Origin: Actinomycetospora sp. NBRC 106375
GTDB taxonomy: Bacteria; Actinomycetota; Actinomycetes; Mycobacteriales; Pseudonocardiaceae
Direction: 5' to 3'
Length of the DNA: 64,000 nt
Assembly: GCF_030269665.1 (NCBI RefSeq)
Contig: NZ_BSTS01000009.1
Coordinates: 62,001 to 126,000 of the forward strand
How positions within the stretch are numbered: the stretch's first letter is position 1; each line of letters starts with the position of its first letter. Below, one piece after another: positions 1-64,000 of this stretch. The position numbers were made by a program, and so were the translations under genes. Under the pieces are notes generated by a model that saw nothing but the letters and a program-made list of their open reading frames with translations, was not told the DNA's origin and did not search any database.

Positions 1-1056
1 GACCTGGATGGCCCGGTCGATGACGTTGTAGAGCACGGTCGCGCCGTAGAACTTGATCATAGCGATGTCAGTGAGCGCCGCCTCGGTGCCGCCCTGGTCC
101 ATCTTCCAGGCGGCCTGCAGCGTCATCAGCCGCGCCGCGGTCATCTCGGCGGTCGAGGTGGCGATCCAGTCCTGGACCATCTGCTTCTCGGAGAGCAGCG
201 AGCCGTGGGTGTACCGCGACACCGCGCGCTCGCAGAGCATGTCGAAGGCGCGCCGCGACTGCCCGAGCCAGCGCATGCAGTGGTGGATGCGGCCGGGTCC
301 CAGCCGCTGCTGGGCGAGCAGGAAACCGTCGCCCTCGTTGCCGACGAGGTTCTCGACGGGCACGCGCACGTCGCGGTAGATCACCTCGGCGTGCCCGCCG
401 GGCTGGCCGGTGCGCTCCTCGGGGTGCTCCATCGTCGGGATGTCGCGCAGGACCTCCACGCCGGGGGCGTCGGCCGGGACGACGAACATCGACGCCCGCC
501 GCCGCGGCGCCGCGTCCGGGTCGGTGACGGCCATGAGGATGAGGAAGTCGGCGACCGACCCGTTCGACGTGAACCACTTGTGCCCGTTGACGACGTACTC
601 GTCGCCGACGCGCTCGGCCCGGGTGGTCAGCAGGGTGGGATCGGCGCCGGCGTTCGGCTCGGTCATCGAGAACGCGCTGCGCAGCGTCCCGTCGAGCAGC
701 GGCTCCATCCACTTCTTCTTCTGGTCGTCGTTCGCCCCGAGGGCGAGGAGCTCCGCGTTGCCGGAGTCGGGGGCGTTGTTGCCGAACACCGACGGGGCGT
801 ACACGCAGCGCCCGAGGATCTCGTGCATCAGCCCGAGCTTGACCTGGCCGAAGCCGCCGCCGCCGAGCTCCGGGGGCAGGTGCGCGGCCCACAGCCCGCG
901 CGCCTTGACCTCCTCCTGCAGCGGCGCCGTCGCGCGCTTCAGCGCCGCCCCGTCGAGGTCGAGGGTCTCGAGCGGCTCGATCTCCTCGCGGACGAACGTC
1001 CGCATCCACGCGAGCTGCTGCTCGAACTCCGGGTCGGTGGAGAAGTCCCAGGCCAT
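1..1056 (-). CDS. acyl-CoA dehydrogenase, ACAD10/11-like (3' end outside window)
   Basis: FAD-dependent alpha,beta-dehydrogenation (or a related reaction) of an acyl-CoA. The visible 352 residues start MAWDFSTDPEFEQQ and show an acyl-CoA dehydrogenase N-terminal helical domain, the beta-domain motif FSMTEPNAGADP, and GPGRIHHCMRWLG, a stretch typical of the ACAD10/ACAD11 branch. The reading frame runs off the left edge near the C-terminal AIQV(HG) motif. It lies 12 nt downstream of the SMP-30 gene in an operon with an APH-fold kinase and a second dehydrogenase, the bacterial counterpart of the kinase-dehydrogenase fusions of animal ACAD10/11. This context suggests a substrate with a 4-hydroxy (phosphorylated) acyl chain rather than a plain fatty acid; that is inference. 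Confidence 0.93.
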   Translation of the reverse strand, partial: MAWDFSTDPEFEQQLAWMRTFVREEIEPLETLDLDGAALKRATAPLQEEVKARGLWAAHLPPELGGGGFGQVKLGLMHEILGRCVYAPSVFGNNAPDSGNAELLALGANDDQKKKWMEPLLDGTLRSAFSMTEPNAGADPTLLTTRAERVGDEYVVNGHKWFTSNGSVADFLILMAVTDPDAAPRRRASMFVVPADAPGVEVLRDIPTMEHPEERTGQPGGHAEVIYRDVRVPVENLVGNEGDGFLLAQQRLGPGRIHHCMRWLGQSRRAFDMLCERAVSRYTHGSLLSEKQMVQDWIATSTAEMTAARLMTLQAAWKMDQGGTEAALTDIAMIKFYGATVLYNVIDRAIQV

Positions 1057-1068
1057 GCCGTCATCCCT

Positions 1069-1974
1069 TCATGCCGTGAACGCGAGGTCGAGACCCGCGG
1101 TGTCCCACTCCGTGGCGTAGAGGACGCCGCGGCCCGAGGACGTGACCCAGGCCGTGCGGCTCCCCGAGCCCGCGAAGCAGATGTTCGTGACGTACGGATC
1201 GTGCTCGGGCACCGGCACCTGGCGCAGCAGCGTGCCGTCCGGGGCCACCACGCTGACCGCCCCGGTCATCAGCGTGGCGACGCACACGTTGCCCTCCCCG
1301 TCGACCGCGAGCGAGTCGAGCGGCTGGAACCCGTCGAAGCCGTGCAGGAGCTGCCGGGGTCCGAGCTGCCCGGGCCCGGTCACGTCCCACGCCCACAGCC
1401 GTCCCGGCCCCGTCTCGGCGACGTAGAGCCGCGAGCCGTCGGGGGCGAGGCCGACCCCGTTGGGCTCGACCAGCGGGTGCACGACCTCGGTGATCGAGGA
1501 CCCGTCGGGCCGCGCGTGGTACAGCGCGCCCGTGTCCTGGTCGCGCTCGCGCTTCTTGCCGAGGTCGGTGAACCAGAAGCCGCCGTCGGCGTCGAAGACG
1601 ATGTCGTTCGGCCCGCGCAGCGGGCGGCCGTCGCAGGCGGTGTAGAGGTCGGTGACGTGGCCCGTGTCGAGCTCGACCCGCTGGATGCACCCGCCGATGT
1701 AGTCCCCGGCCTGGTGACCCGGCGCGGTGACGCCGTCGGGCCGGTCGTGCCACGCGAAGCCGCCGTTGTTGCAGACGTAGACCGCGCCGTCGGGGCCGAT
1801 CGCCGCGCCGTTGGGCCCGCCCCCGAGCTGGGCGACGACGCTGGTCCGCCCGTCGGACGCGACGCGGGTGAGCGTGCCGCGGCGGATCTCCACGACGAGG
1901 ACGTCGCCGTTCGTGAGGGCGATCGGGCCCTCCGGGAACTCCAGGCCCGTCGTCACCGTCTGCATCGTGCTCAT
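1069..1974 (-). CDS. SMP-30/gluconolactonase/LRE family hydrolase
   Basis: A 301-residue six-bladed beta-propeller protein of the SMP-30/gluconolactonase family, which hydrolyses lactone rings with a bound divalent metal. Family hallmarks are EFPEGPIAL near the N-terminus (metal-ligand Glu), GGGPNGAAIGPDGAVYVCNN, RGPNDIVFDADGGFWFTDLG (metal-binding Asn and strand) and DSLAVDGEGNVCV in the later blades. The ATG overlaps the stop of the upstream kinase gene by 4 nt (ATGA), so the two are translationally coupled. In this operon a lactonase would open a gamma-lactone to the 4-hydroxy acid that the kinase and dehydrogenases then process. No signal peptide is visible, so it should be cytoplasmic. 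Confidence 0.9.
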   Translation of the reverse strand: MSTMQTVTTGLEFPEGPIALTNGDVLVVEIRRGTLTRVASDGRTSVVAQLGGGPNGAAIGPDGAVYVCNNGGFAWHDRPDGVTAPGHQAGDYIGGCIQRVELDTGHVTDLYTACDGRPLRGPNDIVFDADGGFWFTDLGKKRERDQDTGALYHARPDGSSITEVVHPLVEPNGVGLAPDGSRLYVAETGPGRLWAWDVTGPGQLGPRQLLHGFDGFQPLDSLAVDGEGNVCVATLMTGAVSVVAPDGTLLRQVPVPEHDPYVTNICFAGSGSRTAWVTSSGRGVLYATEWDTAGLDLAFTA

Positions 1975-3317
1975 GCGGGCTGCTCCAGGTAGCGGGGGTT
2001 GGCGACGGTGAGCTTGTCGGTCACCCCCGCCCGCACCGCGGCGAGCAGCGCGGGGTCGCTGTCGTCGACCGCCCCGGACCGGACGGCGGCGGCGAGCCCG
2101 GCCTGGTCGCGGTACCCGAGCGCGGCGAGCCGCTCGGTGTGGCGCCGGTCGATCTCCGGGCCGAGCGTGAGCTCCCGTCCCGCGCCCGCGAGGACGTTCG
2201 CCGCGACGCGGGCGAGGAACGCGACGCGCTCGTCGTCGACGGCCATGACGTCGTCGCGCAGGAACGTCGTCACGGCGTCGACGAGATCGGCCGCGGAGGG
2301 GCGTCCGAGGAGGTCGGAGCGGGGCGCCGCGGCCTCGACGGCGGTGTCCCCCGACGCCGGGAGCCCCAGCGCCAGGAGCAGGTCGTGCTCCTGCTCGGCG
2401 ACCCGGCGCCCGATCGCGGCGAGCTCGACCGACGGGACGGCGCCGGAGAGGTGCCGCTCGGCCATCTCCCGGCAGTGCAGCGCCCACCAGGCCGTCCGGT
2501 GGATCTGCCACCAGCGCACGGCCTCGGGGTCGTGACGGTGCCCGGCGACCTCCGCGTACCCGTCGAGCAGCTCGTCGACCGTGCCCAGCCCCGCGACCGG
2601 CAGCGGGGCCCCGAACCGCCAGCACTTGACGCACAGCCAGCCGAGGTCCTCGCGGGGGTCGCCGCGGTGCACCAGCTCCCAGTCGAGCACGGCGCGCAGG
2701 CCGGTCTCGTCGACGATGAGGTTGCCGAGGCGGAAGTCGCCGTGGACGACGGCCTCGGGGACAGCGGCGGGCCGGTGCCCGTCGAGCCACCGCAGGGCGA
2801 TCTCGACGCTCGGCAGCGGCTCGCCGAGCGCGTCGAGGGTCGCGCGCAGGGCGTCGACGGGGTCGGCGGTCGCGAGGCCCGGGACCCCGTCGACCGGGAT
2901 CGCGTGGATGCGGGCGAGGGTGCGTCCCAGCTCGGCCGCGAGACCGTCGCGGGCGCCGGCGTAGCGCTCGTCGCGCAGCAGCCGCGGCCCGAGGGTCTCG
3001 CCGTCGACGTGCTCGGTGACCAGGTACGGGGCGCCGACGGTCACCGGGTCGGTGCCGCTGTCGACCAGCGGCGGCACCCGCACGCCCGCGGCCCCGGCGG
3101 CCGCGATCGACGCCGCCTCGAGGGCCATGCCGTCGGGGCGGTCGGCGCCCGGCGGGTCGCGGCGCAGGACGAGGTCGCGCCGGCGCCCGTCGCTGCGCGC
3201 GGTGAAGGACCACGTCTCGCGGCTCGCGCCGGCGGTGAGACGGCGCAGGCCCTCGACGGTGACGGTCGCGCCGCTGACCTCGGTGAGGCGGCGGGCGAGC
3301 TGGTCGGCGAGGGTCAT
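1971..3317 (-). CDS. APH-fold kinase with C-terminal DUF6285-like domain, candidate 4-hydroxyacyl-CoA kinase
   Basis: A 448-residue protein. Residues about 20-320 form an aminoglycoside-phosphotransferase/choline-kinase fold: the catalytic loop VHGDFRLGNLI lies near 191-201 and the metal-binding LDWE near 211-214. Residues about 337-448 (LLGRPSAADLVDAVTTFL to KLTVANPRYLEQ) match the helical DUF6285-type domain. The gene overlaps both neighbours by 4 nt, between an acyl-CoA dehydrogenase and a lactonase. In the Pseudomonas levulinate pathway an APH-family kinase (LvaA, needing the small protein LvaB) phosphorylates a 4-hydroxyacyl-CoA before a dehydrogenase-family enzyme (LvaC) acts; in animals ACAD10/11 fuse the same two folds. 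The gene is therefore unlikely to be antibiotic resistance. The function is inferred from fold and context. Confidence 0.88.
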   Translation of the reverse strand: MTLADQLARRLTEVSGATVTVEGLRRLTAGASRETWSFTARSDGRRRDLVLRRDPPGADRPDGMALEAASIAAAGAAGVRVPPLVDSGTDPVTVGAPYLVTEHVDGETLGPRLLRDERYAGARDGLAAELGRTLARIHAIPVDGVPGLATADPVDALRATLDALGEPLPSVEIALRWLDGHRPAAVPEAVVHGDFRLGNLIVDETGLRAVLDWELVHRGDPREDLGWLCVKCWRFGAPLPVAGLGTVDELLDGYAEVAGHRHDPEAVRWWQIHRTAWWALHCREMAERHLSGAVPSVELAAIGRRVAEQEHDLLLALGLPASGDTAVEAAAPRSDLLGRPSAADLVDAVTTFLRDDVMAVDDERVAFLARVAANVLAGAGRELTLGPEIDRRHTERLAALGYRDQAGLAAAVRSGAVDDSDPALLAAVRAGVTDKLTVANPRYLEQPA

Positions 3318-4570
3318 CGAGCCTTCCGGGGGCCCGCGAAGCCGAAGAGGTAGCCCGCGACCCGGCGCATCTGGACCTCCTCCGCGCCCTCGGTGATCCG
3401 GTAGCGACGGTGGTGACGGTAGATGTGCTCGAACGGTGTGTGCCGCGAGTAGCCCAGCCCGCCGTGCACCTGCATCGCGCGGTCGGCGGCGTCGCAGACG
3501 AAGCGGTTGGCGCGGTAGTTGCACATCGAGACGCGGTCGCTGATCTCGGCGTGCGGGACACGGTCGAGCTCCCACGCGGTCTTGCGCACCAGGCCCCGGA
3601 GCATCTCGGCCTCGGTCTGCAGCTCGACGAGCGGCCACTGGATCGCCTGGCGCGTCGCGAGCGGGGCGCCGAACGTGTGCCGTTGCCGCGCGTACTCGAC
3701 GCTGCGGTCGACGCAGAACTGGCCGGCGCCGACGCCCGAGGCCGCCTGCCGGATGCGGTTCTCGTGCACGAAGGTCTGGGCGACCGCGAGGCCCCCGCCC
3801 TCCTCGCCGAAGATCGCCGTGTCGGGGACCCGGACGTCGCGCAGCGTCACCTCGGCGTGGTCGGTCGGCATGTTCAGCGTCCACCAGTGGAAGTCGACCG
3901 AGAAGCCGGCGGTCCTCACGGGCACGAAGAACGCGGTGATGCCGCGCGCGTCGCCGTCGTTCCCCGAGGTGCGGGCGAACACCACGTCGTGGGTCGCCGA
4001 GTGCATGCCGGAGTTCCAGCGCTTCGCGCCGTTGATCACCCAGTCGCCGCCGTCGCGGACGGCCGTCGTCTCCATCCACGTGGCGTCGCTGCCGTGGTCG
4101 GGCTCGCTGAGCCCGAACCCGAGGCGCGCCGTGCGCGTGAGGACGGGCTCGAGGAACTCCGCGCGCTGCTCGTCGGAGCCGAACTCGAGCAGCATGTGCA
4201 CGAACGGGAAGTTGCCGACCACCGACGACTCGTTCTGCAGGTCGTTGTGGAGCCCGAGCCCGCGGTGCGCGAGGTGCTCGCGGATCACCGCCATGTCGAG
4301 GTTCGTGCCGTCGCCCCCGCCCACCGACGCCGGGAGCCCGTAGCGCAGCCAGCCCGCGGCGTCGGCACGGCGGAACATCTCGCCGAGCAGCTCCTCCCAC
4401 TCCGCGCGCGGCACCCCGCCGTGCTCGAAGTCGGTGCGCGCCCACTCGCGGCGGTGGTCGAAGAACCGCTGGTTGTCGTCCTGCTCCTCCAGCGGGCGGA
4501 TCTCCCGCTCGATGAACTCGTCGAGGGCCTCCAGCCGCGCCGTCAGCTCCGTCGGGAGCGCGAAGTCCAC
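3314..4570 (-). CDS. acyl-CoA dehydrogenase
   Basis: Acyl-CoA dehydrogenase of about 418 residues (VDFALPTELTARLEALDEF start). The beta-domain motif GFGLSEPDHGSDATWMETT and the C-terminal MQVHGGLGYSRHTPFEH with RYRITEGAEEVQ are clear. An in-frame ATG lies 36 nt upstream (4606), but a GAGGAGG ribosome site sits about 6 nt before GTG 4570 and the family usually begins at this point, so 4570 was chosen. It is the first gene of the minus-strand operon and overlaps the kinase gene by 4 nt. With the dehydrogenase at 1-1056 the operon has two acyl-CoA dehydrogenases; they could form a heteromer or act on different steps. Confidence 0.9.
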   Translation of the reverse strand: MDFALPTELTARLEALDEFIEREIRPLEEQDDNQRFFDHRREWARTDFEHGGVPRAEWEELLGEMFRRADAAGWLRYGLPASVGGGDGTNLDMAVIREHLAHRGLGLHNDLQNESSVVGNFPFVHMLLEFGSDEQRAEFLEPVLTRTARLGFGLSEPDHGSDATWMETTAVRDGGDWVINGAKRWNSGMHSATHDVVFARTSGNDGDARGITAFFVPVRTAGFSVDFHWWTLNMPTDHAEVTLRDVRVPDTAIFGEEGGGLAVAQTFVHENRIRQAASGVGAGQFCVDRSVEYARQRHTFGAPLATRQAIQWPLVELQTEAEMLRGLVRKTAWELDRVPHAEISDRVSMCNYRANRFVCDAADRAMQVHGGLGYSRHTPFEHIYRHHRRYRITEGAEEVQMRRVAGYLFGFAGPRKAR

Positions 4571-4674
4571 ACCGACCTCCTCGGCGAACAACCGTTCAGG
4601 GAGCATGGCAGCGGGCGGACCGGGGACGGAAGGGCATCGCGCCGGTGATCAACGGGGACTTCGGGCGCGGAGCA

Positions 4675-4697
4675 GCAGCGAACAGCGCGTTCGCTGC
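4675..4697. repeat. 23-bp inverted repeat in divergent intergenic region
   Basis: Arms GCAGCGAAC and GTTCGCTGC with a 5-nt loop lie between the divergent dehydrogenase (start 4570) and crotonase (start 4729) genes. The same outer arms GCAGCGAA/TTCGCTGC with the same 23-bp total length recur at 59111-59133 beside dgt, so this is a dispersed element rather than a private operator. No strong promoter was recognised in the rest of 4571-4728. Confidence 0.6.
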
Positions 4698-4728
4698 GGA
4701 AGTGGCGCGCGCTGCGAGACTCGCGCGC

Positions 4729-5541
4729 ATGACCGAGCAGGAGCGTGTGCGGGTCGAGGTCACCGACGGGGTCGCCGACGTGCGGCTGTCCCGCCCCGAG
4801 AAGCGCAACGCGCTGGACCCGGCGATGTTCGAGGGCCTGGTCGAGGCCGGGGAGCAGCTGAAGAAGGACCCCGCGGTGCGGGCGGTGGTCCTCTCCGGGG
4901 AGGGTCACGACTTCTGCGCCGGGCTCGACTTCGCCTCCTTCCAGGCGATGCGCTCGGGCGAGCGCCTCTCGGCGTCGGCGCAGCTGCCGCCCTCCGCCGG
5001 CCCGGCGCGGGCGACCGGACAGCGCGCGGCGTGGGTGTGGGCCGAGCTGGAGGTGCCGGTGATCGCCGCGATCCGGGGCAACGCGCTGGGCGGCGGGCTG
5101 CAGATCGCGCTCGGCGCCGACATCCGCATCGTCGCGCCGGACGCCAAGCTCTCCGTGCTCGAGGCGAAGTGGGGCCTGATCCCGGACATGACCGGGACCC
5201 AGGTGCTCCCCGAGCTCGTGGGCCGCGACGTCGCGAAGGAGCTGACACTCACCGCCCGCGTCGTCGGCGGCACCGAGGCGGCGGCGCTCGGGCTCTGCAC
5301 GCGCACCGACGACGACCCGCTGGCGGCCGCGCTCGAGCTCGCGCGCCAGATCGCCGGGCGCAGCCCGCACGCCGTCCGGGCCGCCAAGCGCCTGCTCGAC
5401 CTCGCCGGCCGCGTGGACCTGACCACCGGGTTCGCCGCCGAGCAGACCGAGATCGGCGCGCTCATCGGCAGCCCCAACCAGGTCGAGGCCGTCACCGCGG
5501 GCTTCGAGAAGCGCGCCCCCGTCTTCACCGACCCCATGTGA
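4729..5541 (+). CDS. enoyl-CoA hydratase/isomerase (crotonase) family protein
   Basis: A 270-residue crotonase-fold enzyme acting on acyl-CoA thioesters. The oxyanion-hole segments are GHDFCAGLDFASF and GNALGGGLQIALGAD. The segment EAKWGLIPDMTGTQ carries Asp where hydratases usually have the second catalytic Glu, a pattern seen in dienoyl-CoA isomerase-like members, so isomerase activity is possible. The start ATG 4729 (MTEQERVRVEV) fits the family; an ATG at 4645 would add 28 residues of low-complexity sequence. It is transcribed away from the dehydrogenase operon and ends inside a perfect 44-bp palindrome. Confidence 0.9.
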   Translation: MTEQERVRVEVTDGVADVRLSRPEKRNALDPAMFEGLVEAGEQLKKDPAVRAVVLSGEGHDFCAGLDFASFQAMRSGERLSASAQLPPSAGPARATGQRAAWVWAELEVPVIAAIRGNALGGGLQIALGADIRIVAPDAKLSVLEAKWGLIPDMTGTQVLPELVGRDVAKELTLTARVVGGTEAAALGLCTRTDDDPLAAALELARQIAGRSPHAVRAAKRLLDLAGRVDLTTGFAAEQTEIGALIGSPNQVEAVTAGFEKRAPVFTDPM

Positions 5542-5579
5542 GCGAACTTTGGGCCTATAGGCCCAAAGTTCGCTCACAT
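5536..5579. terminator. perfect 44-bp palindrome, bidirectional terminator
   Basis: A perfect palindrome with 22-bp arms (ATGTGAGCGAACTTTGGGCC then TA, and its exact complement) between the convergent crotonase and TetR genes. The TGA of the crotonase gene is inside the left arm (ATG TGA GC). The same length and termini (ATGTGAGC to GCTCACAT) recur at 49546-49589 and 51947-51990. There is no U-tract, as is common for actinobacterial stem-loop terminators. Confidence 0.75.
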
Positions 5580-5583
5580 ATCG

Positions 5584-6201
5584 TCAGCCGTCCAGCACCG
5601 GCATCAGCACCGCGGCGACGTCCTCGCCGAGGTCGCGGGGGGTGCGCGGGCCGGCGGGGTCGAACCACTTGTAGGTCCAGTTCGCGGCGCCCAGGCACGC
5701 GTTGACGTAGGTCCCGGTCGCCATCGGCAGCATCCGGCCGGTCGCGGCGAGGTGCGCCTCGACGGCGTCGCGCAGGAGGGCCTCGTAGGTGCGCCGGCGC
5801 TCGAGGATGGGCTCGGCGAGCTCCGGCGGGAGCTCCGACTCCTCCTCGAAGCAGATCGTCAGCAGGTCGCGGTGCTCGCACGTGTACGCGGCCCGGTCGA
5901 CGATCAGCAGACGCACCGCCTCGCGCGTCGAGGGTGCCGCGGCGACGATCGCGCGCCCGCTGGCCAGGCTCTCGTCGAGCACCTCCTCGTAGATCGCGAC
6001 GAGGAGGTCCTGCTTGGTGCGGACGTAGTGGTAGAGCGTCGGCTTCGAGAGCCCGACGGCCGCGGCGACGTCGTTCATCGACGCCGCGCGGTACCCACGG
6101 CGGCTGAAGACGGCCACGGCGGCCGCGAGGATGCGCTGCCGCTGCTCGTCGGCGCGGCTGCCCCGTGCCGCACCGGCCGTCCCGGCCCCCCGTGTCGCCA
6201 T
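5584..6201 (-). CDS. TetR family transcriptional regulator
   Basis: A 205-residue TetR-family repressor starting MATRGAGTAGAARGSRADEQ. The N-terminal helix-turn-helix is QRILAAAVAVFSRRGYRAAS followed by MNDVAAAVGLSKPTLYHYV; the C-terminal part is an all-helical ligand domain. The ATG at 6201 was preferred over one at 6291, because the longer form would read through the divergent promoter. It faces the acyl-CoA dehydrogenase operon at 6294. A CCGACCGGTCGG palindrome at 6262-6273 is the likely operator. By analogy with the TetR gene beside mycobacterial leucine-catabolic genes, an acyl-CoA could be the inducer. Confidence 0.9.
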   Translation of the reverse strand: MATRGAGTAGAARGSRADEQRQRILAAAVAVFSRRGYRAASMNDVAAAVGLSKPTLYHYVRTKQDLLVAIYEEVLDESLASGRAIVAAAPSTREAVRLLIVDRAAYTCEHRDLLTICFEEESELPPELAEPILERRRTYEALLRDAVEAHLAATGRMLPMATGTYVNACLGAANWTYKWFDPAGPRTPRDLGEDVAAVLMPVLDG

Positions 6202-6227
6202 CCCCGCCCCGATTCCCGTCGGACGCC

Positions 6228-6273
6228 TTGACCGAACGTCTGTGACGTGGGGTACTTTCGTCCGACCGGTCGG
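6228..6273 (+). promoter_or_regulatory. promoter and palindromic operator of the 6294 operon
   Basis: TTGACC (6228-6233) and TACTTT (6253-6258), 19 nt apart, resemble -35 and -10 boxes. The palindrome CCGACCGGTCGG (6262-6273) lies at the expected transcription start, where a bound TetR protein would block initiation. AAGGGAG at 6282-6288 is the ribosome site for GTG 6294. Confidence 0.5.
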
Positions 6274-6293
6274 TCGACAGCAAGGGAGCACGC

Positions 6294-7445
6294 GTGTCCT
6301 ACGACCTCGACGAGGTCCACGAGGACTTCCGGGCGACCTGTCGCGCGTTCACCGACGAGCGGGTGCGTCCCCTCGTCGCCGAGGCCGAGCGCGACGGTCA
6401 CCCGCCCGAGCGGCTCTGGAAGGAGATGGGCGACGCGGGCCTGCTGGGCCTGCTCACCCCGCCCGAGTTCGGCGGTTCGGCCGGCGAGGGCGGCGAGGCG
6501 ACGGCGGTCGCCGTGCTGGCCGAGGAGATCACCCGCGCCTGCGGCGGCATCGCGGTCGGCGCCCTGGTCAGCGCCTATATGGCCGCCCCGCACATCGTCC
6601 GCCACGGCACCACCGACCAGCGGGAGCGCTGGGTCGCGGCGCTGGCCGCCGGCGAGGCGATCGCCGCCATCGCCGTCACCGAGCCCGGCGCGGGCTCCGA
6701 CGTCGCCGGCATCACCACCCGCGCCCGCCGGACCGACGAGGGCTGGGCGCTCGACGGCCGCAAGATGTACATCACCAACGCGGGCCTCGCCGACGTGCTG
6801 GTCGTCGGCGCGAAGACCGACCCGGACGGCGGCCACCGCGGCATCACCACGTTCGTCGTCCCCGCCGGCACGCCCGGCCTCTCCTTCGGCGCGCCCCTGC
6901 AGAAGATGGGCTGGCACTCGTCGGACACCCGCGAGGTCGTGCTCGACGGCGTGGTGCTCGGCGACGACGCGGTGCTCGGCGTCGAGGGCCGCGGCTTCCA
7001 CCAGATCATGAGCGCCTTCCAGCTCGAGCGGGTCGCGCTCGCGGCGATGGGCCTCGGCCACGCCGCCGAGGCCCTCGACACGGTCACCGAGTACGTCCGC
7101 GGCCGCGAGGTCGCCGGCGCGCCGCTGACCGACCGGCAGGCGATCCGCCACCGCCTGGCCGCGATGGAGATCGAGCTCGAGGCCGCCCGGGTGATGACCT
7201 ACAAGGCCGCCGACCGCCTCGACCGCGGCCACCCCGAGGCCGACCGCTCGGTGGCCGCCGCCAAGTACTTCGCGGCCAAGGCCGCCGCGTGGATCGTCGA
7301 CGAGGCTGTGCAGCTCTTCGGCGGCGCGGGCTACCTGGAGGAGACACCGGTCGCGCGCCACCACCGCGACGTGCGGATCCTGCGCATCGGCGGCGGCACC
7401 GACGAGATCCAGCTCGAGATCCTCGCGAAGCGGCTGGTGCCGTGA
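6294..7445 (+). CDS. acyl-CoA dehydrogenase (isovaleryl-CoA dehydrogenase-like)
   Basis: A 383-residue acyl-CoA dehydrogenase with the flavin/substrate motifs IAVTEPGAGSDVAGITT and, at the C-terminus, AVQLFGGAGYLEETPVARH and RILRIGGGTDEIQLEI. The start is GTG 6294 with a good AAGGGAG site. It opens an operon of overlapping genes; the next start (GTGA, 7442) overlaps its stop. A dehydrogenase next to a carboxylase beta subunit, a MaoC hydratase and a CitE lyase matches the mycobacterial fadE19-accD1 leucine cluster, so isovaleryl-CoA to 3-methylcrotonyl-CoA is the favoured reaction, by context only. Confidence 0.92.
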   Translation: MSYDLDEVHEDFRATCRAFTDERVRPLVAEAERDGHPPERLWKEMGDAGLLGLLTPPEFGGSAGEGGEATAVAVLAEEITRACGGIAVGALVSAYMAAPHIVRHGTTDQRERWVAALAAGEAIAAIAVTEPGAGSDVAGITTRARRTDEGWALDGRKMYITNAGLADVLVVGAKTDPDGGHRGITTFVVPAGTPGLSFGAPLQKMGWHSSDTREVVLDGVVLGDDAVLGVEGRGFHQIMSAFQLERVALAAMGLGHAAEALDTVTEYVRGREVAGAPLTDRQAIRHRLAAMEIELEAARVMTYKAADRLDRGHPEADRSVAAAKYFAAKAAAWIVDEAVQLFGGAGYLEETPVARHHRDVRILRIGGGTDEIQLEILAKRLVP

Positions 7446-9034
7446 CCGACACGACCGGCACCGCGAACGGCGCGCGTCCCCCGTGGGAGGTGTCGGCGGC
7501 CCATCCCCCCGGGCCGCCGGCACCTCCCTCGGGCGGCGACGTCCTCGCGGCCGCCGACCGGGCCCGCCTCGGCGGCGACACCTCGCGCTGGCCGGAGAAG
7601 CTCCCGGTGCGCCGGCGCCTCGACGTCCTGCTGGACCCCGGGAGCTTCATCGAGGACGGCGTGCTCGCCGCCGCGAACGACGACGGCATGCCCGGCGACG
7701 GCGTCGTCACCGGCGTCGGGACGGTCGACGGCCGCCCGGTCGCGGTGATCGCCCACGACTTCGGGGTCAAGGCCGGGTCCTGGGGCGAGCGGACCTGCGA
7801 GAAGCAGATCCGCATCCTCGAGCGCGCCGACCGCGACCTGCTCCCGGTGTTCTACCTCGTCGACTCCGCGGGCGGGCGGCTCACCGAGCAGATGGGCTTC
7901 TTCCCCGGGCGCCGCGGCGCCTCGCGGATCTTCCACCTGCAGGTCGCCCTGTCCGGGCGCGTGCCCCAGATCTGCTGCCTGCACGGCCCGTCGGCGGCGG
8001 GCGGCGCCTACATGCCCGCGTTCACCGACTGGGTCGGCATGGTCGACGGGCAGGCGTCGATGTACCTCGCGTCGCCCCGGGTGGCCGAGAAGGTCACCGG
8101 TGAGCGCACCACCGCCGAGGAGATGGGCGGGGCGCGCATGCACGCCGAGGTCTCGGGGTGCGGGGACGCGGTGTTCGACGAGGACTGGCAGGCGGTCGCC
8201 GCCGCGCGCCTGCTGTTCTCCTACCTCCCGTCCCGCTTCGACGAGACCCCGCCGGCCGCGGAGCCCCGCGAGCCCGAGGCGAGCGGCTGGGACGGCCTGG
8301 TGCCCGAGGACCCGACCGTCGGCTACGACGTCCTCGCCGTGATCGACCGCCTCGTCGACGGCGGCTCCTTCTTCGAGATCAAGCCGGACTGGGCGCAGGA
8401 GATCGTCGTCGGGTTCGCGCGCCTCGAGGGGCGCGCGGTGGGGCTCGTCGCCAACCAGCCGCGGGTGCGCAGCGGGGCGATCCACGTCGACTCGGCCGAC
8501 AAGGCCACCCGCTTCATCGCGCTCTGCGACGCGTTCGACGTGCCCCTGGTCTTCCTGCAGGACGTGCCCGGCTTCATGGTCGGCGTCGCCGTCGAGCGCC
8601 AGGGCATCATCCGCCACGGCGCGAAGATGATCGCGGCGATGTCCTCGGCCGAGGTCCCGAAGTTCACCGTCGTCCTGCGCAAGGCCTACGCGGCGGGCTA
8701 CTACGCGATGTGCGCGCCGGGCTTCGAGCCACGGGCGACGCTCGCCCTGCCCAGCGCGTTCATCGGCGCGATGGGCCCCGAGGCCTCGGTGAACGCCGTC
8801 TACGCCGGCAAGATCGCCGCGATCGAGGACGACGACGAGCGCGCGGCCTTCGTCGCCGCGCGCGTCGAGGAGCACCGCGCGGAGGTCAACCTCCTGCGCA
8901 TGGGCGACGAGCTCGTCGTCGACGCGGTCGTGCCCGGCGAGGAGCTCCGCGGCGAGCTCGTCACGCGCCTGCGCCACGCCGACGGCTGGACCCGCAGGCC
9001 CGGCCGCCGGCACCACCTCGTCAGCCCCGTCTAG
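7442..9034 (+). CDS. acyl-CoA carboxylase beta subunit (methylcrotonyl-CoA carboxylase-like)
   Basis: The 530-residue carboxyltransferase subunit transfers CO2 from carboxybiotin to an acyl-CoA. Two crotonase-type halves are visible. The N-half has VFYLVDSAGGRLTEQM and GPSAAGGAYMPAFTD; the C-half has FLQDVPGFMVGVAVERQG and RKAYAAGYYAMCAPGFEP. The GTG start overlaps the dehydrogenase stop, and the first 40 residues are a variable Pro-rich leader. No biotin carboxylase/BCCP (alpha) subunit is encoded anywhere in the window, so the partner must come from elsewhere. Overall layout fits AccD1/MccB more than propionyl-specific AccD5, but specificity is unproven. Confidence 0.92.
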   Translation: MTDTTGTANGARPPWEVSAAHPPGPPAPPSGGDVLAAADRARLGGDTSRWPEKLPVRRRLDVLLDPGSFIEDGVLAAANDDGMPGDGVVTGVGTVDGRPVAVIAHDFGVKAGSWGERTCEKQIRILERADRDLLPVFYLVDSAGGRLTEQMGFFPGRRGASRIFHLQVALSGRVPQICCLHGPSAAGGAYMPAFTDWVGMVDGQASMYLASPRVAEKVTGERTTAEEMGGARMHAEVSGCGDAVFDEDWQAVAAARLLFSYLPSRFDETPPAAEPREPEASGWDGLVPEDPTVGYDVLAVIDRLVDGGSFFEIKPDWAQEIVVGFARLEGRAVGLVANQPRVRSGAIHVDSADKATRFIALCDAFDVPLVFLQDVPGFMVGVAVERQGIIRHGAKMIAAMSSAEVPKFTVVLRKAYAAGYYAMCAPGFEPRATLALPSAFIGAMGPEASVNAVYAGKIAAIEDDDERAAFVAARVEEHRAEVNLLRMGDELVVDAVVPGEELRGELVTRLRHADGWTRRPGRRHHLVSPV

Positions 9035-9043
9035 GAGACGATC

Positions 9044-10969
9044 ATGGATGATCGCGACACCCTCGGCGCCCTGATCTCCGCGCCGCTGATCCCGCTGCCC
9101 GAGCGCTGGCGCTCCCCCGGGCGCGCCGACGAGCTGGCCGCGTGCCGCGCCCGCCACGACGCGGACCCCGACGACTACTGGGCCTGGGTCGCCGCCCAGC
9201 ACCGCTGGCTCACGCCGTGGGAGACGGTGCGGTCCGGCGAGCTGGGCGACTTCCGGTACTTCGAGGGCGGGCGCATCAACGTCGCCGACAACTGCGTCGA
9301 CCGCTGGGCCGACGACCCGGCGACCGCGCAGCGCCCCGCGATCGTGTGGGAGGGCGAGCCGGGCGACACCCGCACGCTGACCTACGCCGAGCTGGCCGAG
9401 GAGACCGACCGCCTCGCCGGCGGTCTGCGCGCGCTGGGCATCGGTCAGGGCGACGTCGTCGCGGTCTACATGCCCAACCTCGTCGAGGCGTTCACCGCGA
9501 TCCACGCCTGCAACAAGATCGGCGCGATCTACACGGTGCTGTTCTCCGGCTTCGGCCGCGACGCCGTCGCCTCGCGGCTGTCCGCGGCGCGGGCGAAGGC
9601 CGTGATCGTCGCCGACGCGATCTACCGGCGCGGGAAGCCCGTCGAGCTGCTGGAGACGCTGCGCGCGGCCCGGTCGGACGCCCCGACCGTGGAGCACGTC
9701 GTGGTGGTCGACCGCACCGGACGCGGCGTGCCGCTCTCCGGGGACGAGGTCTCCTACGCGACCCTGCTCGCCGAGCACCCCGAGGGCGCGCCGACCGTGG
9801 CCCTCGACCCCAACGAGGCCGCCTTCCTGATCTTCACGAGCGGCACCGAGTCACGGCCCAAGGGCGTCGTGCACTCCGTCGGCGGCTTCCTGCTCGGCAC
9901 CTGGGCCAACGTGCACTGGCAGGCCGGGCCGGTCGAGGGCGACGTCTACTGGGTCGCCGCCGACGTCGGCTGGCTGACCTTCCCCATCCAGGCGGTCATC
10001 GGCGGGCTGGCCCACGGGTCGACGATCGCCTGCTACGAGGGCGCGCTGGACACCCCGGGCCCGTCGCGGTTCTACGACATCTGCGCCCGCCACGGGGTCA
10101 CCCAGGTGCTGTGCGCCCCGACGGTGCTGCGGCTGCTGCGCAAGTTCGGCGACGACCTCGCCGCGTCGCACCCCCTCCCCCGCCTCCAGCTGATCACCGT
10201 CCAGGGCGAGCCGCTCGACGGCGAGACGTTCACCTGGGGGTACGAGACGTTCGGGGTGCCGATCGTCAACGCCTACGGCCAGACCGAGACCGGGTCGACG
10301 TGGACCTACCCGGTCACCGGGGTCGAGGACCTCAAGGCCGGATCGACGGGCACGCCGGTGCCGGGGCACGCGTTCGCGGTCGTCGACGACGAGGGCGAGC
10401 CCGTCCCGGCCGGGGTGAAGGGCAACCTCGTCATGACCCGGCCGTTCCCGACGCTGGCCCGCACGGTGTGGGACGACCACGAGCGCTACCTGTCGACGTA
10501 CTTCGGGCGCTTCCCGGGCCGCTACGCCACCAACGACGAGGCCGTCGTCGACGCCGACGGGCACCTGTGGGTCCTCGGGCGGGCCGACGACGTCATCAAC
10601 GTCGCGGCCCACCGGCTCTCGACCATGGAGATCGAGGCCGTCGTCGGCACGCACCCGAAGGTCGTCGAGGCGGCGGTCGTCGGCATCCCCGACGCGACGA
10701 AGGGGACGGTGCCGGTCGCGTTCGTGACGATCACCGGCGAGCCGGACGGCGTGCCCGAGGAGGTGCGCACGCTCGTGGCGGACACGATCGGCGGGCTCGC
10801 CCGCCCGGAGCGCGTCATCGTGACCCCGGCCATGCCCAAGACGCGCACCGGCAAGATCATGCGGCGGCTGATGCGCGAGGTCCTCCTGCACGGCGAGGCC
10901 CGCAGCGACACGAGCGCGCTCGAGGACCCGGGCAGCCTGGACACGCTCGCGGGCGCGGTGCACGCATGA
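9044..10969 (+). CDS. acyl-CoA synthetase, acetyl/propionyl-CoA synthetase-like (AMP-forming)
   Basis: A 641-residue ANL-superfamily ligase. It carries an ACS-type N-terminal region ([17 protein letters not shown]), the phosphate-binding loop [18 protein letters not shown], the adenylate motif [13 protein letters not shown], the hinge region [18 protein letters not shown] and the C-terminal lysine motif [11 protein letters not shown]. It activates a short carboxylic acid to its CoA thioester with ATP. It starts 9 nt after the carboxylase gene (GGAG just before) and its stop overlaps a 13-codon mini-ORF that links it to maoC. In this operon it could activate isovalerate, acetoacetate or another short branched acid. 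Confidence 0.9.
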
Positions 10970-11007
10970 GCGGTGGGAGACGGAGCGGAGCGGAGCTCGA
11001 CCGATGA
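10966..11007 (+). CDS. 13-codon bridging mini-ORF
   Basis: ATG 10966 overlaps the stop of the synthetase gene (ATGA). The frame reads [13 protein letters not shown], and its TGA overlaps the ATG of the MaoC gene (ATGA at 11004-11007). It therefore closes the only gap in a chain of coupled genes. Its purine-rich GGAGCGGAGCGGAG also serves as ribosome site for maoC. The peptide itself may have no role; the case is purely structural. Confidence 0.35.
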
Positions 11008-11456
11008 GCGGACTGTGGTTCGAGGAGCTCGAGGTGGGGCGGGTCGTCCACCACGCGACCCGGCGCACGGTCACCGAGACCGACAACGTCATGTTCACGA
11101 CGATGACCATGAACCCGGCGCCGCTGCACCTCGACCACGAGTACGCGGCGAGCACCGAGTTCGGCCGCCCGCTGGTCAACAGCATGTTCACGCTGGCGCT
11201 GGTCGTCGGGCTCTCGGTGCCGGAGCTGACGCTGGGCACGATCGTCGCCCAGCTCGGGATCGACGACGTGACGTTCCCGTCGCCGGTGTTCCACGGCGAC
11301 ACGGTGCGCGTCGAGACCGAGGTCGCGTCCGCGCGCGCGTCGAGCAGCCGGCCCGACGCCGGGATCGTGGTGTTCGCGCACCGGGCGCACAACCAGCGCA
11401 ACGACGTGGTGTGCACCTGCCGGCGCACCGGACTCATGTACAGAGCGCCGGCGTGA
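11004..11456 (+). CDS. MaoC family dehydratase (enoyl-CoA hydratase 2 fold)
   Basis: A 150-residue hot-dog protein of the MaoC type: the hydratase loop [18 protein letters not shown] carries the Asp-His pair, followed by [19 protein letters not shown]. Such proteins hydrate trans-2-enoyl-CoAs to (R)-3-hydroxyacyl-CoAs. Between an acyl-CoA carboxylase and a CitE lyase, and in the order seen around mycobacterial Rv2498c-Rv2499c, it could hydrate 3-methylglutaconyl-CoA to (R)-HMG-CoA. Its start is coupled to the mini-ORF upstream and its stop overlaps the GTG of the lyase. Confidence 0.9.
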
Positions 11457-12268
11457 CGGTTCCCCGCAGCCTGCTCTTCGTGCCCGGCGCGCGCCCGGAC
11501 ATGGTCGCCAAGGTCCCCCGCTGGGCGCCCGACGCGGTCGCCGTCGACCTCGAGGACGCGGTCGCCCCCGCCGACAAGGACACCGCCCGCGAGGCCACCG
11601 TCCGGGCGGTCGCGGACCTGCCGCGGGACACCGGCCTGCAGGTCGTCGTCCGGGTCAACGCCCCGTCCACGTCCTGGTACGCCGACGACGTCGCGGCCGT
11701 CGCCTCGGCCGGATCGGCGGTCCACGGCGTCGTGCTGCCCAAGCTCGAGACGCCCGAGCAGCTCGCCGACCTGCACGAGCGCCTCGGCGGCCTCCCGGTC
11801 ATCGGCGGGCTCGAGACCGTGCGGGGCGTCGCGCGGTGCCGCGAGCTCGCGCCCGGGTGCCTCGCGGTCTACTTCGGCGCCGAGGACTTCGCCGCCTCGA
11901 TCGGCGGGCGCCGCACGCCCGGCGGCCGCGAGGTGCTCTACGCCCGCAGCGAGGTCGTGCTCGCCGCGGTCCTCGCCGGCGTCGGCGCGCTCGACCAGAC
12001 CGTCGTCGCCGCCCACGACGCCGAGGCGTTCCGCGCCGACGCCGCCGCCGGCCGCGACCTCGGGTATGACGGCAAGATCTGCATCCACCCGTCGCAGGTC
12101 GCGCTCGCCCACGAGGCGTTCACGCCGACCGAGGACGAGGTCGCGCACGCCCGGGAGGTCATCGAGGCGGGGCGGTCGGGGGTCGGGGTCGTCGACGGTG
12201 AGATGGTCGACGACGTGCACCTGAGGATGGCGCGCGCCGTGCTGGGCCGAGCCGGGGTCGACGCGTGA
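11453..12268 (+). CDS. HpcH/HpaI aldolase/citrate lyase (CitE-like) family protein
   Basis: A 271-residue TIM-barrel CitE-like enzyme that cleaves C-C bonds in beta-hydroxyacyl-CoAs with Mg2+. Recognisable elements are [14 protein letters not shown], the metal-ligand segment [29 protein letters not shown]-like [20 protein letters not shown] and the C-terminal [14 protein letters not shown] mycobacterial CitE homologue beside maoC and fadE19 acts as (R)-HMG-CoA lyase, giving acetyl-CoA and acetoacetate; the same role is inferred here. The GTG start overlaps the maoC stop by 4 nt. Confidence 0.9.
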
Positions 12269-13152
12269 GGGTCGGGCTCATGATGTCGCCGACCATGGCG
12301 CCGGCCGACGCGCAGCGGGCCGAGGAGCGGGGCTTCGACATCGTCGCGGCCGGCGAGCACGTGCTCTTCGGCAGCCCCACGGCGAACGCCTTCGTCAGCC
12401 TCGCCGCCGCGGCCCCGGTGACGACGCGGGTGCGCCTGCTCAGCGCCGTGACGCTGCTGCCGCTCTACCCCGCGCCGCTCGCCGCCAAGATGGCCGCGAC
12501 CCTCGACCGGCTCTCGGGCGGGCGCTTCGAGCTCGGGATCGGGGTCGGCGGGGAGAACCCCGTGGAGTTCGCCGCGTGCGGGGTGCCGGTGCGCGAGCGC
12601 GGGAAGCGCACCGACGCCGGGATCGACACGCTCGCGCGGCTCTTCGCCGGCGAGGAGATCGACGTCGACGGCACCCCGGCCGCCCTCGACCCGCTCCCGG
12701 TGCAGCGTCCCCGCCCGCCGGTGTGGGTCGGCGGGCGCTCGGAGGCGTCGATGCGCCGCGCCGGGCGCTCCGGCGACGTGTGGATGCCCTATCTCGGCAG
12801 CCCGGACCGCGTCGCCCGCGGCCTGCGCACGGCCCACGAGGAGGCCGAGCGCCGGGGCCGCGACCCGGGCGAGGTCACCGGCGCGTACTTCGCGTGGTCC
12901 TGCGTCGACCCTGACCCGGCCGTCGCCCGCCGCACCGCGCTCGACGCCCTGGCCGCGACCTACGGCCAGGACATGGAGCGGATCGTCGACGCCTGCGTCC
13001 CGCACGGCACGCCCGAGCAGGTCGCCGCCCGGCTCGCCGAGTACCGCGACGCGGGCGCGGCGTCCGTGGTGATCGCACCCGCGGTGGGCGGCGAGGGCCG
13101 CGAGCGGATGATCGATCTCGTCGCGGACGACGTCCTCCCCCGGCTCCGGTGA
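12265..13152 (+). CDS. LLM class flavin-dependent oxidoreductase
   Basis: A 295-residue luciferase-like TIM-barrel protein that binds F420 or FMN. Family features are the N-terminal VGLMMSPTMAP strand, FDIVAAGEHVLFGSPTANAF, LDRLSGGRFELGIGVGGENP and the later PVWVGGRSEASMRRAGRSGD. The GTG start overlaps the CitE stop (GTGA), making it the last gene of the coupled operon. Its substrate cannot be told from sequence, and it is not part of the standard leucine pathway, so it may oxidise a side-chain or entry compound. Confidence 0.88.
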   Translation: MRVGLMMSPTMAPADAQRAEERGFDIVAAGEHVLFGSPTANAFVSLAAAAPVTTRVRLLSAVTLLPLYPAPLAAKMAATLDRLSGGRFELGIGVGGENPVEFAACGVPVRERGKRTDAGIDTLARLFAGEEIDVDGTPAALDPLPVQRPRPPVWVGGRSEASMRRAGRSGDVWMPYLGSPDRVARGLRTAHEEAERRGRDPGEVTGAYFAWSCVDPDPAVARRTALDALAATYGQDMERIVDACVPHGTPEQVAARLAEYRDAGAASVVIAPAVGGEGRERMIDLVADDVLPRLR

Positions 13153-13252
13153 GCCCGGCCGTGCCATTGGACGGAATGCGGCGTGACCGGCGGGTCGAGG
13201 GTGCCGCAGAGTGCTCGCGCCACCGACCCCTGTCCCCGTGCGAGGAGCCTCG

Positions 13253-13798
13253 ATGACCGCGGAGTTCGTGACGGCGAGCGAGTCGCCACGGAGCACCCTG
13301 CCCGGGCGCCCGGAGCCGTTCGTGCTGGCCGCCGGCGAGGGCGAGCGGGCGCACCTGTTCGACCAGCTCTTCACCGTGCTGCTCTCCGGCGACGAGACCG
13401 AGGGCCAGTTCGGGGTGTTCACGATGGAGGCGCCGCGCGGGCGGGCGATCCCGGTGCACGCCCACGACGACGTCCACGAGATCTTCTACGTCCTCGACGG
13501 GCAGGTGCGCGTCGCGATCGAGGACGCCGACGGTGGGATCCTCGACCGCGTGCTGACCACCGGCGACTTCGGCTACGTCCCGGCCGGTCGCAAGCACACG
13601 TTCAAGGTCGAGTCCCTGCGGGCGCGGACCCTCGGCGTCTCGACCGGCGGCTTCGAGCGCTTCTTCGCGGCCGCCGGGGAGCGCACCGAGGCGACGGCAC
13701 CACCACCGGTTTCCGTGATCCCCTCCCCCGAGCAGCTGGGCGACGCCGCGCGCCGCTACCGCAACGAGTTCTTCCACGATGTCCGTCTCATCGACTGA
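13253..13798 (+). CDS. cupin domain-containing protein (quercetin dioxygenase-like)
   Basis: A 181-residue protein with one cupin domain: PVHAHDDVHEIFYVLDG holds the His-X-His and Glu metal ligands and GDFGYVPAGRKHTFKV the second motif His. Such proteins are metal-dependent oxygenases or sensors. ATG 13253 (MTAEFVTASESPRS) has GAGGAG five nt before it and is preferred over an ATG 42 nt upstream. It overlaps the following esterase gene by 20 nt, so the two are probably co-transcribed. The 100 nt before it separate it from the upstream operon without a clear terminator. Confidence 0.85.
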   Translation: MTAEFVTASESPRSTLPGRPEPFVLAAGEGERAHLFDQLFTVLLSGDETEGQFGVFTMEAPRGRAIPVHAHDDVHEIFYVLDGQVRVAIEDADGGILDRVLTTGDFGYVPAGRKHTFKVESLRARTLGVSTGGFERFFAAAGERTEATAPPPVSVIPSPEQLGDAARRYRNEFFHDVRLID

Positions 13799-14642
13799 GA
13801 TCCCGGAGTCGGTCCTTGTCGACGGGGTCGACGGCGTCGCCATGTGGCGGGCCGTCGAGTACGCCACGGTGCCCGGGTACCGGCCGCTGCTGCTCGACCT
13901 GTACCGCCCGCACGACGGTCCCCCGCCCCCGGTGGTCGTGTTCCTGCACGGCGGCGGGTGGCGCGTCGGCACCCGGGGGTCGGTGGGGCCGATGTACGCC
14001 GACTGGTGCCCCTCCCCCTTCGCCCGGCTCGCGGCGTCCGGGGTCGCCGTGGCGTCGCTGGACTACCGGCTCTCCGGGGAGGCGCGGTTCCCGGCACCGC
14101 TCGAGGACGTGATGGCCGGCCTGCACTGGGTGCGCGAGCACGCCGAGGCCGTCGACGTCGACGCCACCCGGATCGCGCTGTGGGGCGAGTCGGCGGGCGG
14201 CCACCTCGCCGCCCTGCTCGGGCTCACCGACCCCGACGTGCGCGCCGTCGTCGACTGGTACGGCCCGGCCGACCTCAGCGCCCTCGCCGGGGACGCCGCG
14301 GCCGGCGGGATCAGCGCCGTCGACCCGGCGGCCGCCGACTCCCGGGAGGCGCTCATGCTCGGCGTCGCCCCGGCCGCGGACCCGGACCGGGCCCGCGCCG
14401 CGAGCCCCGTCGCCCACGTCCGGGCCGGCGCCCCGCCGTTCCTGCTCCGGCACGGCACGGGCGACACCCTGGTCCCGTCCCGCCAGTCCGAGCGCCTCGC
14501 GACGGCGCTGGAGTCCGTCGGCGCCGAGGTGACGCTGGACCTCGTCCCCGGCGCCGACCACCTCTGGCGCGGCGCCCCGGACGTCGCCGCCGCCGCGTTC
14601 GACGACGCGGCCGCCTTCCTCCGGCGTCACCTCGGGGTCTGA
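13779..14642 (+). CDS. alpha/beta hydrolase (HSL/carboxylesterase-like)
   Basis: A 287-residue esterase/lipase of the hormone-sensitive-lipase type. It has the oxyanion HGGGW motif (VVFLHGGGWRVGTRG), the nucleophile elbow ALWGESAGGHLAALLG, an acidic residue in HGTGDTLVP and the terminal His in PGADHLWRG. No signal peptide is present, so it should be cytoplasmic. The 20-nt overlap with the cupin gene suggests that the pair acts on one compound; the substrate is unknown. Confidence 0.9.
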   Translation: MSVSSTEIPESVLVDGVDGVAMWRAVEYATVPGYRPLLLDLYRPHDGPPPPVVVFLHGGGWRVGTRGSVGPMYADWCPSPFARLAASGVAVASLDYRLSGEARFPAPLEDVMAGLHWVREHAEAVDVDATRIALWGESAGGHLAALLGLTDPDVRAVVDWYGPADLSALAGDAAAGGISAVDPAAADSREALMLGVAPAADPDRARAASPVAHVRAGAPPFLLRHGTGDTLVPSRQSERLATALESVGAEVTLDLVPGADHLWRGAPDVAAAAFDDAAAFLRRHLGV

Positions 14643-14687
14643 CCACGGTGCGGAGGGCGGTCGGCGTCGACGAGGAATGCGGCTTTC

Positions 14688-14704
14688 CTGGCGTCTGACG
14701 CCAG
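14688..14704. terminator. hairpin after the esterase gene
   Basis: Arms CTGGCGT and ACGCCAG with loop CTG lie 46 nt after the esterase stop. A short G/C-rich stem without U-tract; a plausible terminator for the cupin-esterase pair. Confidence 0.45.
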
Positions 14705-14770
14705 AATCGCCACACGCTCGCCTTCGCGACACGCCGGAGCACTCGCAGCCTCACGGCAGATCGGCATCCT

Positions 14771-14808
14771 GGTGACGATCCCGTTCGGATCTGCCATGGA
14801 TCGTCACC
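14771..14808. terminator. hairpin between convergent esterase and AraC genes
   Basis: Arms GGTGACGATCC (14771-14781) and GGATCGTCACC (14798-14808) are perfectly complementary with a 16-nt loop, 35 nt beyond the stop of the minus-strand AraC gene. Together with the hairpin at 14688 it fills the 201-nt convergent gap; nothing else was seen there. Confidence 0.5.
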
Positions 14809-14843
14809 GGGACGGCGATCGACCTGCCGACGACCCGACCCCC

Positions 14844-15587
14844 TCAGTCCCGCCGCCCCAGGTAGCGCGACGGGCTGGTGCCGACGACGCCACGGAAGGC
14901 CGCGAGGAACGCGCTCGGCGTCGCGTAGCCGACGGCGCGGGCGACGGCGTCGACCGGGCGCCCCTCGGCGAGCATTGGCAGGGCGGCGCGGACGCGCAGG
15001 TGGCGCCGCCAGCGCTCGAAGCTCAGGCCGGTGTCCTGCACGAACAGCCGCGACACCGTGCGACGGCTGCTGCCCGCGGCGGCCGCGAGCGCGGCGAGTC
15101 CGCGGTCGTCGGAGGGATCGCGGTGCAGGGCGTCGGCGACGGCGCGACAGCGCGGGTCGGCGGGCTCGGGCACGGCGACGGGGCGGGTCGGCAGGGGGCG
15201 CAGCGCGTCGAGCACGACGCCCTCGGCGCGGGTGCGGGCGTCCTCGGCGAGGTCGGTGCGCTCGAGGTGGGCGGCGAGCGCGAGCAGCAGCCCGTCCACC
15301 GCGACCGGCACCGGGTCGCCCGACCCCAGGTCGGGCAGGCGCGCCGAGAGGAACAGGCTGCGCAGCGTCGCGTCCCGGGTGGCGCCGGTGCGGTGGGGCA
15401 CGCCGGCGGGCAGCCACAGGGCCAGGGTCGGCGGGAGGATCCAGGAGCGGTGGCCGACGCGGACACCGAGCACGCCCCCGACCGCCCAGTTCAGCTGGTG
15501 CGCGTTGTGGGTGTGCTCCGGGAACCACGAGCCCGCCGCGAGCGGCCACGACCCGACCATGATCGCTGCGCCCGGCACCGGCTGCAC
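14844..15587 (-). CDS. AraC family transcriptional regulator with cupin sensor
   Basis: About 247 residues: an N-terminal cupin-type sensor (FPEHTHNAHQLNWAVGG, then LWLPAGVPHRTG) and a C-terminal pair of helix-turn-helix motifs (GLAALAAAAGSSRRTVSRLF and VDAVARAVGYATPSAFLAAF with GTSPSRYLGRRD). GTG 15587 (VQPVPGAAIM) gives the usual distance to the cupin histidines; ATG 15560 is the alternative. It is divergent from the methyltransferase at 15672, separated by 84 nt, and may control that gene, itself or both. Confidence 0.85.
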   Translation of the reverse strand: MQPVPGAAIMVGSWPLAAGSWFPEHTHNAHQLNWAVGGVLGVRVGHRSWILPPTLALWLPAGVPHRTGATRDATLRSLFLSARLPDLGSGDPVPVAVDGLLLALAAHLERTDLAEDARTRAEGVVLDALRPLPTRPVAVPEPADPRCRAVADALHRDPSDDRGLAALAAAAGSSRRTVSRLFVQDTGLSFERWRRHLRVRAALPMLAEGRPVDAVARAVGYATPSAFLAAFRGVVGTSPSRYLGRRD

Positions 15588-15671
15588 CCGGCCACGATAT
15601 GGCCTCCACGCGACACAGGTCGGCCCCGTCGCGGATCGCGGCCGCACCAGGGTGCTCCCTACCGTCGGCGC

Positions 15672-16235
15672 ATGCCGATGAACCTCCTGCACCGCCGCCT
15701 CTGCAGCTCCCGGAAATGGGCCGACGCCATGGCGCAGTACCTGCCCGGCCAGCTCGACGACCTCGACCTCGACGACGTCCTCGAGATCGGCCCGGGCTTC
15801 GGCGCCACCACCCGGGTGATCGCGCCACGGGTGCGGGCGCTCACGGCGGTGGAGATCGACGAGGCGTCGGTGCGCGGGCTGCGCGCCGAGTTCGGTGAGC
15901 GGGTCGACATCGTCCACGGCGACGCCACCGCGCTGCCGTTCGACGACGGCCGGTTCTCCGCGGTCGTGTGCTTCACGATGCTCCACCACGTCCCGACGCC
16001 CGCGGCGCAGGACGCCCTGTTCGCCGAGGCGCGCCGCGTCCTGCGGCCGGGCGGGACGTTCCGGGGCGTCGACAGCCAGCTCAGCATCGGCTTCCGGCTC
16101 CTGCACGTCGCCGACACGATGACCGTCCTCGACGCCGACACCCTCGACGACCGCCTGCACACCGCCGGGTTCGGCGACGTCACCCACACGCTCCACCCGG
16201 GCGAGCGGGTGCACTTCACCGCACGCCGGCCCTGA
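15672..16235 (+). CDS. class I SAM-dependent methyltransferase
   Basis: A 187-residue methyltransferase with motif I VLEIGPGFGATT (SAM binding), acidic ALTAVEID, motif II GDATALPFDDGRFSAVVCF and motif III LRPGGTFRGVD. It resembles small ubiquinone/phospholipid-type methyltransferases, but the acceptor is unknown. The start MPMNLLHRRLCSSRKWAD is the only reasonable ATG. It is divergent from an AraC gene. Its stop (16233-16235) directly abuts the stop of the convergent IclR gene (16236), leaving no terminator space. Confidence 0.85.
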   Translation: MPMNLLHRRLCSSRKWADAMAQYLPGQLDDLDLDDVLEIGPGFGATTRVIAPRVRALTAVEIDEASVRGLRAEFGERVDIVHGDATALPFDDGRFSAVVCFTMLHHVPTPAAQDALFAEARRVLRPGGTFRGVDSQLSIGFRLLHVADTMTVLDADTLDDRLHTAGFGDVTHTLHPGERVHFTARRP

Positions 16236-16988
16236 TCAGCCCCGCGCGGGGCCGAGCCCCCGGGAGACGCCGCGGGCGGTCGCCGACACGACGTGCTCGT
16301 ACGCCCGGGGGGACGCGCCGCCGGCCGGCACGACGATCGAGACCGCGGCGACCGTCGCCCCGGTGGCGTCGCGGACCGGTGCCGCCACCGAGGCCACGGG
16401 GGCGGGATCGCTGCGGTCGAACACGACGACGCCGCGCTGCCGGATGTCCGCGAGCCGGCGGCGCAGCGGTGCGGTGGTGGCCGCCGGGCCGAGCGTCCCG
16501 AGCACCGTCGTTCGCTCCTCCTCGTCGGCGTGGGCGAGCAGCACCAGCCCCACCCCCGTGTGGTGCAACGGCATCCGCCCGCCGACCCGGTAGGCGATCT
16601 CCACGGCGCCGTGCGCCGAGAGCCGCTCCACGAGCAGCGCATGGGAGCCGTCGCGCACCGCGAGCAGCACGTGCTGGCGGGTCACCTCGTGCAGGTCCTC
16701 GAGGTAGGGCAGCGCGACCTCCCGCAGACCGTGGCTGCGGGGGGCGAGCGAGGCGACCTCGAACAGCCGCAGTCCGACCACGTAGCGGCCGTCCGCGTCG
16801 CGCTCGAGCGCACCCCAGGCCACGAGCCGGGCGGCCAGCCGCAGGGTGGTGCTGCGCGGCAGCCCGCTGCGGCGGCTCAGCTCCGCGAGCCCGACCGCGC
16901 GGCGCTCGGCGCTGAACACGGCGAGCAGGGACAGCGCCCGGTCGACCACCGGCTCCCCGCTCGGCGGTCGCTTCCCCCGCCCGGTCAC
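16236..16988 (-). CDS. IclR family transcriptional regulator
   Basis: A 250-residue IclR-type regulator with a winged helix (VVDRALSLLAVFSAERRAVG, then LAELSRRSGLPRSTTLRLAA) and an effector-binding domain (YLEDLHEVTRQHVLLAVRDG, GRMPLHHTGVGLVLLA). GTG 16988 (VTGRGKRPPSGEP) gives normal family length; the longer ATG form at 17090 would overlap the divergent operon start. It faces the dioxygenase operon at 17105, and IclR proteins commonly control aromatic ring-cleavage genes, so it is the likely regulator. No clear operator palindrome was found in the 116-nt gap. Confidence 0.88.
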   Translation of the reverse strand: MTGRGKRPPSGEPVVDRALSLLAVFSAERRAVGLAELSRRSGLPRSTTLRLAARLVAWGALERDADGRYVVGLRLFEVASLAPRSHGLREVALPYLEDLHEVTRQHVLLAVRDGSHALLVERLSAHGAVEIAYRVGGRMPLHHTGVGLVLLAHADEEERTTVLGTLGPAATTAPLRRRLADIRQRGVVVFDRSDPAPVASVAAPVRDATGATVAAVSIVVPAGGASPRAYEHVVSATARGVSRGLGPARG

Positions 16989-17104
16989 CGGCGCAGTGTG
17001 ACGGCGACGAGATCGAGAAGTCCACTCAATGGCACGGTCCGCGACCGGCGCCGGAGCCGCACCCATCCTGAGCCGTGATCGCCACCACACGTCCGAGGAG
17101 CACC

Positions 17105-18016
17105 GTGGCCCACACCGACGCCGAACTCGACCGCCTGCTCGACGAGGTGCTGGCCTCGGTCCGTGCCGGCGACGCGCGCCTCGCCGAGGTGGTCCGCGCC
17201 GCCGTCGTGCACCTGCACGCCTTCGTCCGCGAGGTGCGCCCCACCGAGCAGGAGTGGCTCGCGGGGCTCGCCTTCCTCGCCCGCACCGGCCAGACGTGCA
17301 CGCCGCGGCGCGACGAGTTCATCCTGCTCTCGGACATGCTGGGCCTGACCTCGGCCGTCGACGAGGTCAACTACGCCGCGGTCGAGGGCGCGACGCCGTC
17401 GTCGGTGGAGGGCCCCTTCCACTCGCCGGCGCCGGCGCGGGAGAACGGCGCCTGGGTCGCCGACGGCCCGGAGCGGGAGCGCGCGGAGCCGATGGTCGTC
17501 CACGGCCGCGTCACCGACACCGACGGCGCCCCGCTCGCCGGCGCCACCGTCGACGTCTGGCAGGCCGACGACGTCGGCCACTACGACACCCAGGACGCCG
17601 ATCAGCCCGACGGCAACCTGCGCGCCCTGCTCACCACCGACGCCGACGGCCGCTACTGGTTCCGCAGCGTCCTGCCCGCCAGCTACCCCGTGCCGACCGA
17701 CGGGCCGGTCGGTGGCCTGCTCACCGCCCTGGGCCGCCACCCCATGCGCCCCGCGCACGTCCACCTGCGCGTCGAGGCCGACGGGCACCGCCCGATCACC
17801 ACCCACGTGTTCGTCGCCGGTGACCCCTACCTCGGCTCCGACGCCGCGTTCGCCGTCAAGGACGCGCTCGTCGTCGCCCCGCGGCGGCGCACCGCCGACG
17901 ACGCGGCGGGCTGGCGGCTCGGGGGCCCGTTCCTCGAGCTCGCCTTCGACGTCCGCCTCGTCGCCGCGACGGTGGCCGACGAGGCGGCGGCGGTCCCGGC
18001 GGGGGTGGCCCGGTGA
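17105..18016 (+). CDS. intradiol ring-cleavage dioxygenase (hydroxyquinol 1,2-dioxygenase-like)
   Basis: A 303-residue non-heme Fe(III) enzyme that opens catechol or hydroxyquinol between the hydroxyls. An N-terminal dimerisation domain (about 1-100) precedes the conserved VEGPFHSPAPARENG segment. The iron ligands can be placed at Tyr in GHYDTQ, Tyr in ASYPVPTDGP, and the two His of RPAHVHLRV. GTG 17105 has GAGGAG at 17095-17100 and is preferred over the upstream ATG 17075. The stop overlaps the next start (GTGA). A neighbouring FAD hydroxylase favours hydroxyquinol as substrate. Confidence 0.9.
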   Translation: MAHTDAELDRLLDEVLASVRAGDARLAEVVRAAVVHLHAFVREVRPTEQEWLAGLAFLARTGQTCTPRRDEFILLSDMLGLTSAVDEVNYAAVEGATPSSVEGPFHSPAPARENGAWVADGPERERAEPMVVHGRVTDTDGAPLAGATVDVWQADDVGHYDTQDADQPDGNLRALLTTDADGRYWFRSVLPASYPVPTDGPVGGLLTALGRHPMRPAHVHLRVEADGHRPITTHVFVAGDPYLGSDAAFAVKDALVVAPRRRTADDAAGWRLGGPFLELAFDVRLVAATVADEAAAVPAGVAR

Positions 18017-18834
18017 GGCTCGTCGGGATCGCCGAGGGGTGCGACGTCCTCGTCGCGGCGCTCGACGGCGACCACGCGACACCGCTCGCGGAGGTCCGGG
18101 ACTTCTGGGCCGACCCGCAGCGCCACCTGTCCCGCCCGACCGGCGACCCGCGCCCGGTGGAGGCCATCACGCTCGCGCCGCCGATCCCGCCGTCGGCGCG
18201 GGTGCTGTGCCTCGGCCTCAACTACCGCGACCACGCCACCGAGGGCGACTACGGCGTCCCCGACCACCCGACGATCTTCGGGCGGTGGACGGCGTCGCTC
18301 TCGGTGGACGGCGTGCCGGTGCCGGTCCCAGCGGACGAGCCCGGACTGGACTGGGAGGGCGAGGTCGCCGCGGTCGTCGGCGCTCCCCTGCAGGAGGCCA
18401 CCGCGGCGCAGGCGCAGGACGGCGTCCTGGGCTACGCCGTGTTCAACGACCTCTCGGCGCGCCGGGCGCAGAAGCTCACCGCCCAGTGGACGCTCGGCAA
18501 GAACGCCGACCGCTCCGGGCCGATGGGCCCGATCGTCACCGCCGACGAGGTGGGCCCACTCACCGACGGGCTGCGCCTGACCACCCGCGTCAACGGCCAC
18601 GTGGTGCAGGAGGGCGACACCGAGGACCTGATGTTCGGGGTCGGCGAGACCCTGGCGCTGGTCAGCCGCACGATGACCCTGCACCCCGGCGACGTCCTGG
18701 TCACCGGCACGCCGGCCGGCGTCGGCTACGCGCGCACCCCGCCGTGGCTGCTCGGGCCCGGGGACGTCGTCGAGGTCGAGGCCGAGCGCCTCGGTGTGCT
18801 CCGCACCCCGATCGTCGGAGCGGACCGGCGATGA
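18013..18834 (+). CDS. fumarylacetoacetate hydrolase family protein
   Basis: A 273-residue FAH-fold enzyme: LCLGLNYRDHATEGD begins the catalytic domain, LDWEGEVAAVVG supplies metal-binding acidic residues, and FNDLSARRAQ and TGTPAGVGYARTP complete the pattern. Family members hydrate, isomerise, decarboxylate or hydrolyse dioxo acids from aromatic degradation. It sits where a maleylacetate reductase would be expected in a hydroxyquinol operon, coupled by 4-nt overlaps to the dioxygenase and the hydroxylase. It may act on the ring-cleavage product, or catalyse decarboxylation upstream of the hydroxylase; the sequence alone does not decide. Confidence 0.9.
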   Translation: MRLVGIAEGCDVLVAALDGDHATPLAEVRDFWADPQRHLSRPTGDPRPVEAITLAPPIPPSARVLCLGLNYRDHATEGDYGVPDHPTIFGRWTASLSVDGVPVPVPADEPGLDWEGEVAAVVGAPLQEATAAQAQDGVLGYAVFNDLSARRAQKLTAQWTLGKNADRSGPMGPIVTADEVGPLTDGLRLTTRVNGHVVQEGDTEDLMFGVGETLALVSRTMTLHPGDVLVTGTPAGVGYARTPPWLLGPGDVVEVEAERLGVLRTPIVGADRR

Positions 18835-20471
18835 GCGCCCGCTGGCCCGTCGTGGTGGTGGGGGGCGGGCCGGCCGGGCTCGCCGCGGCGATCGAGCTCG
18901 GCCGGGCCGGGGTGCGGTGCCTGGTCGTCGAGCCCCGCACCGAGGTCTCCGACCACCGTCCCCGCGCCAAGACCACGCACGCGCGCACGATGGAGCTGCT
19001 GCGCCGGTGGGGTCTCGCCGACCGCCTCCGCGCCGCCGCACCCGTGCCGGTGTCGTACGCCGAGGACGTCGTGTTCTGCACCGGCGTGCTCGGGCGCGAG
19101 ATCACCCGCTTCCGGCACGCCTTCGCCATGCACGCCGCGCGGCGCGACGAGGTCGCCGAGGGCGGGCAGCAGGTCCCGCAGCCCGTGGTGGAACGCGTGC
19201 TGCGCGAGGCCGTCCGGGACCAGCGGTCGGTGACGCTGTGGCTCGGGGCCCGGGTCGAGGCCGTGCACGACGCCCGCGACGGCGCGTGCCTGCGCGTCGT
19301 GGAGGCCGACGGGACCGCGAGCGACGTCGAGGCCGACTGGGTGCTCGGGTGCGACGGCGCCGCCGGGGTCACCCGCGCGGCGATCGGCGCCGCCTACGCG
19401 GGCAGCAGCGGCGAGCGCCCGAACCTCAGCATCACCTTCCGCGCGCCGGCGCTGACCGAGGAGCGCCTCTGCGCCCGCGCCGCGCACTGGTGGGCGGTCG
19501 GCGGTCCGGTCGGGGGCATCGTCGGGCGGATGGATCTCGAGGGCACCTGGTGGGCGATCGCCCAGGGCGTCCGCGCCGACGACCCCCGCGACCCCGCCGA
19601 CCTCGTGCGCGCGCTGCTCGGCGCCGACCTCGCCGTCGAGGTCCTCGCCACCGACCCGTGGACCGCGCGGATGCTGCTGGTCGACCGCTACCGCGGCCAC
19701 CGCGTCTTCCTCGTCGGCGACGCCGCCCACCTCAACCCGCCGTGGGGCGGGCACGGCTACAACACCTGCGTCGGCGACGCGGTGAACCTGGGCTGGAAGC
19801 TCGGGGCCGTCCTGACCGGGTGGGCCGGGCCGGCACTGCTCGACAGCTACGAACCCGAGCGCCGCCCCGTCGCCGCGCGCACCATCGACGACGCCGCCGC
19901 GCAGGACAGGCGCCTCGCCGGCACGTTCACCGCGACCGGGGACGCCGAGCTCGCCGCGGCGCTGCAGGTCAAGGAGGCCGAGTTCCACAGCCTCGGGCTG
20001 GTCCTCGGAGCCCACTACGCCGGGTCGCCCGCCGTCGTCGACGACGGCTCGCCGGTCCCGCCGCCGCACCCGATCCGCTACCACGCCTCGGCCCGCCCCG
20101 GGGCGCGGCTGCCGCACCGGTGGTGCGCGGACGGCTCCTCGATCTACGACCACCTGGGCCCGGGGCTCACGGTGCTGCGCCTCGACCCGGCCCTGGACGT
20201 CACGGCCCTGCTCGACGCCGCCCGTGCGCGCGGCGCACCGCTCGCCGTCGTCGACACCGGGCCCGACGACCTCGCGCGGTGGGGCGCGCCGCTCCTGCTC
20301 GTGCGCCCCGACCAGCACGTCGCCTGGCGCGCCCACCACGCCCCCGGTCCCGGCGGCGCCGACGCGCTGCTCGACCGACTCCTCGGCGGCCCGCCGGCCG
20401 CCGAGCACCACACCGTCCCGCCGACGTCCCGCGTCGCGGTCACCACGACACCCACCGGAGAGCTGCCGTGA
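18831..20471 (+). CDS. FAD-dependent aromatic monooxygenase (PheA/TfdB-like)
   Basis: A 546-residue group A flavin hydroxylase that adds an OH to a phenolic ring using NAD(P)H and O2. It has the GXGXXG motif VVVGGGPAGLAAAIELG, the DG motif VLGCDGAAGVTRAAIG, and the GD motif FLVGDAAHLNPPWGGHGYN. A C-terminal thioredoxin-like domain ends with LLLVRPDQHVAWRAHH. It starts at ATG 18831 (ATGA overlap) and overlaps the MFS gene. In this operon it most simply converts a dihydroxybenzene such as resorcinol, or a hydroxybenzoate, to hydroxyquinol for the dioxygenase. Confidence 0.9.
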   Translation: MSARWPVVVVGGGPAGLAAAIELGRAGVRCLVVEPRTEVSDHRPRAKTTHARTMELLRRWGLADRLRAAAPVPVSYAEDVVFCTGVLGREITRFRHAFAMHAARRDEVAEGGQQVPQPVVERVLREAVRDQRSVTLWLGARVEAVHDARDGACLRVVEADGTASDVEADWVLGCDGAAGVTRAAIGAAYAGSSGERPNLSITFRAPALTEERLCARAAHWWAVGGPVGGIVGRMDLEGTWWAIAQGVRADDPRDPADLVRALLGADLAVEVLATDPWTARMLLVDRYRGHRVFLVGDAAHLNPPWGGHGYNTCVGDAVNLGWKLGAVLTGWAGPALLDSYEPERRPVAARTIDDAAAQDRRLAGTFTATGDAELAAALQVKEAEFHSLGLVLGAHYAGSPAVVDDGSPVPPPHPIRYHASARPGARLPHRWCADGSSIYDHLGPGLTVLRLDPALDVTALLDAARARGAPLAVVDTGPDDLARWGAPLLLVRPDQHVAWRAHHAPGPGGADALLDRLLGGPPAAEHHTVPPTSRVAVTTTPTGELP

Positions 20472-21727
20472 ACCCCTCGCCCACCCCCGCGTCCGCCGAC
20501 GACGCCGACGGCGCCGTCGCCCCCGACGGACGCCGGGCCGGCCGCCCGCAGGCCACCATCCTGCTGATCGGCAGCACCCTGCCGATCCTCGGCGCCATCC
20601 TCATCGCCCCGGTCCTGCCGCAGCTCCAGGCGGCGTTCCGCGGGACCCCCGGCGTCGAGGTCCTGGCGCCGGTCGCGCTGTCGATCCCCTCGCTGGCCGT
20701 CGGCCTCCTCGCGATCGTCGCGGGCCGCATCGTCGACCGCGTGGGCCGCCTGCGCCTGCTGATCGGCGCCCTGCCGCTCTACGTGGTCGCCGGCACCGCG
20801 CCGCTGTGGCTCGACTCGCTGCCCGCGATCGTCGCGAGCCGCGCGGTCATCGGCGTCGCCGAGGCCGCGATCATGACCTGCTGCGTGACCCTGATCGGCG
20901 ACTACTGGCACGGCGAACGCCGCGAGCGCTACCTGTCGCTGCAGGTGGTGGTCACCTCGGGCTCCGCGGTGGTGTTCCTGCTCGCGGGCGGGGCGCTGGG
21001 CGCGCTGGGCTGGCGCACGCCGTTCTGGGCCTACCTCTCCGGGCTGCTGTTCCTGCCCCTGGCGCTGCGCTTCCTCTGGCAGCCGGCCCGGCCCCGCGCG
21101 GCTGCCGCCGACTCCGGGGGCTCGTTCCGCACGGTGCCCTGGCGGGCCCTCGCGCCGCTGCTCGTGCTGACGCTGCTCGGCGCGATCGTCTTCTACGCGC
21201 TGCAGGTGGAGCTGAGCTACGTCCTCGACGGCCTCGGCGTCGGGACGGCGGGCATCGGGATCACCGCGGCGCTGGCCAACCTCGCGGTGATGGTGGCGGC
21301 CGGCGTGTTCGCCCGCCTCGGCTCCGCCCGCGCGCCCGAGGCGATCGCCGCCGGGTTCGCGCTCGGCGGCGCCGGCCTGCTCGTGATGGCGACGGCCGGC
21401 AGCGCGGTGGGCGTCGGCGCCGGCGCGGTGGTCGCCGGCCTCGGCGGCGGCCTGCTGCTGGCCTCGCTGCTGGTCGGCACCACCGCCCGGCTGCCCTACG
21501 AGCGGCGTGGCCAGGGCACCGGCGCCTGGACCTCGGCGTTCTTCCTCGGCCAGTTCCTCTGCCCGGTGCTCGTCGCCGGGCTGTCCGCGGCCACCGGCGC
21601 GCTCACGACCGCGCTGGCGATCGTGGGCGTCGCCGGTCTGCTGCTGGCCGGGCTGGTCGCCGCGTTGCGGCGGCGCATCGTGCCCGCGACGGTGGAGCCC
21701 GCGCCGGCGTCGGTGCCCACCGCCTGA
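20468..21727 (+). CDS. MFS transporter
   Basis: A 419-residue major facilitator protein with about 12 hydrophobic segments and a hydrophilic 28-residue N-terminal tail. The loop-2/3 signature is IVAGRIVDRVGRLRLL. The GTG start overlaps the hydroxylase stop, so it is the last gene of the ring-cleavage operon and probably takes up the aromatic substrate or exports an intermediate. It ends 4 nt before the stop of the convergent SDR gene. Confidence 0.9.
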   Translation: MNPSPTPASADDADGAVAPDGRRAGRPQATILLIGSTLPILGAILIAPVLPQLQAAFRGTPGVEVLAPVALSIPSLAVGLLAIVAGRIVDRVGRLRLLIGALPLYVVAGTAPLWLDSLPAIVASRAVIGVAEAAIMTCCVTLIGDYWHGERRERYLSLQVVVTSGSAVVFLLAGGALGALGWRTPFWAYLSGLLFLPLALRFLWQPARPRAAAADSGGSFRTVPWRALAPLLVLTLLGAIVFYALQVELSYVLDGLGVGTAGIGITAALANLAVMVAAGVFARLGSARAPEAIAAGFALGGAGLLVMATAGSAVGVGAGAVVAGLGGGLLLASLLVGTTARLPYERRGQGTGAWTSAFFLGQFLCPVLVAGLSAATGALTTALAIVGVAGLLLAGLVAALRRRIVPATVEPAPASVPTA

Positions 21728-21731
21728 GCGC

Positions 21732-22691
21732 TCACGCCCGCTCGAGCAGGCGCTGGGAGAAGGTCCACAGCCGCGCCGCGTTCTCCGGGTCGAGCGCGAA
21801 CGGGGCGACGCCGTGGCGCCCGTCGGACTCGGACCGGTTGCTGATCACCGTGGCCTCGCGGCAGTCCTCGAAGTAGCGGCCGCCGACGCCCTCGAGCAAC
21901 GGCGAGACCGCGAGCAGCACCGACGTCGACGCGCCCTGCTCGGTGGTCTTGAGGACGTCCGACGCGCCGGCACTGCGCCGCGCCGAGATCAGGGCTTCCC
22001 TGTCGACATACCGCTGGAGGCCCGTCGCGATGCCGCCGGGCATGAGGGCGTTCACGGTGATCCCGTCGTCGGCCCAGCGCCGGGTGGCCTCGACGGCGAA
22101 GAGCACGTTCGCCGTCTTGGACTGGCCGTAGGCGAGGAACGGGTCGTACGGCACGAAGGCGAACGCGGGGTCGTCGAACAGCACCGGGCAGCGCAGGTGC
22201 GCCGCCGAGGACACGGACACGACGCGGGCACCGCCGGCCGCCGCCAGCGCGTGGTGCAGGCCCGTCGCGAGCGCGAAGTGGCCCAGGTGGTTGGTCGCGA
22301 ACTGGGTCTCGAGCCCGTCGGTCAGCGTCCGCTCGGGCAGGGCCATGACGCCGGCGTTGTTCACGAGCAGGTCGAGCGGGCCGTCCCACGCGTCGGCGAA
22401 CGCGGCGATCGAGGCGCGGTCCCCCAGCTCGAGGGGACGGACGTCGACGCGGGCGTCGGGCGCGCCGGCGCGGATGTCGTCGGCGACCTCCCGCCCGGCG
22501 ACGGTGTTGCGCACGGCGAGGGTGACCTCGGCGCCGTGGGACGCGAGGGTGCGCGCGGTCTCGACGCCGATGCCCGAGGACGCGCCGGTGACGACGGCGC
22601 GGCCCCCGGTCAGGTCGATGCCCTCGGCGACCTCCTCGGCGGTGGAGAACTCGCCGAACGGGGTGGTGATCAGCTCTGCGGTGGCGGTCAT
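21732..22691 (-). CDS. short-chain dehydrogenase/reductase
   Basis: A 319-residue SDR of the protochlorophyllide reductase/retinol dehydrogenase-like group: cofactor motif VVTGASSGIGVETA, NNAGVMALPE, catalytic Ser in VVSVSSAAH and the Tyr-Lys pair in AYGQSKTANVLFA. A GAGGAGAG site lies just before ATG 22691. It is divergent from a TetR gene, with two TetR-type palindromes in the 87-nt gap, so expression should be repressed until a ligand appears. The substrate is unknown. Confidence 0.92.
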   Translation of the reverse strand: MTATAELITTPFGEFSTAEEVAEGIDLTGGRAVVTGASSGIGVETARTLASHGAEVTLAVRNTVAGREVADDIRAGAPDARVDVRPLELGDRASIAAFADAWDGPLDLLVNNAGVMALPERTLTDGLETQFATNHLGHFALATGLHHALAAAGGARVVSVSSAAHLRCPVLFDDPAFAFVPYDPFLAYGQSKTANVLFAVEATRRWADDGITVNALMPGGIATGLQRYVDREALISARRSAGASDVLKTTEQGASTSVLLAVSPLLEGVGGRYFEDCREATVISNRSESDGRHGVAPFALDPENAARLWTFSQRLLERA

Positions 22692-22714
22692 GACGCTCTC
22701 CTCGTGGGCCCAAA

Positions 22715-22774
22715 CGTAGGCTCCCTACGCTTGCAACTCCACCGTACACCTCAAGCGTAGGACGGCTACGCTTG
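22715..22774. promoter_or_regulatory. two TetR-type operators in SDR/TetR intergenic region
   Basis: Site 1 has arms CGTAGG and CCTACG around CTC (22715-22729). Site 2 has arms CAAGCGTAG and CTACGCTTG around GACGG (22752-22774). Both contain the same half-site, with CTACGCTTG fully shared by the right arms. Site 2 ends 4 nt before the regulator's GTG and covers a possible -10 box TACGCT (22767-22772), which would make the regulator mRNA leaderless and self-repressed; site 1 lies upstream of the SDR ribosome site. Confidence 0.7.
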
Positions 22775-22778
22775 TTCC

Positions 22779-23309
22779 GTGCCCCAGCGAGCCGACGCCC
22801 GCGCGAACAGGTCCGCCCTGCTCGCCGCCGCCGCGCGCCTGTTCGCCGACCAGGGCCCGGACGTCCCCCTCGACGCCGTCGCGCGGGAGGCGGGCGTCAG
22901 CATCGCGACGCTGTACCGGAACTTCCCGAGCCGCGAGGACCTCGTCGCCGCGACCTACGCCGCGGAGATCCGCGCCCTCGGCGAGCTCGATCTCGAGGAG
23001 GGGACCGCCGCCGAGGCGCTCGCGCGCTGGCTCGCGCGGTTCGTGGAGTACGCCCGGACGAAGCGCGCCCTGGGCGAGCTCGTGCACGCCCTCCCCGCCG
23101 GCACCCACCCGCCGGTCCGCGAGGCGATCCTGGACGCCCTCGCGCGGATCCTCGCGGCCGGGGAGCGCGACGGCTCGTTGCCCGCCGACCGCGACGCCCA
23201 GGACGTCCTCGCCCTCCTGGCGGGACTGTGGACCCTGCCCGCCGGCCCGGAGTGGCCGGCCCGCGCCGACCGCCTGGCCCGCTTCGTCCTCGACGGCCTG
23301 CGGACCTGA
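22779..23309 (+). CDS. TetR family transcriptional regulator
   Basis: A 176-residue TetR protein with helix-turn-helix ALLAAAARLFADQGPDVPLD followed by AVAREAGVSIATLYRNFPSR. GTG 22779 is the first in-frame start and has no Shine-Dalgarno site; a -10-like TACGCT 6 nt upstream suggests leaderless translation. The palindromes at 22715-22774 are its likely binding sites, so it should repress both itself and the SDR gene. Confidence 0.9.
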   Translation: MPQRADARANRSALLAAAARLFADQGPDVPLDAVAREAGVSIATLYRNFPSREDLVAATYAAEIRALGELDLEEGTAAEALARWLARFVEYARTKRALGELVHALPAGTHPPVREAILDALARILAAGERDGSLPADRDAQDVLALLAGLWTLPAGPEWPARADRLARFVLDGLRT

Positions 23310-23447
23310 GCGCTGTGCGCCGCGCCCGGTCCCACCCCGGCGGCGTCGTGCGGACCCTCCAGAGGCTTGACCTCTTCTTTGCCGTTCCTTGACCTCGTCG
23401 GGCCGCGGGCCGTTCGATGGCGTGCACCCGACGACGAGGAGCACGCC

Positions 23448-24767
23448 ATGGTCAGCGACGCGTCCGGGTCCGGCCGCCCCTCCCTGCGCGTCCCCCGCCG
23501 GGTCGCCGCCGCGAGCCTGGTCGGCACGACGATCGAGTGGTTCGACTTCTTCATCTACGGCACGGCCGCGGCGCTCGTCTTCAACAAGGTCTTCTTCCCG
23601 TCCGTCGCCCCGGCGGTCGGCACGATCGCGGCGCTCGGCACGTTCGCCACCGGCTTCATCGCCCGCCCGATCGGCGGCGCGGTGTTCGCGCACTTCGGCG
23701 ACCGCATCGGCCGCAAGCCGATGCTCGTGTACTCGCTGCTGCTCATGGGCGCGGCGACGGTCGGCATCGGCCTCCTGCCGGGGTACGCCACGATCGGCGT
23801 GCTCGCGCCGGTGCTGCTCGTGGTGCTGCGGTTCGCCCAGGGCTTCGGCGTCGGCGGCGAGTGGGGCGGCGCCGCGCTCATGGCCGTCGAGAACGCGCCG
23901 GAGGGCCGGCGCGGCTTCTACGGCAGCTGGCCGCAGGTCGGCGTCCCCCTCGGGCTGGTCATGGGCACGGGCTCGTTCCTCGTGCTCGACCTGACCGTCA
24001 GCGAGGCGTCGTTCCTCGCCTGGGGCTGGCGGATCCCGTTCCTCGCCAGCGCCGTCCTCATCGCGGTGGGTCTGTGGATCCGGCTGACCGTCGCCGAGAG
24101 CCCGGTGTTCCGCCGCGACCAGGAGCGCCGCGAGGCGAGCCGGCTGCCGGTCCTGCAGGTGCTCCGGGAGCACCCGAAGCTCATCCTCCTGGCGGCGGGG
24201 TCCTTCGTCGCCACCAACGCGACCTTCTACATCAGCTCGGTCTGGCTCGTCTCGTACGCGACGACGGAGCTCGACTACGCGCGCAGCGCGGTCCTCGGCG
24301 CGAACACGTTCCTGTCCGCGGCCGACATCCCGATGATCCTGCTGCTCGGCCTGCTCTCCGACCGGATCGGACGGCGACCGCTCTTCCTCGGCGGCATGAC
24401 GCTGCTCGCGGTGTTCTCGATCCCGTACTTCCTGCTCGTCGGCACCGGCGTGATCGGCCTGTTCATCCTCGGCGGGCTCGTCGTCCAGGCCTGCCGCAGC
24501 GCGGTCTACGGGCCGCAGTCGGCGTACTTCTCCGAGCTCTTCCCGACCCACCTGCGCTACAGCGGGGCCTCGCTCTCCTACCAGATAGCGTCGATCGTCG
24601 GCGGGGTGTCACCGGCGATCTGCGGGCTCCTCGTGCTGTGGACCGGCAGCCTCCTGGCCGTCGCGGGCTTCACGGTGCTGCTCGCCCTGGTCTCGCTCGC
24701 GAGCAGCTGGGGCATGAGCGAGACGCTGACGCGGGGGCTGGAGGAGCCGGCGCGGGCCGCCGTCTAG
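23448..24767 (+). CDS. MFS transporter, metabolite:H+ symporter (MHS) family
   Basis: A 439-residue transporter with the MHS signature near the N-terminus (SLVGTTIEWFDFFIYGTAAA) and the loop motif FGDRIGRKPMLV; a second half-repeat LSDRIGRRPLFLGG is also present. Such carriers import organic acids, betaines or related osmolytes with protons. ATG 23448 has GAGGAG about 6 nt upstream. The 138-nt upstream region contains TTGACCTC twice but no convincing promoter pair. Proximity to the carnitine-like module downstream would fit uptake of a betaine or carnitine, but it is separated by its own hairpin. Confidence 0.9.
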   Translation: MVSDASGSGRPSLRVPRRVAAASLVGTTIEWFDFFIYGTAAALVFNKVFFPSVAPAVGTIAALGTFATGFIARPIGGAVFAHFGDRIGRKPMLVYSLLLMGAATVGIGLLPGYATIGVLAPVLLVVLRFAQGFGVGGEWGGAALMAVENAPEGRRGFYGSWPQVGVPLGLVMGTGSFLVLDLTVSEASFLAWGWRIPFLASAVLIAVGLWIRLTVAESPVFRRDQERREASRLPVLQVLREHPKLILLAAGSFVATNATFYISSVWLVSYATTELDYARSAVLGANTFLSAADIPMILLLGLLSDRIGRRPLFLGGMTLLAVFSIPYFLLVGTGVIGLFILGGLVVQACRSAVYGPQSAYFSELFPTHLRYSGASLSYQIASIVGGVSPAICGLLVLWTGSLLAVAGFTVLLALVSLASSWGMSETLTRGLEEPARAAV

Positions 24768-24782
24768 TCCTTGTTCAGGACT
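24766..24782 (+). terminator. short hairpin at the MHS stop codon
   Basis: Arms AGTCCT and AGGACT with loop TGTTC begin inside the TAG stop codon. It may end the transporter transcript; the stem is short. Confidence 0.35.
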
Positions 24783-24798
24783 GGATCGTTGCTATCGT
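24771..24798 (+). promoter_or_regulatory. candidate promoter giving a leaderless mRNA
   Basis: TTGTTC (24771-24776) and TATCGT (24793-24798), 16 nt apart, precede ATG 24805 by only 6 nt, placing the transcription start at or next to the ATG. No Shine-Dalgarno sequence is present, which fits a leaderless transcript. Confidence 0.4.
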
Positions 24799-24804
24799 GT
24801 ACCG

Positions 24805-25092
24805 ATGCTCATCATCGCCGGCCACGTCGAGGTCGCCCCCGACATCCGTGACCGCGTCGTCGCGACGCTCGCCGACCTCGTCCGCCGCGGGCGTGACGCC
24901 CCGGGCTGCCTCGGGCTCGCGATCACGGCCGACTCGGTGGATCCCGCGCGGATCGACATCTACGAGCGGTGGGACTCGGCGGAGGCGCTCGACGGCTGGC
25001 GGGCCGTCGCCCACGCCCCCGACATCGGGGACGTGATCGTCGCCGACCACACGCGCCTCTACGACGCCGCGGGCGAGCGGTCGCCCTTCTGA
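24805..25092 (+). CDS. antibiotic biosynthesis monooxygenase (ABM) domain protein
   Basis: A 95-residue single ABM/ferredoxin-like domain protein: IIAGHVEVAPDIRDRVVA opens the fold and IYERWDSAEALDGW is the typical central strand. Such proteins are small quinol or heme-related monooxygenases, or proteins of unknown role. It probably has its own leaderless promoter and lies 24 nt before the acyl-CoA dehydrogenase gene. Confidence 0.85.
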   Translation: MLIIAGHVEVAPDIRDRVVATLADLVRRGRDAPGCLGLAITADSVDPARIDIYERWDSAEALDGWRAVAHAPDIGDVIVADHTRLYDAAGERSPF

Positions 25093-25116
25093 CGCGGGGC
25101 CCGCATGATGGCTCCC

Positions 25117-26280
25117 ATGAGCGACCTGTCGTCCGAGGAACGCTTCGTGGTGGAGACGGTCCGGGAGTTCGTGGACCGTGAGGTGCGCCCGCAGGTCCGC
25201 GACATGGAGCACGCGAACACGTACCCGGAGAAGTTCATCGAGCAGATGAAGGAGCTCGGGATCTACGGGTTGGCGATCCCGGCGCCGTGGGGCGAGGCGC
25301 CGGTGTCGATGCCCTGCTACGCGCTGGTGACCGCCGAGCTCGCCCGGGGCTGGATGAGCCTGGCCGGGGCGATGGGCGGGCACACCGTGGTCGCGAAGCT
25401 GCTGGTGGAGTTCGGCACGAAGGAGCAGCAGGACCGCTACCTGCCGCGCATGGCGACCGGGGAGCTGCGCGCGACGATGGCGCTCACCGAGCCCGGCGGC
25501 GGCTCGGACCTGCAGGCCATGACCACGGTAGCCAAGCCCGCCGGCGACGGCGGCTACGTGGTCAACGGGTCCAAGACGTGGATCTCCAACGCGCGCCGGT
25601 CCGGGTTGATCGCGCTGATGTGCAAGACCGACCCCGCCGCCGAACCCCGCCACCGCGGGGTGTCCATCCTGCTCGTCGAGCACGGCCCCGGCCTCGAGGT
25701 CTCGAAAGACCTCTCGAAGCTCGGTTACAAGGGTGTCGAGGCCTGCGAGCTGACGTTCACCGACATGGCCGTGCCCGCCGACGCGCTGCTCGGCGGGGAG
25801 GAGGGCCGCGGGTTCGCGCAGATGATGAAGGGCCTGGAGACCGGGCGCATCCAGGTCGCCGCCCGCGCGCTCGGGGTCGCCACCGCCGCGTTCGACGACG
25901 CGCTGCGCTACGCCCAGGAACGTGAGGCGTTCGGGCAGCCGATCTGGCGCCACCAGTCGATCGGGAACTACCTCGCCGACATGGGCACCAAGATCACCGC
26001 CGCGCGGCAGCTGATCCTGCACGCCGCGGACAAGTTCGACGCCGGGCAGCGCGCCGACATGGAAGCCGGCATGGCCAAGCTGTTCACCAGCGAGATCGCC
26101 ATGGAGGTCGCGCTCAATGCGGTGCGCATCCACGGCGGCTACGGCTACTCCACCGAGTACGACGTCGAACGCTACTTCCGCGACGCCCCGCTGATGATCG
26201 TCGGCGAGGGCACCAACGAGATCCAGCAGGGCGTCATCGCCTCGCAGCTGGTCAAGCGCGGCGGCCTCGGCGACATCTGA
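25117..26280 (+). CDS. acyl-CoA dehydrogenase
   Basis: A 387-residue acyl-CoA dehydrogenase with MALTEPGGGSDLQAMTT, SKTWISNARRS, RIHGGYGYSTEYDVERYF and MIVGEGTNEIQQ. ATG 25117 (MSDLSSEERFVVETV) was chosen; ATG 25105 and 25108 are weaker alternatives. Its stop codon lies inside the palindromic operator of the downstream Xre-TetR regulator. Given the carnitine-type genes that follow it could dehydrogenate a betainyl or other acyl-CoA, but the substrate is open. Codon choice looks slightly less GC-extreme than in its neighbours. Confidence 0.92.
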   Translation: MSDLSSEERFVVETVREFVDREVRPQVRDMEHANTYPEKFIEQMKELGIYGLAIPAPWGEAPVSMPCYALVTAELARGWMSLAGAMGGHTVVAKLLVEFGTKEQQDRYLPRMATGELRATMALTEPGGGSDLQAMTTVAKPAGDGGYVVNGSKTWISNARRSGLIALMCKTDPAAEPRHRGVSILLVEHGPGLEVSKDLSKLGYKGVEACELTFTDMAVPADALLGGEEGRGFAQMMKGLETGRIQVAARALGVATAAFDDALRYAQEREAFGQPIWRHQSIGNYLADMGTKITAARQLILHAADKFDAGQRADMEAGMAKLFTSEIAMEVALNAVRIHGGYGYSTEYDVERYFRDAPLMIVGEGTNEIQQGVIASQLVKRGGLGDI

Positions 26281-26329
26281 CTGACTCGTCAGTCAGGTCT
26301 TGCGATTTCGGCAGGGCCCCGCCTACCTT
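26277..26329 (+). promoter_or_regulatory. TetR operator and leaderless promoter of the 26337 operon
   Basis: Arms CTGACTGAC (26277-26285) and GTCAGTCAG (26288-26296) around TC form a 20-bp TetR-type operator that overlaps the stop of the upstream dehydrogenase gene. TTGCGA (26300-26305) and TACCTT (26324-26329), 18 nt apart, resemble -35/-10 boxes. GTG 26337 is 7 nt beyond the -10 box, so the transcript is probably leaderless. Confidence 0.6.
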
Positions 26330-26336
26330 CAGGGAC

Positions 26337-27191
26337 GTGGAGCTGCGCCGGCGCGTGCGGGCGGCCGTCGACGGGTTCGGCACGCGCCGCGAGGTCGCGC
26401 ACGCGATCGGGCTCGACGAGACCAAGCTGTCGAAGGCCCTCGCGGGGCGCCGCCGGTTCACGCCCGGCGAGCTCGCCGCGATCGCGGAGACCACCGGCGT
26501 GCCGCTCGGCTGGCTCGCCCGCGGTGACCCGGACGGCCGGGCGCCGGTGACGGCCACGCCCGCCCCGTCGCTGCGCGAGGACGCCACCCCCGACCCCGAC
26601 GGCGCCCGCAAGCGCATCCTCGACGCCGCGTGGACCCTCATCGCCACGGCGGGCTACCACCGGGTCCGCGTCGCCGACGTGGCCGAGCGGGCGGGCACCA
26701 GCAGCGCCGCGGTCCACTACCACTTCCCGGGACGCGAGGCCCTGCTCGGCGAGGCCCTGCGCCACAACGTGGAGCTGGCGTTCGCGCGCCAGTCCGCCGC
26801 GCTGGGCTCCGTCGCCGACCCGCACGCGCGCCTCGTCGCCCTGCTCGACCTGCAGATGCCCGAGGGGCCCGTCCTCGAGCCCGAGTGGTCGATCTGGATG
26901 CAGGTCTGGGTGGAGGCGGTGCTCGACGCGGGCCGCCGCGAGCTGTACGCCCAGGCGCAGGACCGGTGGTTCCGGACGGTCCTGATGACGCTGCGCGACG
27001 GTGTCGAGGCCGGGGTCTTCCGCGTCGACATGGACGTCGAGCTGCGCGCCCGCCAGCTGACCGCGCTGGTCGACGGCCTCGGGGTGGGTGTCATGACCCG
27101 TGCGTCCCGCGCCGCCGACATGCGCGCGGCCCTCCACGACCTCATCGCGCACACGATCCTGCGGGAGGACGCGCCATGCCCCGAGCCATGA
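26337..27191 (+). CDS. TetR regulator with N-terminal Xre-type helix-turn-helix
   Basis: A 284-residue protein with two DNA-binding regions. Residues about 1-65 form an Xre/Cro-like HTH ([20 protein letters not shown], then [20 protein letters not shown]). Residues about 85-284 are a TetR/BetI-like repressor ([20 protein letters not shown], then [20 protein letters not shown]) with a C-terminal ligand domain. Both halves are in one frame with no internal stop. It overlaps the BKACE gene by 16 nt and should control the carnitine-type genes as well as itself through the palindrome at 26277-26296. Confidence 0.9.
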
Positions 27192-28072
27192 ACCGCCAGG
27201 TGGTCATCACGGCGGCGCTGACCGGTGCCGCCGACAGCCCCGGGAAGAGCCCGTACGTCCCGGTCACCCCGGCCCAGATCGCCGACGACGCGATCGCCGC
27301 CGCCCGGGCCGGCGCGGCCGTCGTCCACGTGCACGTCCGCCACCCCGAGACGGGCATCCGGTCCCGCGACGTCGCCCTCTACCGCGAGGCGGTCCGCCTC
27401 ATCCGGGCCGCCGACGTCGACGTCGTCCTCAACCTCACCGCGGGGATGGGCGGCGACCTCGTGATCGACGAGGAGGACCCGCTCAAGCCGGTCGACGGCA
27501 CCGACCTCGTCAACGCGCTGGACCGCCTCCCGCACGTCGAGGAGCTCCGGCCCGAGATCGCGACGCTGGACTGCGGCTCCTACAACTTCGGCGACGGCAG
27601 CGCCCTCTACGTGTCCACCACCGACATGCTGCGCGTCGGCGCGCGGCGCTTCCAGGAGCTCGGCGTGAAGCCCGAGCTGGAGATCTTCGACACCGGGCAG
27701 CTGTGGTTCGCGAAGGTCATGCACGACGAGGGGCTCATCGACCGGCCCGCGCTGATGCAGCTGTGCATGGGCGTGCCGTACGGCGCGCCGGCCGATCCCG
27801 GTCTGCTCCAGGCGATGGTGAACCTGCTGCCCGAGGACGCGCAGTTCACGTCCTTCGCTCTCGGCCGCGACCAGCTGCCGTGGGTGGCGCAGTCGGTGCT
27901 GCACGGCGGGCACGCCCGGGTGGGGCTCGAGGACAACCTCTACCTCGCGCGCGGGGTGAAGGCGACGAACGCCCAGCTGGTCGACCGCGCGGTGACGATC
28001 GTGGAGTCGCTCGGGGCCCGGGTGGCGTCGCCGGCGGAGGCTCGCGAGATCTTCGGGCTGGGCGCCCGGTGA
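27176..28072 (+). CDS. BKACE family enzyme (beta-keto acid cleavage, DUF849)
   Basis: A 298-residue zinc-dependent TIM barrel of the 3-keto-5-aminohexanoate cleavage family, which transfers an acetyl unit between a beta-keto acid and acetyl-CoA. Visible are [14 protein letters not shown], the metal-ligand pair in [24 protein letters not shown], and [14 protein letters not shown] with the C-terminal Glu. ATG 27176 has GGGAGGA about 6 nt before it; ATG 27188 is the alternative. The stop overlaps the GTG of a carnitine dehydrogenase-like gene. This pairing favours 3-dehydrocarnitine as substrate, giving acetoacetate and betainyl-CoA. Confidence 0.9.
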
Positions 28073-28989
28073 CCCGTCACGTCACCTGCATCGGGGCCGG
28101 CGTCATCGGGGGCGGGTGGGCCGCGCACTTCCTCTCCCGGGGCTTCGACGTCGTCGCCTGGGACCCGGCGCCGGACGCAGGGGCACGGCTGCGGCGCACC
28201 GTCGACGCCGCCTGGCCCGCCCTGACCGAGCTGGGACTCGACGAGGGCGCCGACCGGTCGCGGCTGCGGGTGGCCGCGTCGCTGGGCGAGGCCTGCGCGG
28301 ACGCCGTCTTCGTCCAGGAGAGCGCGCCCGAGGACCTCGACCTCAAGCGCGGCCTGCTCGCCGAGATCGTCGTGGCGACGACGGACGACGCCGTGATCGC
28401 GTCGTCGACCTCGGGCTTCCCGATGGGCGAGATGGCGACGGAGGCCCCCGACCCGTCGCGCCTCGTCGTCGGGCACCCCTTCAACCCGCCGTACCTCATC
28501 CCGCTCGTCGAGGTGGTCGGCGGACCCTCGACCGATCCTGCGGTGACGCGGCGGGCCGCCGGGTTCTACCGGGCGACCGGCAAGACGGTGATCGAGATGG
28601 ACCGGGAGGTCCCCGGGTTCGTCGCCAACCGGCTGCAGGAGGCGCTCTGGCGGGAGGCGCTGCACATGGTGGCGAACGGGGACGCGACGGTCGAGCAGAT
28701 CGACGCCGCGATCACCGAGGGCCCGGGGCTGCGCTGGCCGGTGCACGGCCCGTGCCTGACCTTCCACCTCGCCGGCGGCGAGGGCGGGATGGCGCACATG
28801 CTCGACCACTTCGGGCCGTCCCTGCGCTCGCCGTGGACCCGGCTGGAGGCGCCGGAGCTGACCGGGTCGTTGCGCGACGCCATGGTCGCGGGGACGGCGA
28901 GCGGGCACGACTACGCCGCCCTGGTCGCCGAGCGGGACCGCGCGGTGATCGCGATCCGCCGCGCCGTGGAGCAGGCCCGACGTCCCTGA
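28069..28989 (+). CDS. 3-hydroxyacyl-CoA dehydrogenase family protein, L-carnitine dehydrogenase-like
   Basis: A 306-residue NAD-dependent dehydrogenase: Rossmann motif [19 protein letters not shown], then [25 protein letters not shown], the catalytic [19 protein letters not shown] and [20 protein letters not shown]. The single C-terminal helical domain and the VVAWDPAP segment match L-carnitine dehydrogenases better than fatty-acid enzymes. GTG 28069 overlaps the BKACE stop. Together they would oxidise L-carnitine to 3-dehydrocarnitine and cleave it. No thioesterase is attached, unlike some proteobacterial versions. Confidence 0.9.
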
Positions 28990-28993
28990 ACCG

Positions 28994-29239
28994 TCAGGTC
29001 GTGGTGCTCTGCTCGACGGCCGTGTCCTCGGGTCGACCCGCCTGCTCCAGACGACGCAGACGGGCACCGACGACGCCCAGGCAGATCCCGGCGGCGACCG
29101 CGAGGGCGACCGGGTACCAGAGCGCCGGTCTCGACGGGTCGTCGACGGCGTCGGCCCAGGTCCACCCGACCAGCGCGATGACCAGCAGCATCGCGGCCAT
29201 GAGCCAGCGCCGCAGCGAGGGGATCGCGGTGTGGTCCAT
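28994..29239 (-). CDS. small two-helix membrane protein
   Basis: An 81-residue protein (MDHTAIPSLRRWLMAAMLLV start) with hydrophobic segments at about residues 12-28 and 41-60, a charged linker and an acidic/Thr-rich tail. The family is not recognised. It is convergent with the dehydrogenase gene, with only 4 nt between stops, and lies 65 nt downstream of the tRNA gene on the same strand. Confidence 0.65.
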   Translation of the reverse strand: MDHTAIPSLRRWLMAAMLLVIALVGWTWADAVDDPSRPALWYPVALAVAAGICLGVVGARLRRLEQAGRPEDTAVEQSTTT

Positions 29240-29304
29240 GGCCTCAGGGTGACGGGCGCGACCGATCTTCGCCACGCGGCAGAGAGAGGACACCCTCGAC
29301 CGTG

Positions 29305-29379
29305 TGGGGCAGGTCGGGCTCGAACCGACGACCTGACGGATTATGAGTCCGCTGCTCTGACCAGCTGAGCTACTGCCCC
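29305..29379 (-). tRNA. tRNA-Met (CAU); tRNA-Ile(CAU) not excluded
   Basis: On the minus strand the 5' acceptor GGGGCAG pairs with CTGCCCC before discriminator A. The D-arm AGCTCAGCTGG, anticodon loop CTCATAA (anticodon CAU) and T-arm GGTTCGAGCCC are all present. CCA is not encoded. The CAU anticodon could belong to elongator Met or to lysidine-modified Ile; Met is the better guess. The nuclease cassette begins 62 nt beyond its 5' end. Confidence 0.9.
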
Positions 29380-29441
29380 CTCGGCGGCGAAGCGTACGAC
29401 ACGCGGGGGGTGTCGCCCGGGCTCGGCCGGGCCTGTGCCGA

Positions 29442-29510
29442 GCAAGATCTGGAACTGGTGAGCGGATGCTCCGCTCAGCGGAGCGGACGCTCACCAGTCC
29501 GAGATCTTGC
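29442..29510 (+). repeat. 69-bp palindromic element, copy A
   Basis: Begins GCAAGATCTGGAACTGGTGA and ends GAGATCTTGC, with centre TCCGCTCAGCGGA. It is itself an imperfect palindrome (about 6 mismatches per arm) and lies directly upstream of the nuclease gene, so it may also carry that gene's promoter or insulate it. Confidence 0.7.
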
Positions 29511-29557
29511 TCGAGATCGCATGGATCCGGCGGGCCGGCGGCTGCGTCGAAGCCCGT

Positions 29558-30493
29558 GTGAGCACCGATGCGGGGCGCGGGGCGTTCCGGGCCTTGATCC
29601 GCCGCCAGCACGGCGTCGTGAGCCTCGAGCAGGCGAGGGCTGCCGGCTACACGCGCCAGGCCATCGCCCGCAAGGTCGAGGCGAAGGCCTGGTTCCCGGC
29701 CGGCCCGCGGACATACCAGGTGGGCGAGCACGTCGAGACGCCCACGTCGCGGGCGATCGCGGCCCTCCTGTCGCTCGGCCCCGACGCGACGCTCGTCGGG
29801 ACGTCGGCCGCGTGGTGGTGGGGCTTCCGGGACACCCCGCCGTCGCGGCACCAGGTCGCCGTCCCCCGGGACCGCCGACCCCGCCCCCGGGAGGACCTCG
29901 ACATCGCACTGAGGACCGTCGACCCCGCCGACCGCACCCGGGTCGCCGGCGCCAACGTGACCGTCCGGGCACGAACGGTGCTCGATGCCGTCGTGGTGCT
30001 CGGTCTCGACGACGGCGCGCGGGTCGCCGACCGGGCCCTCCAGAAGGGCTCGCTGAGCATCGAGATGCTGCGGGCAGCGCACACGCGGACATGCGGGCGA
30101 CGCGGCGCACCCCTCGGCGCCGAGCTGATCGCGCTCGCGGACGGCGGCGCCCGGTCGTGGGCCGAGCGGGAGCTGCACGCGGGGCTGCGCGGAGCCGGGT
30201 TCCCCAGGTGGACCGCCAACACCGGGATCGTCCTGCCCGGCTTCGGGCGAGCGGTCGGTGACGTGGTGTTCGACGAGGAGAAGGTGATCGTCGAGGTCGA
30301 CGGCTGGGCCTACCACCGGGACCTGCGGGCCTTCCTCCTCGACGGGCCCCGGCAGTCCGCGCTGGTCGCCGCCGGCTGGGTGGTCCTGCGGACCCACTGG
30401 TACGAGCTGCGCGCCGGCCCCGGAACCTTCCTGGCCCGCCTCCGCGCGACGCTCGCGGCAAGATCTGGAATTGGTGAGCAATCGCTCCGCTGA
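29558..30493 (+). CDS. AbiEi-like/DUF559 domain protein, putative PD-(D/E)XK nuclease
   Basis: About 311 residues from GTG 29558; a TTG at 29507 would start inside the flanking repeat and is less likely. The N-terminal winged-helix part (IRRQHGVVSLEQARAAGYTR) resembles type IV toxin-antitoxin AbiEi antitoxins. The C-terminal part is a DUF559/Vsr-like nuclease fold: SWAERELHAGL, then Asp of GDVVFDE near 235, the VIVEVDGWAYH pair near 246-248, and GWVVLRTHWYEL. No adjacent AbiEii-type toxin gene exists. The last 11 codons and stop lie inside palindrome copy B, so gene and repeat are physically tied together. Confidence 0.8.
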   Translation: MSTDAGRGAFRALIRRQHGVVSLEQARAAGYTRQAIARKVEAKAWFPAGPRTYQVGEHVETPTSRAIAALLSLGPDATLVGTSAAWWWGFRDTPPSRHQVAVPRDRRPRPREDLDIALRTVDPADRTRVAGANVTVRARTVLDAVVVLGLDDGARVADRALQKGSLSIEMLRAAHTRTCGRRGAPLGAELIALADGGARSWAERELHAGLRGAGFPRWTANTGIVLPGFGRAVGDVVFDEEKVIVEVDGWAYHRDLRAFLLDGPRQSALVAAGWVVLRTHWYELRAGPGTFLARLRATLAARSGIGEQSLR

Positions 30494-30526
30494 GCGGAGC
30501 ATCCGCTCACCAGTTCCAGATCTTGC
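30458..30526 (-). repeat. 69-bp palindromic element, copy B (inverted)
   Basis: Inverted copy of the element at 29442-29510. Its left half encodes the C-terminus of the nuclease (ARSGIGEQSLR and stop at 30491-30493); the right half is downstream. As a stem-loop it could also terminate transcription. Confidence 0.7.
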
Positions 30527-30527
30527 C

Positions 30528-30801
30528 CGCCGAAACCCGCCGGCACATGACGATCACGTGAACCGCCGTGACCTCGCCGTGACAGGACCGAGATCCACCT
30601 GAGGGCAGCATGAGAAGTCCTTGACATGCGTGTTCGTTGCACAGGGCCACTCGGGCGACACGACGCCCCGTGATGATCGCGTTACCGACTGCCCGAATGG
30701 GCCGTTCTGACTTGAATCGGGCGTCGATCGCCCGCGAAGGTTCGGCCGTTCGGGTCATCCGGACCTGAACAGTCAGCAGTCCTGATCGGGAAGGACCCTT
30801 C
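30528..30801. other. gene-free stretch upstream of small secreted protein
   Basis: No gene is supported here. TTGACA at 30621-30626 looks like a -35 box, but no TANNNT box follows at normal distance. The sequence is slightly less GC-rich than its surroundings. It presumably holds the promoter and 5' leader of the 30802 gene. Confidence 0.4.
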
Positions 30802-30993
30802 ATGAAGAAGAGCACCATGCGTGTCGCGCTCGCCGCCGTCGCCGCACCCGCGGCCATCACGGCGTTCGCCGCCCCGGCCGCCAACGCCGTCGAGCTCGCG
30901 CCCTACGCGCACCAGCTCGACCACGACGTGGCGGACACCGAGGCCGAGGTCGGCGCGGTCGTCGACGACCTGGGCCTCGAGGCCGCCGAGTAA
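30802..30993 (+). CDS. small secreted peptide
   Basis: A 63-residue precursor: KKSTMR positive start, a hydrophobic Ala-rich core and a signal peptidase site after AAPAANA (about residue 29). The mature part is about 34 residues, acidic (many Asp/Glu) and without Cys. GGGAAGGA lies about 8 nt before ATG 30802, and a strong stem-loop follows the gene at 31042-31083, so it appears to be a self-contained transcription unit. No family was recognised. Confidence 0.6.
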   Translation: MKKSTMRVALAAVAAPAAITAFAAPAANAVELAPYAHQLDHDVADTEAEVGAVVDDLGLEAAE

Positions 30994-31041
30994 GCACGCA
31001 GGACCCGCACCAAAGCCGCTCCCCACAGCAGCTTCCGCGAA

Positions 31042-31083
31042 GGCCCGGGCCGGACCCGCTCCCCATCGGGGTCCGCCCGGGCC
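31042..31083 (+). terminator. strong stem-loop terminator
   Basis: Left arm GGCCCGGGCCGGACCC and right arm GGGTCCGCCCGGGCC pair over 15 bp with one bulged C and an 11-nt loop, 49 nt after the secreted-peptide gene. There is no U-tract. Confidence 0.7.
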
Positions 31084-31182
31084 AACGTGGGCGTCCCCAT
31101 CCCTTTCACACGGATCCCTGGACATCGAGGAGGTCGCCGACGACGCTGGGGGGACGTCAACTCCTGACCCTCGGAGGCCGCC

Positions 31183-31335
31183 ATGCGCCTGGGACGTCGA
31201 CTCTCCGCCGGTATCGCCGAGGACCCGCCAACGCCCGCCCCGGAGGACGCGGCGGACACGGGTGAGATCGCCATCCCGGCCCACGAGATCACCGCGGAGC
31301 GCCGTGAGCCGGCCGAGCAGCTGGTCGATCGGTAG
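31183..31335 (+). CDS. 50-residue ORF, possibly the 5' part of the next gene
   Basis: ATG 31183 has CGGAGG 5 nt upstream and reads MRLGRRLSAGIAEDPP to TAERREPAEQLVDR before TAG 31333. The acidic, Pro-rich product has no recognisable domain. It runs into the following gene, which lies in the +1 frame and has no convincing start of its own, so the two may be one gene split by a frameshift. Confidence 0.35.
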   Translation: MRLGRRLSAGIAEDPPTPAPEDAADTGEIAIPAHEITAERREPAEQLVDR

Positions 31336-32026
31336 GCACCGCCCCCGGGCGGAGGCGCCGCTCACCGGGTACAAGATCGCGTACCCGATGATCTCGGCCG
31401 ACGCGCGCCGCGCCGGCTTCAACGGTGTCGCGCTGGGCCGGACGCAGGTCTACGGCGGCGTGGCCGACGCCGTGTGCATCCAGAGCCCGCGGCACCGGCC
31501 CCCGTCGTCGTGGTGCGACTGCGGGTTCTACTGCTTCCACGACCTCGACGACGCGCGCGACCTGGCCTGCGACCCGCAGTACCAGCACTGCGTGCTGCTC
31601 GAGATCGCCGCGTCGGGCCGGTTCGTGCGCTACGAGCTAGGGCTGCGCTACGCCCGGCAGACCATCCGGTCGGTCCGCCTGGGGCGCTGCGGCTGCGGGC
31701 GGGCGGCGACGGCGCTCGCCGACGGCGGGCCGGGCGTCGTGGGGTGGCGGCGGCTCCACCCGGTCTGCGGACTGTGCGCGGGGCCGCGCCCGGTCCTGAC
31801 GCCCGAGGCGTTCGGGGTGCTGTGCGGGCACGTCCCGGTGCGCGGCGACGAGGCCGTGGACGACCCGGCGGCCGCGGTGTTCGCTCCGTTGGACGGGGTC
31901 GGGGGCGACGGCGACCTCGACGAGGGCACGCTCGTCCCGCTGCTGACCGCCGAGGTGGCGCTGCTGCAGGCACGGCTCGACCAGGTGCAGAGCCGCCTGG
32001 AGCAGCTGACCCACCGCTCGGAGTGA
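31304..32026 (+). CDS. conserved hypothetical protein, cysteine-rich centre
   Basis: About 240 residues from GTG 31304; ATG 31388 (MISADARRAGFNGVAL) is the alternative but would cut off TGYKIAYP, which looks conserved. The central region has Cys clusters WCDCGFYCFHD, RCGCGRAA and HPVCGLCAGP, plausible zinc-binding sites. The C-terminal LLTAEVALLQARLDQVQSRL is a likely coiled coil. No named family was recognised. It may be the main part of a frameshifted gene beginning at 31183. Confidence 0.6.
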   Translation: MSRPSSWSIGRHRPRAEAPLTGYKIAYPMISADARRAGFNGVALGRTQVYGGVADAVCIQSPRHRPPSSWCDCGFYCFHDLDDARDLACDPQYQHCVLLEIAASGRFVRYELGLRYARQTIRSVRLGRCGCGRAATALADGGPGVVGWRRLHPVCGLCAGPRPVLTPEAFGVLCGHVPVRGDEAVDDPAAAVFAPLDGVGGDGDLDEGTLVPLLTAEVALLQARLDQVQSRLEQLTHRSE

Positions 32027-32068
32027 TCCGGCATGCCTGCGGGCGGCCGGCTGGGGTAGTCAGGTGAC

Positions 32069-33703
32069 GTGACCTCCCTCGAACTCGGCCCCCTGCTGCG
32101 CCACGTCGGCACCACGACGGCGACGATCTGGGTGGAGACGAGCGCGCGCTGCACCGTCGAGGTGCTCGGCAGCTCCGCGCCGACCTTCGAGGTGTGCGGC
32201 CAGCACTACGCGCTCGTCACCGTCGACGGGCTGCAGCCGGGTACGTGCCGGGCGTACGAGGTCCGACTCGACGGCGAGGTCGTCTGGCCCCTCGAGGGCG
32301 CCTCGACGCCGCCGAGCTACCTGCGGACCCGCCGCGAGGCAGGCGACGAGGAGCGGCTGCGGGTGGTCTTCGGGTCGTGCCGCTACCCCCCGACCGACGA
32401 CCCGGAGCTCGAGGCCTCGCTGGGCATCGACGCCCTCGACGCGTTCGCCACCCGGCTCATGGACGAGGTCGCGGAGGCCGACGACCCGGCGGAGGTCCTC
32501 CCCGACACGGTCTGCCTGCTCGGCGACCAGGTCTACGCCGACGAGCTCACGCCGCGCACCGAGCGGTGGATCCGCTCGCGCCGCGACCCGGACTCCCCCG
32601 ACGGGCCGGGCCTGGAGATCGCGGACTACGGCGAGTACGCGCACCTCTACAGCGAATCGTGGACCGACCGGGAGCTGCGCTGGCTGCTCTCGACCGTGCC
32701 GACCGCGATGATCTTCGACGACCACGACGTCCGCGACGACTGGAACACCTCGCAGACCTGGCGCGACCAGATGGCCGCCCAGCCGTGGTGGCCGCAGCGC
32801 ATCCGGGCCGGCCTCGCGTCGTACTGGGTCTACCAGCACCTCGGCAACCTCGATCCGGAGACACGGAACGCCGACCCGCTCTACCGCAAGGTCCTCGAGG
32901 CCGACGGCGACGTGTACGACCTGCTCGCCGACTTCGCCGGCCGCGCGGACGCCGAGGTCGGCGAGCCCACCGGCGTGCGGTGGAGCTACCGGTGGGACCT
33001 CGGCCGGACGCGCCTGCTCATGATCGACTCACGGTGCGCCCGCGTGCTGAACGCGCAGGACCGCTTGATGATCAACGATCACTCGTTCGCCTGGATCGCG
33101 GAGAACGCGACGTCGGAGGGTGACGTCGACCACCTGCTGCTCGGGTCGTCGATCCCCTGGCTGATGCCGCCGGCGGTCAGCCACGTGCAGTCGCTCGACG
33201 AGCTGGCCGCGGCGAGGGGCAGCAAGCTCGCCGAGTCGGTGCGCCAGGCCGTCGACCTCGAGCACTGGCCGGCGTTCCGCACCTCGTTCGACCGGCTCGC
33301 CGACCTCGTCCGCGGGATCGCGTCCGGACCGTCGGCCCCGGCGACCGTCTGCGTGCTCTCCGGCGACGTCCACCACAGCTACGCCGCCGAGGCCCGCTAC
33401 CCCTCCCCCACCCGGTCGCGGGTCTACCAGCTGACCTGCTCGCCGGTCCGCAACGGCGTCCCCTGGTTCATGGAGTACGTGTTCGCGCTGGGCTGGTGGC
33501 GCCGGCTCTCCGGGGTGCTGGGGCGCGTCGCGAAGGTCGCCGGTCTCGACGACCCGCCGCTGTCGTGGTCGACGGTCGGCGGCCCGTGGTTCGGCAACGC
33601 GGTGTCGACGCTCGAGGTCTCGGGGACGGACGCCCGCCTGCGCGTCGAGCGCTCCGGCGCGCGCGGCGGCCTCGAGGCGATCGCCGAACTGCCGCTGACC
33701 TGA
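32069..33703 (+). CDS. alkaline phosphatase D-like metallophosphatase (PhoD family)
   Basis: A 544-residue protein: an N-terminal Fn3-like domain (GPLLRHVGTTTATIWVET) and a PhoD-type catalytic domain with VVFGSCRYPPTDDP, CLLGDQVYADELTPR, MIFDDHDVRDDWN, LMIDSRCARV and CVLSGDVHHSYAAEA carrying metal-ligand Asp/His residues. No Tat signal precedes the GTG 32069 start, so it should be cytoplasmic, unlike classical secreted PhoD. It stands alone between unrelated genes. Confidence 0.88.
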   Translation: MTSLELGPLLRHVGTTTATIWVETSARCTVEVLGSSAPTFEVCGQHYALVTVDGLQPGTCRAYEVRLDGEVVWPLEGASTPPSYLRTRREAGDEERLRVVFGSCRYPPTDDPELEASLGIDALDAFATRLMDEVAEADDPAEVLPDTVCLLGDQVYADELTPRTERWIRSRRDPDSPDGPGLEIADYGEYAHLYSESWTDRELRWLLSTVPTAMIFDDHDVRDDWNTSQTWRDQMAAQPWWPQRIRAGLASYWVYQHLGNLDPETRNADPLYRKVLEADGDVYDLLADFAGRADAEVGEPTGVRWSYRWDLGRTRLLMIDSRCARVLNAQDRLMINDHSFAWIAENATSEGDVDHLLLGSSIPWLMPPAVSHVQSLDELAAARGSKLAESVRQAVDLEHWPAFRTSFDRLADLVRGIASGPSAPATVCVLSGDVHHSYAAEARYPSPTRSRVYQLTCSPVRNGVPWFMEYVFALGWWRRLSGVLGRVAKVAGLDDPPLSWSTVGGPWFGNAVSTLEVSGTDARLRVERSGARGGLEAIAELPLT

Positions 33704-33894
33704 GGCTCGTGGCCTGCGGGGTCTGTCAGCCTGGCATCCACGCCGGCGTCAGACATCAGAAAGCCACCCGCTCGATCCGGGTCGGGTCCGCGCGGAACCG
33801 TTCGGGGCGTCACTGCGTCGAACCCTGTGTCGCTGCCCGCCCGGGCGGCGGGGCCGTTCTACGGTCGGGGGTCGAGCAGTGGAGGGAGGCGCGC

Positions 33895-35052
33895 GTGCGG
33901 TTCGTGCACACCGCTGACTGGCAGCTCGGCATGACGCGCCGGATCCTCGGCGCCCGGCCACCCAAGGAGGCCGCCGGCGGGCTCACCGGCGAGGCCCAGG
34001 CGCGCTTCGCGCAGGCCCGCCTCGACGCCGTGGCCGAGCTGGGCCGCCTCGCCGACGAGCGGGACGCGGCGTTCGTGCTGGTGTGCGGCGACGTGTTCGA
34101 GTCGAACCTCGTCGGCCCCGACGTCGTCGCCCGCGCATGCGAGGCCCTGGGGTCCTTCCGCACGCCGGTGCTGCTGCTGCCGGGCAACCACGACCCCGCC
34201 GACGCCGCGTGCGTGCTGCGACGGCCCGATTTCGCGCGCCGCTGCCCCGCCCACGTGACGGTCCTCGACGCCCCCGGCGTGCACGAGGTCGCGCCCGGCG
34301 TCGAGGTCGTCGCCGCGCCGTGGCGCTCGAAGCACCCGCTCACCGACCTGGTCGGCGAGCAGCTCGCCGCCCTCGACCCCGCCCCGCCCGGCACGCTGCG
34401 GGTGCTGGCCGGGCACGGCGAGCTCGACGTGCTCGACCCGGACGACGACGAGCCGGCCCGCATCCGCCGCGACGGCGTGCTGGCGGCGCTCGCGGACGGG
34501 CGCGTGCACTACGTGGCGCTCGGCGACCGGCACTCGACGTGGACCGACGCCGTCGACGACCGCATCCGCCACGCGGGCACCCCGGAGGTCACCGACTTCG
34601 ATGAGGTCGACCCGGGCAACGTCCTCGTCGTCGACCTCGACCGGCACGGGGCGCAGGTCGCGGTCGAGCCGGTCGGGCGCTGGCGGTTCCTGCGCCACGA
34701 CGCGCGGCTCGACGCCGACGGCGATCTCGACGCGCTGGACGCCCGGCTCGCCGCGGTGCCCGACAAGGAGCGCACCGCGATCCGGCTCGCCCTCGTCGGC
34801 ACGCTCTCGCTGCGCCAGCGTGGACGTCTCGACGACCTGCTCGCCGCGCACGCCCACGCCTTCGCCGCGGTGGAGATCCTCGAGCAGCACTCCGACCTGG
34901 CGACGGTGCCCGACGACGCCGACCTCGACGACCTCGACCTGCACGGCTTCGCCGCCGACGCGGCCGCCGAGCTGTTCGCGGCCGCCACCAGCGACGACGC
35001 CGAGGCGCGCGACGCCCTGCGCCTGCTCCACCGGCTGGTGGGGTCGCGATGA
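33895..35052 (+). CDS. metallophosphoesterase, SbcD/YhaO-like DNA repair exonuclease subunit
   Basis: A 385-residue calcineurin-like phosphoesterase in the Mre11/SbcD group: FVHTADWQLGM, LVCGDVFESN, LLLPGNHDPAD and LAGHGELD are the metal-binding motifs. GTG 33895 has GGAGGGAGG 5 nt before it. The stop overlaps the next ATG (ATGA), and that gene encodes the matching coiled-coil ATPase. The pair should form an Mre11-Rad50-like nuclease for DNA end processing. The 191 nt before it hold no other feature. Confidence 0.9.
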   Translation: MRFVHTADWQLGMTRRILGARPPKEAAGGLTGEAQARFAQARLDAVAELGRLADERDAAFVLVCGDVFESNLVGPDVVARACEALGSFRTPVLLLPGNHDPADAACVLRRPDFARRCPAHVTVLDAPGVHEVAPGVEVVAAPWRSKHPLTDLVGEQLAALDPAPPGTLRVLAGHGELDVLDPDDDEPARIRRDGVLAALADGRVHYVALGDRHSTWTDAVDDRIRHAGTPEVTDFDEVDPGNVLVVDLDRHGAQVAVEPVGRWRFLRHDARLDADGDLDALDARLAAVPDKERTAIRLALVGTLSLRQRGRLDDLLAAHAHAFAAVEILEQHSDLATVPDDADLDDLDLHGFAADAAAELFAAATSDDAEARDALRLLHRLVGSR

Positions 35053-37838
35053 GGCTGCACCGCATCCGGCTGCGCGACTTCCGCGGCGTGCACGACCGCG
35101 AGGTCGCCCTCGCCGAGCACGGGGTCACCGTGCTGCAGGGCGACAACGAGGTCGGCAAGACGTCCACGCTCGCCGCGCTCGACCTGCTCTTCGACGCCGC
35201 CGACTCGTCGCGGCGCGCGGAGATCCGGGCCGCCCAGCCCGCCGGGGTCGACGCGGGCCCCGAGGTGGAGGCCGAGGTGTCCACCGGGCCCTACCGCTTC
35301 ACCTACCGCAAGCGGTGGTTGCGCCGCCCGCGGACCGAGCTGCACGTCACCGCGCCCGCGCCGGAGCAGCTGACCGGCGCCGACGCGCATGCCCGCGTGT
35401 CGGCGATCCTCGACGAGACGATGGACCGCGTGCTGTGGCGCGGGCTGCGCGTCGAGCAGCACTCCGGCGTCGGGCAGGCGGACCTCGGCGGCCAGGACGC
35501 GCTCACGCGGGCCCTGGACCGCGCGGCATCCGGCCACGAGGCGGCGCGGCCCGACCCCACGGTCGACGACGGGCTCGTCGAGCGGGCGGTGGAGGAGCTG
35601 CGCCGCTACCGCACCCCGAGCGGCCGGGCGACCGGCGAGCTCCGGGCCGCCGAGGTGCGCCTCGCCGACGCGGAGGCCGAGCACGATCGCTGCCGCGCCG
35701 CGCTGGAGGCCACCGAACGCGACGTCGCCGCCCGCGACCGGCTCGACGCCGACCTCGGCACGGTCCGCGCGCGCCGGCGGGCGCAAGGCGACGAGGTCGC
35801 CGAGCTCGAGGACCGGTGGGCCGGGCTGCAGTCGCGGCTGCGCGAGGTCGAGGCCGCCGGCGACCAGGCGGTGCTCGCCCGCGAGCGGGCCGACGCGGCA
35901 CGGGATCGGCGCGCGGCCCGCGACGCCCTGATCGCCGCGGTCGCCGCGGACGCCGACGCCGCGTCACGGGCGGCCGCGGCGCGCGACGCGCACGACGCCG
36001 AGCACACCACCGCCCGTGAGGACCGCGACCGGCGCCGCGCCGACGACACCGACGCCCGCGCCGAGGCCACCCGCGCACGGCACGCCGCCGACGCCGCCGA
36101 CCGGGCCGTGTCCGCCGCCCGCGACCGCGCCGAGCTCCTCGACCTCGCCGAGCGGCTGCGCCGGGTCGGCGACGCCGCGTCCGGGCTGGCCGCGGCCGAG
36201 CGGGCGCAGGCCGCCGCGACGGTGGGTGCCGACGACCTCGCCGAGGTCGAGGACCTCGCCCGCGACCTGCTGCGCGCCGAGGCCGCCCGTGACGCCGCCG
36301 CCGCCCGCGTCGAGCTGACGGTGCCCGCCGACGGCGACGGACTGACCCTCGACGTCGACGGCGAGACGGTGACGCTCGCGGCGGGCGAGACGCGCACGCT
36401 GCCCGTCGCCGCCGTCCGCGCGGTGTCGCTGCCGGGTGTCCTCGCCGTCCGGGTCCGGCCCGGTCTCGACGACGCCGGTCGCGACGACGCCGTCCGTGAG
36501 GCCACCCGGGCGCTCGCCGGGGCGTGCGAGGACCTCGGGGTCGCCGACCTCGAGGCGGCCCGCGCCGCATGCCGCGCGGCCGAGGACGCGGCACGCCGGG
36601 CCGGCGAGCACCGCGCCGCGCTCGCCCGCGAGCTGGCGGGGCACGCCGACACCGCCGCCCTGCGCACCGCCCACGACGCGGTGCGCGACCGGCTCGAGGG
36701 CGTCGAGGCGACCACCGACGACGTCGCCGCCCTGCGCACCGCCGCCGGGACGGCCCGCGAGGAGGCCGGGACCGCCGCGCGGCGCGCCGACGAGGCCGAC
36801 GCGGCGTGCCGGGCCGCGGAGGACGCGGTGCGCGAGTCCGAGACGCGCTCCGCCGTGCTCACCGAGCGCGCCGCTGACGCGCGGCACGCCCACGCGCGCC
36901 GCGCCGAGGAGCTGGCCGCCGCCCGGGTCGACGAGCCGGACGCCGCCCTCGCCGACGCCGAGTCGACGCGCCGCGACCGCGCCCGCGAGGCCGAGCGCGA
37001 GCACGAGACCCTCGCCGCCGCCCTCGCCGGCGACGACCCCGACACCGTCGAGGTCCTCGTCACCAACGCCCGCGCGGTCGCCGAACGGCTCACCGGCGAG
37101 GTCGCCCGTCTGGAGCGCGAGCACGCCGAGACCACCGGGCGCCTCCAGGCCGCGGGCGCCCAGGGCTGGCACGACCAGCTCGCCGCCGCAGCCACCGAGC
37201 TCGAGGCGGCGGGGCGGGCGCACGAGACCGTCGCGGCGCGCGCCGCGGCAGCGCGCCGCCTGCACGAGACCCTCGCCCGCCACCGCGAGCGGGTGCGGCG
37301 CTCCTACGTCGCCCCGTTCCGGGCGCAGGTCGAGCGGCTGGCGCGGATCGTGTTCGGGCCGACCCTGTCGCTGGAGATCGACGAGGATCTCCGCATCACC
37401 CACCGCACGCTCGACGGGACGACGGTGGCGTTCGGGGCACTGTCGAGCGGCGCCCAGGAGCAGCTCGGGCTGTGCGCGCGCCTCGCCTGCGCCGCGCTCG
37501 TCGACCCGGCCGACGGCGTGCCCGTGGTCATCGACGACGCCCTCGGGCACACCGATCCCGAGCGCCTCGCCCGCCTCGGCGCCGTGTTCACCGCGGCCAC
37601 CGCGGCCCAGGGCGCCGCGCAGGTCGTCGTGCTGACCTGCACCCCCGAGCGCTACCACGGCATCGGCGCCGCCACCGTCGTCCCGCTCACCCCGTCCCGG
37701 CGCCCGGGCGCCGACAGCGCCGACGACCGGGACGACCACGCCGGCGACCGCGACGAGCCGGCACGCCCCATCGACCCCGCCCCGGCCACGGCGCCCGGCA
37801 CCGTCGTCGACCTCCCCCGGGCCCCGCGCGCCGGCTGA
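35049..37838 (+). CDS. SMC-like AAA ATPase, SbcC/YhaN-like
   Basis: A 929-residue Rad50-type ATPase. Walker A is LQGDNEVGKTST near residue 34. A very long Ala/Arg/Glu-rich coiled coil (about 190-790) is interrupted near 425-480 by a beta-rich insertion (LTVPADGDGLTLDVDGETVT) in place of a Cys hook. The C-terminus has the signature ALSSGAQEQLGL and Walker B PVVIDDALGHTD. A 50-residue acidic/Pro-rich tail follows. It partners the SbcD-like gene through a 4-nt overlap. No CXXC zinc hook was seen. Confidence 0.9.
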   Translation: MRLHRIRLRDFRGVHDREVALAEHGVTVLQGDNEVGKTSTLAALDLLFDAADSSRRAEIRAAQPAGVDAGPEVEAEVSTGPYRFTYRKRWLRRPRTELHVTAPAPEQLTGADAHARVSAILDETMDRVLWRGLRVEQHSGVGQADLGGQDALTRALDRAASGHEAARPDPTVDDGLVERAVEELRRYRTPSGRATGELRAAEVRLADAEAEHDRCRAALEATERDVAARDRLDADLGTVRARRRAQGDEVAELEDRWAGLQSRLREVEAAGDQAVLARERADAARDRRAARDALIAAVAADADAASRAAAARDAHDAEHTTAREDRDRRRADDTDARAEATRARHAADAADRAVSAARDRAELLDLAERLRRVGDAASGLAAAERAQAAATVGADDLAEVEDLARDLLRAEAARDAAAARVELTVPADGDGLTLDVDGETVTLAAGETRTLPVAAVRAVSLPGVLAVRVRPGLDDAGRDDAVREATRALAGACEDLGVADLEAARAACRAAEDAARRAGEHRAALARELAGHADTAALRTAHDAVRDRLEGVEATTDDVAALRTAAGTAREEAGTAARRADEADAACRAAEDAVRESETRSAVLTERAADARHAHARRAEELAAARVDEPDAALADAESTRRDRAREAEREHETLAAALAGDDPDTVEVLVTNARAVAERLTGEVARLEREHAETTGRLQAAGAQGWHDQLAAAATELEAAGRAHETVAARAAAARRLHETLARHRERVRRSYVAPFRAQVERLARIVFGPTLSLEIDEDLRITHRTLDGTTVAFGALSSGAQEQLGLCARLACAALVDPADGVPVVIDDALGHTDPERLARLGAVFTAATAAQGAAQVVVLTCTPERYHGIGAATVVPLTPSRRPGADSADDRDDHAGDRDEPARPIDPAPATAPGTVVDLPRAPRAG

Positions 37839-37845
37839 CGCGCGA

Positions 37846-37905
37846 GATCAGGAGCGCCTCATCCACGTCGCGCGGCCGGCGGAGGTGCACCACGCGCTCC
37901 TGATC
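37846..37905. repeat. 60-bp hairpin repeat, copy 1
   Basis: Ends GATCAGGAGCG and CGCTCCTGATC are perfect 11-bp inverted arms; the inside carries CCTCA and GTGCACCACG, shared with copy 2 at 38043-38102. It follows the SbcC-like gene by 7 nt and probably acts as a terminator. Confidence 0.7.
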
Positions 37906-38042
37906 GACGGCGGCCGGCTGGGCGCCACCACGGGCGCTCCCGACCCCCGCGAGCGACCCCCGCGAGGTCGCCTCGATGCTTCTGTTTCCGAAGCATCTCG
38001 GGGAACGAAGCCGACCGGCCGCCGCGCGCCACATCGCACAGA

Positions 38043-38102
38043 GATCAGGAGCGCCTCAACCCCCTCGCACGGCGGGACGACGTGCACCACGCGCTCCTGA
38101 TC
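38043..38102. repeat. 60-bp hairpin repeat, copy 2
   Basis: Same 11-bp arms and same 60-bp length as copy 1, with about ten internal substitutions that leave CCTCA, CTCGC/GTCGC and GTGCACCACG in place. It lies 8 nt beyond the stop of the minus-strand DUF1992 gene. The two copies thus cap two convergent genes; the 137 nt between them hold no supported gene. Confidence 0.7.
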
Positions 38103-38110
38103 ACGAGGAC

Positions 38111-38611
38111 TCAGGCGCGACGCCCCCGCAGCACGCGCCGGAAGCGTTCCCAGCGCGACGGGGCCCGCGGAGCACCGGCCGCCGGCAGCCCGGACGGCGC
38201 CTCGACGCTCGCCGCGCGCCCCTCCCGCCACCCCTCGACGATCGCGTCGGCCCGCGGCATCGGGACCGCCACGCGCGGACCGTCCGGGAAGCGCATCCAC
38301 TGCGCGACGCGCGCGGCGACCTCCGCGACCGCGGCGCGGACCTCCTGCTCCGTCTCCATCCCGGCGACGGTCCCGGGCAGGCGCTCGACCTCGCGGCGCA
38401 GCCGCAGCGGGGTCGGCAGGAGCACGTCGGTGGGCACGTTCTCCCGCTCGAGGTAGGAGCGCAGCCACCAGTTCTCGTCGTCAGCACGGTGCAGCCCACG
38501 CAGGGGGCGCCCGGCACCGCGCAGCCCGTCGAACTTGCCGTCCTCCTGGGCCTCGCGGATGCGCCGGTCGACGATCGACTCGTAGCTCTCCCACTGCCCG
38601 TCGCCCCGCAT
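38111..38611 (-). CDS. DUF1992 family protein (DnaJ homologue subfamily C member 28-like)
   Basis: A 166-residue protein with the family N-terminus: ESIVDRRIREAQEDGKFDGL, then GAGRPLRGL and NWWLRSYLERENV. The function of this family is unknown; its eukaryotic relatives are J-domain proteins, but no J domain is present here. The C-terminal 35 residues are basic and Pro/Ala-rich. It is separated by 12 nt from the PPTase gene upstream and may be co-transcribed with it. Confidence 0.85.
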   Translation of the reverse strand: MRGDGQWESYESIVDRRIREAQEDGKFDGLRGAGRPLRGLHRADDENWWLRSYLERENVPTDVLLPTPLRLRREVERLPGTVAGMETEQEVRAAVAEVAARVAQWMRFPDGPRVAVPMPRADAIVEGWREGRAASVEAPSGLPAAGAPRAPSRWERFRRVLRGRRA

Positions 38612-38623
38612 GGTGCTCCCAGG

Positions 38624-39304
38624 CTACGAAGCGCGGGCCGGAAGGGCGATCGCAGTGATCACCAGACCGTCGCGCACGATCCAGCGGCCGTCGAACGCGG
38701 TCACCTCGACACCGTCGACGACCGGCCCCGGGACGCGCAGCGAGGCACGGAACGTGCCGTCCGCCGCGGGACGCAGGTCGGCGTCCTCGAACCCCAGCCA
38801 GCGTGCGGTCAGCGGGAACCACGCCTTGTAGACGCTTTCCTTGGCGCTGAACAGGATCTTGTCCCACCGGATGTCGGGTGCGCCTCGGGACAGGGACGAC
38901 AGCAGCGAGCGCTCCCCCGCGTCGGACACCGCCTCGAGCACGCCGTCGGGCAGGGCGGCGTGGGGCTCGGCGTCGAGGCCCACGGTGCGCACCGTGTCGC
39001 TCCAGGCCACCGCCGCCGCGCGGAAGCCCGCGCAGTGGGTGATCGCCCCGACGACGCCGTCGGGCCACACGGGCGCGCGTCGTTCCCCGACCGGGATCCC
39101 GATCGCCGGCGCCCCCAGCCGGGCGAGCGCGTCGCGGGCGCAGGCGCGGGCCGTGGTGAACTCCGCCCGGCGGGTGTCGACGGCGCGCGCGACCGCCGCC
39201 TCCTCCTCCGGCGCGAGCGCGGCCGCGGGGTCGTCGTCGGTGCGCGCCGCGGTGACGACGGCGGCGGGCAGGACGGCGCCGAGGGCCGCGACGTCGGTGG
39301 TCAC
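38624..39304 (-). CDS. pptT: 4'-phosphopantetheinyl transferase, PptT-like
   Basis: A 226-residue Sfp/PptT-type transferase that moves the phosphopantetheine arm of CoA onto carrier-protein serines. Key motifs are VVGAITHCAGFRAAAVAW, VGLDAEPHAALPDGVL (Mg2+-ligand acidic residues) and KILFSAKESVYKAWFPLT. GTG 39304 overlaps the stop of the metallophosphoesterase gene by 4 nt. The same two-gene arrangement is known in mycobacteria (pptT with pptH), which supports the assignment. It would activate fatty-acid, polyketide and peptide synthase carrier proteins. Confidence 0.9.
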   Translation of the reverse strand: MTTDVAALGAVLPAAVVTAARTDDDPAAALAPEEEAAVARAVDTRRAEFTTARACARDALARLGAPAIGIPVGERRAPVWPDGVVGAITHCAGFRAAAVAWSDTVRTVGLDAEPHAALPDGVLEAVSDAGERSLLSSLSRGAPDIRWDKILFSAKESVYKAWFPLTARWLGFEDADLRPAADGTFRASLRVPGPVVDGVEVTAFDGRWIVRDGLVITAIALPARAS

Positions 39305-40212
39305 GACCGCGCCCACGACGCACGCTGCTCGGCGGCCCAGACCGTGAAGGGATCGGGGCCGTCGGCGCCCGCGCCGGGCAGGATCTCGCGCAGCGCGCCG
39401 CGGACGAGACCGTGGCGCTGCCACTCGCGCGGGTAGCCGACCGACACCTCCTCGCAGCGCACCCCGTCCTGGACCGTCGTGCGCGGGATGTGCAGGTGGC
39501 CGTAGACGACGACGGCGGCGTCGTGGCGCATGTGCCAGTCGGCCGTCGCGGTCGTGCCGCACCACAGGGAGAACTCCGGGTACCGCAGGATGCGGGTCGG
39601 GTCCGGGGTCAACGGCCAGTGGTTCACCAGCACGGTCGGCATCCCGGCCGGGCGCTCGGCGAGGCGCGCCTCGGTGCGGGCCAGACGGTCGGCGCACCAG
39701 GCGGCGGGCCCGGCGAACGGGTCGCTCGACATGAGGATCTCGTCGGTGCAGACCACCCCGGCCTCACGCGCGGCGTCGAGCGCCTGCTCGTCGGTCCACT
39801 CGGCCGGGATCGACGGCGGCCGCACGCTGTAGTCGTAGAGCACGAACAGCGGACACACGAGCGCCGGCCCGCCTGCCCCCTCCCACAGCGGCCACGGGTC
39901 CTCGGGGGTCACGACGCCGAGATCGCGCGCCGCCGCGACGAGGTGGTCGTAGCGCGCGGGGCCGACGAGCTCGACCTCGTCGCCCGGCGGGGTCCACAGC
40001 TCGTGGTTGCCCGGCACCCAGATCACGCGGGCGAACCGGTCGGCGAGGACCCCCAGCGCCCACGTGACGGTCGCGACGCGGTCACCGACATCGCCGGCGA
40101 CGATCAGCCAGTCGTCGGGGTGGGTGGGACGCAGCTCCCGGACCAGGTCCTCGTTCTCCGACCGGTTCACGTGCAGGTCGCTCGTGGCCAGCAGGCGCGG
40201 GCCGCCGCTCAT
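39301..40212 (-). CDS. pptH: metallophosphoesterase, PptH-like phosphopantetheinyl hydrolase
   Basis: A 303-residue calcineurin-like phosphoesterase: LLATSDLHVNRSEN, LIVAGDVGDRV, VIWVPGNHELW, PTVLVNHWPL and VVYGHLHIPRTT provide the metal ligands. In mycobacteria the gene in this position (pptH) removes phosphopantetheine from carrier proteins, opposing PptT, and its loss alters sensitivity to PptT inhibition. The 4-nt overlap with the PPTase gene supports a joint carrier-protein on/off module here too. Confidence 0.87.
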   Translation of the reverse strand: MSGGPRLLATSDLHVNRSENEDLVRELRPTHPDDWLIVAGDVGDRVATVTWALGVLADRFARVIWVPGNHELWTPPGDEVELVGPARYDHLVAAARDLGVVTPEDPWPLWEGAGGPALVCPLFVLYDYSVRPPSIPAEWTDEQALDAAREAGVVCTDEILMSSDPFAGPAAWCADRLARTEARLAERPAGMPTVLVNHWPLTPDPTRILRYPEFSLWCGTTATADWHMRHDAAVVVYGHLHIPRTTVQDGVRCEEVSVGYPREWQRHGLVRGALREILPGAGADGPDPFTVWAAEQRASWARS

Positions 40213-40326
40213 GGGTCCTCCCTGTCTCCTCGGGCTCACGGTACGGATCCCGCGGTGACCGGCGCGCCGGCCGTGACACGTCTCCCTCCAGATGTCCGTG
40301 TCGGACCCCTTTGGCACCATGGGCCC

Positions 40327-41577
40327 GTGCCGCCCCGCCACCGCACATCGCTGCCGATCCCGGCGCGGGTCCGGTCGGTGATGGCGGAGGGCGACTACGA
40401 CCGCGCCGGGCTCCTCGACGGCCTCGCGGGCGACGAACGGCGCACGCGGGTGTCGGTGCTGGAGTCGCTGGCCGCCGACGGTGTCGACATCGACGCCATG
40501 CGCGACGCGATCGCGCGCGACCGCCTGGGGCTGCTGCTGCTCGAGCGGACGCTGCGCCCCGAGGACGGGCACTCGCTCACCGACGTCTGCCAGCTGGCCG
40601 AGGTCGACGTCGAGGTCGCGCGGCGCTGGTTCCAGGCCCTCGGCCGCCCGATCGCCCCGGACCCCGAGGAGCCGATCTACACCGACGAGGACGTCGAGAT
40701 CGCCCAGCGGATCCACCGCTACCGCAGCCTCGGCTTCTCCGACGAGGAGATGATGCCGGTCGTCCGGGCGATCGGGCGCGGCGTGCTCAACATCGCCGAC
40801 GCGCTGGGCGGGCTGCTCGGGGAGGCGCTGCTGCGCCCCGGCGAGCCCGAGCCGGAGATGGCCCTGCGCTACGCCACCGAGGCGCGCCGGATCGTCGAGG
40901 AGGACTCGCTGCACCTGGTGCACCTCGTCGCGGCCGGGCTGGCGGACCGCATCCGCTCGCACGCGCTCGCGGTCGAGGAGTCGAGCGCCGGGCGGCTGCA
41001 GGGCGCCCAGGACGTGACGGTGTGCTTCGCCGACCTCGTCGGCTTCACCGACCTCGGGGAGAGCGTGTCGGCGGTCGAGCTCAGCGAGGTCGCCGAGATG
41101 CTCTCGGCCACCGCCACCGAGGTCTCGTCGTGGCCCGTGCGGCTGGCCAAGACCATCGGCGACGCGGTCATGCTCGTGTCCCCCGACCCGACCGCGCTGG
41201 TCCGGGCGGCGGTCGCGCTGGTCGAGGCGTGGTCGGGTGCCGAGGACGGCCGCCCGGCGCTGCGCGTCGGCATCGCCAAGGGCATCGGCGTGCCGCACGC
41301 CGGCGACTGGTTCGGCCCGCCGGTCAACCTCGCCAGCCGTGTCACCGAGACCGCCCGCCCCGGACAGGTCACCGTCACCGCCGCGGTGCACGACGCGGTG
41401 GTGGCGGTCGCCGGAGACGACGCCCCGCTGCGGTTCCGCACCGCTGCGCCGCGCAAGTTCAAGGGTGTCCGCGGTGCGCAGCGCCTGTACCGGGTGCAGC
41501 GTCGCCCGACCGTGTCCCGCGGCAACGGCACACCTCTCGATCGAGTGGATGAGGCGCACGAGCCGATTCGCGACTAG
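40327..41577 (+). CDS. class III adenylate/guanylate cyclase with regulatory N-terminus
   Basis: A 416-residue protein from GTG 40327 (ATG 40381 is an alternative). Residues about 1-220 are a helical regulatory region like that of mycobacterial Rv1264-type cyclases, containing a MerR-like stretch (LTDVCQLAEVDVEVARRWF). The catalytic domain begins at VTVCFADLVGFTDLGE with metal-binding Asp, continues with RLAKTIGDAVMLVS (substrate Lys and second Asp) and WFGPPVNLASRVTETARPGQ. No membrane segment is present. A 50-residue C-terminal tail ends in RRPTVSRGNG. It stands alone, with weak upstream signals. Confidence 0.88.
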   Translation: MPPRHRTSLPIPARVRSVMAEGDYDRAGLLDGLAGDERRTRVSVLESLAADGVDIDAMRDAIARDRLGLLLLERTLRPEDGHSLTDVCQLAEVDVEVARRWFQALGRPIAPDPEEPIYTDEDVEIAQRIHRYRSLGFSDEEMMPVVRAIGRGVLNIADALGGLLGEALLRPGEPEPEMALRYATEARRIVEEDSLHLVHLVAAGLADRIRSHALAVEESSAGRLQGAQDVTVCFADLVGFTDLGESVSAVELSEVAEMLSATATEVSSWPVRLAKTIGDAVMLVSPDPTALVRAAVALVEAWSGAEDGRPALRVGIAKGIGVPHAGDWFGPPVNLASRVTETARPGQVTVTAAVHDAVVAVAGDDAPLRFRTAAPRKFKGVRGAQRLYRVQRRPTVSRGNGTPLDRVDEAHEPIRD

Positions 41578-41642
41578 GCCATCTGGCGTACTTCTCCCTC
41601 CGAGCGTCGGGACCGCCCGGCGTCGGACAAGGAGAGTTCACC

Positions 41643-42100
41643 GTGGAAACGACGACGAAGAGGCGCCTGGGCGCCATCGGCGGTGGCATCGCCCTGGCCT
41701 GCGTGGCGGGCTCGCGCTCGCCGCCTGGCTCTCGAGCGGCGCCGGCACGGCCGAGGGCAGCTCGACCACCGCCATCAACTCGACGATCACGCCGCAGAAC
41801 GGCGCCACCGGGCTCGACCCGGGGGCGACCGTCAACGCCACCGTCACGGTCAACAACCCGAACTCCTACCCCGTGGTCGTCGCCTCGATCTCGCCGGGCA
41901 GCTCGGACGCCACCGCCGGCAACTGTCCCGCGGGCACCGTCACGACAGCCGGTCTGACCAACCCGCCCGGGACCATCGCCCCGAACGGCACGCAGACCTA
42001 CACCCTCCAGGCCAAGATGGCGGCCGACCCCGCCAACTCCTGCCAGGGCCAGAGCTTCTCCCTGCCGCTGACCGCGAGCCTGGCCTCCGCGGCCGGCTGA
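41643..42100 (+). pseudogene. small exported protein, frameshifted (first of three tandem paralogues)
   Basis: GTG 41643 follows AAGGAGAG and reads VETTTKRRLGAIGGGIALAC, the start of a signal sequence, then shifts frame near the G-run at 41706-41710. In the +2 frame the sequence continues GLALAAWLSSGAGTAEGSS and runs through VNATVTVNNPNSYPVVVASI to TGA 42098-42100. One missing G would restore an about 153-residue protein closely matching the next gene (GLASAAWLSSGGGTA). No start codon exists in the downstream frame. A sequencing error in the G-run, programmed shift or true mutation are all possible. Confidence 0.7.
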
Positions 42101-42104
42101 GCGG

Positions 42105-42632
42105 GTGTCCCCACGTCACGGCCGCTGGAGGTCGCAACGCCGGCTCTCGTGGCGGTGGTGGGTGCGCCGGCTGCCGGCGGTCGGGGTGACCGGTGTCGTC
42201 GTCGCCGTGCTGCTCGGCGCCGGGCTCGCGTCCGCGGCCTGGCTGTCGAGCGGCGGCGGTACCGCGACGTCGCGGGCGGGGCAGGCCCAGGCCCCGACGA
42301 CCACGACGGTCGCGGGGTCCGCGATCACCGCGAACCTGCTCTACCCCGGGTCCAGCGGCGACGTGAAGGTCACCGTCAACAACCCCAACACCTACCCCGT
42401 CACGGTCACGTCGGTCAGCCCCAACGGCTCACCGACGGCGGCCGGCGGGAGCGGGACGTGCGCGACGACCGGCGTGACCCTCACGACCGCCTCGCCGGGC
42501 ACCGCGATCCCCGCGAACGGTTCGACGACGCTGACGCTCGCGGGCGCGGCGTCGATGACGAGCGCCTCGGAGACCGGGTGTCAGAACGCGACCTTCACCA
42601 TCCCCGTCACCGTCGCCATCACCAGCGCGTGA
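42105..42632 (+). CDS. small exported protein, tandem paralogue 2
   Basis: A 175-residue protein with an Arg/Trp-rich cytoplasmic start (RRLSWRWWVRRLP), one hydrophobic segment at about residues 26-47, then the motif GLASAAWLSSGGGTA and a Thr/Ser/Val-rich beta domain with VKVTVNNPNTYPVTVTSVSP. The repeated VNNPN-YPV segment also occurs in paralogue 1. A Cys pair (GTCATT, TGCQNA) could form a disulfide. GTG 42105 follows the previous stop by 4 nt, and its own stop overlaps the next gene. The segment-plus-AAW motif resembles alternate signal peptides of camelysin/SipW-type exported proteins, but no signal peptidase gene is near. Confidence 0.75.
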   Translation: MSPRHGRWRSQRRLSWRWWVRRLPAVGVTGVVVAVLLGAGLASAAWLSSGGGTATSRAGQAQAPTTTTVAGSAITANLLYPGSSGDVKVTVNNPNTYPVTVTSVSPNGSPTAAGGSGTCATTGVTLTTASPGTAIPANGSTTLTLAGAASMTSASETGCQNATFTIPVTVAITSA

Positions 42633-43048
42633 GACGTCCGGGGACCGCGGTCGTCGCGGCCGTCGTCGTCACGCTGCTGCTCGCGGGCAGCGGTGTGGCG
42701 ACGGCGGCGTGGCGGTCGTCGAACGCGGGCAAGGCGACCGGGAAGGCGGGCAGCCTCGGCGCGCCGACCGTCACGATCGGTGCGATCACCTGCACCACGA
42801 GCGGGCTGACCACGACCGCGACGGCGAACGTGAGCTGGACATCCGTCACCGGTGCATCCCAGTACTACGTCGAATCGGGCCGCCTCCTGAACCTCGCCCA
42901 GGGCGAGAAGAAGACGGTGAACGGGACGTCGACGACGTTCACCACCACGACGCTCCTGATCGACATGTACGTGCGCGTCACGGCGCGTGCGGGGAACTGG
43001 AGCGGGACGCCCAGCGCGACCGTGAACAAGGCGGTGCTCTGCCCGTAA
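42629..43048 (+). CDS. small exported protein with Fn3-like domain, tandem paralogue 3
   Basis: A 139-residue protein: a short basic start (VRRPGTA), hydrophobic segment at about 7-24, then GVATAAWRSSNAGKATGKAG, the same motif as in the two genes before it. The rest (VSWTSVTGASQYYVESG through YVRVTARAGNWSGTPSATVN) has the strand pattern of a fibronectin type III domain. The GTG start overlaps the previous stop (GTGA). A product of this kind would sit on the outer membrane face or in the wall; the function is unknown. Confidence 0.75.
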   Translation: MRRPGTAVVAAVVVTLLLAGSGVATAAWRSSNAGKATGKAGSLGAPTVTIGAITCTTSGLTTTATANVSWTSVTGASQYYVESGRLLNLAQGEKKTVNGTSTTFTTTTLLIDMYVRVTARAGNWSGTPSATVNKAVLCP

Positions 43049-43280
43049 GTCTCGCGATGATGGTGGGCCGGGGCCCGCTCCCCAGCTGCCTGATCCGGCC
43101 CACCACCACGCGGACGGTGCCCCCGGGCACCGGAGGCCGGGTCGCGTCACCGGCTCGGGGCCCACGGTGCCGTGTGCCACACCCGCCGCACCAGGGATCC
43201 ACGCCGAGGTTCACTCGACACGGTCACGGGTTCACTCGACCTGGGGAACGACGCGACCCGGTCAACCAGGGACCACCGGA

Positions 43281-43316
43281 AAGAGAAAACCCCAGGTCAC
43301 GCGCGGTGACCCGGGG
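43281..43316 (-). terminator. rho-independent terminator of tRNA-Asn
   Basis: On the minus strand a stem with arms CCCCGGGTCAC and GTGACCTGGGG (one G-T pair) is followed by TTTTCTCTTT, the only classical U-tract terminator noticed in the window, just downstream of tRNA-Asn. The rest of 43049-43280 carries no supported gene. Confidence 0.75.
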
Positions 43317-43322
43317 TCTCGG

Positions 43323-43395
<73 letters not shown>

Positions 43396-43514
43396 CCGTC
43401 ACGCCCGACCCGATCTCGCCGTCGGACGGAAGTCACGTTACCGCACGGGGTCCGCGGTCCCGCCGCACGGGTGGGGCAGGATGGACGGAACCGAGACGTC
43501 GGCGAGGAGACCGC

Positions 43515-43796
43515 ATGAAGTTGATCCCGTTCCTGCTGGGTGCCGGTGTCGGGTACGTGCTCGGCGCCCGCGCCGGTCGTGAGCGCTACGAGCAGATCGC
43601 CCGTGCCTACCGCCAGGTGGCCGACCACCCGAGCGTCCAGGGCGCCGCCGGCGTCGCCCGGGCGAAGGCCGGCGAGGCCGTGCAGACCGGTGTGTCGATG
43701 GCCCGCGAGAAGGTCGCGCCGACCGGCGGTCCGTCGGAGGCGTCGGGCACGCCGGGCGCTCCCGGTCGCGCGACGACCAACGGCTCCGATCACTGA
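43515..43796 (+). CDS. small YtxH-like membrane-anchored protein
   Basis: A 93-residue protein beginning MKLIPFLLGAGVGYVLGARAG, a glycine-zipper membrane helix, followed by a charged helical region (RERYEQIARAYRQVADHP) and a low-complexity Pro/Gly/Ser tail. This is the layout of YtxH-type proteins of unknown function. A GGCGAGGAGACC site lies before the ATG. Its end overlaps the convergent methyltransferase gene by 7 nt. Confidence 0.75.
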   Translation: MKLIPFLLGAGVGYVLGARAGRERYEQIARAYRQVADHPSVQGAAGVARAKAGEAVQTGVSMAREKVAPTGGPSEASGTPGAPGRATTNGSDH

Positions 43797-44563
43797 GCGG
43801 AGAGCACCGCGAACACCCGGCGGAACCCGAACCAGGTGACGCCCGAGCGGTCGGGGGGATAGGCCTCCCGCAGCCGCGGGACGAGGTCGGCGCGCAGCGA
43901 CGCCCAGCCGGCGTCGTCCAGCACGTCCCGGACCCGTCGCAGCGTCGTGCCCGCGAGCCAGTCGCCCACGGGGTCGTCGCCGGTCAGCGGGTGCAGGTAG
44001 GTCGTCTCCCAGCAGTCGACGACGCCATCGGGGCGCGCAGCGGCGAGCAGGCGGGCGTACTCCTCGGGGGTGCCGACCCCGTACGCGGGCAGGCCCCCGG
44101 CGACGCGCTCCACCCAGGCGGGTGACGCCAGCAGGTCGCGCGCGATCCGGTGGGACGGCGACTGCTCCGCGCCCGGCACCTGGAACGCCAGCCAGCCGCC
44201 GGCCGGGAGCGCCGAGGCCCACCGCGCGACCAGCTCGCGGTGCTCGGGCACCCAGTGCAGCACGGCGTTGGTGACCACGACGTCGGTCTCGGGGCCCGGG
44301 TGGAAGTCCCGCACGTCGGCGAGCTCGGCGTCGACCCCGGCCGCCCGCGCCGCGGCCACCACCTCCGGCGAGGAGTCCGAGGCGCGGACCCGCGCACCGG
44401 GCCACCGGGCGGCGAGGACCGCGGTGAGGTGGCCGGGCCCGCAGCCGAGGTCGACGACCTCGCGCGGCGCGGGCGCGCCCACGCGGGCGACGAGGTCGAG
44501 GAACGGGCGGGCGCGGTGGTCGTCGTGACGCCGGTAGAGCTCCGGGTCCCACGTGACGCTCAT
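43790..44563 (-). CDS. tam: trans-aconitate 2-methyltransferase
   Basis: A 257-residue SAM-dependent methyltransferase starting MSVTWDPELYRRHDDHRARP, the typical Tam N-terminus. Motif I is EVVDLGCGPGHLTAVLA, followed by VVVTNAVLHWVPEH and GGWLAFQVPGAEQSPSH. The C-terminal GVTWFGFRRVFAVL is also typical. Tam methylates trans-aconitate, an inhibitor of aconitase formed spontaneously from cis-aconitate. ATG 44563 overlaps the stop of the preceding gene by 4 nt, so it belongs to the dnaG operon. Confidence 0.88.
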   Translation of the reverse strand: MSVTWDPELYRRHDDHRARPFLDLVARVGAPAPREVVDLGCGPGHLTAVLAARWPGARVRASDSSPEVVAAARAAGVDAELADVRDFHPGPETDVVVTNAVLHWVPEHRELVARWASALPAGGWLAFQVPGAEQSPSHRIARDLLASPAWVERVAGGLPAYGVGTPEEYARLLAAARPDGVVDCWETTYLHPLTGDDPVGDWLAGTTLRRVRDVLDDAGWASLRADLVPRLREAYPPDRSGVTWFGFRRVFAVLSAQ

Positions 44564-45144
44564 CCCCGCGCCTCGCCGATGGTCCGGCTCCGCTCCGCTT
44601 CGCGTCCGGCCTGGAGCCTCTCCCCCACCCCGGCCGCGACGGACCGCACCGCGTCGAGATCGGTGCCGGGGTCGGGGCGCACGTGCAGCACGATCCCGGC
44701 GCCCGGTGCCCGGCGCTGGACGAACCAGGCACCGCCGTCGGCGACCTCGTGGTGCTGGCTGTCCTTCACCGCGGCGGTGACGCGCCGGTGCACCGTCTCG
44801 GGGAGCTTGCCCGGGTCGGTCAGCGGCACCCGGCGCGGCGGGAGGTCGGCGAGCAGGACCACGCCCCCGTCGAGCTCCTCCGCCTCCTGCGCCTCGATCA
44901 CCTCGAGCGCGCCGCCGGCCCACGTCGCCTTCGTGACCAGGTGCCAGGCGATGCGCACCGCGGCCTCGCCCGAGGCGGCGGGCGGCAGCCAGAGCCCGAG
45001 GTCGGTGGCGAGGACGATCGACCCACGCGGGCCGCGGCCGTCGGCGATCACGCGCTCGCCCTCGTCGAGCGTGCCGGTGAAGCCCTCCGGCATGGGCTCG
45101 CGGCCGGTGAGCATCGCGCCGAGGCGGTCGAGCACCCCGCTCAC
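44560..45144 (-). CDS. conserved hypothetical protein of the dnaG operon
   Basis: A 194-residue soluble protein from GTG 45144 with no recognised domain. The middle part (VLATDLGLWLPPAASG, VIEAQEAEELDGG) looks beta-rich, perhaps a PH-like fold, and residues 140-165 resemble a small alpha/beta unit (AWFVQRRAPGAGIVLHVRPD). It overlaps both dnaG and tam by 4 nt, so it is translated in a coupled three-gene operon. Confidence 0.75.
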   Translation of the reverse strand: MSGVLDRLGAMLTGREPMPEGFTGTLDEGERVIADGRGPRGSIVLATDLGLWLPPAASGEAAVRIAWHLVTKATWAGGALEVIEAQEAEELDGGVVLLADLPPRRVPLTDPGKLPETVHRRVTAAVKDSQHHEVADGGAWFVQRRAPGAGIVLHVRPDPGTDLDAVRSVAAGVGERLQAGREAERSRTIGEARG

Positions 45145-47048
45145 AGCGAGACCGCCCCGGTCGCCTGGTCGCGCAGCGCCTTCTTGTACTGCTCGAGCGC
45201 GACGAGGTCGCCGTAGAGCTCGTGGTACTCGTCGGCGTTCTGGATCGGCGAGAGCCGCTGGAGCCGTGACTTGATCTCCGAGACCTGGCGCTCGACCAGC
45301 GTGCCCTGCAGCGCGCTCATCATCGAGGTGATGTAGCGGTGCTCGTCGGTCTCGCGGGTCTGCAGCGGCTCGACGGCCAGCTCGTGGACCAGCGGCCGGT
45401 AGCCGCTCGCGAGCTCCTCGCCGACCGCGGCGATCCACGCCGAGCCCGACCACCCCGCCGACGTGCCGCCCGCGCCGAGCACGGCCCGGTGGACCGCGAG
45501 GTAGGCGTCGTTGGAGAAGGCGTCCTCGGGCAGCGAGTCGTACACCGGGCCGGCGAGCGCGGGCGCCTGCAGCGCGGCCTTGAGCACCTCGCGCTGCACC
45601 CGCAGCCGCGGGTCGTCGCGGGCGGGGAACGTGGGGCCCTCACCGGCGGGACGGCCGTTCTGCCCGGTCGGGGCGCGGCGCTGCTGGGCGCGCCGGGCCG
45701 GGGCCTCGGTCGGGGCGCCCGCGGTCTCCCGCACGCGGCGCACGACCTGCGCCTCGTCGGTCCAGCCGACCCATCCCGCGAGCCGGCGGGCGTACCCGTC
45801 GCGCAGATCCTCGCGGCGGATACGGGCCACCTCGGGGACGGCGCGCTGCAGCGCCGCCACCTGGCCCTCGACGGTGCCGAGGTCGTGCTCGTCGAGGATC
45901 GCGCGGATGATGAACGTGAACAGCGGCGCCCGCTGGGCCACGAGGTCGCGCAGCGCGATCTCGCCGCGGGCCTGGCGCAGGTCGCAGGGGTCCATGTCGT
46001 CGGGCGCGACGGCGATGTAGGTCTGGGTGGCGAACTGCTGGTCGCCCTCGAACGCCTTGCGCGCGGCCGACTGGCCGGCGGCGTCACCGTCGAAGACGTA
46101 GATGACCTCGCCGCGGTCGAACGAGTCGTCCATGAGCAGCCGGCGCAGCACCGCGACGTGGTCGTCGCCGAACGCCGTGCCGCAACTGGCGACCGCGGTG
46201 TGCACGCCGGCGAGGTGCATGGCCATGACGTCGGTGTAGCCCTCGACGATCACCGCCTGCCGGCTCTTGGCGATCTCCCGCTTGGCCTTGTCCAGGCCGA
46301 ACAGGACCTTGGACTTGTGGTAGACGGGCGTCTCGGGGGTGTTGAGGTACTTCGCCTCGATCCGGTCGTCGTCGAACAGCCGCCGCGCGCCGAAGCCGAC
46401 GACGTCGCCGCCGAGATCGCGGATCGGCCAGAGCAGCCGGCGGTGGAAGCGGTCCATGTACCCGCGCTGCCCCTGCCGCGACAGGCCCGCCTTCTCCAGC
46501 TCCTCGAGCGTGTAGCCCTGGGCGACCAGGTGCTTGGTCAGCTTGTCCCACCCGCTGGGCGCGAACCCGCACCCGAAGTCCTCGGCGGCCGCCTGGTCGA
46601 ACCCGCGCTCGGCGAGGAACTCCCGCGCCTTCTGCGCCTCCCCCGGCGCCCGCAACTGCTCGGCGTAGAACTCCGCGGCCAGCTTGTTCGCCGCCAGCAG
46701 CCGCGCGCGCGTCCCGCGGTCCTTCTGGACGCTCGACCCGCCACCCTCGTAGGTCAGGCGGTAGCCGATGCGGTCGGCGAGCTTCTCCACGGCCTCGACG
46801 AAGCCCAGCTGCTCGATCTTCATGAGGAAGTCGATGACGCTGCCGCCCTCGCCGCAGCCGAAGCAGTGGAAGGTGCCGTGCGTCGGCCGGACGTTGAACG
46901 ACGGCGTCTTCTCGTCGTGGAACGGGCAGAGGCCCTTCACCGAGCTGGCACTCGCCCGGCGCAGGGCGACGTACTCGCCGATCACCTCGTCCACCCGGTT
47001 GCGATCGCGGACCTCCGCGATGTCCGCGTCCCGGATGCGCCCCGCCAT
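45141..47048 (-). CDS. dnaG: DNA primase
   Basis: A 635-residue bacterial primase that makes RNA primers at the replication fork. The N-terminal CHC2 zinc finger is LCPFHDEKTPSFNV with HCFGCGEGG (Cys-His-Cys-Cys). The catalytic core contains GFGARRLFDDDRIEAKYLNT, the TOPRIM Glu in VIVEGYTDVMAMHLAG and the Asp pair in VIYVFDGDAAGQSAA. The C-terminal helicase-binding domain ends EQYKKALRDQA. ATG 47048 (MAGRIRDADIAEVRDR) is the family start. In many actinobacteria dgt lies directly upstream; here dgt is 12 kb away. Confidence 0.97.
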   Translation of the reverse strand: MAGRIRDADIAEVRDRNRVDEVIGEYVALRRASASSVKGLCPFHDEKTPSFNVRPTHGTFHCFGCGEGGSVIDFLMKIEQLGFVEAVEKLADRIGYRLTYEGGGSSVQKDRGTRARLLAANKLAAEFYAEQLRAPGEAQKAREFLAERGFDQAAAEDFGCGFAPSGWDKLTKHLVAQGYTLEELEKAGLSRQGQRGYMDRFHRRLLWPIRDLGGDVVGFGARRLFDDDRIEAKYLNTPETPVYHKSKVLFGLDKAKREIAKSRQAVIVEGYTDVMAMHLAGVHTAVASCGTAFGDDHVAVLRRLLMDDSFDRGEVIYVFDGDAAGQSAARKAFEGDQQFATQTYIAVAPDDMDPCDLRQARGEIALRDLVAQRAPLFTFIIRAILDEHDLGTVEGQVAALQRAVPEVARIRREDLRDGYARRLAGWVGWTDEAQVVRRVRETAGAPTEAPARRAQQRRAPTGQNGRPAGEGPTFPARDDPRLRVQREVLKAALQAPALAGPVYDSLPEDAFSNDAYLAVHRAVLGAGGTSAGWSGSAWIAAVGEELASGYRPLVHELAVEPLQTRETDEHRYITSMMSALQGTLVERQVSEIKSRLQRLSPIQNADEYHELYGDLVALEQYKKALRDQATGAVSL

Positions 47049-47156
47049 GACCGTCAGTCTAGGACGCCGCCGGCGCGCGCCGGTCCGGCCCGCACGATGT
47101 CGCGGACAGCCCCCCGGGTGTCGGGGACGCGTCTGCGCAGGCGCCGCGTGGGCGCA

Positions 47157-47290
47157 TGGTGGCAGCGAGGGCGTCCCTCGCTGCCACCCACGCACTCAGG
47201 GCGTCCCTCGCCCCCGCGAGGTGTGGAGTCGCCGGTCGGCACGATGGCGTCCCTCGCTGCGTCCTACGCAGCCAGGGCGTCCTTCGCTCC
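47157..47290. repeat. cluster of GGCGTCC(C/T)TCGC repeats with a perfect hairpin
   Basis: A 31-bp hairpin (47158-47188) has 14-bp arms GGTGGCAGCGAGGG and CCCTCGCTGCCACC around CGT. GGCGTCCCTCGC or its TTCGC variant then recurs three more times up to about 47287, partly within smaller inverted repeats. The cluster fills most of the 324-nt gap between dnaG and the SDR gene. No gene is supported here; the SDR promoter must lie near its right end. Confidence 0.65.
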
Positions 47291-47372
47291 ACGCGGTATG
47301 GGTCTCGGGAAGTTCGAGCCGCATCGCTCGGTTGCTCCACCGGCACCGCAGCGAGGACGAGGAGGACATGCC

Positions 47373-48164
47373 ATGCAGCTCGACCTGTCCGGGCGGACCG
47401 CGCTGGTCACCGGCTCGACCGGCGGCATCGGGCGCGCCATCGCCGCGGATCTCGCCGGCGCCGGCGCCCGCGTCGTCGTCAACGGGCGCGACCAGGGGCG
47501 CGTCGACGAGGCCGCGGCCGGGATCCGCGCGGAGACCGGCGGCGAGGTCGTCGGCGTGGCCGCCGACGTCGCGACGGCCGAGGGCGCCGACGCGCTCGCC
47601 GCGGCCGAGCCCGACGTCGACGTGCTGGTCAACAACCTCGGGATCTTCGGCCCGCAGCCGGCCCTGGAGATCGCCGACGACGACTGGCGGCGCTACTTCG
47701 AGGTCAACGTGCTCTCCGCCGCCCGCCTGATCCGGACCTACCTGCCGGGCATGACCTCCCGGGGCTGGGGCCGCGTCCTCGACGTGGCCAGCGACTCCGC
47801 GGTCGTCATCCCCGCCGAGATGATCCACTACGGGATGTCGAAGACGGCCCTGCTCGCGGTCTCCCGCGGCTTCGCGAAGGAGGCCGCGGGCACCGGCGTC
47901 ACCGTCAACTCCGTGATCGCCGGCCCGACCCACACCGGTGGGGTCGAGGGCTTCGTGCGGGAGCTGGTCGGCGACGAGCTCCCGTGGGACGAGGCGCAGC
48001 GTCAGTTCATGATCTCCTACCGCCCGCAGTCACTGCTGCAGCGCCTCATCGAGCCCGAGGAGATCGCGCACCTCGTGACGTATCTGGCGTCACCGCTGGC
48101 CTCGGCCACCACGGGGGCCGCCGTGCGCGTCGACGGCGGCTACGTGGACTCGATCATCCCTTAG
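47373..48164 (+). CDS. short-chain dehydrogenase/reductase
   Basis: A 263-residue classical SDR: ALVTGSTGGIGRAIAADL (NAD(P) binding), NNLGIFGPQP, VLDVASDSAVV (catalytic Ser region) and HYGMSKTALLAVSRG (Tyr-Lys), ending DGGYVDSIIP. ATG 47373 has GGAGGA 6 nt upstream; another ATG at 47368 is out of frame. It may use the residues after the active site (GPTHTGGVEGFVREL) for a mid-size substrate. It stands at the dnaG end of the accessory block and is convergent with the thioesterase gene. Confidence 0.92.
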   Translation: MQLDLSGRTALVTGSTGGIGRAIAADLAGAGARVVVNGRDQGRVDEAAAGIRAETGGEVVGVAADVATAEGADALAAAEPDVDVLVNNLGIFGPQPALEIADDDWRRYFEVNVLSAARLIRTYLPGMTSRGWGRVLDVASDSAVVIPAEMIHYGMSKTALLAVSRGFAKEAAGTGVTVNSVIAGPTHTGGVEGFVRELVGDELPWDEAQRQFMISYRPQSLLQRLIEPEEIAHLVTYLASPLASATTGAAVRVDGGYVDSIIP

Positions 48165-48176
48165 CCGCGCGCCGCG

Positions 48177-48515
48177 TCAGCCCGTGAACGCCGCCCGGTC
48201 GACGACGGCGCGGTCGATCTCGCCGTCCGCGACGTAGTGCCCGTCGCCGTCGATCGCGCTGACGTCGAACGTCAGCCGGTCGCCCTCGGTGGTCAGTGAG
48301 GCGTACACGTCGACGGTGCCGCCCACCGGGGTGGGCCGGCGGTGCCGGACGCGGATCGCGGCGCCGACCGTCGTCTGCCCCGGCTCCAGGGTCGTGGCCG
48401 CCTCGGCCACGGTCGCCGCCTCGAGCCAGGCGATCAGCCGGGGCGTGGCCAGGACGGGCACGTCCCCGGTGCTCAGCGCGACCGCGGTGTCGTCGTCGGT
48501 GACCTCGTACCTCAT
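48177..48515 (-). CDS. hot-dog fold thioesterase (FlK-like)
   Basis: A 112-residue single-domain protein: VLATPRLIAWLEAATVAEA, then LEPGQTTVGAAIRVRHRRPT and GGTVDVYASLTTEGDRLTFD follow the pattern of fluoroacetyl-CoA thioesterase-like hot-dog proteins. It would hydrolyse a short acyl-CoA. It overlaps the 3' end of the decayed MFS gene by 4 nt, indicating that both once formed one operon. Confidence 0.8.
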   Translation of the reverse strand: MRYEVTDDDTAVALSTGDVPVLATPRLIAWLEAATVAEAATTLEPGQTTVGAAIRVRHRRPTPVGGTVDVYASLTTEGDRLTFDVSAIDGDGHYVADGEIDRAVVDRAAFTG

Positions 48516-49519
48516 CCCGCCGATCGTAGGTCGTCCGCGGGGCGCGGTGCGGGCGCCGGGGCGTCGTCGACCGACCGCGGCAGCAGCAGCACGAGCAGCC
48601 CGCCCACGAGCAGCACGGCGCCGAACGGGTACAGGCTCGACGCCGTCGACCCGGTGAGGTCGGAGAGCCAGCCGACGAGCGAGGTGGCGACGGCGCCGCC
48701 GATGTTGCCGATCGAGTTGACCAGGGCGATGCCCGCCGCGGCCCCGGCGCCGGAGAGCAGCGCCGACGGGATGCTCCAGAACGCCGCCTGGGCGGTGGAG
48801 ACCCCGGCCGCGACCAGCACCATGGCGCCCACCGCGAGCGCGGTGCTCTGCAGGAACACCGCCGTGAGCACGAGGCCGAGCGCCGTGACCAGACACGGGA
48901 TCACGGTGTGCCAGCGGCGTTCGCCGGTGCGGTCACCGTGCGCCGACCAGGCGATCATCACCACGACCGCGACGACCTAGGGGACGGCGGTCAAGAGGCC
49001 GATCGTGAACGTGTCGGAGACACCGCTGCCCTTGATGATCGTCGGCAGCCAGAAGCTGACCAGGTAGATGCCCAGCGCGATCGTGAAGTAGATGCCGCAC
49101 AGCAGCCACACCCGCCCGCTGGTCATCGCCGCGCGGATGCTGCCGTGACCCTCCACGCGGGTGGACTCCTCGGCGGGCGAGGTCCGCCCGGACGACCGCC
49201 TTCTCCTCGTCGGCGAGCCACCGGGCGGCGTCGACGGAGTTGTCGAGGAACTTCAGCAGACCCAGGACGAGCGACGGGACGGCCTCGACGAGGAACATCC
49301 ACTGCCAGCCGCCGAGCCCCCCGACGTGTAGCCGACGAAGAAGATGCCGGCGCCGATCCCGTAGACGGTGTCGGAGAACGCCAGGTCGTCCTGCAGCTGC
49401 AGTTTCGCGAACCCGACGTTCACGCGGTCCAGATAGGCCGCGGCGTAGCAGATGAACAGGAACGGCACGAGCCGGCGCGTGATCTTCGAATAGACCGCGT
49501 CGGGGGCAGGCGTTGGCAT
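48512..49519 (-). pseudogene. MFS transporter (anion:cation symporter type), decayed
   Basis: The 5' part reads PTPAPDAVYSKITRRLVPFL and YLDRVNVGFAKLQLQDDLAF, as in tartrate/phthalate-type carriers. After FFVGY about 100 residues normally present are missing, and the frame shifts to GGWQWMFLVEAVPSLVLG. A further shift follows near ADLARR. A TAG (48978-48980 on the plus strand as CTA) interrupts GLLTAVP-VVAVVVMIAW, and the 3' part then runs intact to 48512. At least two frameshifts, one deletion and one nonsense codon make it nonfunctional. Confidence 0.85.
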
Positions 49520-49545
49520 GGCGGTTCTCCCGGTGCGCTCCGCGC

Positions 49546-49589
49546 ATGTCAGCAGTTCGGCTCGCTATGGCGAGCCGAACTGCTCACAT
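49546..49589. repeat. 44-bp palindrome, second copy of the ATGTGAGC family
   Basis: Arms (one mismatch in 19 bp) begin ATGTCAGCAGTTCGGCTCG and end in its near-complement, around CTATGG. It lies 9 nt beyond the stop of the GMC gene and has the same length and termini as 5536-5579. Confidence 0.7.
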
Positions 49590-49598
49590 GACCGAAGG

Positions 49599-51251
49599 TC
49601 ACATGGTGGGCGCGTCGGCGTTGCTCGGTGTCGACTTCTGCGACGTGATGTCGTGGAAGTTCCGCGTGATGTACTCGGCGCTCCGGCAGGCGAGCGCGCC
49701 GATCGTGGACGTCGGGTTCACCGCGCCACCCGTGGTCAGGGTGCTGCCGTCGACCACGAACAGGTTCGGCAGGTCCCACGTCTGGCACCACTTGTTGAGC
49801 ACCGAGTCGTCCGGGGTGTTCCCCATCCGGCAGGTCCCCATGAGGTGCCAGGCCGGCGGCGGGTAGAGCACGCCGGTGTCGTTGGTCTCGGTGGCCCCGA
49901 CCGCACGCGTCGCTTCGAAGATCTTGTCGATCCCGTACTTCGCGAGCGCGATGTCGTTCGGGTGCAGCTCGTAGTTCACGTGCGCGGCCGGCAGGCCCGA
50001 CGAGTCCTTCACCTCGGGGTCGAGCGTGACGGCGTTCGACTCCACCGGCAGGTCCTCGCCGAACATGAACACCATGAGGTGGTTGGCGAAGTGCCCGTCG
50101 AAGAAGTCGCGGTGCTTCTCGCCCCACGGCGCGGTGTACCCGGTGTGGGTCCCCATCGCGGCGTAGGCCGGCCCGAACGACCGCGCCACCTGCATGCCGA
50201 AACCGTTGACGAATCCCCGGCTCATGTCGGTGTGGTAGAACTCGTGCGAGTACAGGGGCGCCCCGAACGACCCCTTGAACCCCTCGACCGGTTCGTCGAA
50301 CCACGAGTCGCAGAACGCGAAGACGTGGTGCATCAGGTACTTCCCGACGATGCCGTTGGAGTTCGCGAGACCGTTCGGGAAATCCTTCTGCGCGCTCTGC
50401 AGCAGCAGCCGCGGCGACCCGATCCCGTTGGCGGCGAGGATCACGATCTTCGCACGGACCTCGTGGCGCTCGCCGGTGGTGCGGTCGATGTAGGTCGCGC
50501 CGGTGGCCTTGCCGTTCTCCGCGTTGATCGTCTCGACGCGGGCCATGGTGCGCAGATCCGCGCCGTACCGGATGGCGTAGGGCCAGTGCGCGTTGGCCGG
50601 AGTCGACAGCGAGCCCGTCGGGCTGCCCGAGAGCTCGTTGCCCATGGCCTGGTCGGCCTCGCGGTTCTCGCGCGGGACGGTGATGACCGCGTTGTCCGAC
50701 GGCCACCAGTGCCAGCCCAGGTCCCGGGAGGCCTTCGCGTACTTCAGGCCCAGCTTGCCGGGCAGCACCTCGGGGTCGCGGACGGCCTGCTTGCGGTCCG
50801 GGTACGACGGGTCGCCGATGCGTCCGGAGATGCCGTAGATCTCGTCGTTCTCGTCGTAGAACGGGGCGAGGTCCTCGTAGGAGATCGGCCAGTCGATCGT
50901 GCCCTCGAGGCCGTGCTCGGTGCCCTTGCGGAAGTCGACGGGCTTGTAGCGCGGCCAGTGGCCGGCGTAGTGGACCGTCGAGCCGCCCACGTTGTTCATC
51001 ATGTACGGCGTCGTGGTGCCGGTGACCGGATAGTCCTCCGGCAGCTGGCGGACGTTCGGGTCGTACGCCCAGCCGCGCTGCTTCTCCAGCTCCCACTCGT
51101 CGTGGTAGTGCGGGTGGTCGGTCGGCTTGACCCAGGGGCCCTGCTCCAGGCAGATGACCTTCATGCCGGCCTTGGCGAGCTTGAGCGCGTTGCCCGCCCC
51201 GCCGGGGCCCGCCCCGATGATCAGGACGTCGGTCTCCTCGTACGTAGCCAT
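49599..51251 (-). CDS. GMC family oxidoreductase, large subunit
   Basis: A 550-residue FAD-dependent alcohol dehydrogenase: DVLIIGAGPGGAGNALKLAK binds FAD, NNVGGSTVHYAGHWPRY is the second GMC signature region, and WHLMGTCRMGN with GGAVNPTSTIGALA holds the catalytic His and Asn. It follows a gluconate 2-dehydrogenase subunit-3-like gene by 10 nt, so the two form a heteromeric dehydrogenase. With the downstream-acting CoA ligase and ThDP lyase genes of the same strand it could oxidise a branched 1,2-diol or hydroxy-aldehyde. Confidence 0.92.
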   Translation of the reverse strand: MATYEETDVLIIGAGPGGAGNALKLAKAGMKVICLEQGPWVKPTDHPHYHDEWELEKQRGWAYDPNVRQLPEDYPVTGTTTPYMMNNVGGSTVHYAGHWPRYKPVDFRKGTEHGLEGTIDWPISYEDLAPFYDENDEIYGISGRIGDPSYPDRKQAVRDPEVLPGKLGLKYAKASRDLGWHWWPSDNAVITVPRENREADQAMGNELSGSPTGSLSTPANAHWPYAIRYGADLRTMARVETINAENGKATGATYIDRTTGERHEVRAKIVILAANGIGSPRLLLQSAQKDFPNGLANSNGIVGKYLMHHVFAFCDSWFDEPVEGFKGSFGAPLYSHEFYHTDMSRGFVNGFGMQVARSFGPAYAAMGTHTGYTAPWGEKHRDFFDGHFANHLMVFMFGEDLPVESNAVTLDPEVKDSSGLPAAHVNYELHPNDIALAKYGIDKIFEATRAVGATETNDTGVLYPPPAWHLMGTCRMGNTPDDSVLNKWCQTWDLPNLFVVDGSTLTTGGAVNPTSTIGALACRSAEYITRNFHDITSQKSTPSNADAPTM

Positions 51252-51261
51252 CGTGCGCTCC

Positions 51262-51903
51262 TCACTTCGTCCAGGACAGCTGGGACAGGTCGACGCGGAC
51301 GACCTCGTCGGTCTCGAGGTACGAGCCGTTCTCCTGCGCCTGCGTCAGGAGCTCCTCGTCCCAGGGCTCCGTGGTCTGCAGGTAGCCGTAGGGCAGCGGC
51401 GGGCCGTGGTAGTCGCGGCCGGCCGGGAGGTTGCGGTTGATCGCCTGGGTCACGACCGGGCGCGAGTAGTAGCCGTAGTAGACGAGCGCCCGCAGTTGCT
51501 CGAACAGCGGGTCCTCCGCCTTCTCCAGGGCGGCGATCGCGTCGGCGCGCCCGTTGCCGTCGGCGTCCACGAAGGACTGCCCGAGCCGGTCGAGGCCGGC
51601 CTTGAACTCGTCCTCGGTCGCGAACGGGAAGTGCTTGTTCTTGTAGCCGCTCGGCGTCGTGTAGCGCCCGACGAACGTCACGAGGTCGAGCTCGCTCGCC
51701 GTCGGCCAGTCCGGGTGCGGCGGGATGATCGTGTCGGCGGCCGCGTTGATCACGGCGGCCTGGGCGTCGCTGAACCGGATCGGGTTCTGCAGCCCGCCCA
51801 GGCGCGGCCGGCCGGTCTCGAAGTATCCGCCCGCCTCTCCCGGCGTGGCCGTGGTCTCCGGGGCGCCGAACGGTGCCGGCTTCTCTCCCAGTGCGTCGTT
51901 CAC
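51262..51903 (-). CDS. gluconate 2-dehydrogenase subunit 3-like protein
   Basis: A 213-residue small subunit: FSDAQAAVINAAADTIIPPH is the typical opening of the family domain, followed by ALVYYGYYSRPVVTQAIN. GTG 51903 has AGGGGAG about 7 nt upstream; the longer ATG form (51969) would begin inside the 44-bp palindrome. Known partners carry Tat signals, but none is visible here, so the complex with the GMC subunit is probably cytoplasmic. The role is assembly or electron transfer for the GMC dehydrogenase. Confidence 0.88.
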   Translation of the reverse strand: MNDALGEKPAPFGAPETTATPGEAGGYFETGRPRLGGLQNPIRFSDAQAAVINAAADTIIPPHPDWPTASELDLVTFVGRYTTPSGYKNKHFPFATEDEFKAGLDRLGQSFVDADGNGRADAIAALEKAEDPLFEQLRALVYYGYYSRPVVTQAINRNLPAGRDYHGPPLPYGYLQTTEPWDEELLTQAQENGSYLETDEVVRVDLSQLSWTK

Positions 51904-51946
51904 GAGGATCTCCCCTCTGCGTTGAAAGGTTCGTGCGTGTGGGGTG

Positions 51947-51990
51947 ACGTGAGCAGTTGGCGCCTCCATCAGGGCGCCGACTGCTCACAT
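51947..51990. repeat. 44-bp palindrome, third copy of the ATGTGAGC family
   Basis: Right arm GGCGCCGACTGCTCACAT and left arm ACGTGAGCAGTTGGCGCC pair with two mismatches (one possible G-T). It lies 5 nt beyond the stop of the CoA-ligase gene on the minus strand, like the other two copies at gene 3' ends. Confidence 0.7.
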
Positions 51991-51995
51991 GGGGG

Positions 51996-53396
51996 TCAGC
52001 GCTTGGTGTGCTCGCGCTCGTCGACGACGCGGCGGGACTTGTGCTCGGCGCGTTCGAGGGTGTTGGCGTCCACCGACTCGAAGGTCACGCGGACGCCGAG
52101 GAAGGACTGCAGCCCCGAGCCGGTCGTGCGCTCGAACTCGGAGCGCTGGCCCTCGGGCAGGGTGCACTCGGCCCGGACGATCATCTCGTCCATCGAGCCG
52201 GTGCGGCGCACGACGATCTGGTGCTCGCCGCCGTAGTCGGCCACGCCGCGCAGGTAGTTGTCGACCTCGGTCGGGTACACGTTCTCGCCGCGGATGTGGA
52301 TCATGTCGTCGATCCGGCCGTACACGCCGTCGGGCAGCTTCGGGTAGGTGCGCCCGCAGCCGTTGTCCTCCATCACCCAGCGGGTGAGGTCGTTCGACGC
52401 CAGCCGGATCATCGGCTGCGACGTGCGCTCGAGGTGGGTGTAGACCGGCGTGCCCTCGCTGCCGTACGGGACGGTGCGGAAGGTGGTCGGGTCGCAGACC
52501 TCGTGCCAGACGATGTCCTGCCAGAGCAGCATGCCGTCCGGGGTCCCGGCGGTGGCCGACGCCGACATGAACGGCGTCATCTCGGCCATCGTCCCGCAGT
52601 CGACGACCTGGGCGCCGAAGGCGTCGGCGATGGCGTCCCGGACCGCCGGCACCGAGGCGCCGGGCTCGCCCGAGAAGAACATGACCTTGAGCCCGAACTC
52701 CTTGGGGTCGATCTTCTCCTGCTGCGCGACCTCGGCGAGGCGCAGCGCGTAGGAGGGCGTCGCGTAGAACGCCGTGGGCTGCGTGCGGGCCAGCCAGGTC
52801 ACGGCGCGGGCGGTCATGCCCTGCGCGCCGGCACCGAAGGGCAGGACGCGGCAGCGCAGCCGCTCGGCGCCGCTCATCGCGCCCCACGAGCCGAGGTAGA
52901 GGCTGAACAGCGCGGCGACGAAGACGGTGTCGCCGGGACGCACGCCCATGCCCCAGAGGATGCGGGCGTGGTTGTCGGCGATGACCTCCCAGTCACGCCG
53001 CCCGATCGCGAAGGCGGTCGGCATCCCGGTGGTGCCCGACGTGCCGTGGATGTGGTGGATCTCGGAGTCGTCGACGCAGGTGTAGTCACCGAACGGCGGG
53101 TGCTCGTGCTGCGCGGCCCGCATCTCCTCCTTCTGGATCACCGGGACCTGCTCGAAGGCCTCGAACGACGTGATGTCGGCGGGCTTGAGGTCCACGGCGT
53201 CCCACCTGCGCCGATAGAACGGCGACGTCGAGTACGCGTACTCCATGACCTCGCGCAGGCGCACGAGCACCGCGGCGTCGCGCTCGTCGGGATCCATGGT
53301 CTCGCGGTACGGGAACCAGTACGGCGACTCCGGGTCGGGCAGGTAGCTCTGGTCGTAGCCCGCCGGGAAGCGCCACTCCTCCATCTGCGAACTCAT
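51996..53396 (-). CDS. phenylacetate-CoA ligase-like AMP-dependent ligase
   Basis: A 466-residue ANL ligase of the PaaK group: EYAYSTSPFYRRRWDAVDL, the P-loop HIHGTSGTTGMPTAFAIG, VMFFSGEPGASVP, and GRIDDMIHIRGENVYPTEVD before the C-terminal domain. It forms an acyl-CoA from a carboxylic acid and ATP. Its start is 1 nt from the stop of the ThDP enzyme gene, so both are co-translated. Context favours a 2-hydroxy acid such as 2-hydroxyisobutyrate over phenylacetate, for which other pathway genes are absent. Confidence 0.9.
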   Translation of the reverse strand: MSSQMEEWRFPAGYDQSYLPDPESPYWFPYRETMDPDERDAAVLVRLREVMEYAYSTSPFYRRRWDAVDLKPADITSFEAFEQVPVIQKEEMRAAQHEHPPFGDYTCVDDSEIHHIHGTSGTTGMPTAFAIGRRDWEVIADNHARILWGMGVRPGDTVFVAALFSLYLGSWGAMSGAERLRCRVLPFGAGAQGMTARAVTWLARTQPTAFYATPSYALRLAEVAQQEKIDPKEFGLKVMFFSGEPGASVPAVRDAIADAFGAQVVDCGTMAEMTPFMSASATAGTPDGMLLWQDIVWHEVCDPTTFRTVPYGSEGTPVYTHLERTSQPMIRLASNDLTRWVMEDNGCGRTYPKLPDGVYGRIDDMIHIRGENVYPTEVDNYLRGVADYGGEHQIVVRRTGSMDEMIVRAECTLPEGQRSEFERTTGSGLQSFLGVRVTFESVDANTLERAEHKSRRVVDEREHTKR

Positions 53397-53397
53397 C

Positions 53398-55128
53398 TCA
53401 GGCCTTCCTCCGCTCGATCTCGGCGTCGTTCCAGGGCGTGAGGGCCTGGTAGTCCGGCACGAAGCCCAGGCCCTTGTCGGCGTCGGGGGACGGCGCGTCG
53501 CGGCTGGTCACGACGTCGACGACGGCCGGCGCGTTCTCCAGCGCGCGCCGCAGGGCGTCCGGCAGCTCCGCGGGGTCGGTGACGCGCTCGCCGTGCGCGC
53601 CGAGGCTGCGGCCGAGCGCTGCGTAGTCGGAGAAGTCGAGCTCGGTGCCGACCACCAGCCCGTAGTTCTCCTGCTGGTCGTAGCGCTCGATGTTCCACGC
53701 GGCGTTGTTGGAGACGATCACGACGATCTTGGCGCCGTGCCGGACCGCGGTGTCGATGTCGGTGGCCGTGATCCCGAAGGCGCCGTCGCCGGTGACGGTG
53801 ACGACGGGCCGGTCGGGGAACGCCAGCGATGCGGCGATCGCGAACGGCGTGCCGACGCCCAGGCAGCCGAAGGCGCCGGGGTCGAGGTAGCGGGCGCAGC
53901 GGGTGATCCCCAGGCGGGCGAACGACAGCAGGTCGCCGCCGTCCGCGACCATGATCGTCTCGCCGAGGTCGAGCGCCGTGCCGTCGAGGGCGTCGAGCGC
54001 GGCGAAGATGCGGTTCGGATGCATCCGCCCGTCGTCGCCGGCGGGGGTCTCGGCGAGCGTCGCCTTGTACTCCGCCGAGCGCTTCTCGTGCTTGGCCCGC
54101 AGCTCGTCGCGCCAGCTCGTGTCGGGCGAGTGGCCCTCGAGGGCGGCGGTCAGCGCGGTCATCACGGCGGCCGGGTCGGCCAGGATCTCGACCTCGCCGC
54201 GCCGGTTGTCGATGAGCTCGCTCGCGGTGTCGGCGATCCGCACGACCGTGGCGTTGCGGAAGACCGCCGGTGAGCCGAAGCCCAGCTGGTAGTCGAGCTG
54301 GCGGCCCACCGTGATGAGCAGGTCGCAGTCGCGCATCACCGCCGAGCGGGCCGACCCGACGCCGGCGGGGTGGTCGGCGGGGACGAGGCCGCGGGACTCC
54401 TGGGTGTCGAGGTACGCCGCGCCGCTGGCGTCGAGGAATCGCACGAGCTCGCGGCCGTCGGTGACGCGGGCGCCGCGGCCGCTGATGACCGCGGGCCTGC
54501 TCGTGTTCCGGACGAGGTCGGCCACCGCCGCGACGTCGTCGGGATGCGGCTGCGGGCGCCGGCGGGGCTTGGCCCGCAGGTGCTCGTCGGTCACCAGCGC
54601 CGGCGCGACCTCCTGCCGCAGCACGTCGGTCGGGATCTCGACGTAGACCGGGCCGGGCTCGCCGCGGTCACCCGACGCCCGGGCCCAGGCCTCGTCGAGC
54701 TCGCGCAGGACCTGGTCGTGCTGGCGCAGCGTGCGCGACAGCCGCGTGACGGGGGCGAGGATCTCGGTGTGCGGGATGTCCTGCAGCGGCCCCATGTTGG
54801 CCTGGGGGCGGGGCGGGCAGCCGCCGAAGACGAGCAGCGGGATGCGGCTGATCGAGGCGTTCGCGACGGCGGTGACGGTGTTGGTCACGCCCGGCCCGGC
54901 GGTCACGAGCGCGACGGCGGTCTCGCCGGTGAGCTCGGAGTGGGCGTGGGCCATGTGCACCGCCGAGCCCTCGTCGCGCACGTCGACGATGCGCACGCCG
55001 AGACGCGCGAGCTGGTCCCAGACCGGCTGGATGTGGCCGCCCTGCAGTCCGAAGACTCGATCGACGCCGTGGTCGCGGAAGAACCGCGCCACCAGGTCGG
55101 CGACGACGACCGGGCCGTTCTCCGCCAT
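53398..55128 (-). CDS. thiamine diphosphate enzyme, 2-hydroxyacyl-CoA lyase-like
   Basis: A 576-residue ThDP enzyme of the oxalyl-CoA decarboxylase/acetolactate synthase superfamily. The Pyr domain has [19 protein letters not shown] (cofactor-activating Glu), the middle domain [16 protein letters not shown], and the PP domain [18 protein letters not shown] with [14 protein letters not shown]. Adjacent acyl-CoA ligase and GMC dehydrogenase genes match the arrangement reported for the actinobacterial 2-hydroxyisobutyryl-CoA lyase, which gives acetone plus formyl-CoA. A role as acetolactate synthase is less likely because no small subunit or ilv gene is near. Confidence 0.88.
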
Positions 55129-55252
55129 CCGCTCCTCCTCCTCGAGACAGTCCGGACGCGGAACGGTCGGTTGGCCCCTGTGACCGGGGGCATTCCGTCT
55201 CCGCTCCCCGTGATCGGCGCCACGTGACCGCTCCCACACGTACCGTGCCGCA

Positions 55253-55266
55253 TTCTGAATTCAGAA
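55253..55266. promoter_or_regulatory. perfect palindrome, probable operator of the GntR regulator
   Basis: TTCTGAATTCAGAA is a perfect 14-bp palindrome and strikingly AT-rich for this sequence. It lies between the divergent ThDP-lyase (start 55128) and GntR genes, where it could control both. Confidence 0.6.
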
Positions 55267-55355
55267 GTCAAGCAGCACGGGCAGATCCGCGATCCGGCCA
55301 GGCGCTACGCTGGGCAGTCGGAACACCGACCGAGAAGGACCTCCGAGGAGGATCC

Positions 55356-55406
55356 GTGCTGCTCGCGGAGCCGAGCCGGGGCACCGTCCGGGGACGGTGC
55401 CGATGA
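55356..55406 (+). CDS. 16-residue leader ORF before gntR
   Basis: GTG 55356 has GAGGAGG at 55345-55351 and reads VLLAEPSRGTVRGRCR; its TGA overlaps ATG 55403 of the regulator (ATGA). Arms GCACCGTCC and GGACGGTGC (55381-55400) form a hairpin inside the ORF, just before the regulator start. Translation of the leader would open the hairpin and couple to the regulator, a translational control arrangement. The peptide has no known homologue. Confidence 0.5.
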   Translation: MLLAEPSRGTVRGRCR

Positions 55407-56083
55407 CGGCGCTCCCGACTCCCCCGTCCCGCACCGAGCAGGTGTTCGACGCGATCGTCGACGACATCTGCACCGGCAAGCTGACGCCGGGGACCCCGCT
55501 GCGCCAGGAACAGCTGGCGGAGCGCTTCAACGTCTCGCGTCAGCCCATCCAGCAGGCGCTGCTGCTGCTGCGCAATCAGGGCCTGGTCCGGGAGTTCGGC
55601 CGGCGGGGGCTCGAGGTCGCCCCCCTGGACCGCGAGTTCGTCAGCCACCTCTACGACCTGCGCGAGCTGCTCGACGGCTACGCGGCCCGCCTCGCCGCGG
55701 AACGGCGCAGCGAGTCGTGGCTGTCCGAGGCCGCGGGGATCGTCGACCTCGGCGAGCGCGCCTTCGCCGACCGGGCGTTCGCGCGGATGATCTCGGCCGA
55801 CGTCGAGTTCCACCGCGCGGTCGTCGAGGCCGCCGGCAACCCGCTGCTCACCGAGAGCACCGCGGTGATGTGGCGCAACGTCCAGCGCGTGATGGGCGAG
55901 GTCCTGCTCCAGGGCGGCTCGCCGGCCTGGGTGTGGGAGGACCACGCCGCGATCCTCGACGCGATCACCCGCGGCGACGCGCCGCACGCCGAGGAGCTGG
56001 CCCGTCGCCACGCAGCCCACGGCGAGCAACTGATCCTCGACGCGATGGGTACCGCGGACGAGGACGACGCCGCCGACGCCTGA
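55403..56083 (+). CDS. GntR family regulator with FCD domain
   Basis: A 226-residue FadR-type regulator: winged helix LRQEQLAERFNVSRQPIQQA with LRNQGLVREFGRRGLEV, then an all-helical FCD ligand domain (LYDLRELLDGYAARLA, ADVEFHRAVVEAAGNPLL, EDHAAILDAITRGDAPHAEE). ATG 55403 is coupled to a leader ORF; GTG 55397 is an alternative but lies in a hairpin. It is divergent from the GMC/ligase/lyase cluster and is its likely regulator, with a hydroxy acid or acyl-CoA as possible ligand. Confidence 0.9.
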   Translation: MTALPTPPSRTEQVFDAIVDDICTGKLTPGTPLRQEQLAERFNVSRQPIQQALLLLRNQGLVREFGRRGLEVAPLDREFVSHLYDLRELLDGYAARLAAERRSESWLSEAAGIVDLGERAFADRAFARMISADVEFHRAVVEAAGNPLLTESTAVMWRNVQRVMGEVLLQGGSPAWVWEDHAAILDAITRGDAPHAEELARRHAAHGEQLILDAMGTADEDDAADA

Positions 56084-56089
56084 CGCCGG

Positions 56090-57040
56090 CTACCGACCCC
56101 CGAGCGCGACGGCGCGCCGCTCCCGCGGTGTCGTCCCGAACGCCCGCCTGAACCGCCGGGAGAAGTGCGCGGCGTCGCGGAAGCCCCACTCGTGGGCGAT
56201 CGTCGCGACGGACTTGTGCGCGGATTCCGCACGGCCCAGCTCGTCGTGGGCGGCGTCGAGCCGCCGCGCGATGATCGACTGCTCCAGGCTGGCGCCGGCT
56301 CTCGCGAAGAGCCCGAACAGCTGGCGGCGCGAGATGTTGTGCACCGCGGCGATCTCGTCGGCCCCGAGGTCCGGGTCGCGCAGACGCTGGCGCACGTACT
56401 CGTGGATGCGCACCACGAGCGTCTCGTGGTGCACCGAGCGCTCCGTGGCGTCCGGGGCCGCCGTCGACACGAGCAGGGCCCGGACGAGATCGATGCTCGC
56501 CGCGCCGATCGCCGCGGCCTGGTCGCCGGCGGCCAGGCGGTCGGCCTCGCCGAACAGGTCGACGACGTGGCGGCTCACGAGACCGGCGAGCGGGCTGGTG
56601 TCGAGCGCGCCGGACGCCGCCCGGACGGTGTCCACGGGCAGCCCGAGCGCGTCGAGGGGTATCTGCAGGGCACGGGAGGCGCCCGTCGTCGCCCAGGAGA
56701 ACGCGAACGGCGCCGTGAGGTCGACCAGCATGAGCCGCCCCGGAGGGATGTCCTGCCGGCGCCCGAACTGCTCGTGCCGTGCCGTGCTCCGCTCCTGGAC
56801 CGCGAGCGCGACGATCGGCGCGCCGTCCCGCCGCGCCCCACCGGCGGTGCGGGACATCGCCATCCCGGACGACGCGCTGCGGAAGAGGTGCAGCCGCCCG
56901 AGCTGCCAGAGCTCCATGCGCGCGTGGAGCTCATCGTGCGGGACGAGGGTGACCGTGGCGGCGCTGGCCTCCGCCATGAGCGTTGCGACGAGGTCCGCGC
57001 GCCCGGCCGCGGGCGCGTCCCGCGAGTCGAGCACCAACAT
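56090..57040 (-). CDS. AraC family transcriptional regulator
   Basis: A 316-residue regulator with an N-terminal AraC-binding-like domain (about 25-190, LMLVDLTAPFAFSW) and a C-terminal double helix-turn-helix (LGADEIAAVHNISRRQLFGL and SVATIAHEWGFRDAAHFSRR, ending FGTTPRERR). It is convergent with gntR (6 nt between stops) and divergent from the alpha/beta hydrolase at 57205; the 164-nt gap contains several small inverted repeats, including GTGCCG/CGGCAC. It probably controls the hydrolase. Confidence 0.88.
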   Translation of the reverse strand: MLVLDSRDAPAAGRADLVATLMAEASAATVTLVPHDELHARMELWQLGRLHLFRSASSGMAMSRTAGGARRDGAPIVALAVQERSTARHEQFGRRQDIPPGRLMLVDLTAPFAFSWATTGASRALQIPLDALGLPVDTVRAASGALDTSPLAGLVSRHVVDLFGEADRLAAGDQAAAIGAASIDLVRALLVSTAAPDATERSVHHETLVVRIHEYVRQRLRDPDLGADEIAAVHNISRRQLFGLFARAGASLEQSIIARRLDAAHDELGRAESAHKSVATIAHEWGFRDAAHFSRRFRRAFGTTPRERRAVALGGR

Positions 57041-57204
57041 GGTGACTCACCGTAGACGGCCCACCGTGCCGAACCAACGATGAACGGCACAGAGGGGCAA
57101 GAGCTGCGCATCCTGGGACAACTCCGACACCGATCGTCTACCTATCGTCACAGCAAGCCGATCGACGCTGCGCCGATCGGGGCAGAGACGACGAAGGGCC
57201 GCCC

Positions 57205-58062
57205 ATGAGCAGCACCCCCGACACCATCGTCCTCGTCCACGGTTTCTGGGTGACGCCACGCTCGTGGGAGCAGTGGATCGCGCACTACGAGGCGAAGGGC
57301 TACCGGGTCGTGGCGCCGGCCTACCCCGGTTTCGAGGCCGAGGTCGAGTCGCTCAACGCCGATCCCGCGCCCGTCGAGGCCGTCACGATCCCGGCGATCG
57401 TCGAGCACCTCGAGGGGGTGCTCCGGGGGCTCTCCTCCCCGCCGATCATCATCGGGCACTCCGCCGGCGGGGCGTTCACGCAGATCCTGCTCGACCACGG
57501 GTTCGGCGCCGCGGGCGTCGCCCTCAACTCGGCGCCGACCGAGGGTGTCCCGGTCGTCCCGCTCTCGCAGGTGAAGGCGACGTTCCCGGTGCTCAAGAAT
57601 CCGGCGAACCGGCACCGCGCCGTCCGCTACGACTTCGCGCACTGGAACTACGCCTTCACCAACACGTTCCCCGAGAGCGAGGCCCGCGCCCTCCACGACC
57701 GCTACGCCGTGCCCGTGTCCGGCCGCATCCTGTTCGAGAGCGCCCTGGCGAACCTCACCCCGGGCCACCAGGGCACGTGGGTGGACTACGGCAACGAGGG
57801 CCGGGCGCCGCTGCTGTTCGTCGCCGGGAGCCAGGACAACATCATGCCGCCGAAGGTCCAGTGGTCGAACGCCGCGCACTACCGGGCGCCGGGCACCACC
57901 ACCGAGGTCGTCGAGTTCGGGAGCAAGCCCCACCTGCTGCCCGCGGCCCCGGGCTGGGAGGAGATCGCCGACTACGTCCTCGCCTGGGCCCTGCGCCACG
58001 CGACCACCCCGCCGCCCGTCGTCGCTCCCCCGCCCGCGCCGGCCGAGCCCGTGAGCGTCTGA
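57205..58062 (+). CDS. alpha/beta hydrolase
   Basis: A 285-residue hydrolase: the oxyanion segment IVLVHGFWVTPRSWEQW, the nucleophile elbow IIIGHSAGGAFTQILL (Ser), an acidic residue in VAGSQDNIMPP and His in FGSKPHLLPAAPGWEE. The 25-residue Pro-rich C-terminal tail is unusual. No signal peptide is visible. It is likely controlled by the divergent AraC gene. Substrate unknown; it resembles small esterases/lactonases of soil actinobacteria. Confidence 0.88.
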   Translation: MSSTPDTIVLVHGFWVTPRSWEQWIAHYEAKGYRVVAPAYPGFEAEVESLNADPAPVEAVTIPAIVEHLEGVLRGLSSPPIIIGHSAGGAFTQILLDHGFGAAGVALNSAPTEGVPVVPLSQVKATFPVLKNPANRHRAVRYDFAHWNYAFTNTFPESEARALHDRYAVPVSGRILFESALANLTPGHQGTWVDYGNEGRAPLLFVAGSQDNIMPPKVQWSNAAHYRAPGTTTEVVEFGSKPHLLPAAPGWEEIADYVLAWALRHATTPPPVVAPPPAPAEPVSV

Positions 58063-58084
58063 CGCGGGTCATCCCGCACGGGTG

Positions 58085-58514
58085 ATGCGGGCGGTCGCGG
58101 CCGACGCCACCGTCGCGGCGTCCCGTTCGTCCGACTCCGGGGGCCCGATGGTCGTCGCGGGCGCGCCGCCGGACACCGAGGCGCCGGTCCGCGGACCCCG
58201 CGGATGGGTCCGCTTCCTCGCCGGGTTCGCCGTGCTCTGGGCGCTGCTCCAGGGTCTCGCGTCGCTCGACCCGTCGGCACGCGGCGGGGTGCTCGTCCTG
58301 GCCGTCGTCCTCGTCGCCGCCGTGGTCGTCGAGCGGGTGCTGCACGGCCCCGGGGGCGCGCTGCGCCGGCTGGGGCTCGGACGCCCGGGGGCGCCTGCTC
58401 GTGCGACCCGACGGATACGTCGCGTGGGCCGGGGACGAGGGCGCCGAGCTGGTCGACCACGTGCGCGACGCCGTCCGGACGTGGTGCGGGGCGGCGCCGG
58501 AGCACGTCTCCTGA
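58085..58514 (+). pseudogene. chimeric gene remnant: membrane-protein start joined to hydroxylase tail
   Basis: The first part (ATG 58085 or 58148) reads GWVRFLAGFAVLWALLQGLA and VLVLAVVLVAAVVVERVLHG, two membrane segments. Near 58385 the coherent frame changes: RLLVRPDGYVAWAGDEGAEL and VDHVRDAVRTWCGAAPEHVS to TGA 58512 is the typical C-terminal end of an FAD-dependent aromatic hydroxylase. Neither part is complete. The region looks like a fusion of two degraded genes; the alternative is one short frameshifted gene. Confidence 0.5.
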
Positions 58515-58520
58515 GTCGGG

Positions 58521-59045
58521 TCAGGCCGTCGCGTCGCGGTGGAGGCCGAGCAGGTGGCGGTAGGTCGCGGCGCTGACCCCGATCATCGCCCGCTCGTCCT
58601 CGGTGGTCTCCCGGCGCACCTTGCCGGGGACGCCCGCGACCAGCGAGTTCGGCGGCACGACCACGCCCTGGGAGATCACCGCGCCCGCGGCGACGACGGA
58701 ACCCCGGCCCACCACGGCGCCGTTCATGATCACCGCGCCCATCCCGACGAGGCAGTCGTCCTCGACGGTGCAGCCGTGGACGACGGCGCGGTGCCCGACG
58801 GTCACGTTGCTGCCGATCGAGGCGGGGAAGCCGGGGTCGGCGTGGACGACGGTGCCGTCCTGGATGCTCGTGCCCTCCCCCACCGTCACCTCGGCGGTGT
58901 CGGCGCGCACCACGGCGGTGTACCAGACACCGGTCTCCGTCCCGATCGTGACGCGGCCCGCGACGACCGCGCCGGGCGCGACCCACGCGCCCTCGGCGAT
59001 CGCCGGGGTGTGGCCGTCGACGGTGATCAGCTGCACGGCGCGCAT
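58521..59045 (-). CDS. gamma-carbonic anhydrase family protein
   Basis: A 174-residue left-handed beta-helix protein with hexapeptide repeats (VAPGAVVAGRVTIG, SIQDGTVVHADPGFPASIGS). The three metal-ligand His are visible in TVVHADP and TVGHRAVVHGCTV. Members include functional carbonic anhydrases and acyl-CoA-binding homologues (PaaY/CaiE). It lies at the dgt end of the accessory block. ATG 59045 is the clear start. Confidence 0.9.
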   Translation of the reverse strand: MRAVQLITVDGHTPAIAEGAWVAPGAVVAGRVTIGTETGVWYTAVVRADTAEVTVGEGTSIQDGTVVHADPGFPASIGSNVTVGHRAVVHGCTVEDDCLVGMGAVIMNGAVVGRGSVVAAGAVISQGVVVPPNSLVAGVPGKVRRETTEDERAMIGVSAATYRHLLGLHRDATA

Positions 59046-59080
59046 CCTCCCAGCCGCGCGCCGGGGCGTGCGCGGGTGTT

Positions 59081-59207
59081 GCAGCGAACGGGTATCTCGT
59101 GCGCGTAGAAGCAGCGAATGTGGCGTTCGCTGCGTTCCGGGGAGCAGCCGGCGGGGGTTCGCTGCGTTCCGGGGCGTGAGCCGGCCGGCGTCCGCTGCGT
59201 TCCGGGG
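59081..59207. repeat. tandem 32-33-nt repeats and 23-bp hairpin at the dgt 3' end
   Basis: TTCGCTGCGTTCCGGGG occurs at 59126-59142 and 59158-59174, and as TCCGCTGCGTTCCGGGG at 59191-59207, with spacers rich in GCCGGC. The unit next to dgt runs into its last codons and stop, so the gene's 3' end has been copied in tandem. A 23-bp hairpin (GCAGCGAA/TTCGCTGC, 59111-59133) and another GCAGCGAAC at 59081 complete the gap. No gene is supported here. Confidence 0.65.
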
Positions 59208-59212
59208 AGCCG

Positions 59213-60487
59213 TCAGCCGGCGGCGGGGCGGCTCGCGCGCAGACGCTCGCACCAGCGCCCGGCGCCGGCGTCGGTGAGCACCGCGACCTGGTCGACGACG
59301 ACGCGCAGCCGCTCGGCGTCGCCGGCGGCGGCCTCCCACGCGGGGACGAAGGCCGGGTCGAGGGCGTGCGGGGCGCCGGCGACGAGGCGCTCGACGAGCT
59401 CGGTGACGAGGGCCCGCTGGCGCTGCTGCACGGCGAGGCGGGCGGGGTCGCGCATCACCCAGCGCAGCGCGGCGGCCTTGAGCACGGCGACCTCGGCACC
59501 GATCGGCGCGGGGATCACGAGGTCGGCGCCGTGACCGGCGGGGACGACGTCCTCGCCGAGCGCGTCGCGGGTGGCGTCGACGGTGCCGGCGACGAAGCGG
59601 CCGACGAGCTCGCTGGTCAGCCGCTTGAGCGCCGCCGTCGCGGCCAGCGAGCCGTCGTGGGCGCCGTGGGCCGCCGCGGCCCGGACGGAGGGGAGCTCGG
59701 CGAGCACCCCGGCGGCGTGCTCGAGGTCGGACCGCGGCGCGGTGGAGAACGCCTCGGCGGCGAGCGCCGCGAGCTCGGCGCGCTCGGCGGGGCTCGCGAG
59801 CCAGCCCAGCACGATGCGCCCGGCGAGGATGCCGTCCTCGAGGTCGTGCACGGAGTAGGCGACGTCGTCGGCCCAGTCCATGATCTGCGCCTCGACGCAG
59901 CGCCGGTCGGCGGGTGCGCCCTCGCGCACCCAGGCGAACACCGGCAGGTCGTCGGCGTAGACACCGAACTTGCGCCGGCCGGGGCGCTGCGTCCACGGGT
60001 ACTTGACGCAGGCGTCGAGGACCGCGCGGGTCAGGTTGAGCCCGCGGCACCGGTCGTCGTCGAGCACCTTGGGCTCGAGCCGCGTGAGGATCCGCAGCGT
60101 CTGCGCGTTGCCCTCGAACCCGCCGGCGTCGGCCGCCAGCTCGTGCAGGGCACGCTCGCCGTTGTGCCCGAACGGGGGGTGGCCGATGTCGTGGGCCAGG
60201 CCCGCGGTGTCGACGACGTCCGGGTCGGCGCCCAGGTCCTCGGCCATCCCGCGCCCGATCTGGGCGACCTCCAGCGAGTGCGTCAGGCGGGTGCGCGGGA
60301 CGCCGGTCACCGCCGCGTCCTCGTCGGGGCCGACGACCTGGGTCTTGCCCGCGAGGCGGCGCAGCGCCGCGGAGTGCAGGACGCGGCCGCGGTCGCGGGC
60401 GAACGGCGAGCGCCGGTCGCGGCCGGGCTTGGGGGCCTCGTCGAACAACCGCGCGGCGCGGTGCCCCGGGCTGCCCAGCGTGGTCAT
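59213..60487 (-). CDS. dgt: deoxyguanosinetriphosphate triphosphohydrolase-like protein
   Basis: A 424-residue HD-domain dNTPase that cleaves dGTP or other dNTPs to nucleoside and triphosphate. Motifs: RDRGRVLHSAALRRLAGKTQ, then the HD residues in RTRLTHSLEVAQIGRG and LAHDIGHPPFGHNGERAL, and AQIMDWADDVAYSVHDLEDG. ATG 60487 begins MTTLGSPGHRAARLFDE. The actinobacterial gene commonly precedes dnaG; here repeats and accessory genes intervene. Its stop is embedded in the first unit of a tandem repeat. Confidence 0.93.
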   Translation of the reverse strand: MTTLGSPGHRAARLFDEAPKPGRDRRSPFARDRGRVLHSAALRRLAGKTQVVGPDEDAAVTGVPRTRLTHSLEVAQIGRGMAEDLGADPDVVDTAGLAHDIGHPPFGHNGERALHELAADAGGFEGNAQTLRILTRLEPKVLDDDRCRGLNLTRAVLDACVKYPWTQRPGRRKFGVYADDLPVFAWVREGAPADRRCVEAQIMDWADDVAYSVHDLEDGILAGRIVLGWLASPAERAELAALAAEAFSTAPRSDLEHAAGVLAELPSVRAAAAHGAHDGSLAATAALKRLTSELVGRFVAGTVDATRDALGEDVVPAGHGADLVIPAPIGAEVAVLKAAALRWVMRDPARLAVQQRQRALVTELVERLVAGAPHALDPAFVPAWEAAAGDAERLRVVVDQVAVLTDAGAGRWCERLRASRPAAG

Positions 60488-60489
60488 GG

Positions 60490-61176
60490 CTAGCCCACGC
60501 CGGTGTCGGAGAAGTCGGTCGAGCCGTGGGTGAGGTGGTAGTAGATCAGCGCCCCGGTCTCGCGGACGATGTAGCGGAACTGGGTCTCGCGGGTCTGTAC
60601 CACCGGTCCGCGCTTCGTCGGCGACGTCGTGGCGTCGAGGCCGACGTCGTCGGCCATCGTCCGCGACCGCAGGGAGTGCCACGGGTCGCTGACCAGGGCC
60701 GCCGACTCCCACCCCCGCTGCTCGGCGACGTTCGCGACGGCCTCGAAGCTCTCGTAGGTGTCGCGGCCGTCGTCGACCGGCAGCAGCGCCTGGCCCGGGA
60801 CGCCGTTCTCGACGAGCCACTGCTCACCGGCCTGGGCCTCGGTGAACGCGTCGCCCGGCGCGGCCCCGCCGACCGTGACGATCCGGGGCGCGACACCCTG
60901 CTCGTAGAGCTCGAGGGCGTGCTGCAGGCGCGCCCGGAACACCGGCGACGGGCGGCCGTCGTACTGCGCGGCCCCGAGGACGACGATCATGTCCACGGGC
61001 TGGCGCTCGTCGACCCGACCCAGCTGCCAGACCCGGATCGCCGTGCCGCCGACCAGCAGCACCGCGATGACGAGCGCACCGACGACCACCCGTGGCGCCC
61101 AGCGCAGCGCGGCGCGGGCGGTGCTCGGCGGGTCGGGGGCGGGGCGGGGGCCGGCGGGGGTGGTGGGACCGCTCAT
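60490..61176 (-). CDS. YdcF/SanA family (DUF218) membrane protein
   Basis: A 228-residue protein with a Pro-rich cytoplasmic start, one membrane segment (VVVGALVIAVLLVGGTAIRV, about 30-49) and a DUF218 domain: VDMIVVLGAAQYDGRPSPVF, YEQGVAPRIVTVGG and DGRDTYESFEAVANVAEQ. These proteins bind nucleotide-like ligands and affect envelope barrier function; the mechanism is unclear. The gene lies 2 nt before dgt and its start overlaps the XdhC-like gene by 4 nt. Confidence 0.88.
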   Translation of the reverse strand: MSGPTTPAGPRPAPDPPSTARAALRWAPRVVVGALVIAVLLVGGTAIRVWQLGRVDERQPVDMIVVLGAAQYDGRPSPVFRARLQHALELYEQGVAPRIVTVGGAAPGDAFTEAQAGEQWLVENGVPGQALLPVDDGRDTYESFEAVANVAEQRGWESAALVSDPWHSLRSRTMADDVGLDATTSPTKRGPVVQTRETQFRYIVRETGALIYYHLTHGSTDFSDTGVG

Positions 61177-62171
61177 GCGCCGATGGGTCCCGCCGAGCGG
61201 CCCAGCACCGACGGGTCGCGCCCGCTGCGCGCGGCGAGGACCTCGGCGACGATCGAGACCGCGGTCTCCGCGGGCGTCCGGGCGCCCAGGTCGAGCCCGA
61301 CCGGGCCGTGGATGCGCTCGAGCTCGGCCTCGGTGACGCCGGCGCCGAGCAGGCGCTCGCGTCGCGCGGCCTGGGTGCGCCGGGACCCGAGCGCGCCGAG
61401 GAAGCCCCGGCCCTTCAGCCCCGTGCGCAGGACGGCGTCGAAGGCGGGGTCGTGGTCGAGCAGGACGAGCACGTCGGCGTCGGTGAACGCGGCGACCGTG
61501 GCATCGGCCTCCTCGACGGTGTCCGCGCGCCCCGCCGCCCACCCGAGCAGCCCGGCCTGCGCGGCCAGCGCGTCGGCGATCGCCCCGGGCCCGACGATCA
61601 CCACCGTCGGCACGGGCACCCAGACGTCGACGAGCACGTCGGCACCCGCCTCGAGCGTCACGCGCTCGGTGACCGTGGCCCCGCGCCGCAGCAGCGTCCG
61701 CGCGTGGGCGGCCGCGGCGGCGTCGACCGCGGCGAAGCCCAGCGAGCCCTCGACCGCGTCGAGCTCGCCGCCGGTCAGGGCCATCGAGGCGGACCCGTCC
61801 GCCCGGGACACGAGCGCCGCGGGCACCCCGTCGGCGAAGGCCGCGGCCAGCGCCCGCGCCGGGGCGGCATCGAGCGGGTGGCCCAGCAGCGTCGCCCCGC
61901 CCGCGCAGGCCAGCCCGGCGGCGACGGCGTCGTCCTCGGCAACGTGCGCCACGACCGTCACCGGACCCGACCGCGCGTCCCGCGCCAGGGCCTCGGCGCT
62001 CGCGTCGAGCGCGCCGCGCAGCAGCCCCCCGCCGAGCGAGCCGTCGGCACCGGCGACCAGCAACTGGCCGGGCTCGACGGTGCCGAACCCGTGTCGATCG
62101 AGCACGCGCACCACCGCCCGGGCCTCGTCGCCCCGCGCCAGCACCCCGGCCACCTCGCTGCGGTCGCTCAC
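61173..62171 (-). CDS. XdhC/CoxI family protein
   Basis: A 332-residue protein of the XdhC family, which inserts or sulfurates the molybdenum cofactor of xanthine dehydrogenase-type enzymes. Features are an N-terminal XdhC_CoxI part (GARAVVRV-like EARAVVRVLDRHGFG), a Rossmann-like part (PTVVIVGPGAIADALAAQA, DVLVLLDHDPAFDAVL) and the C-terminal ALGSRRTQAARRERL with IHGPVGLDLGARTPAETA. No molybdenum hydroxylase genes are nearby. GTG 62171 follows no clear ribosome site. It overlaps the YdcF gene. Confidence 0.88.
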   Translation of the reverse strand: MSDRSEVAGVLARGDEARAVVRVLDRHGFGTVEPGQLLVAGADGSLGGGLLRGALDASAEALARDARSGPVTVVAHVAEDDAVAAGLACAGGATLLGHPLDAAPARALAAAFADGVPAALVSRADGSASMALTGGELDAVEGSLGFAAVDAAAAAHARTLLRRGATVTERVTLEAGADVLVDVWVPVPTVVIVGPGAIADALAAQAGLLGWAAGRADTVEEADATVAAFTDADVLVLLDHDPAFDAVLRTGLKGRGFLGALGSRRTQAARRERLLGAGVTEAELERIHGPVGLDLGARTPAETAVSIVAEVLAARSGRDPSVLGRSAGPIGA

Positions 62172-62196
62172 GGCGTCCAGCGTAGGCGAGCGCGGC

Positions 62197-63624
<1,428 letters not shown>

Positions 63625-63704
63625 GGTGGAACTCCGGGGAATCGCAGGTGGATCACGCTGGCCTCGCCTGGCTGGCGGGTACACCCAGCGTAGCGAGCGG
63701 CGGG

Positions 63705-64000
63705 TCAGCGATCGGAGAGCAGGCTCGGGTGCTCGGTGACGCCGTCGGGACCGGCGACGAGGGCTCGCTCGTGGGCCGCGGGCTCGTCGGTCAGCGCCTC
63801 GGAGAGCAGCGGGACGACGTGCTCGCGGACGTCGAAGGGCTGCAGCGCACGCCGGTAGGCGGTGACCGTGGTGAACCGGGCGACGAGCACCCAGCGCCCC
63901 GGTTCCTCGATCGCGCGGCCGAGGTCCACGCTCTCGCAGCCCGGCTGGGCGGCCAGCAGCGCGACCGCCCGGCGGGCCCGCTCGAGGAACGGCTCCGCGC
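63705..64000 (-). CDS. antibiotic biosynthesis monooxygenase-domain protein (5' end outside window)
   Basis: The visible 98 residues include [40 protein letters not shown] and [20 protein letters not shown], the ABM/dimeric alpha-beta barrel pattern. The frame continues past the right edge. It lies 81 nt upstream of glyS on the same strand but is probably a separate unit. Confidence 0.8.

Follow-up and report, generated by a model that had tools for sequence, protein, structure and literature searches.

Palindrome-flanked genes for AbiEi-Vsr-type nucleases recur in actinobacteria and may form a homing-like system aimed at their own dispersed palindromes

Organization of the locus

The window analysed was a stretch of 64,000 nucleotides from Actinomycetospora sp. 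NBRC 106375 (genome G000 below), in which one gene is enclosed by two long palindromes. The features were located as follows (positions in the window).

29304-29379, minus strand: tRNA-Met(CAT), a neighbour only; the same site in some relatives holds a lone palindrome or none
29442-29510, no strand: palindrome A, 69 bp, upstream flank of the element; pairing extends to 29439-29513
29507-30493, plus strand: nuclease gene, an ORF of 328 codons from a TTG; the likelier start is the in-frame GTG at 29558
29558-30142, plus strand: AbiEi-type domain, residues 18-212; proposed palindrome reader (match to 6y8q, Z 13.4; PADLOC AbiEi models; partial correlation with the palindrome)
30149-30469, plus strand: Vsr/EDxHD-type nuclease domain (DUF559/MTES_1575), residues 215-321
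30458-30526, no strand: palindrome B, 69 bp, inverted copy of A (63/69)

Each palindrome was imperfect, with 29 of 34 pairs complementary. Palindrome A agreed with the reverse complement of B at 63 of the 69 positions and the outermost 44 were identical. The first 33 nt of B formed the last 11 codons of the nuclease gene, and the stop codon (30491-30493) also lay inside B. This arrangement had been described in an earlier reading of the window made from its letters without database searches (hereafter the sequence-only reading) and was confirmed, with the stop codon added. The GTG at 29558 was taken as a likelier start than the TTG because in a relative (L093) no start codon is possible in that frame before the matching GTG.

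Five overlapping long ORFs between the palindromes had no family match in the Pfam scan. Apart from the tRNA, no RNA-family match reached the gathering score, and most of the matches were to microRNA models; the PHROG search gave no match and no sign of phage origin. The neighbours scanned were a 3-hydroxyacyl-CoA dehydrogenase, a PhoD-like protein, an acyl-CoA dehydrogenase and a TetR protein, in addition to the tRNA; no AbiEii nucleotidyltransferase was found among them. Small ORFs at 28996-29244 (minus strand) and 30802-30993 had no Pfam family match. To the right of the element, the opening DNA of the small ORFs at 30802-30993 and ~31183-31335 recurs beside tRNA-Met in some relatives (e.g. 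L107, L112, L116), and the ORF at 30802-30993 has, by eye, a signal-peptide-like start.

The tRNA-Met gene lies 62 bp from the element; it is the 5' end of the tRNA, not a 3'-end integration site, that faces the element. Integration targeted to the tRNA was ruled out on this ground and by the presence of homologues at many other places. The tRNA, which the sequence-only reading had counted as part of a mobile cassette, is thus an incidental neighbour: relatives carry the same kind of gene elsewhere, for instance between two genes that, from our reading of the ORFs, we take to be glgP and glgX.

Domains, predicted fold and selection

The window protein gave weak Pfam matches to AbiEi_4, AbiEi_1, DUF559 and MTES_1575 and to nothing else. 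The DUF559 match (20.8 bits) was above the gathering score of 20.6, and the MTES_1575 match (20.9 bits) was below the cut-off of 38.2. Among 53 relatives, DUF559 was matched in 43 and MTES_1575 in 47 at E 0.001. PADLOC AbiEi models also matched the window protein (best 1.5e-20).

The protein was modelled with AlphaFold2 (pLDDT 89.4). In the model, residues 18-212 matched the AbiEi antitoxin (PDB 6y8q) with a Z score of 13.4. Residues 215-321 matched 3hrl, an endonuclease-like protein (Z 13.7), the catalytic domain of the homing endonuclease I-Bth0305I (3r3p; Z 12.9, rmsd 2.1 over 96 residues) and Vsr (1cw0; Z 10.7); by sequence, the 3r3p profile match was weak (E 0.38). Matches to the structures of XisH (Z 5.1) and TnsA (Z 7.1) were within background and were rejected. 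E220, D252 and H270 were invariant in the 53 aligned relatives, and E263 and D265 were kept in at least 90% of them. The predicted fold is an AbiEi domain followed by a domain of the Vsr/EDxHD-homing-endonuclease kind, in agreement with the Pfam matches and with the AbiEi-like and DUF559/Vsr-like protein proposed from the letters. A dN/dS of 0.07-0.32 in 12 gene pairs indicates purifying selection, and the protein is therefore kept functional.

Recurrence of the palindrome-flanked gene

Homologues were present in all 18 Actinomycetospora genomes. A hairpin scan around them revealed long palindromes at or near the stop codon, often with a sister upstream, and their sequence differed between protein groups. 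From 150 gene loci of Actinomycetospora and Mycobacteriales (L025-L094 and L125-L204; one without a match), 100 non-redundant full genes were kept after removal of partial, interrupted, duplicate and contig-edge copies. Upstream and downstream flanks matched at a local score threshold of 25 for 73 of the 100 genes, against 54 of 2000 mismatched pairings; 27 genes were below the threshold. The 91 neighbouring control genes were scored with an earlier, slightly shorter window only; like for like, that window gave 58 of 99 genes against 0 of 91 controls. It had missed many mycobacterial palindromes upstream because the start was projected too far upstream.

A hairpin score of at least 12 in at least one flank was obtained for 76 of the 100 family genes, for 5 of the 91 control genes (scored with the shorter window) and for 4 of 1000 base-shuffled flanks (3/500 upstream, 1/500 downstream); the palindromes thus exceed chance. 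Downstream hairpins, searched from 45 bp before the stop codon, numbered 86 in 168 genes, with a median span of 51.5 bp; 76 of the 86 started at most 25 bp past the stop.

The search was then extended to the class. At E 1e-15, with 9 candidates scored per genome so that counts are lower bounds, a homologue was found in at least 189 of 246 genomes and at least 87 of 101 genera. Of 69 loci taken from this search, some from the window's own order, one at a contig edge was dropped; flanks matched at 40 of the remaining 68, against 1 of 1000 mismatched pairings, and 28 fell short. The pairing of palindrome and gene is recurrent and not a one-off, and defines a large actinobacterial family of palindrome-flanked genes for nucleases of predicted AbiEi-Vsr type.

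Co-diversification of palindrome and protein

The palindrome sequence differed between protein subfamilies. A first Mantel test and a clustering, both on whole flanks, were confounded by shared neighbouring DNA; the clustering was discarded and the test was replaced by a comparison restricted to the hairpins and to pairs of genes with unrelated (non-syntenic) neighbourhoods. Palindrome similarity then correlated with protein identity in Actinomycetospora (r 0.53, 1011 pairs) and in Mycobacteriales (r 0.45, 398 pairs), each with 0 of 2000 permutations reaching the observed value.

In 41 Actinomycetospora genes, identity in residues 20-130 predicted the palindrome with nuclease identity held constant (partial r 0.54, 0/2000 permutations), and identity of the nuclease domain added nothing (partial r −0.16). 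The palindrome follows the AbiEi-type domain and not the nuclease domain, which points to the former as the reader. These sequence correlations strongly suggest that the protein recognizes its palindrome, and they favour the earlier proposal of a nuclease recognizing its own palindromic ends. The dyad is kept in the window's subfamily, with 80% of cells paired and a covariation score of 0.189 against 0.146 in shuffles; pairs changed on both sides were not in excess of shuffles. One gene, that of G017, is 76% identical to the neighbouring subfamily yet has a different palindrome.

Dispersed lone palindromes

Further copies of the repeat were found in G000 on contigs C39, C13 and C1, and diverged copies in other genomes of the genus. 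This dispersal had escaped the sequence-only reading. The 18 genomes were searched on both strands with R1, a covariance model of the window's subfamily; 150 candidates were scored per genome, so that counts are lower bounds. In the genomes whose gene is intact and belongs to the window's palindrome cluster or to the neighbouring one, R1 gave at least 22 (G000), 16 (G001), 20 (G004), 12 (G014), 85 (G009) and 60 (G013) hits, against 0-11 in the other 12 genomes for the same number of candidates; several of the counted genomes had supplied training copies for R1, which biases the comparison in part, and the two top genomes, G009 and G013, are outside the training set. Among the 12, G012 had 6 hits with a gene remnant, and G017 had 10 hits with a gene that carries another palindrome.

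For a second subfamily, a pattern was drawn from the gene-flanking copies of G016, G000, G015 and G012, and it found 44, 38, 25, 13 and 13 arms in the genomes with a gene or remnant (G000, G015, G016, G012 and G014, respectively). Without the gene, 6-9 arms were found in three genomes (G001, G003, G008) and none in ten. The reversed control pattern gave 1 hit over all 18 genomes. In g39, a genus of the same class and another family (ten genomes), one cognate pattern found 36 arms in G223 and 0-4 in the nine others. The other pattern found 22 and 31 arms in two genomes with flanked genes and 5 in a third (G162). G073, of the same genus, had 21 arms of that other pattern, in about 10 dispersed palindromes, with no nuclease homologue near the 8 sites checked (L470-L477); orphan populations therefore exist. 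Over the two subfamilies and 18 genomes, lone palindromes mostly track the cognate gene. Copies beside unrelated genes, which the sequence-only reading had named as the mark of an ordinary terminator, do occur; they are numerous chiefly in genomes that carry the cognate gene, and the repeat is therefore not reduced to such a terminator.

The gene context of lone copies was classified with a crude ORF rule, as raw counts without background. In the second subfamily (subfamily 9), 72 copies were read with their flanks, and 67 were left after removal of those in two gene-bearing loci: 32 were between convergent genes, 22 between tandem genes, 2 between divergent genes and 11 were unclear. In another subfamily (n = 20), the numbers under the same rule were 6, 10, 2 and 2.

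Concerted change and site comparison between relatives

Many subfamily-9 copies are at orthologous sites, where the genomes nevertheless differ at two diagnostic arm bases; what a lone copy has at these bases tends to be what the gene-flanking copies of its own genome have. Four genomes had a clear gene-flank variant; G012 was mixed and was set aside. Of the 104 lone arms in these four, 60 carried the variant of their own genome and 11 one of the three variants from the other genomes; none of 10000 label shuffles did as well. The arms were of unlike variant in 24 of the 72 copies, as if these were half converted. Such concerted change can be due either to conversion in place or to selection keeping many sites matched to the protein.

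The tRNA-Met site was compared by eye in 13 relatives, of which six were not comparable. A lone palindrome of the same family was seen in G014, G012 and G004. The recognisably same sequence of G007, G015 and G016 held no palindrome, and G003 had another hairpin-like stretch. Counting the palindrome-gene-palindrome form of the window, the site thus has three allele states. At the glgP-glgX site, the gene was present in ten of the 18 genomes (G000, G001, G002, G005, G006, G009, G010, G013, G014 and G017), and broken in G012 and G015. A lone palindrome and no gene was seen in G003, G004 and G016; G007, G008 and G011 were assigned to none of these classes. Between flanks 95-96% identical to those of G001, the G003 sequence is just 68 bp long and holds a palindrome from a different subfamily. 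Within one protein group (74-91% identity), the gene at this site is in one orientation in G002, G005, G010 and G013 and in the opposite one in G009 and G017, as would follow from recombination between inverted palindromes. At one convergent site, unrelated palindromes were found in different species, and likewise at a second site.

The lone sites were mostly common to G001 and G003, with 7 shared and two seemingly specific to G003 that carry a diverged copy in G001. Insertion junctions were sought at four lone sites thought to be polymorphic between these genomes, and neither a junction nor a target-site duplication was defined there; the two with a diverged copy in G001 were among them, a third was L291, where other hairpins were seen in four further genomes, and the fourth was L299. 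Decay towards lone copies is suggested by nuclease genes that are broken or truncated but have kept palindromes at their side (G015:C56:117501-118449, G012:C160 and G012:C95). In Mycobacteriales, many gene copies are at one and the same conserved locus, which, with the lone sites mostly shared by G001 and G003, is evidence against frequent jumping. Overall, turnover looks slow and unlike that of an active transposon. A cassette that is selfish or mobile, as in the sequence-only reading, thus fits the three allele states at tRNA-Met and the concerted change of lone copies, and sits less well with the long-conserved mycobacterial loci and the shared lone sites; mobility itself is inferred.

Discussion

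The known systems closest to this one are REP-RAYT (REPtron/TnpA-REP) and the related TIRYT 'TIRtrons', for which the excerpted sources describe a palindrome-flanked gene, dispersed lone palindromes and co-evolved enzyme and repeat (PMC8266576; PMC3733652). As in REPtrons, the gene here is flanked by copies of a dispersed palindrome and enzyme and repeat co-evolve; the REPtron enzyme is a HUH tyrosine transposase, whereas here it is a protein of AbiEi-Vsr type. Y1_Tnp (PF01797) matched 0 of the 18 genus genomes and 5 of 14 control genomes, so transposition by a Y1 enzyme was ruled out. No conserved GTAG (or CGTC) tag, which REPtrons have at one end, was found within the 69 columns of a 26-sequence alignment of the window's subfamily. 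REPs are 20-40 bp long, and the palindromes here are longer, as the median of the downstream hairpins indicates. One REP class was reported in 2013, in the part of PMC3733652 consulted, to be without a dedicated transposase.

With the EDxHD homing endonuclease I-Bth0305I, the window protein would share, in its predicted structure, the catalytic fold with conserved E, D and H. The target on which I-Bth0305I dimerises is very long, nearly 60 bp, according to the excerpt of PMC3943268; here a long palindrome is the proposed target. Unlike in homing endonuclease systems, there is here no intron, intein or interrupted conserved gene, and the dispersed palindrome is whole on both sides. AbiEi, the antitoxin of the type IV toxin-antitoxin system AbiE, binds inverted repeats at its own promoter in the accounts excerpted from PMC3985639 and PMC11062541, the former describing arms that extend to as much as 23 bp and are separated by N3. 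By analogy, these operator repeats look much like the palindromes here. The AbiEi-type domain resembles that antitoxin in its modelled fold and differs in being fused to a nuclease, in having no AbiEii among the neighbours scanned and in having cognate palindromes on both sides and dispersed. A Vsr-like REase domain is common to the Vsr, MTES_1575 and DUF559 nucleases in the excerpt of PMC3710099 and to the window protein, to which the AbiEi domain and flanking palindromes are added. Among the open-licence PMC papers listed, for the broad queries the best 10 to 15 of 132, 914 and 473 entries, there was no description of the system and no link between DUF559 and dispersed palindromes. We regard it as a new kind of system, for which the closest working model is the REPtron, though it is not one.

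The best explanation, on which we are evenly divided between belief and doubt, is a homing-like, palindrome-targeting AbiEi-Vsr nuclease. The AbiEi-type N-terminal domain, probably as a dimer, would bind one arm each of the long subfamily-specific palindrome (mostly ~40-75 bp), a step proposed because of the co-variation of palindrome and protein and the known AbiEi operator. The C-terminal Vsr/EDxHD-type nuclease would nick or cut DNA at bound palindromes, as its fold and the invariant residues of its active site suggest. With another copy as template, repair of the break would then spread and homogenise the palindrome genome-wide and would sometimes carry the gene with its two flanking palindromes into a lone palindrome site. 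Overall, the process would be homing-like with its own dispersed repeat as target.

Stated for the whole class, the claim would be of a selfish or domesticated element in which a homing-type nuclease with an AbiEi reading head takes its own dispersed palindrome as target and drives its spread and homogenisation, dozens of incompatible subfamilies diversifying in step, several per genome; we give this claim an equal chance of standing or falling. The computation shows that the flanking recurs, that palindromes are specific to subfamilies and that dispersed copies mostly track the gene, and it shows concerted change and purifying selection. Several observations count against the homing-like reading. 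Turnover is slow in appearance, no target-site duplication was defined, many mycobacterial copies keep to one conserved locus, and flanks were below the threshold for 27 of 100 genes and 28 of 68 class-wide loci. Immunity by interruption of the target was not seen; both flanking palindromes are whole and an occupied site is therefore unprotected, unlike in classical homing. Lone copies without the gene (G001, G003, G008, G073), the few arms in G162 (5) and the few R1 hits in G012 (6) also count against it, as does the G017 gene with its different palindrome, and the concerted change could also come from selection on putative binding sites.

That last possibility belongs to an alternative which we hold unlikely but worth serious weight, a regulon serving the host. 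Here the protein would be a domesticated regulator or 3'-end factor, the lone palindromes operators or terminators matched to it by selection, and the nuclease would trim DNA or RNA there. Most classified lone copies are at gene 3' ends, unrelated palindromes occupy one convergent site and a second one in different species, the protein is under purifying selection, and AbiEi proteins are known operator-binding repressors in the excerpt of PMC3985639; selection for binding could also yield concerted change. Against this, site content at the same place turns over between subfamilies, congeners differ in copy number from 0 to about 40, the active site of the nuclease does not vary, and a regulon gives no reason for a gene bracketed on both sides. 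We consider distinctly unlikely a REP/RAYT-like transposition by another enzyme, in which the palindrome would fold as a single-stranded DNA hairpin, the nuclease would cut its foot and the strand would insert elsewhere, the gene-bearing form being the autonomous copy. The palindrome-flanked gene, dispersed lone copies and cognate co-evolution are marks of a REPtron, and the few lone copies between divergent genes (2/67 and 2/20) and the kept dyad pairing also agree with it. The genus genomes, however, have no Y1 enzyme, the enzyme resembles, in its predicted fold, an AbiEi-Vsr fusion, and pairs changed on both sides were not above shuffles. No AbiEi-Vsr-type nuclease is known to rejoin DNA. 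In addition, the palindromes changed in place at orthologous sites, which is easier by conversion than by fresh insertion. The scarcity of lone copies between divergent genes allows the homing-like, the REP-like and the regulon readings.

An AbiE-type module, either a type IV toxin-antitoxin or one for phage defence, with operators duplicated around the gene by happenstance, is improbable in our judgement: the PADLOC AbiEi models and the predicted AbiEi fold agree with it, but no AbiEii nucleotidyltransferase was found among the neighbours scanned, just one ORF scanned between the palindromes matches any family, and such a module predicts neither dispersed copies nor the symmetry of the flanks. 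Ordinary intrinsic terminators and chance are the most improbable of the readings. Palindromes often overlap or follow the stop codon, as 76 of the 86 downstream hairpins do; the matching palindromes upstream, the subfamily specificity, the gene-tied dispersal and the control genes refute terminators and chance as a full explanation, and termination may be a side effect.

The palindrome-gene pairing has the look of a copying system, selfish or domesticated, that appears to be undescribed. If the homing-like reading is true, a second enzyme class, unrelated to tyrosine transposases, is tied to dispersed palindromes; the REP systems with a known enzyme use tyrosine transposases in the excerpts of the papers cited above. 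It would also give a function to many 'DUF559' and 'AbiEi' genes, given the homologues in at least 189 of the 246 class genomes sampled. Its dozens of natural protein-site pairs could make a recognition code for long palindromes readable, and genome-wide concerted change of short bacterial repeats could be studied here in a tractable system.

Palindromes were also seen in groups. In G009, four palindromes of the neighbouring subfamily are in a row about 143 bp apart downstream of a nuclease gene, with two upstream (L032, 1001-1497 and 2461-2661). At L299 (G001:C20, ~336900-337210), L016, L017, L019 and L022, lone palindromes of 2-3 subfamilies are direct neighbours within a single intergenic region, as though these places drew in or tolerated additional ones.
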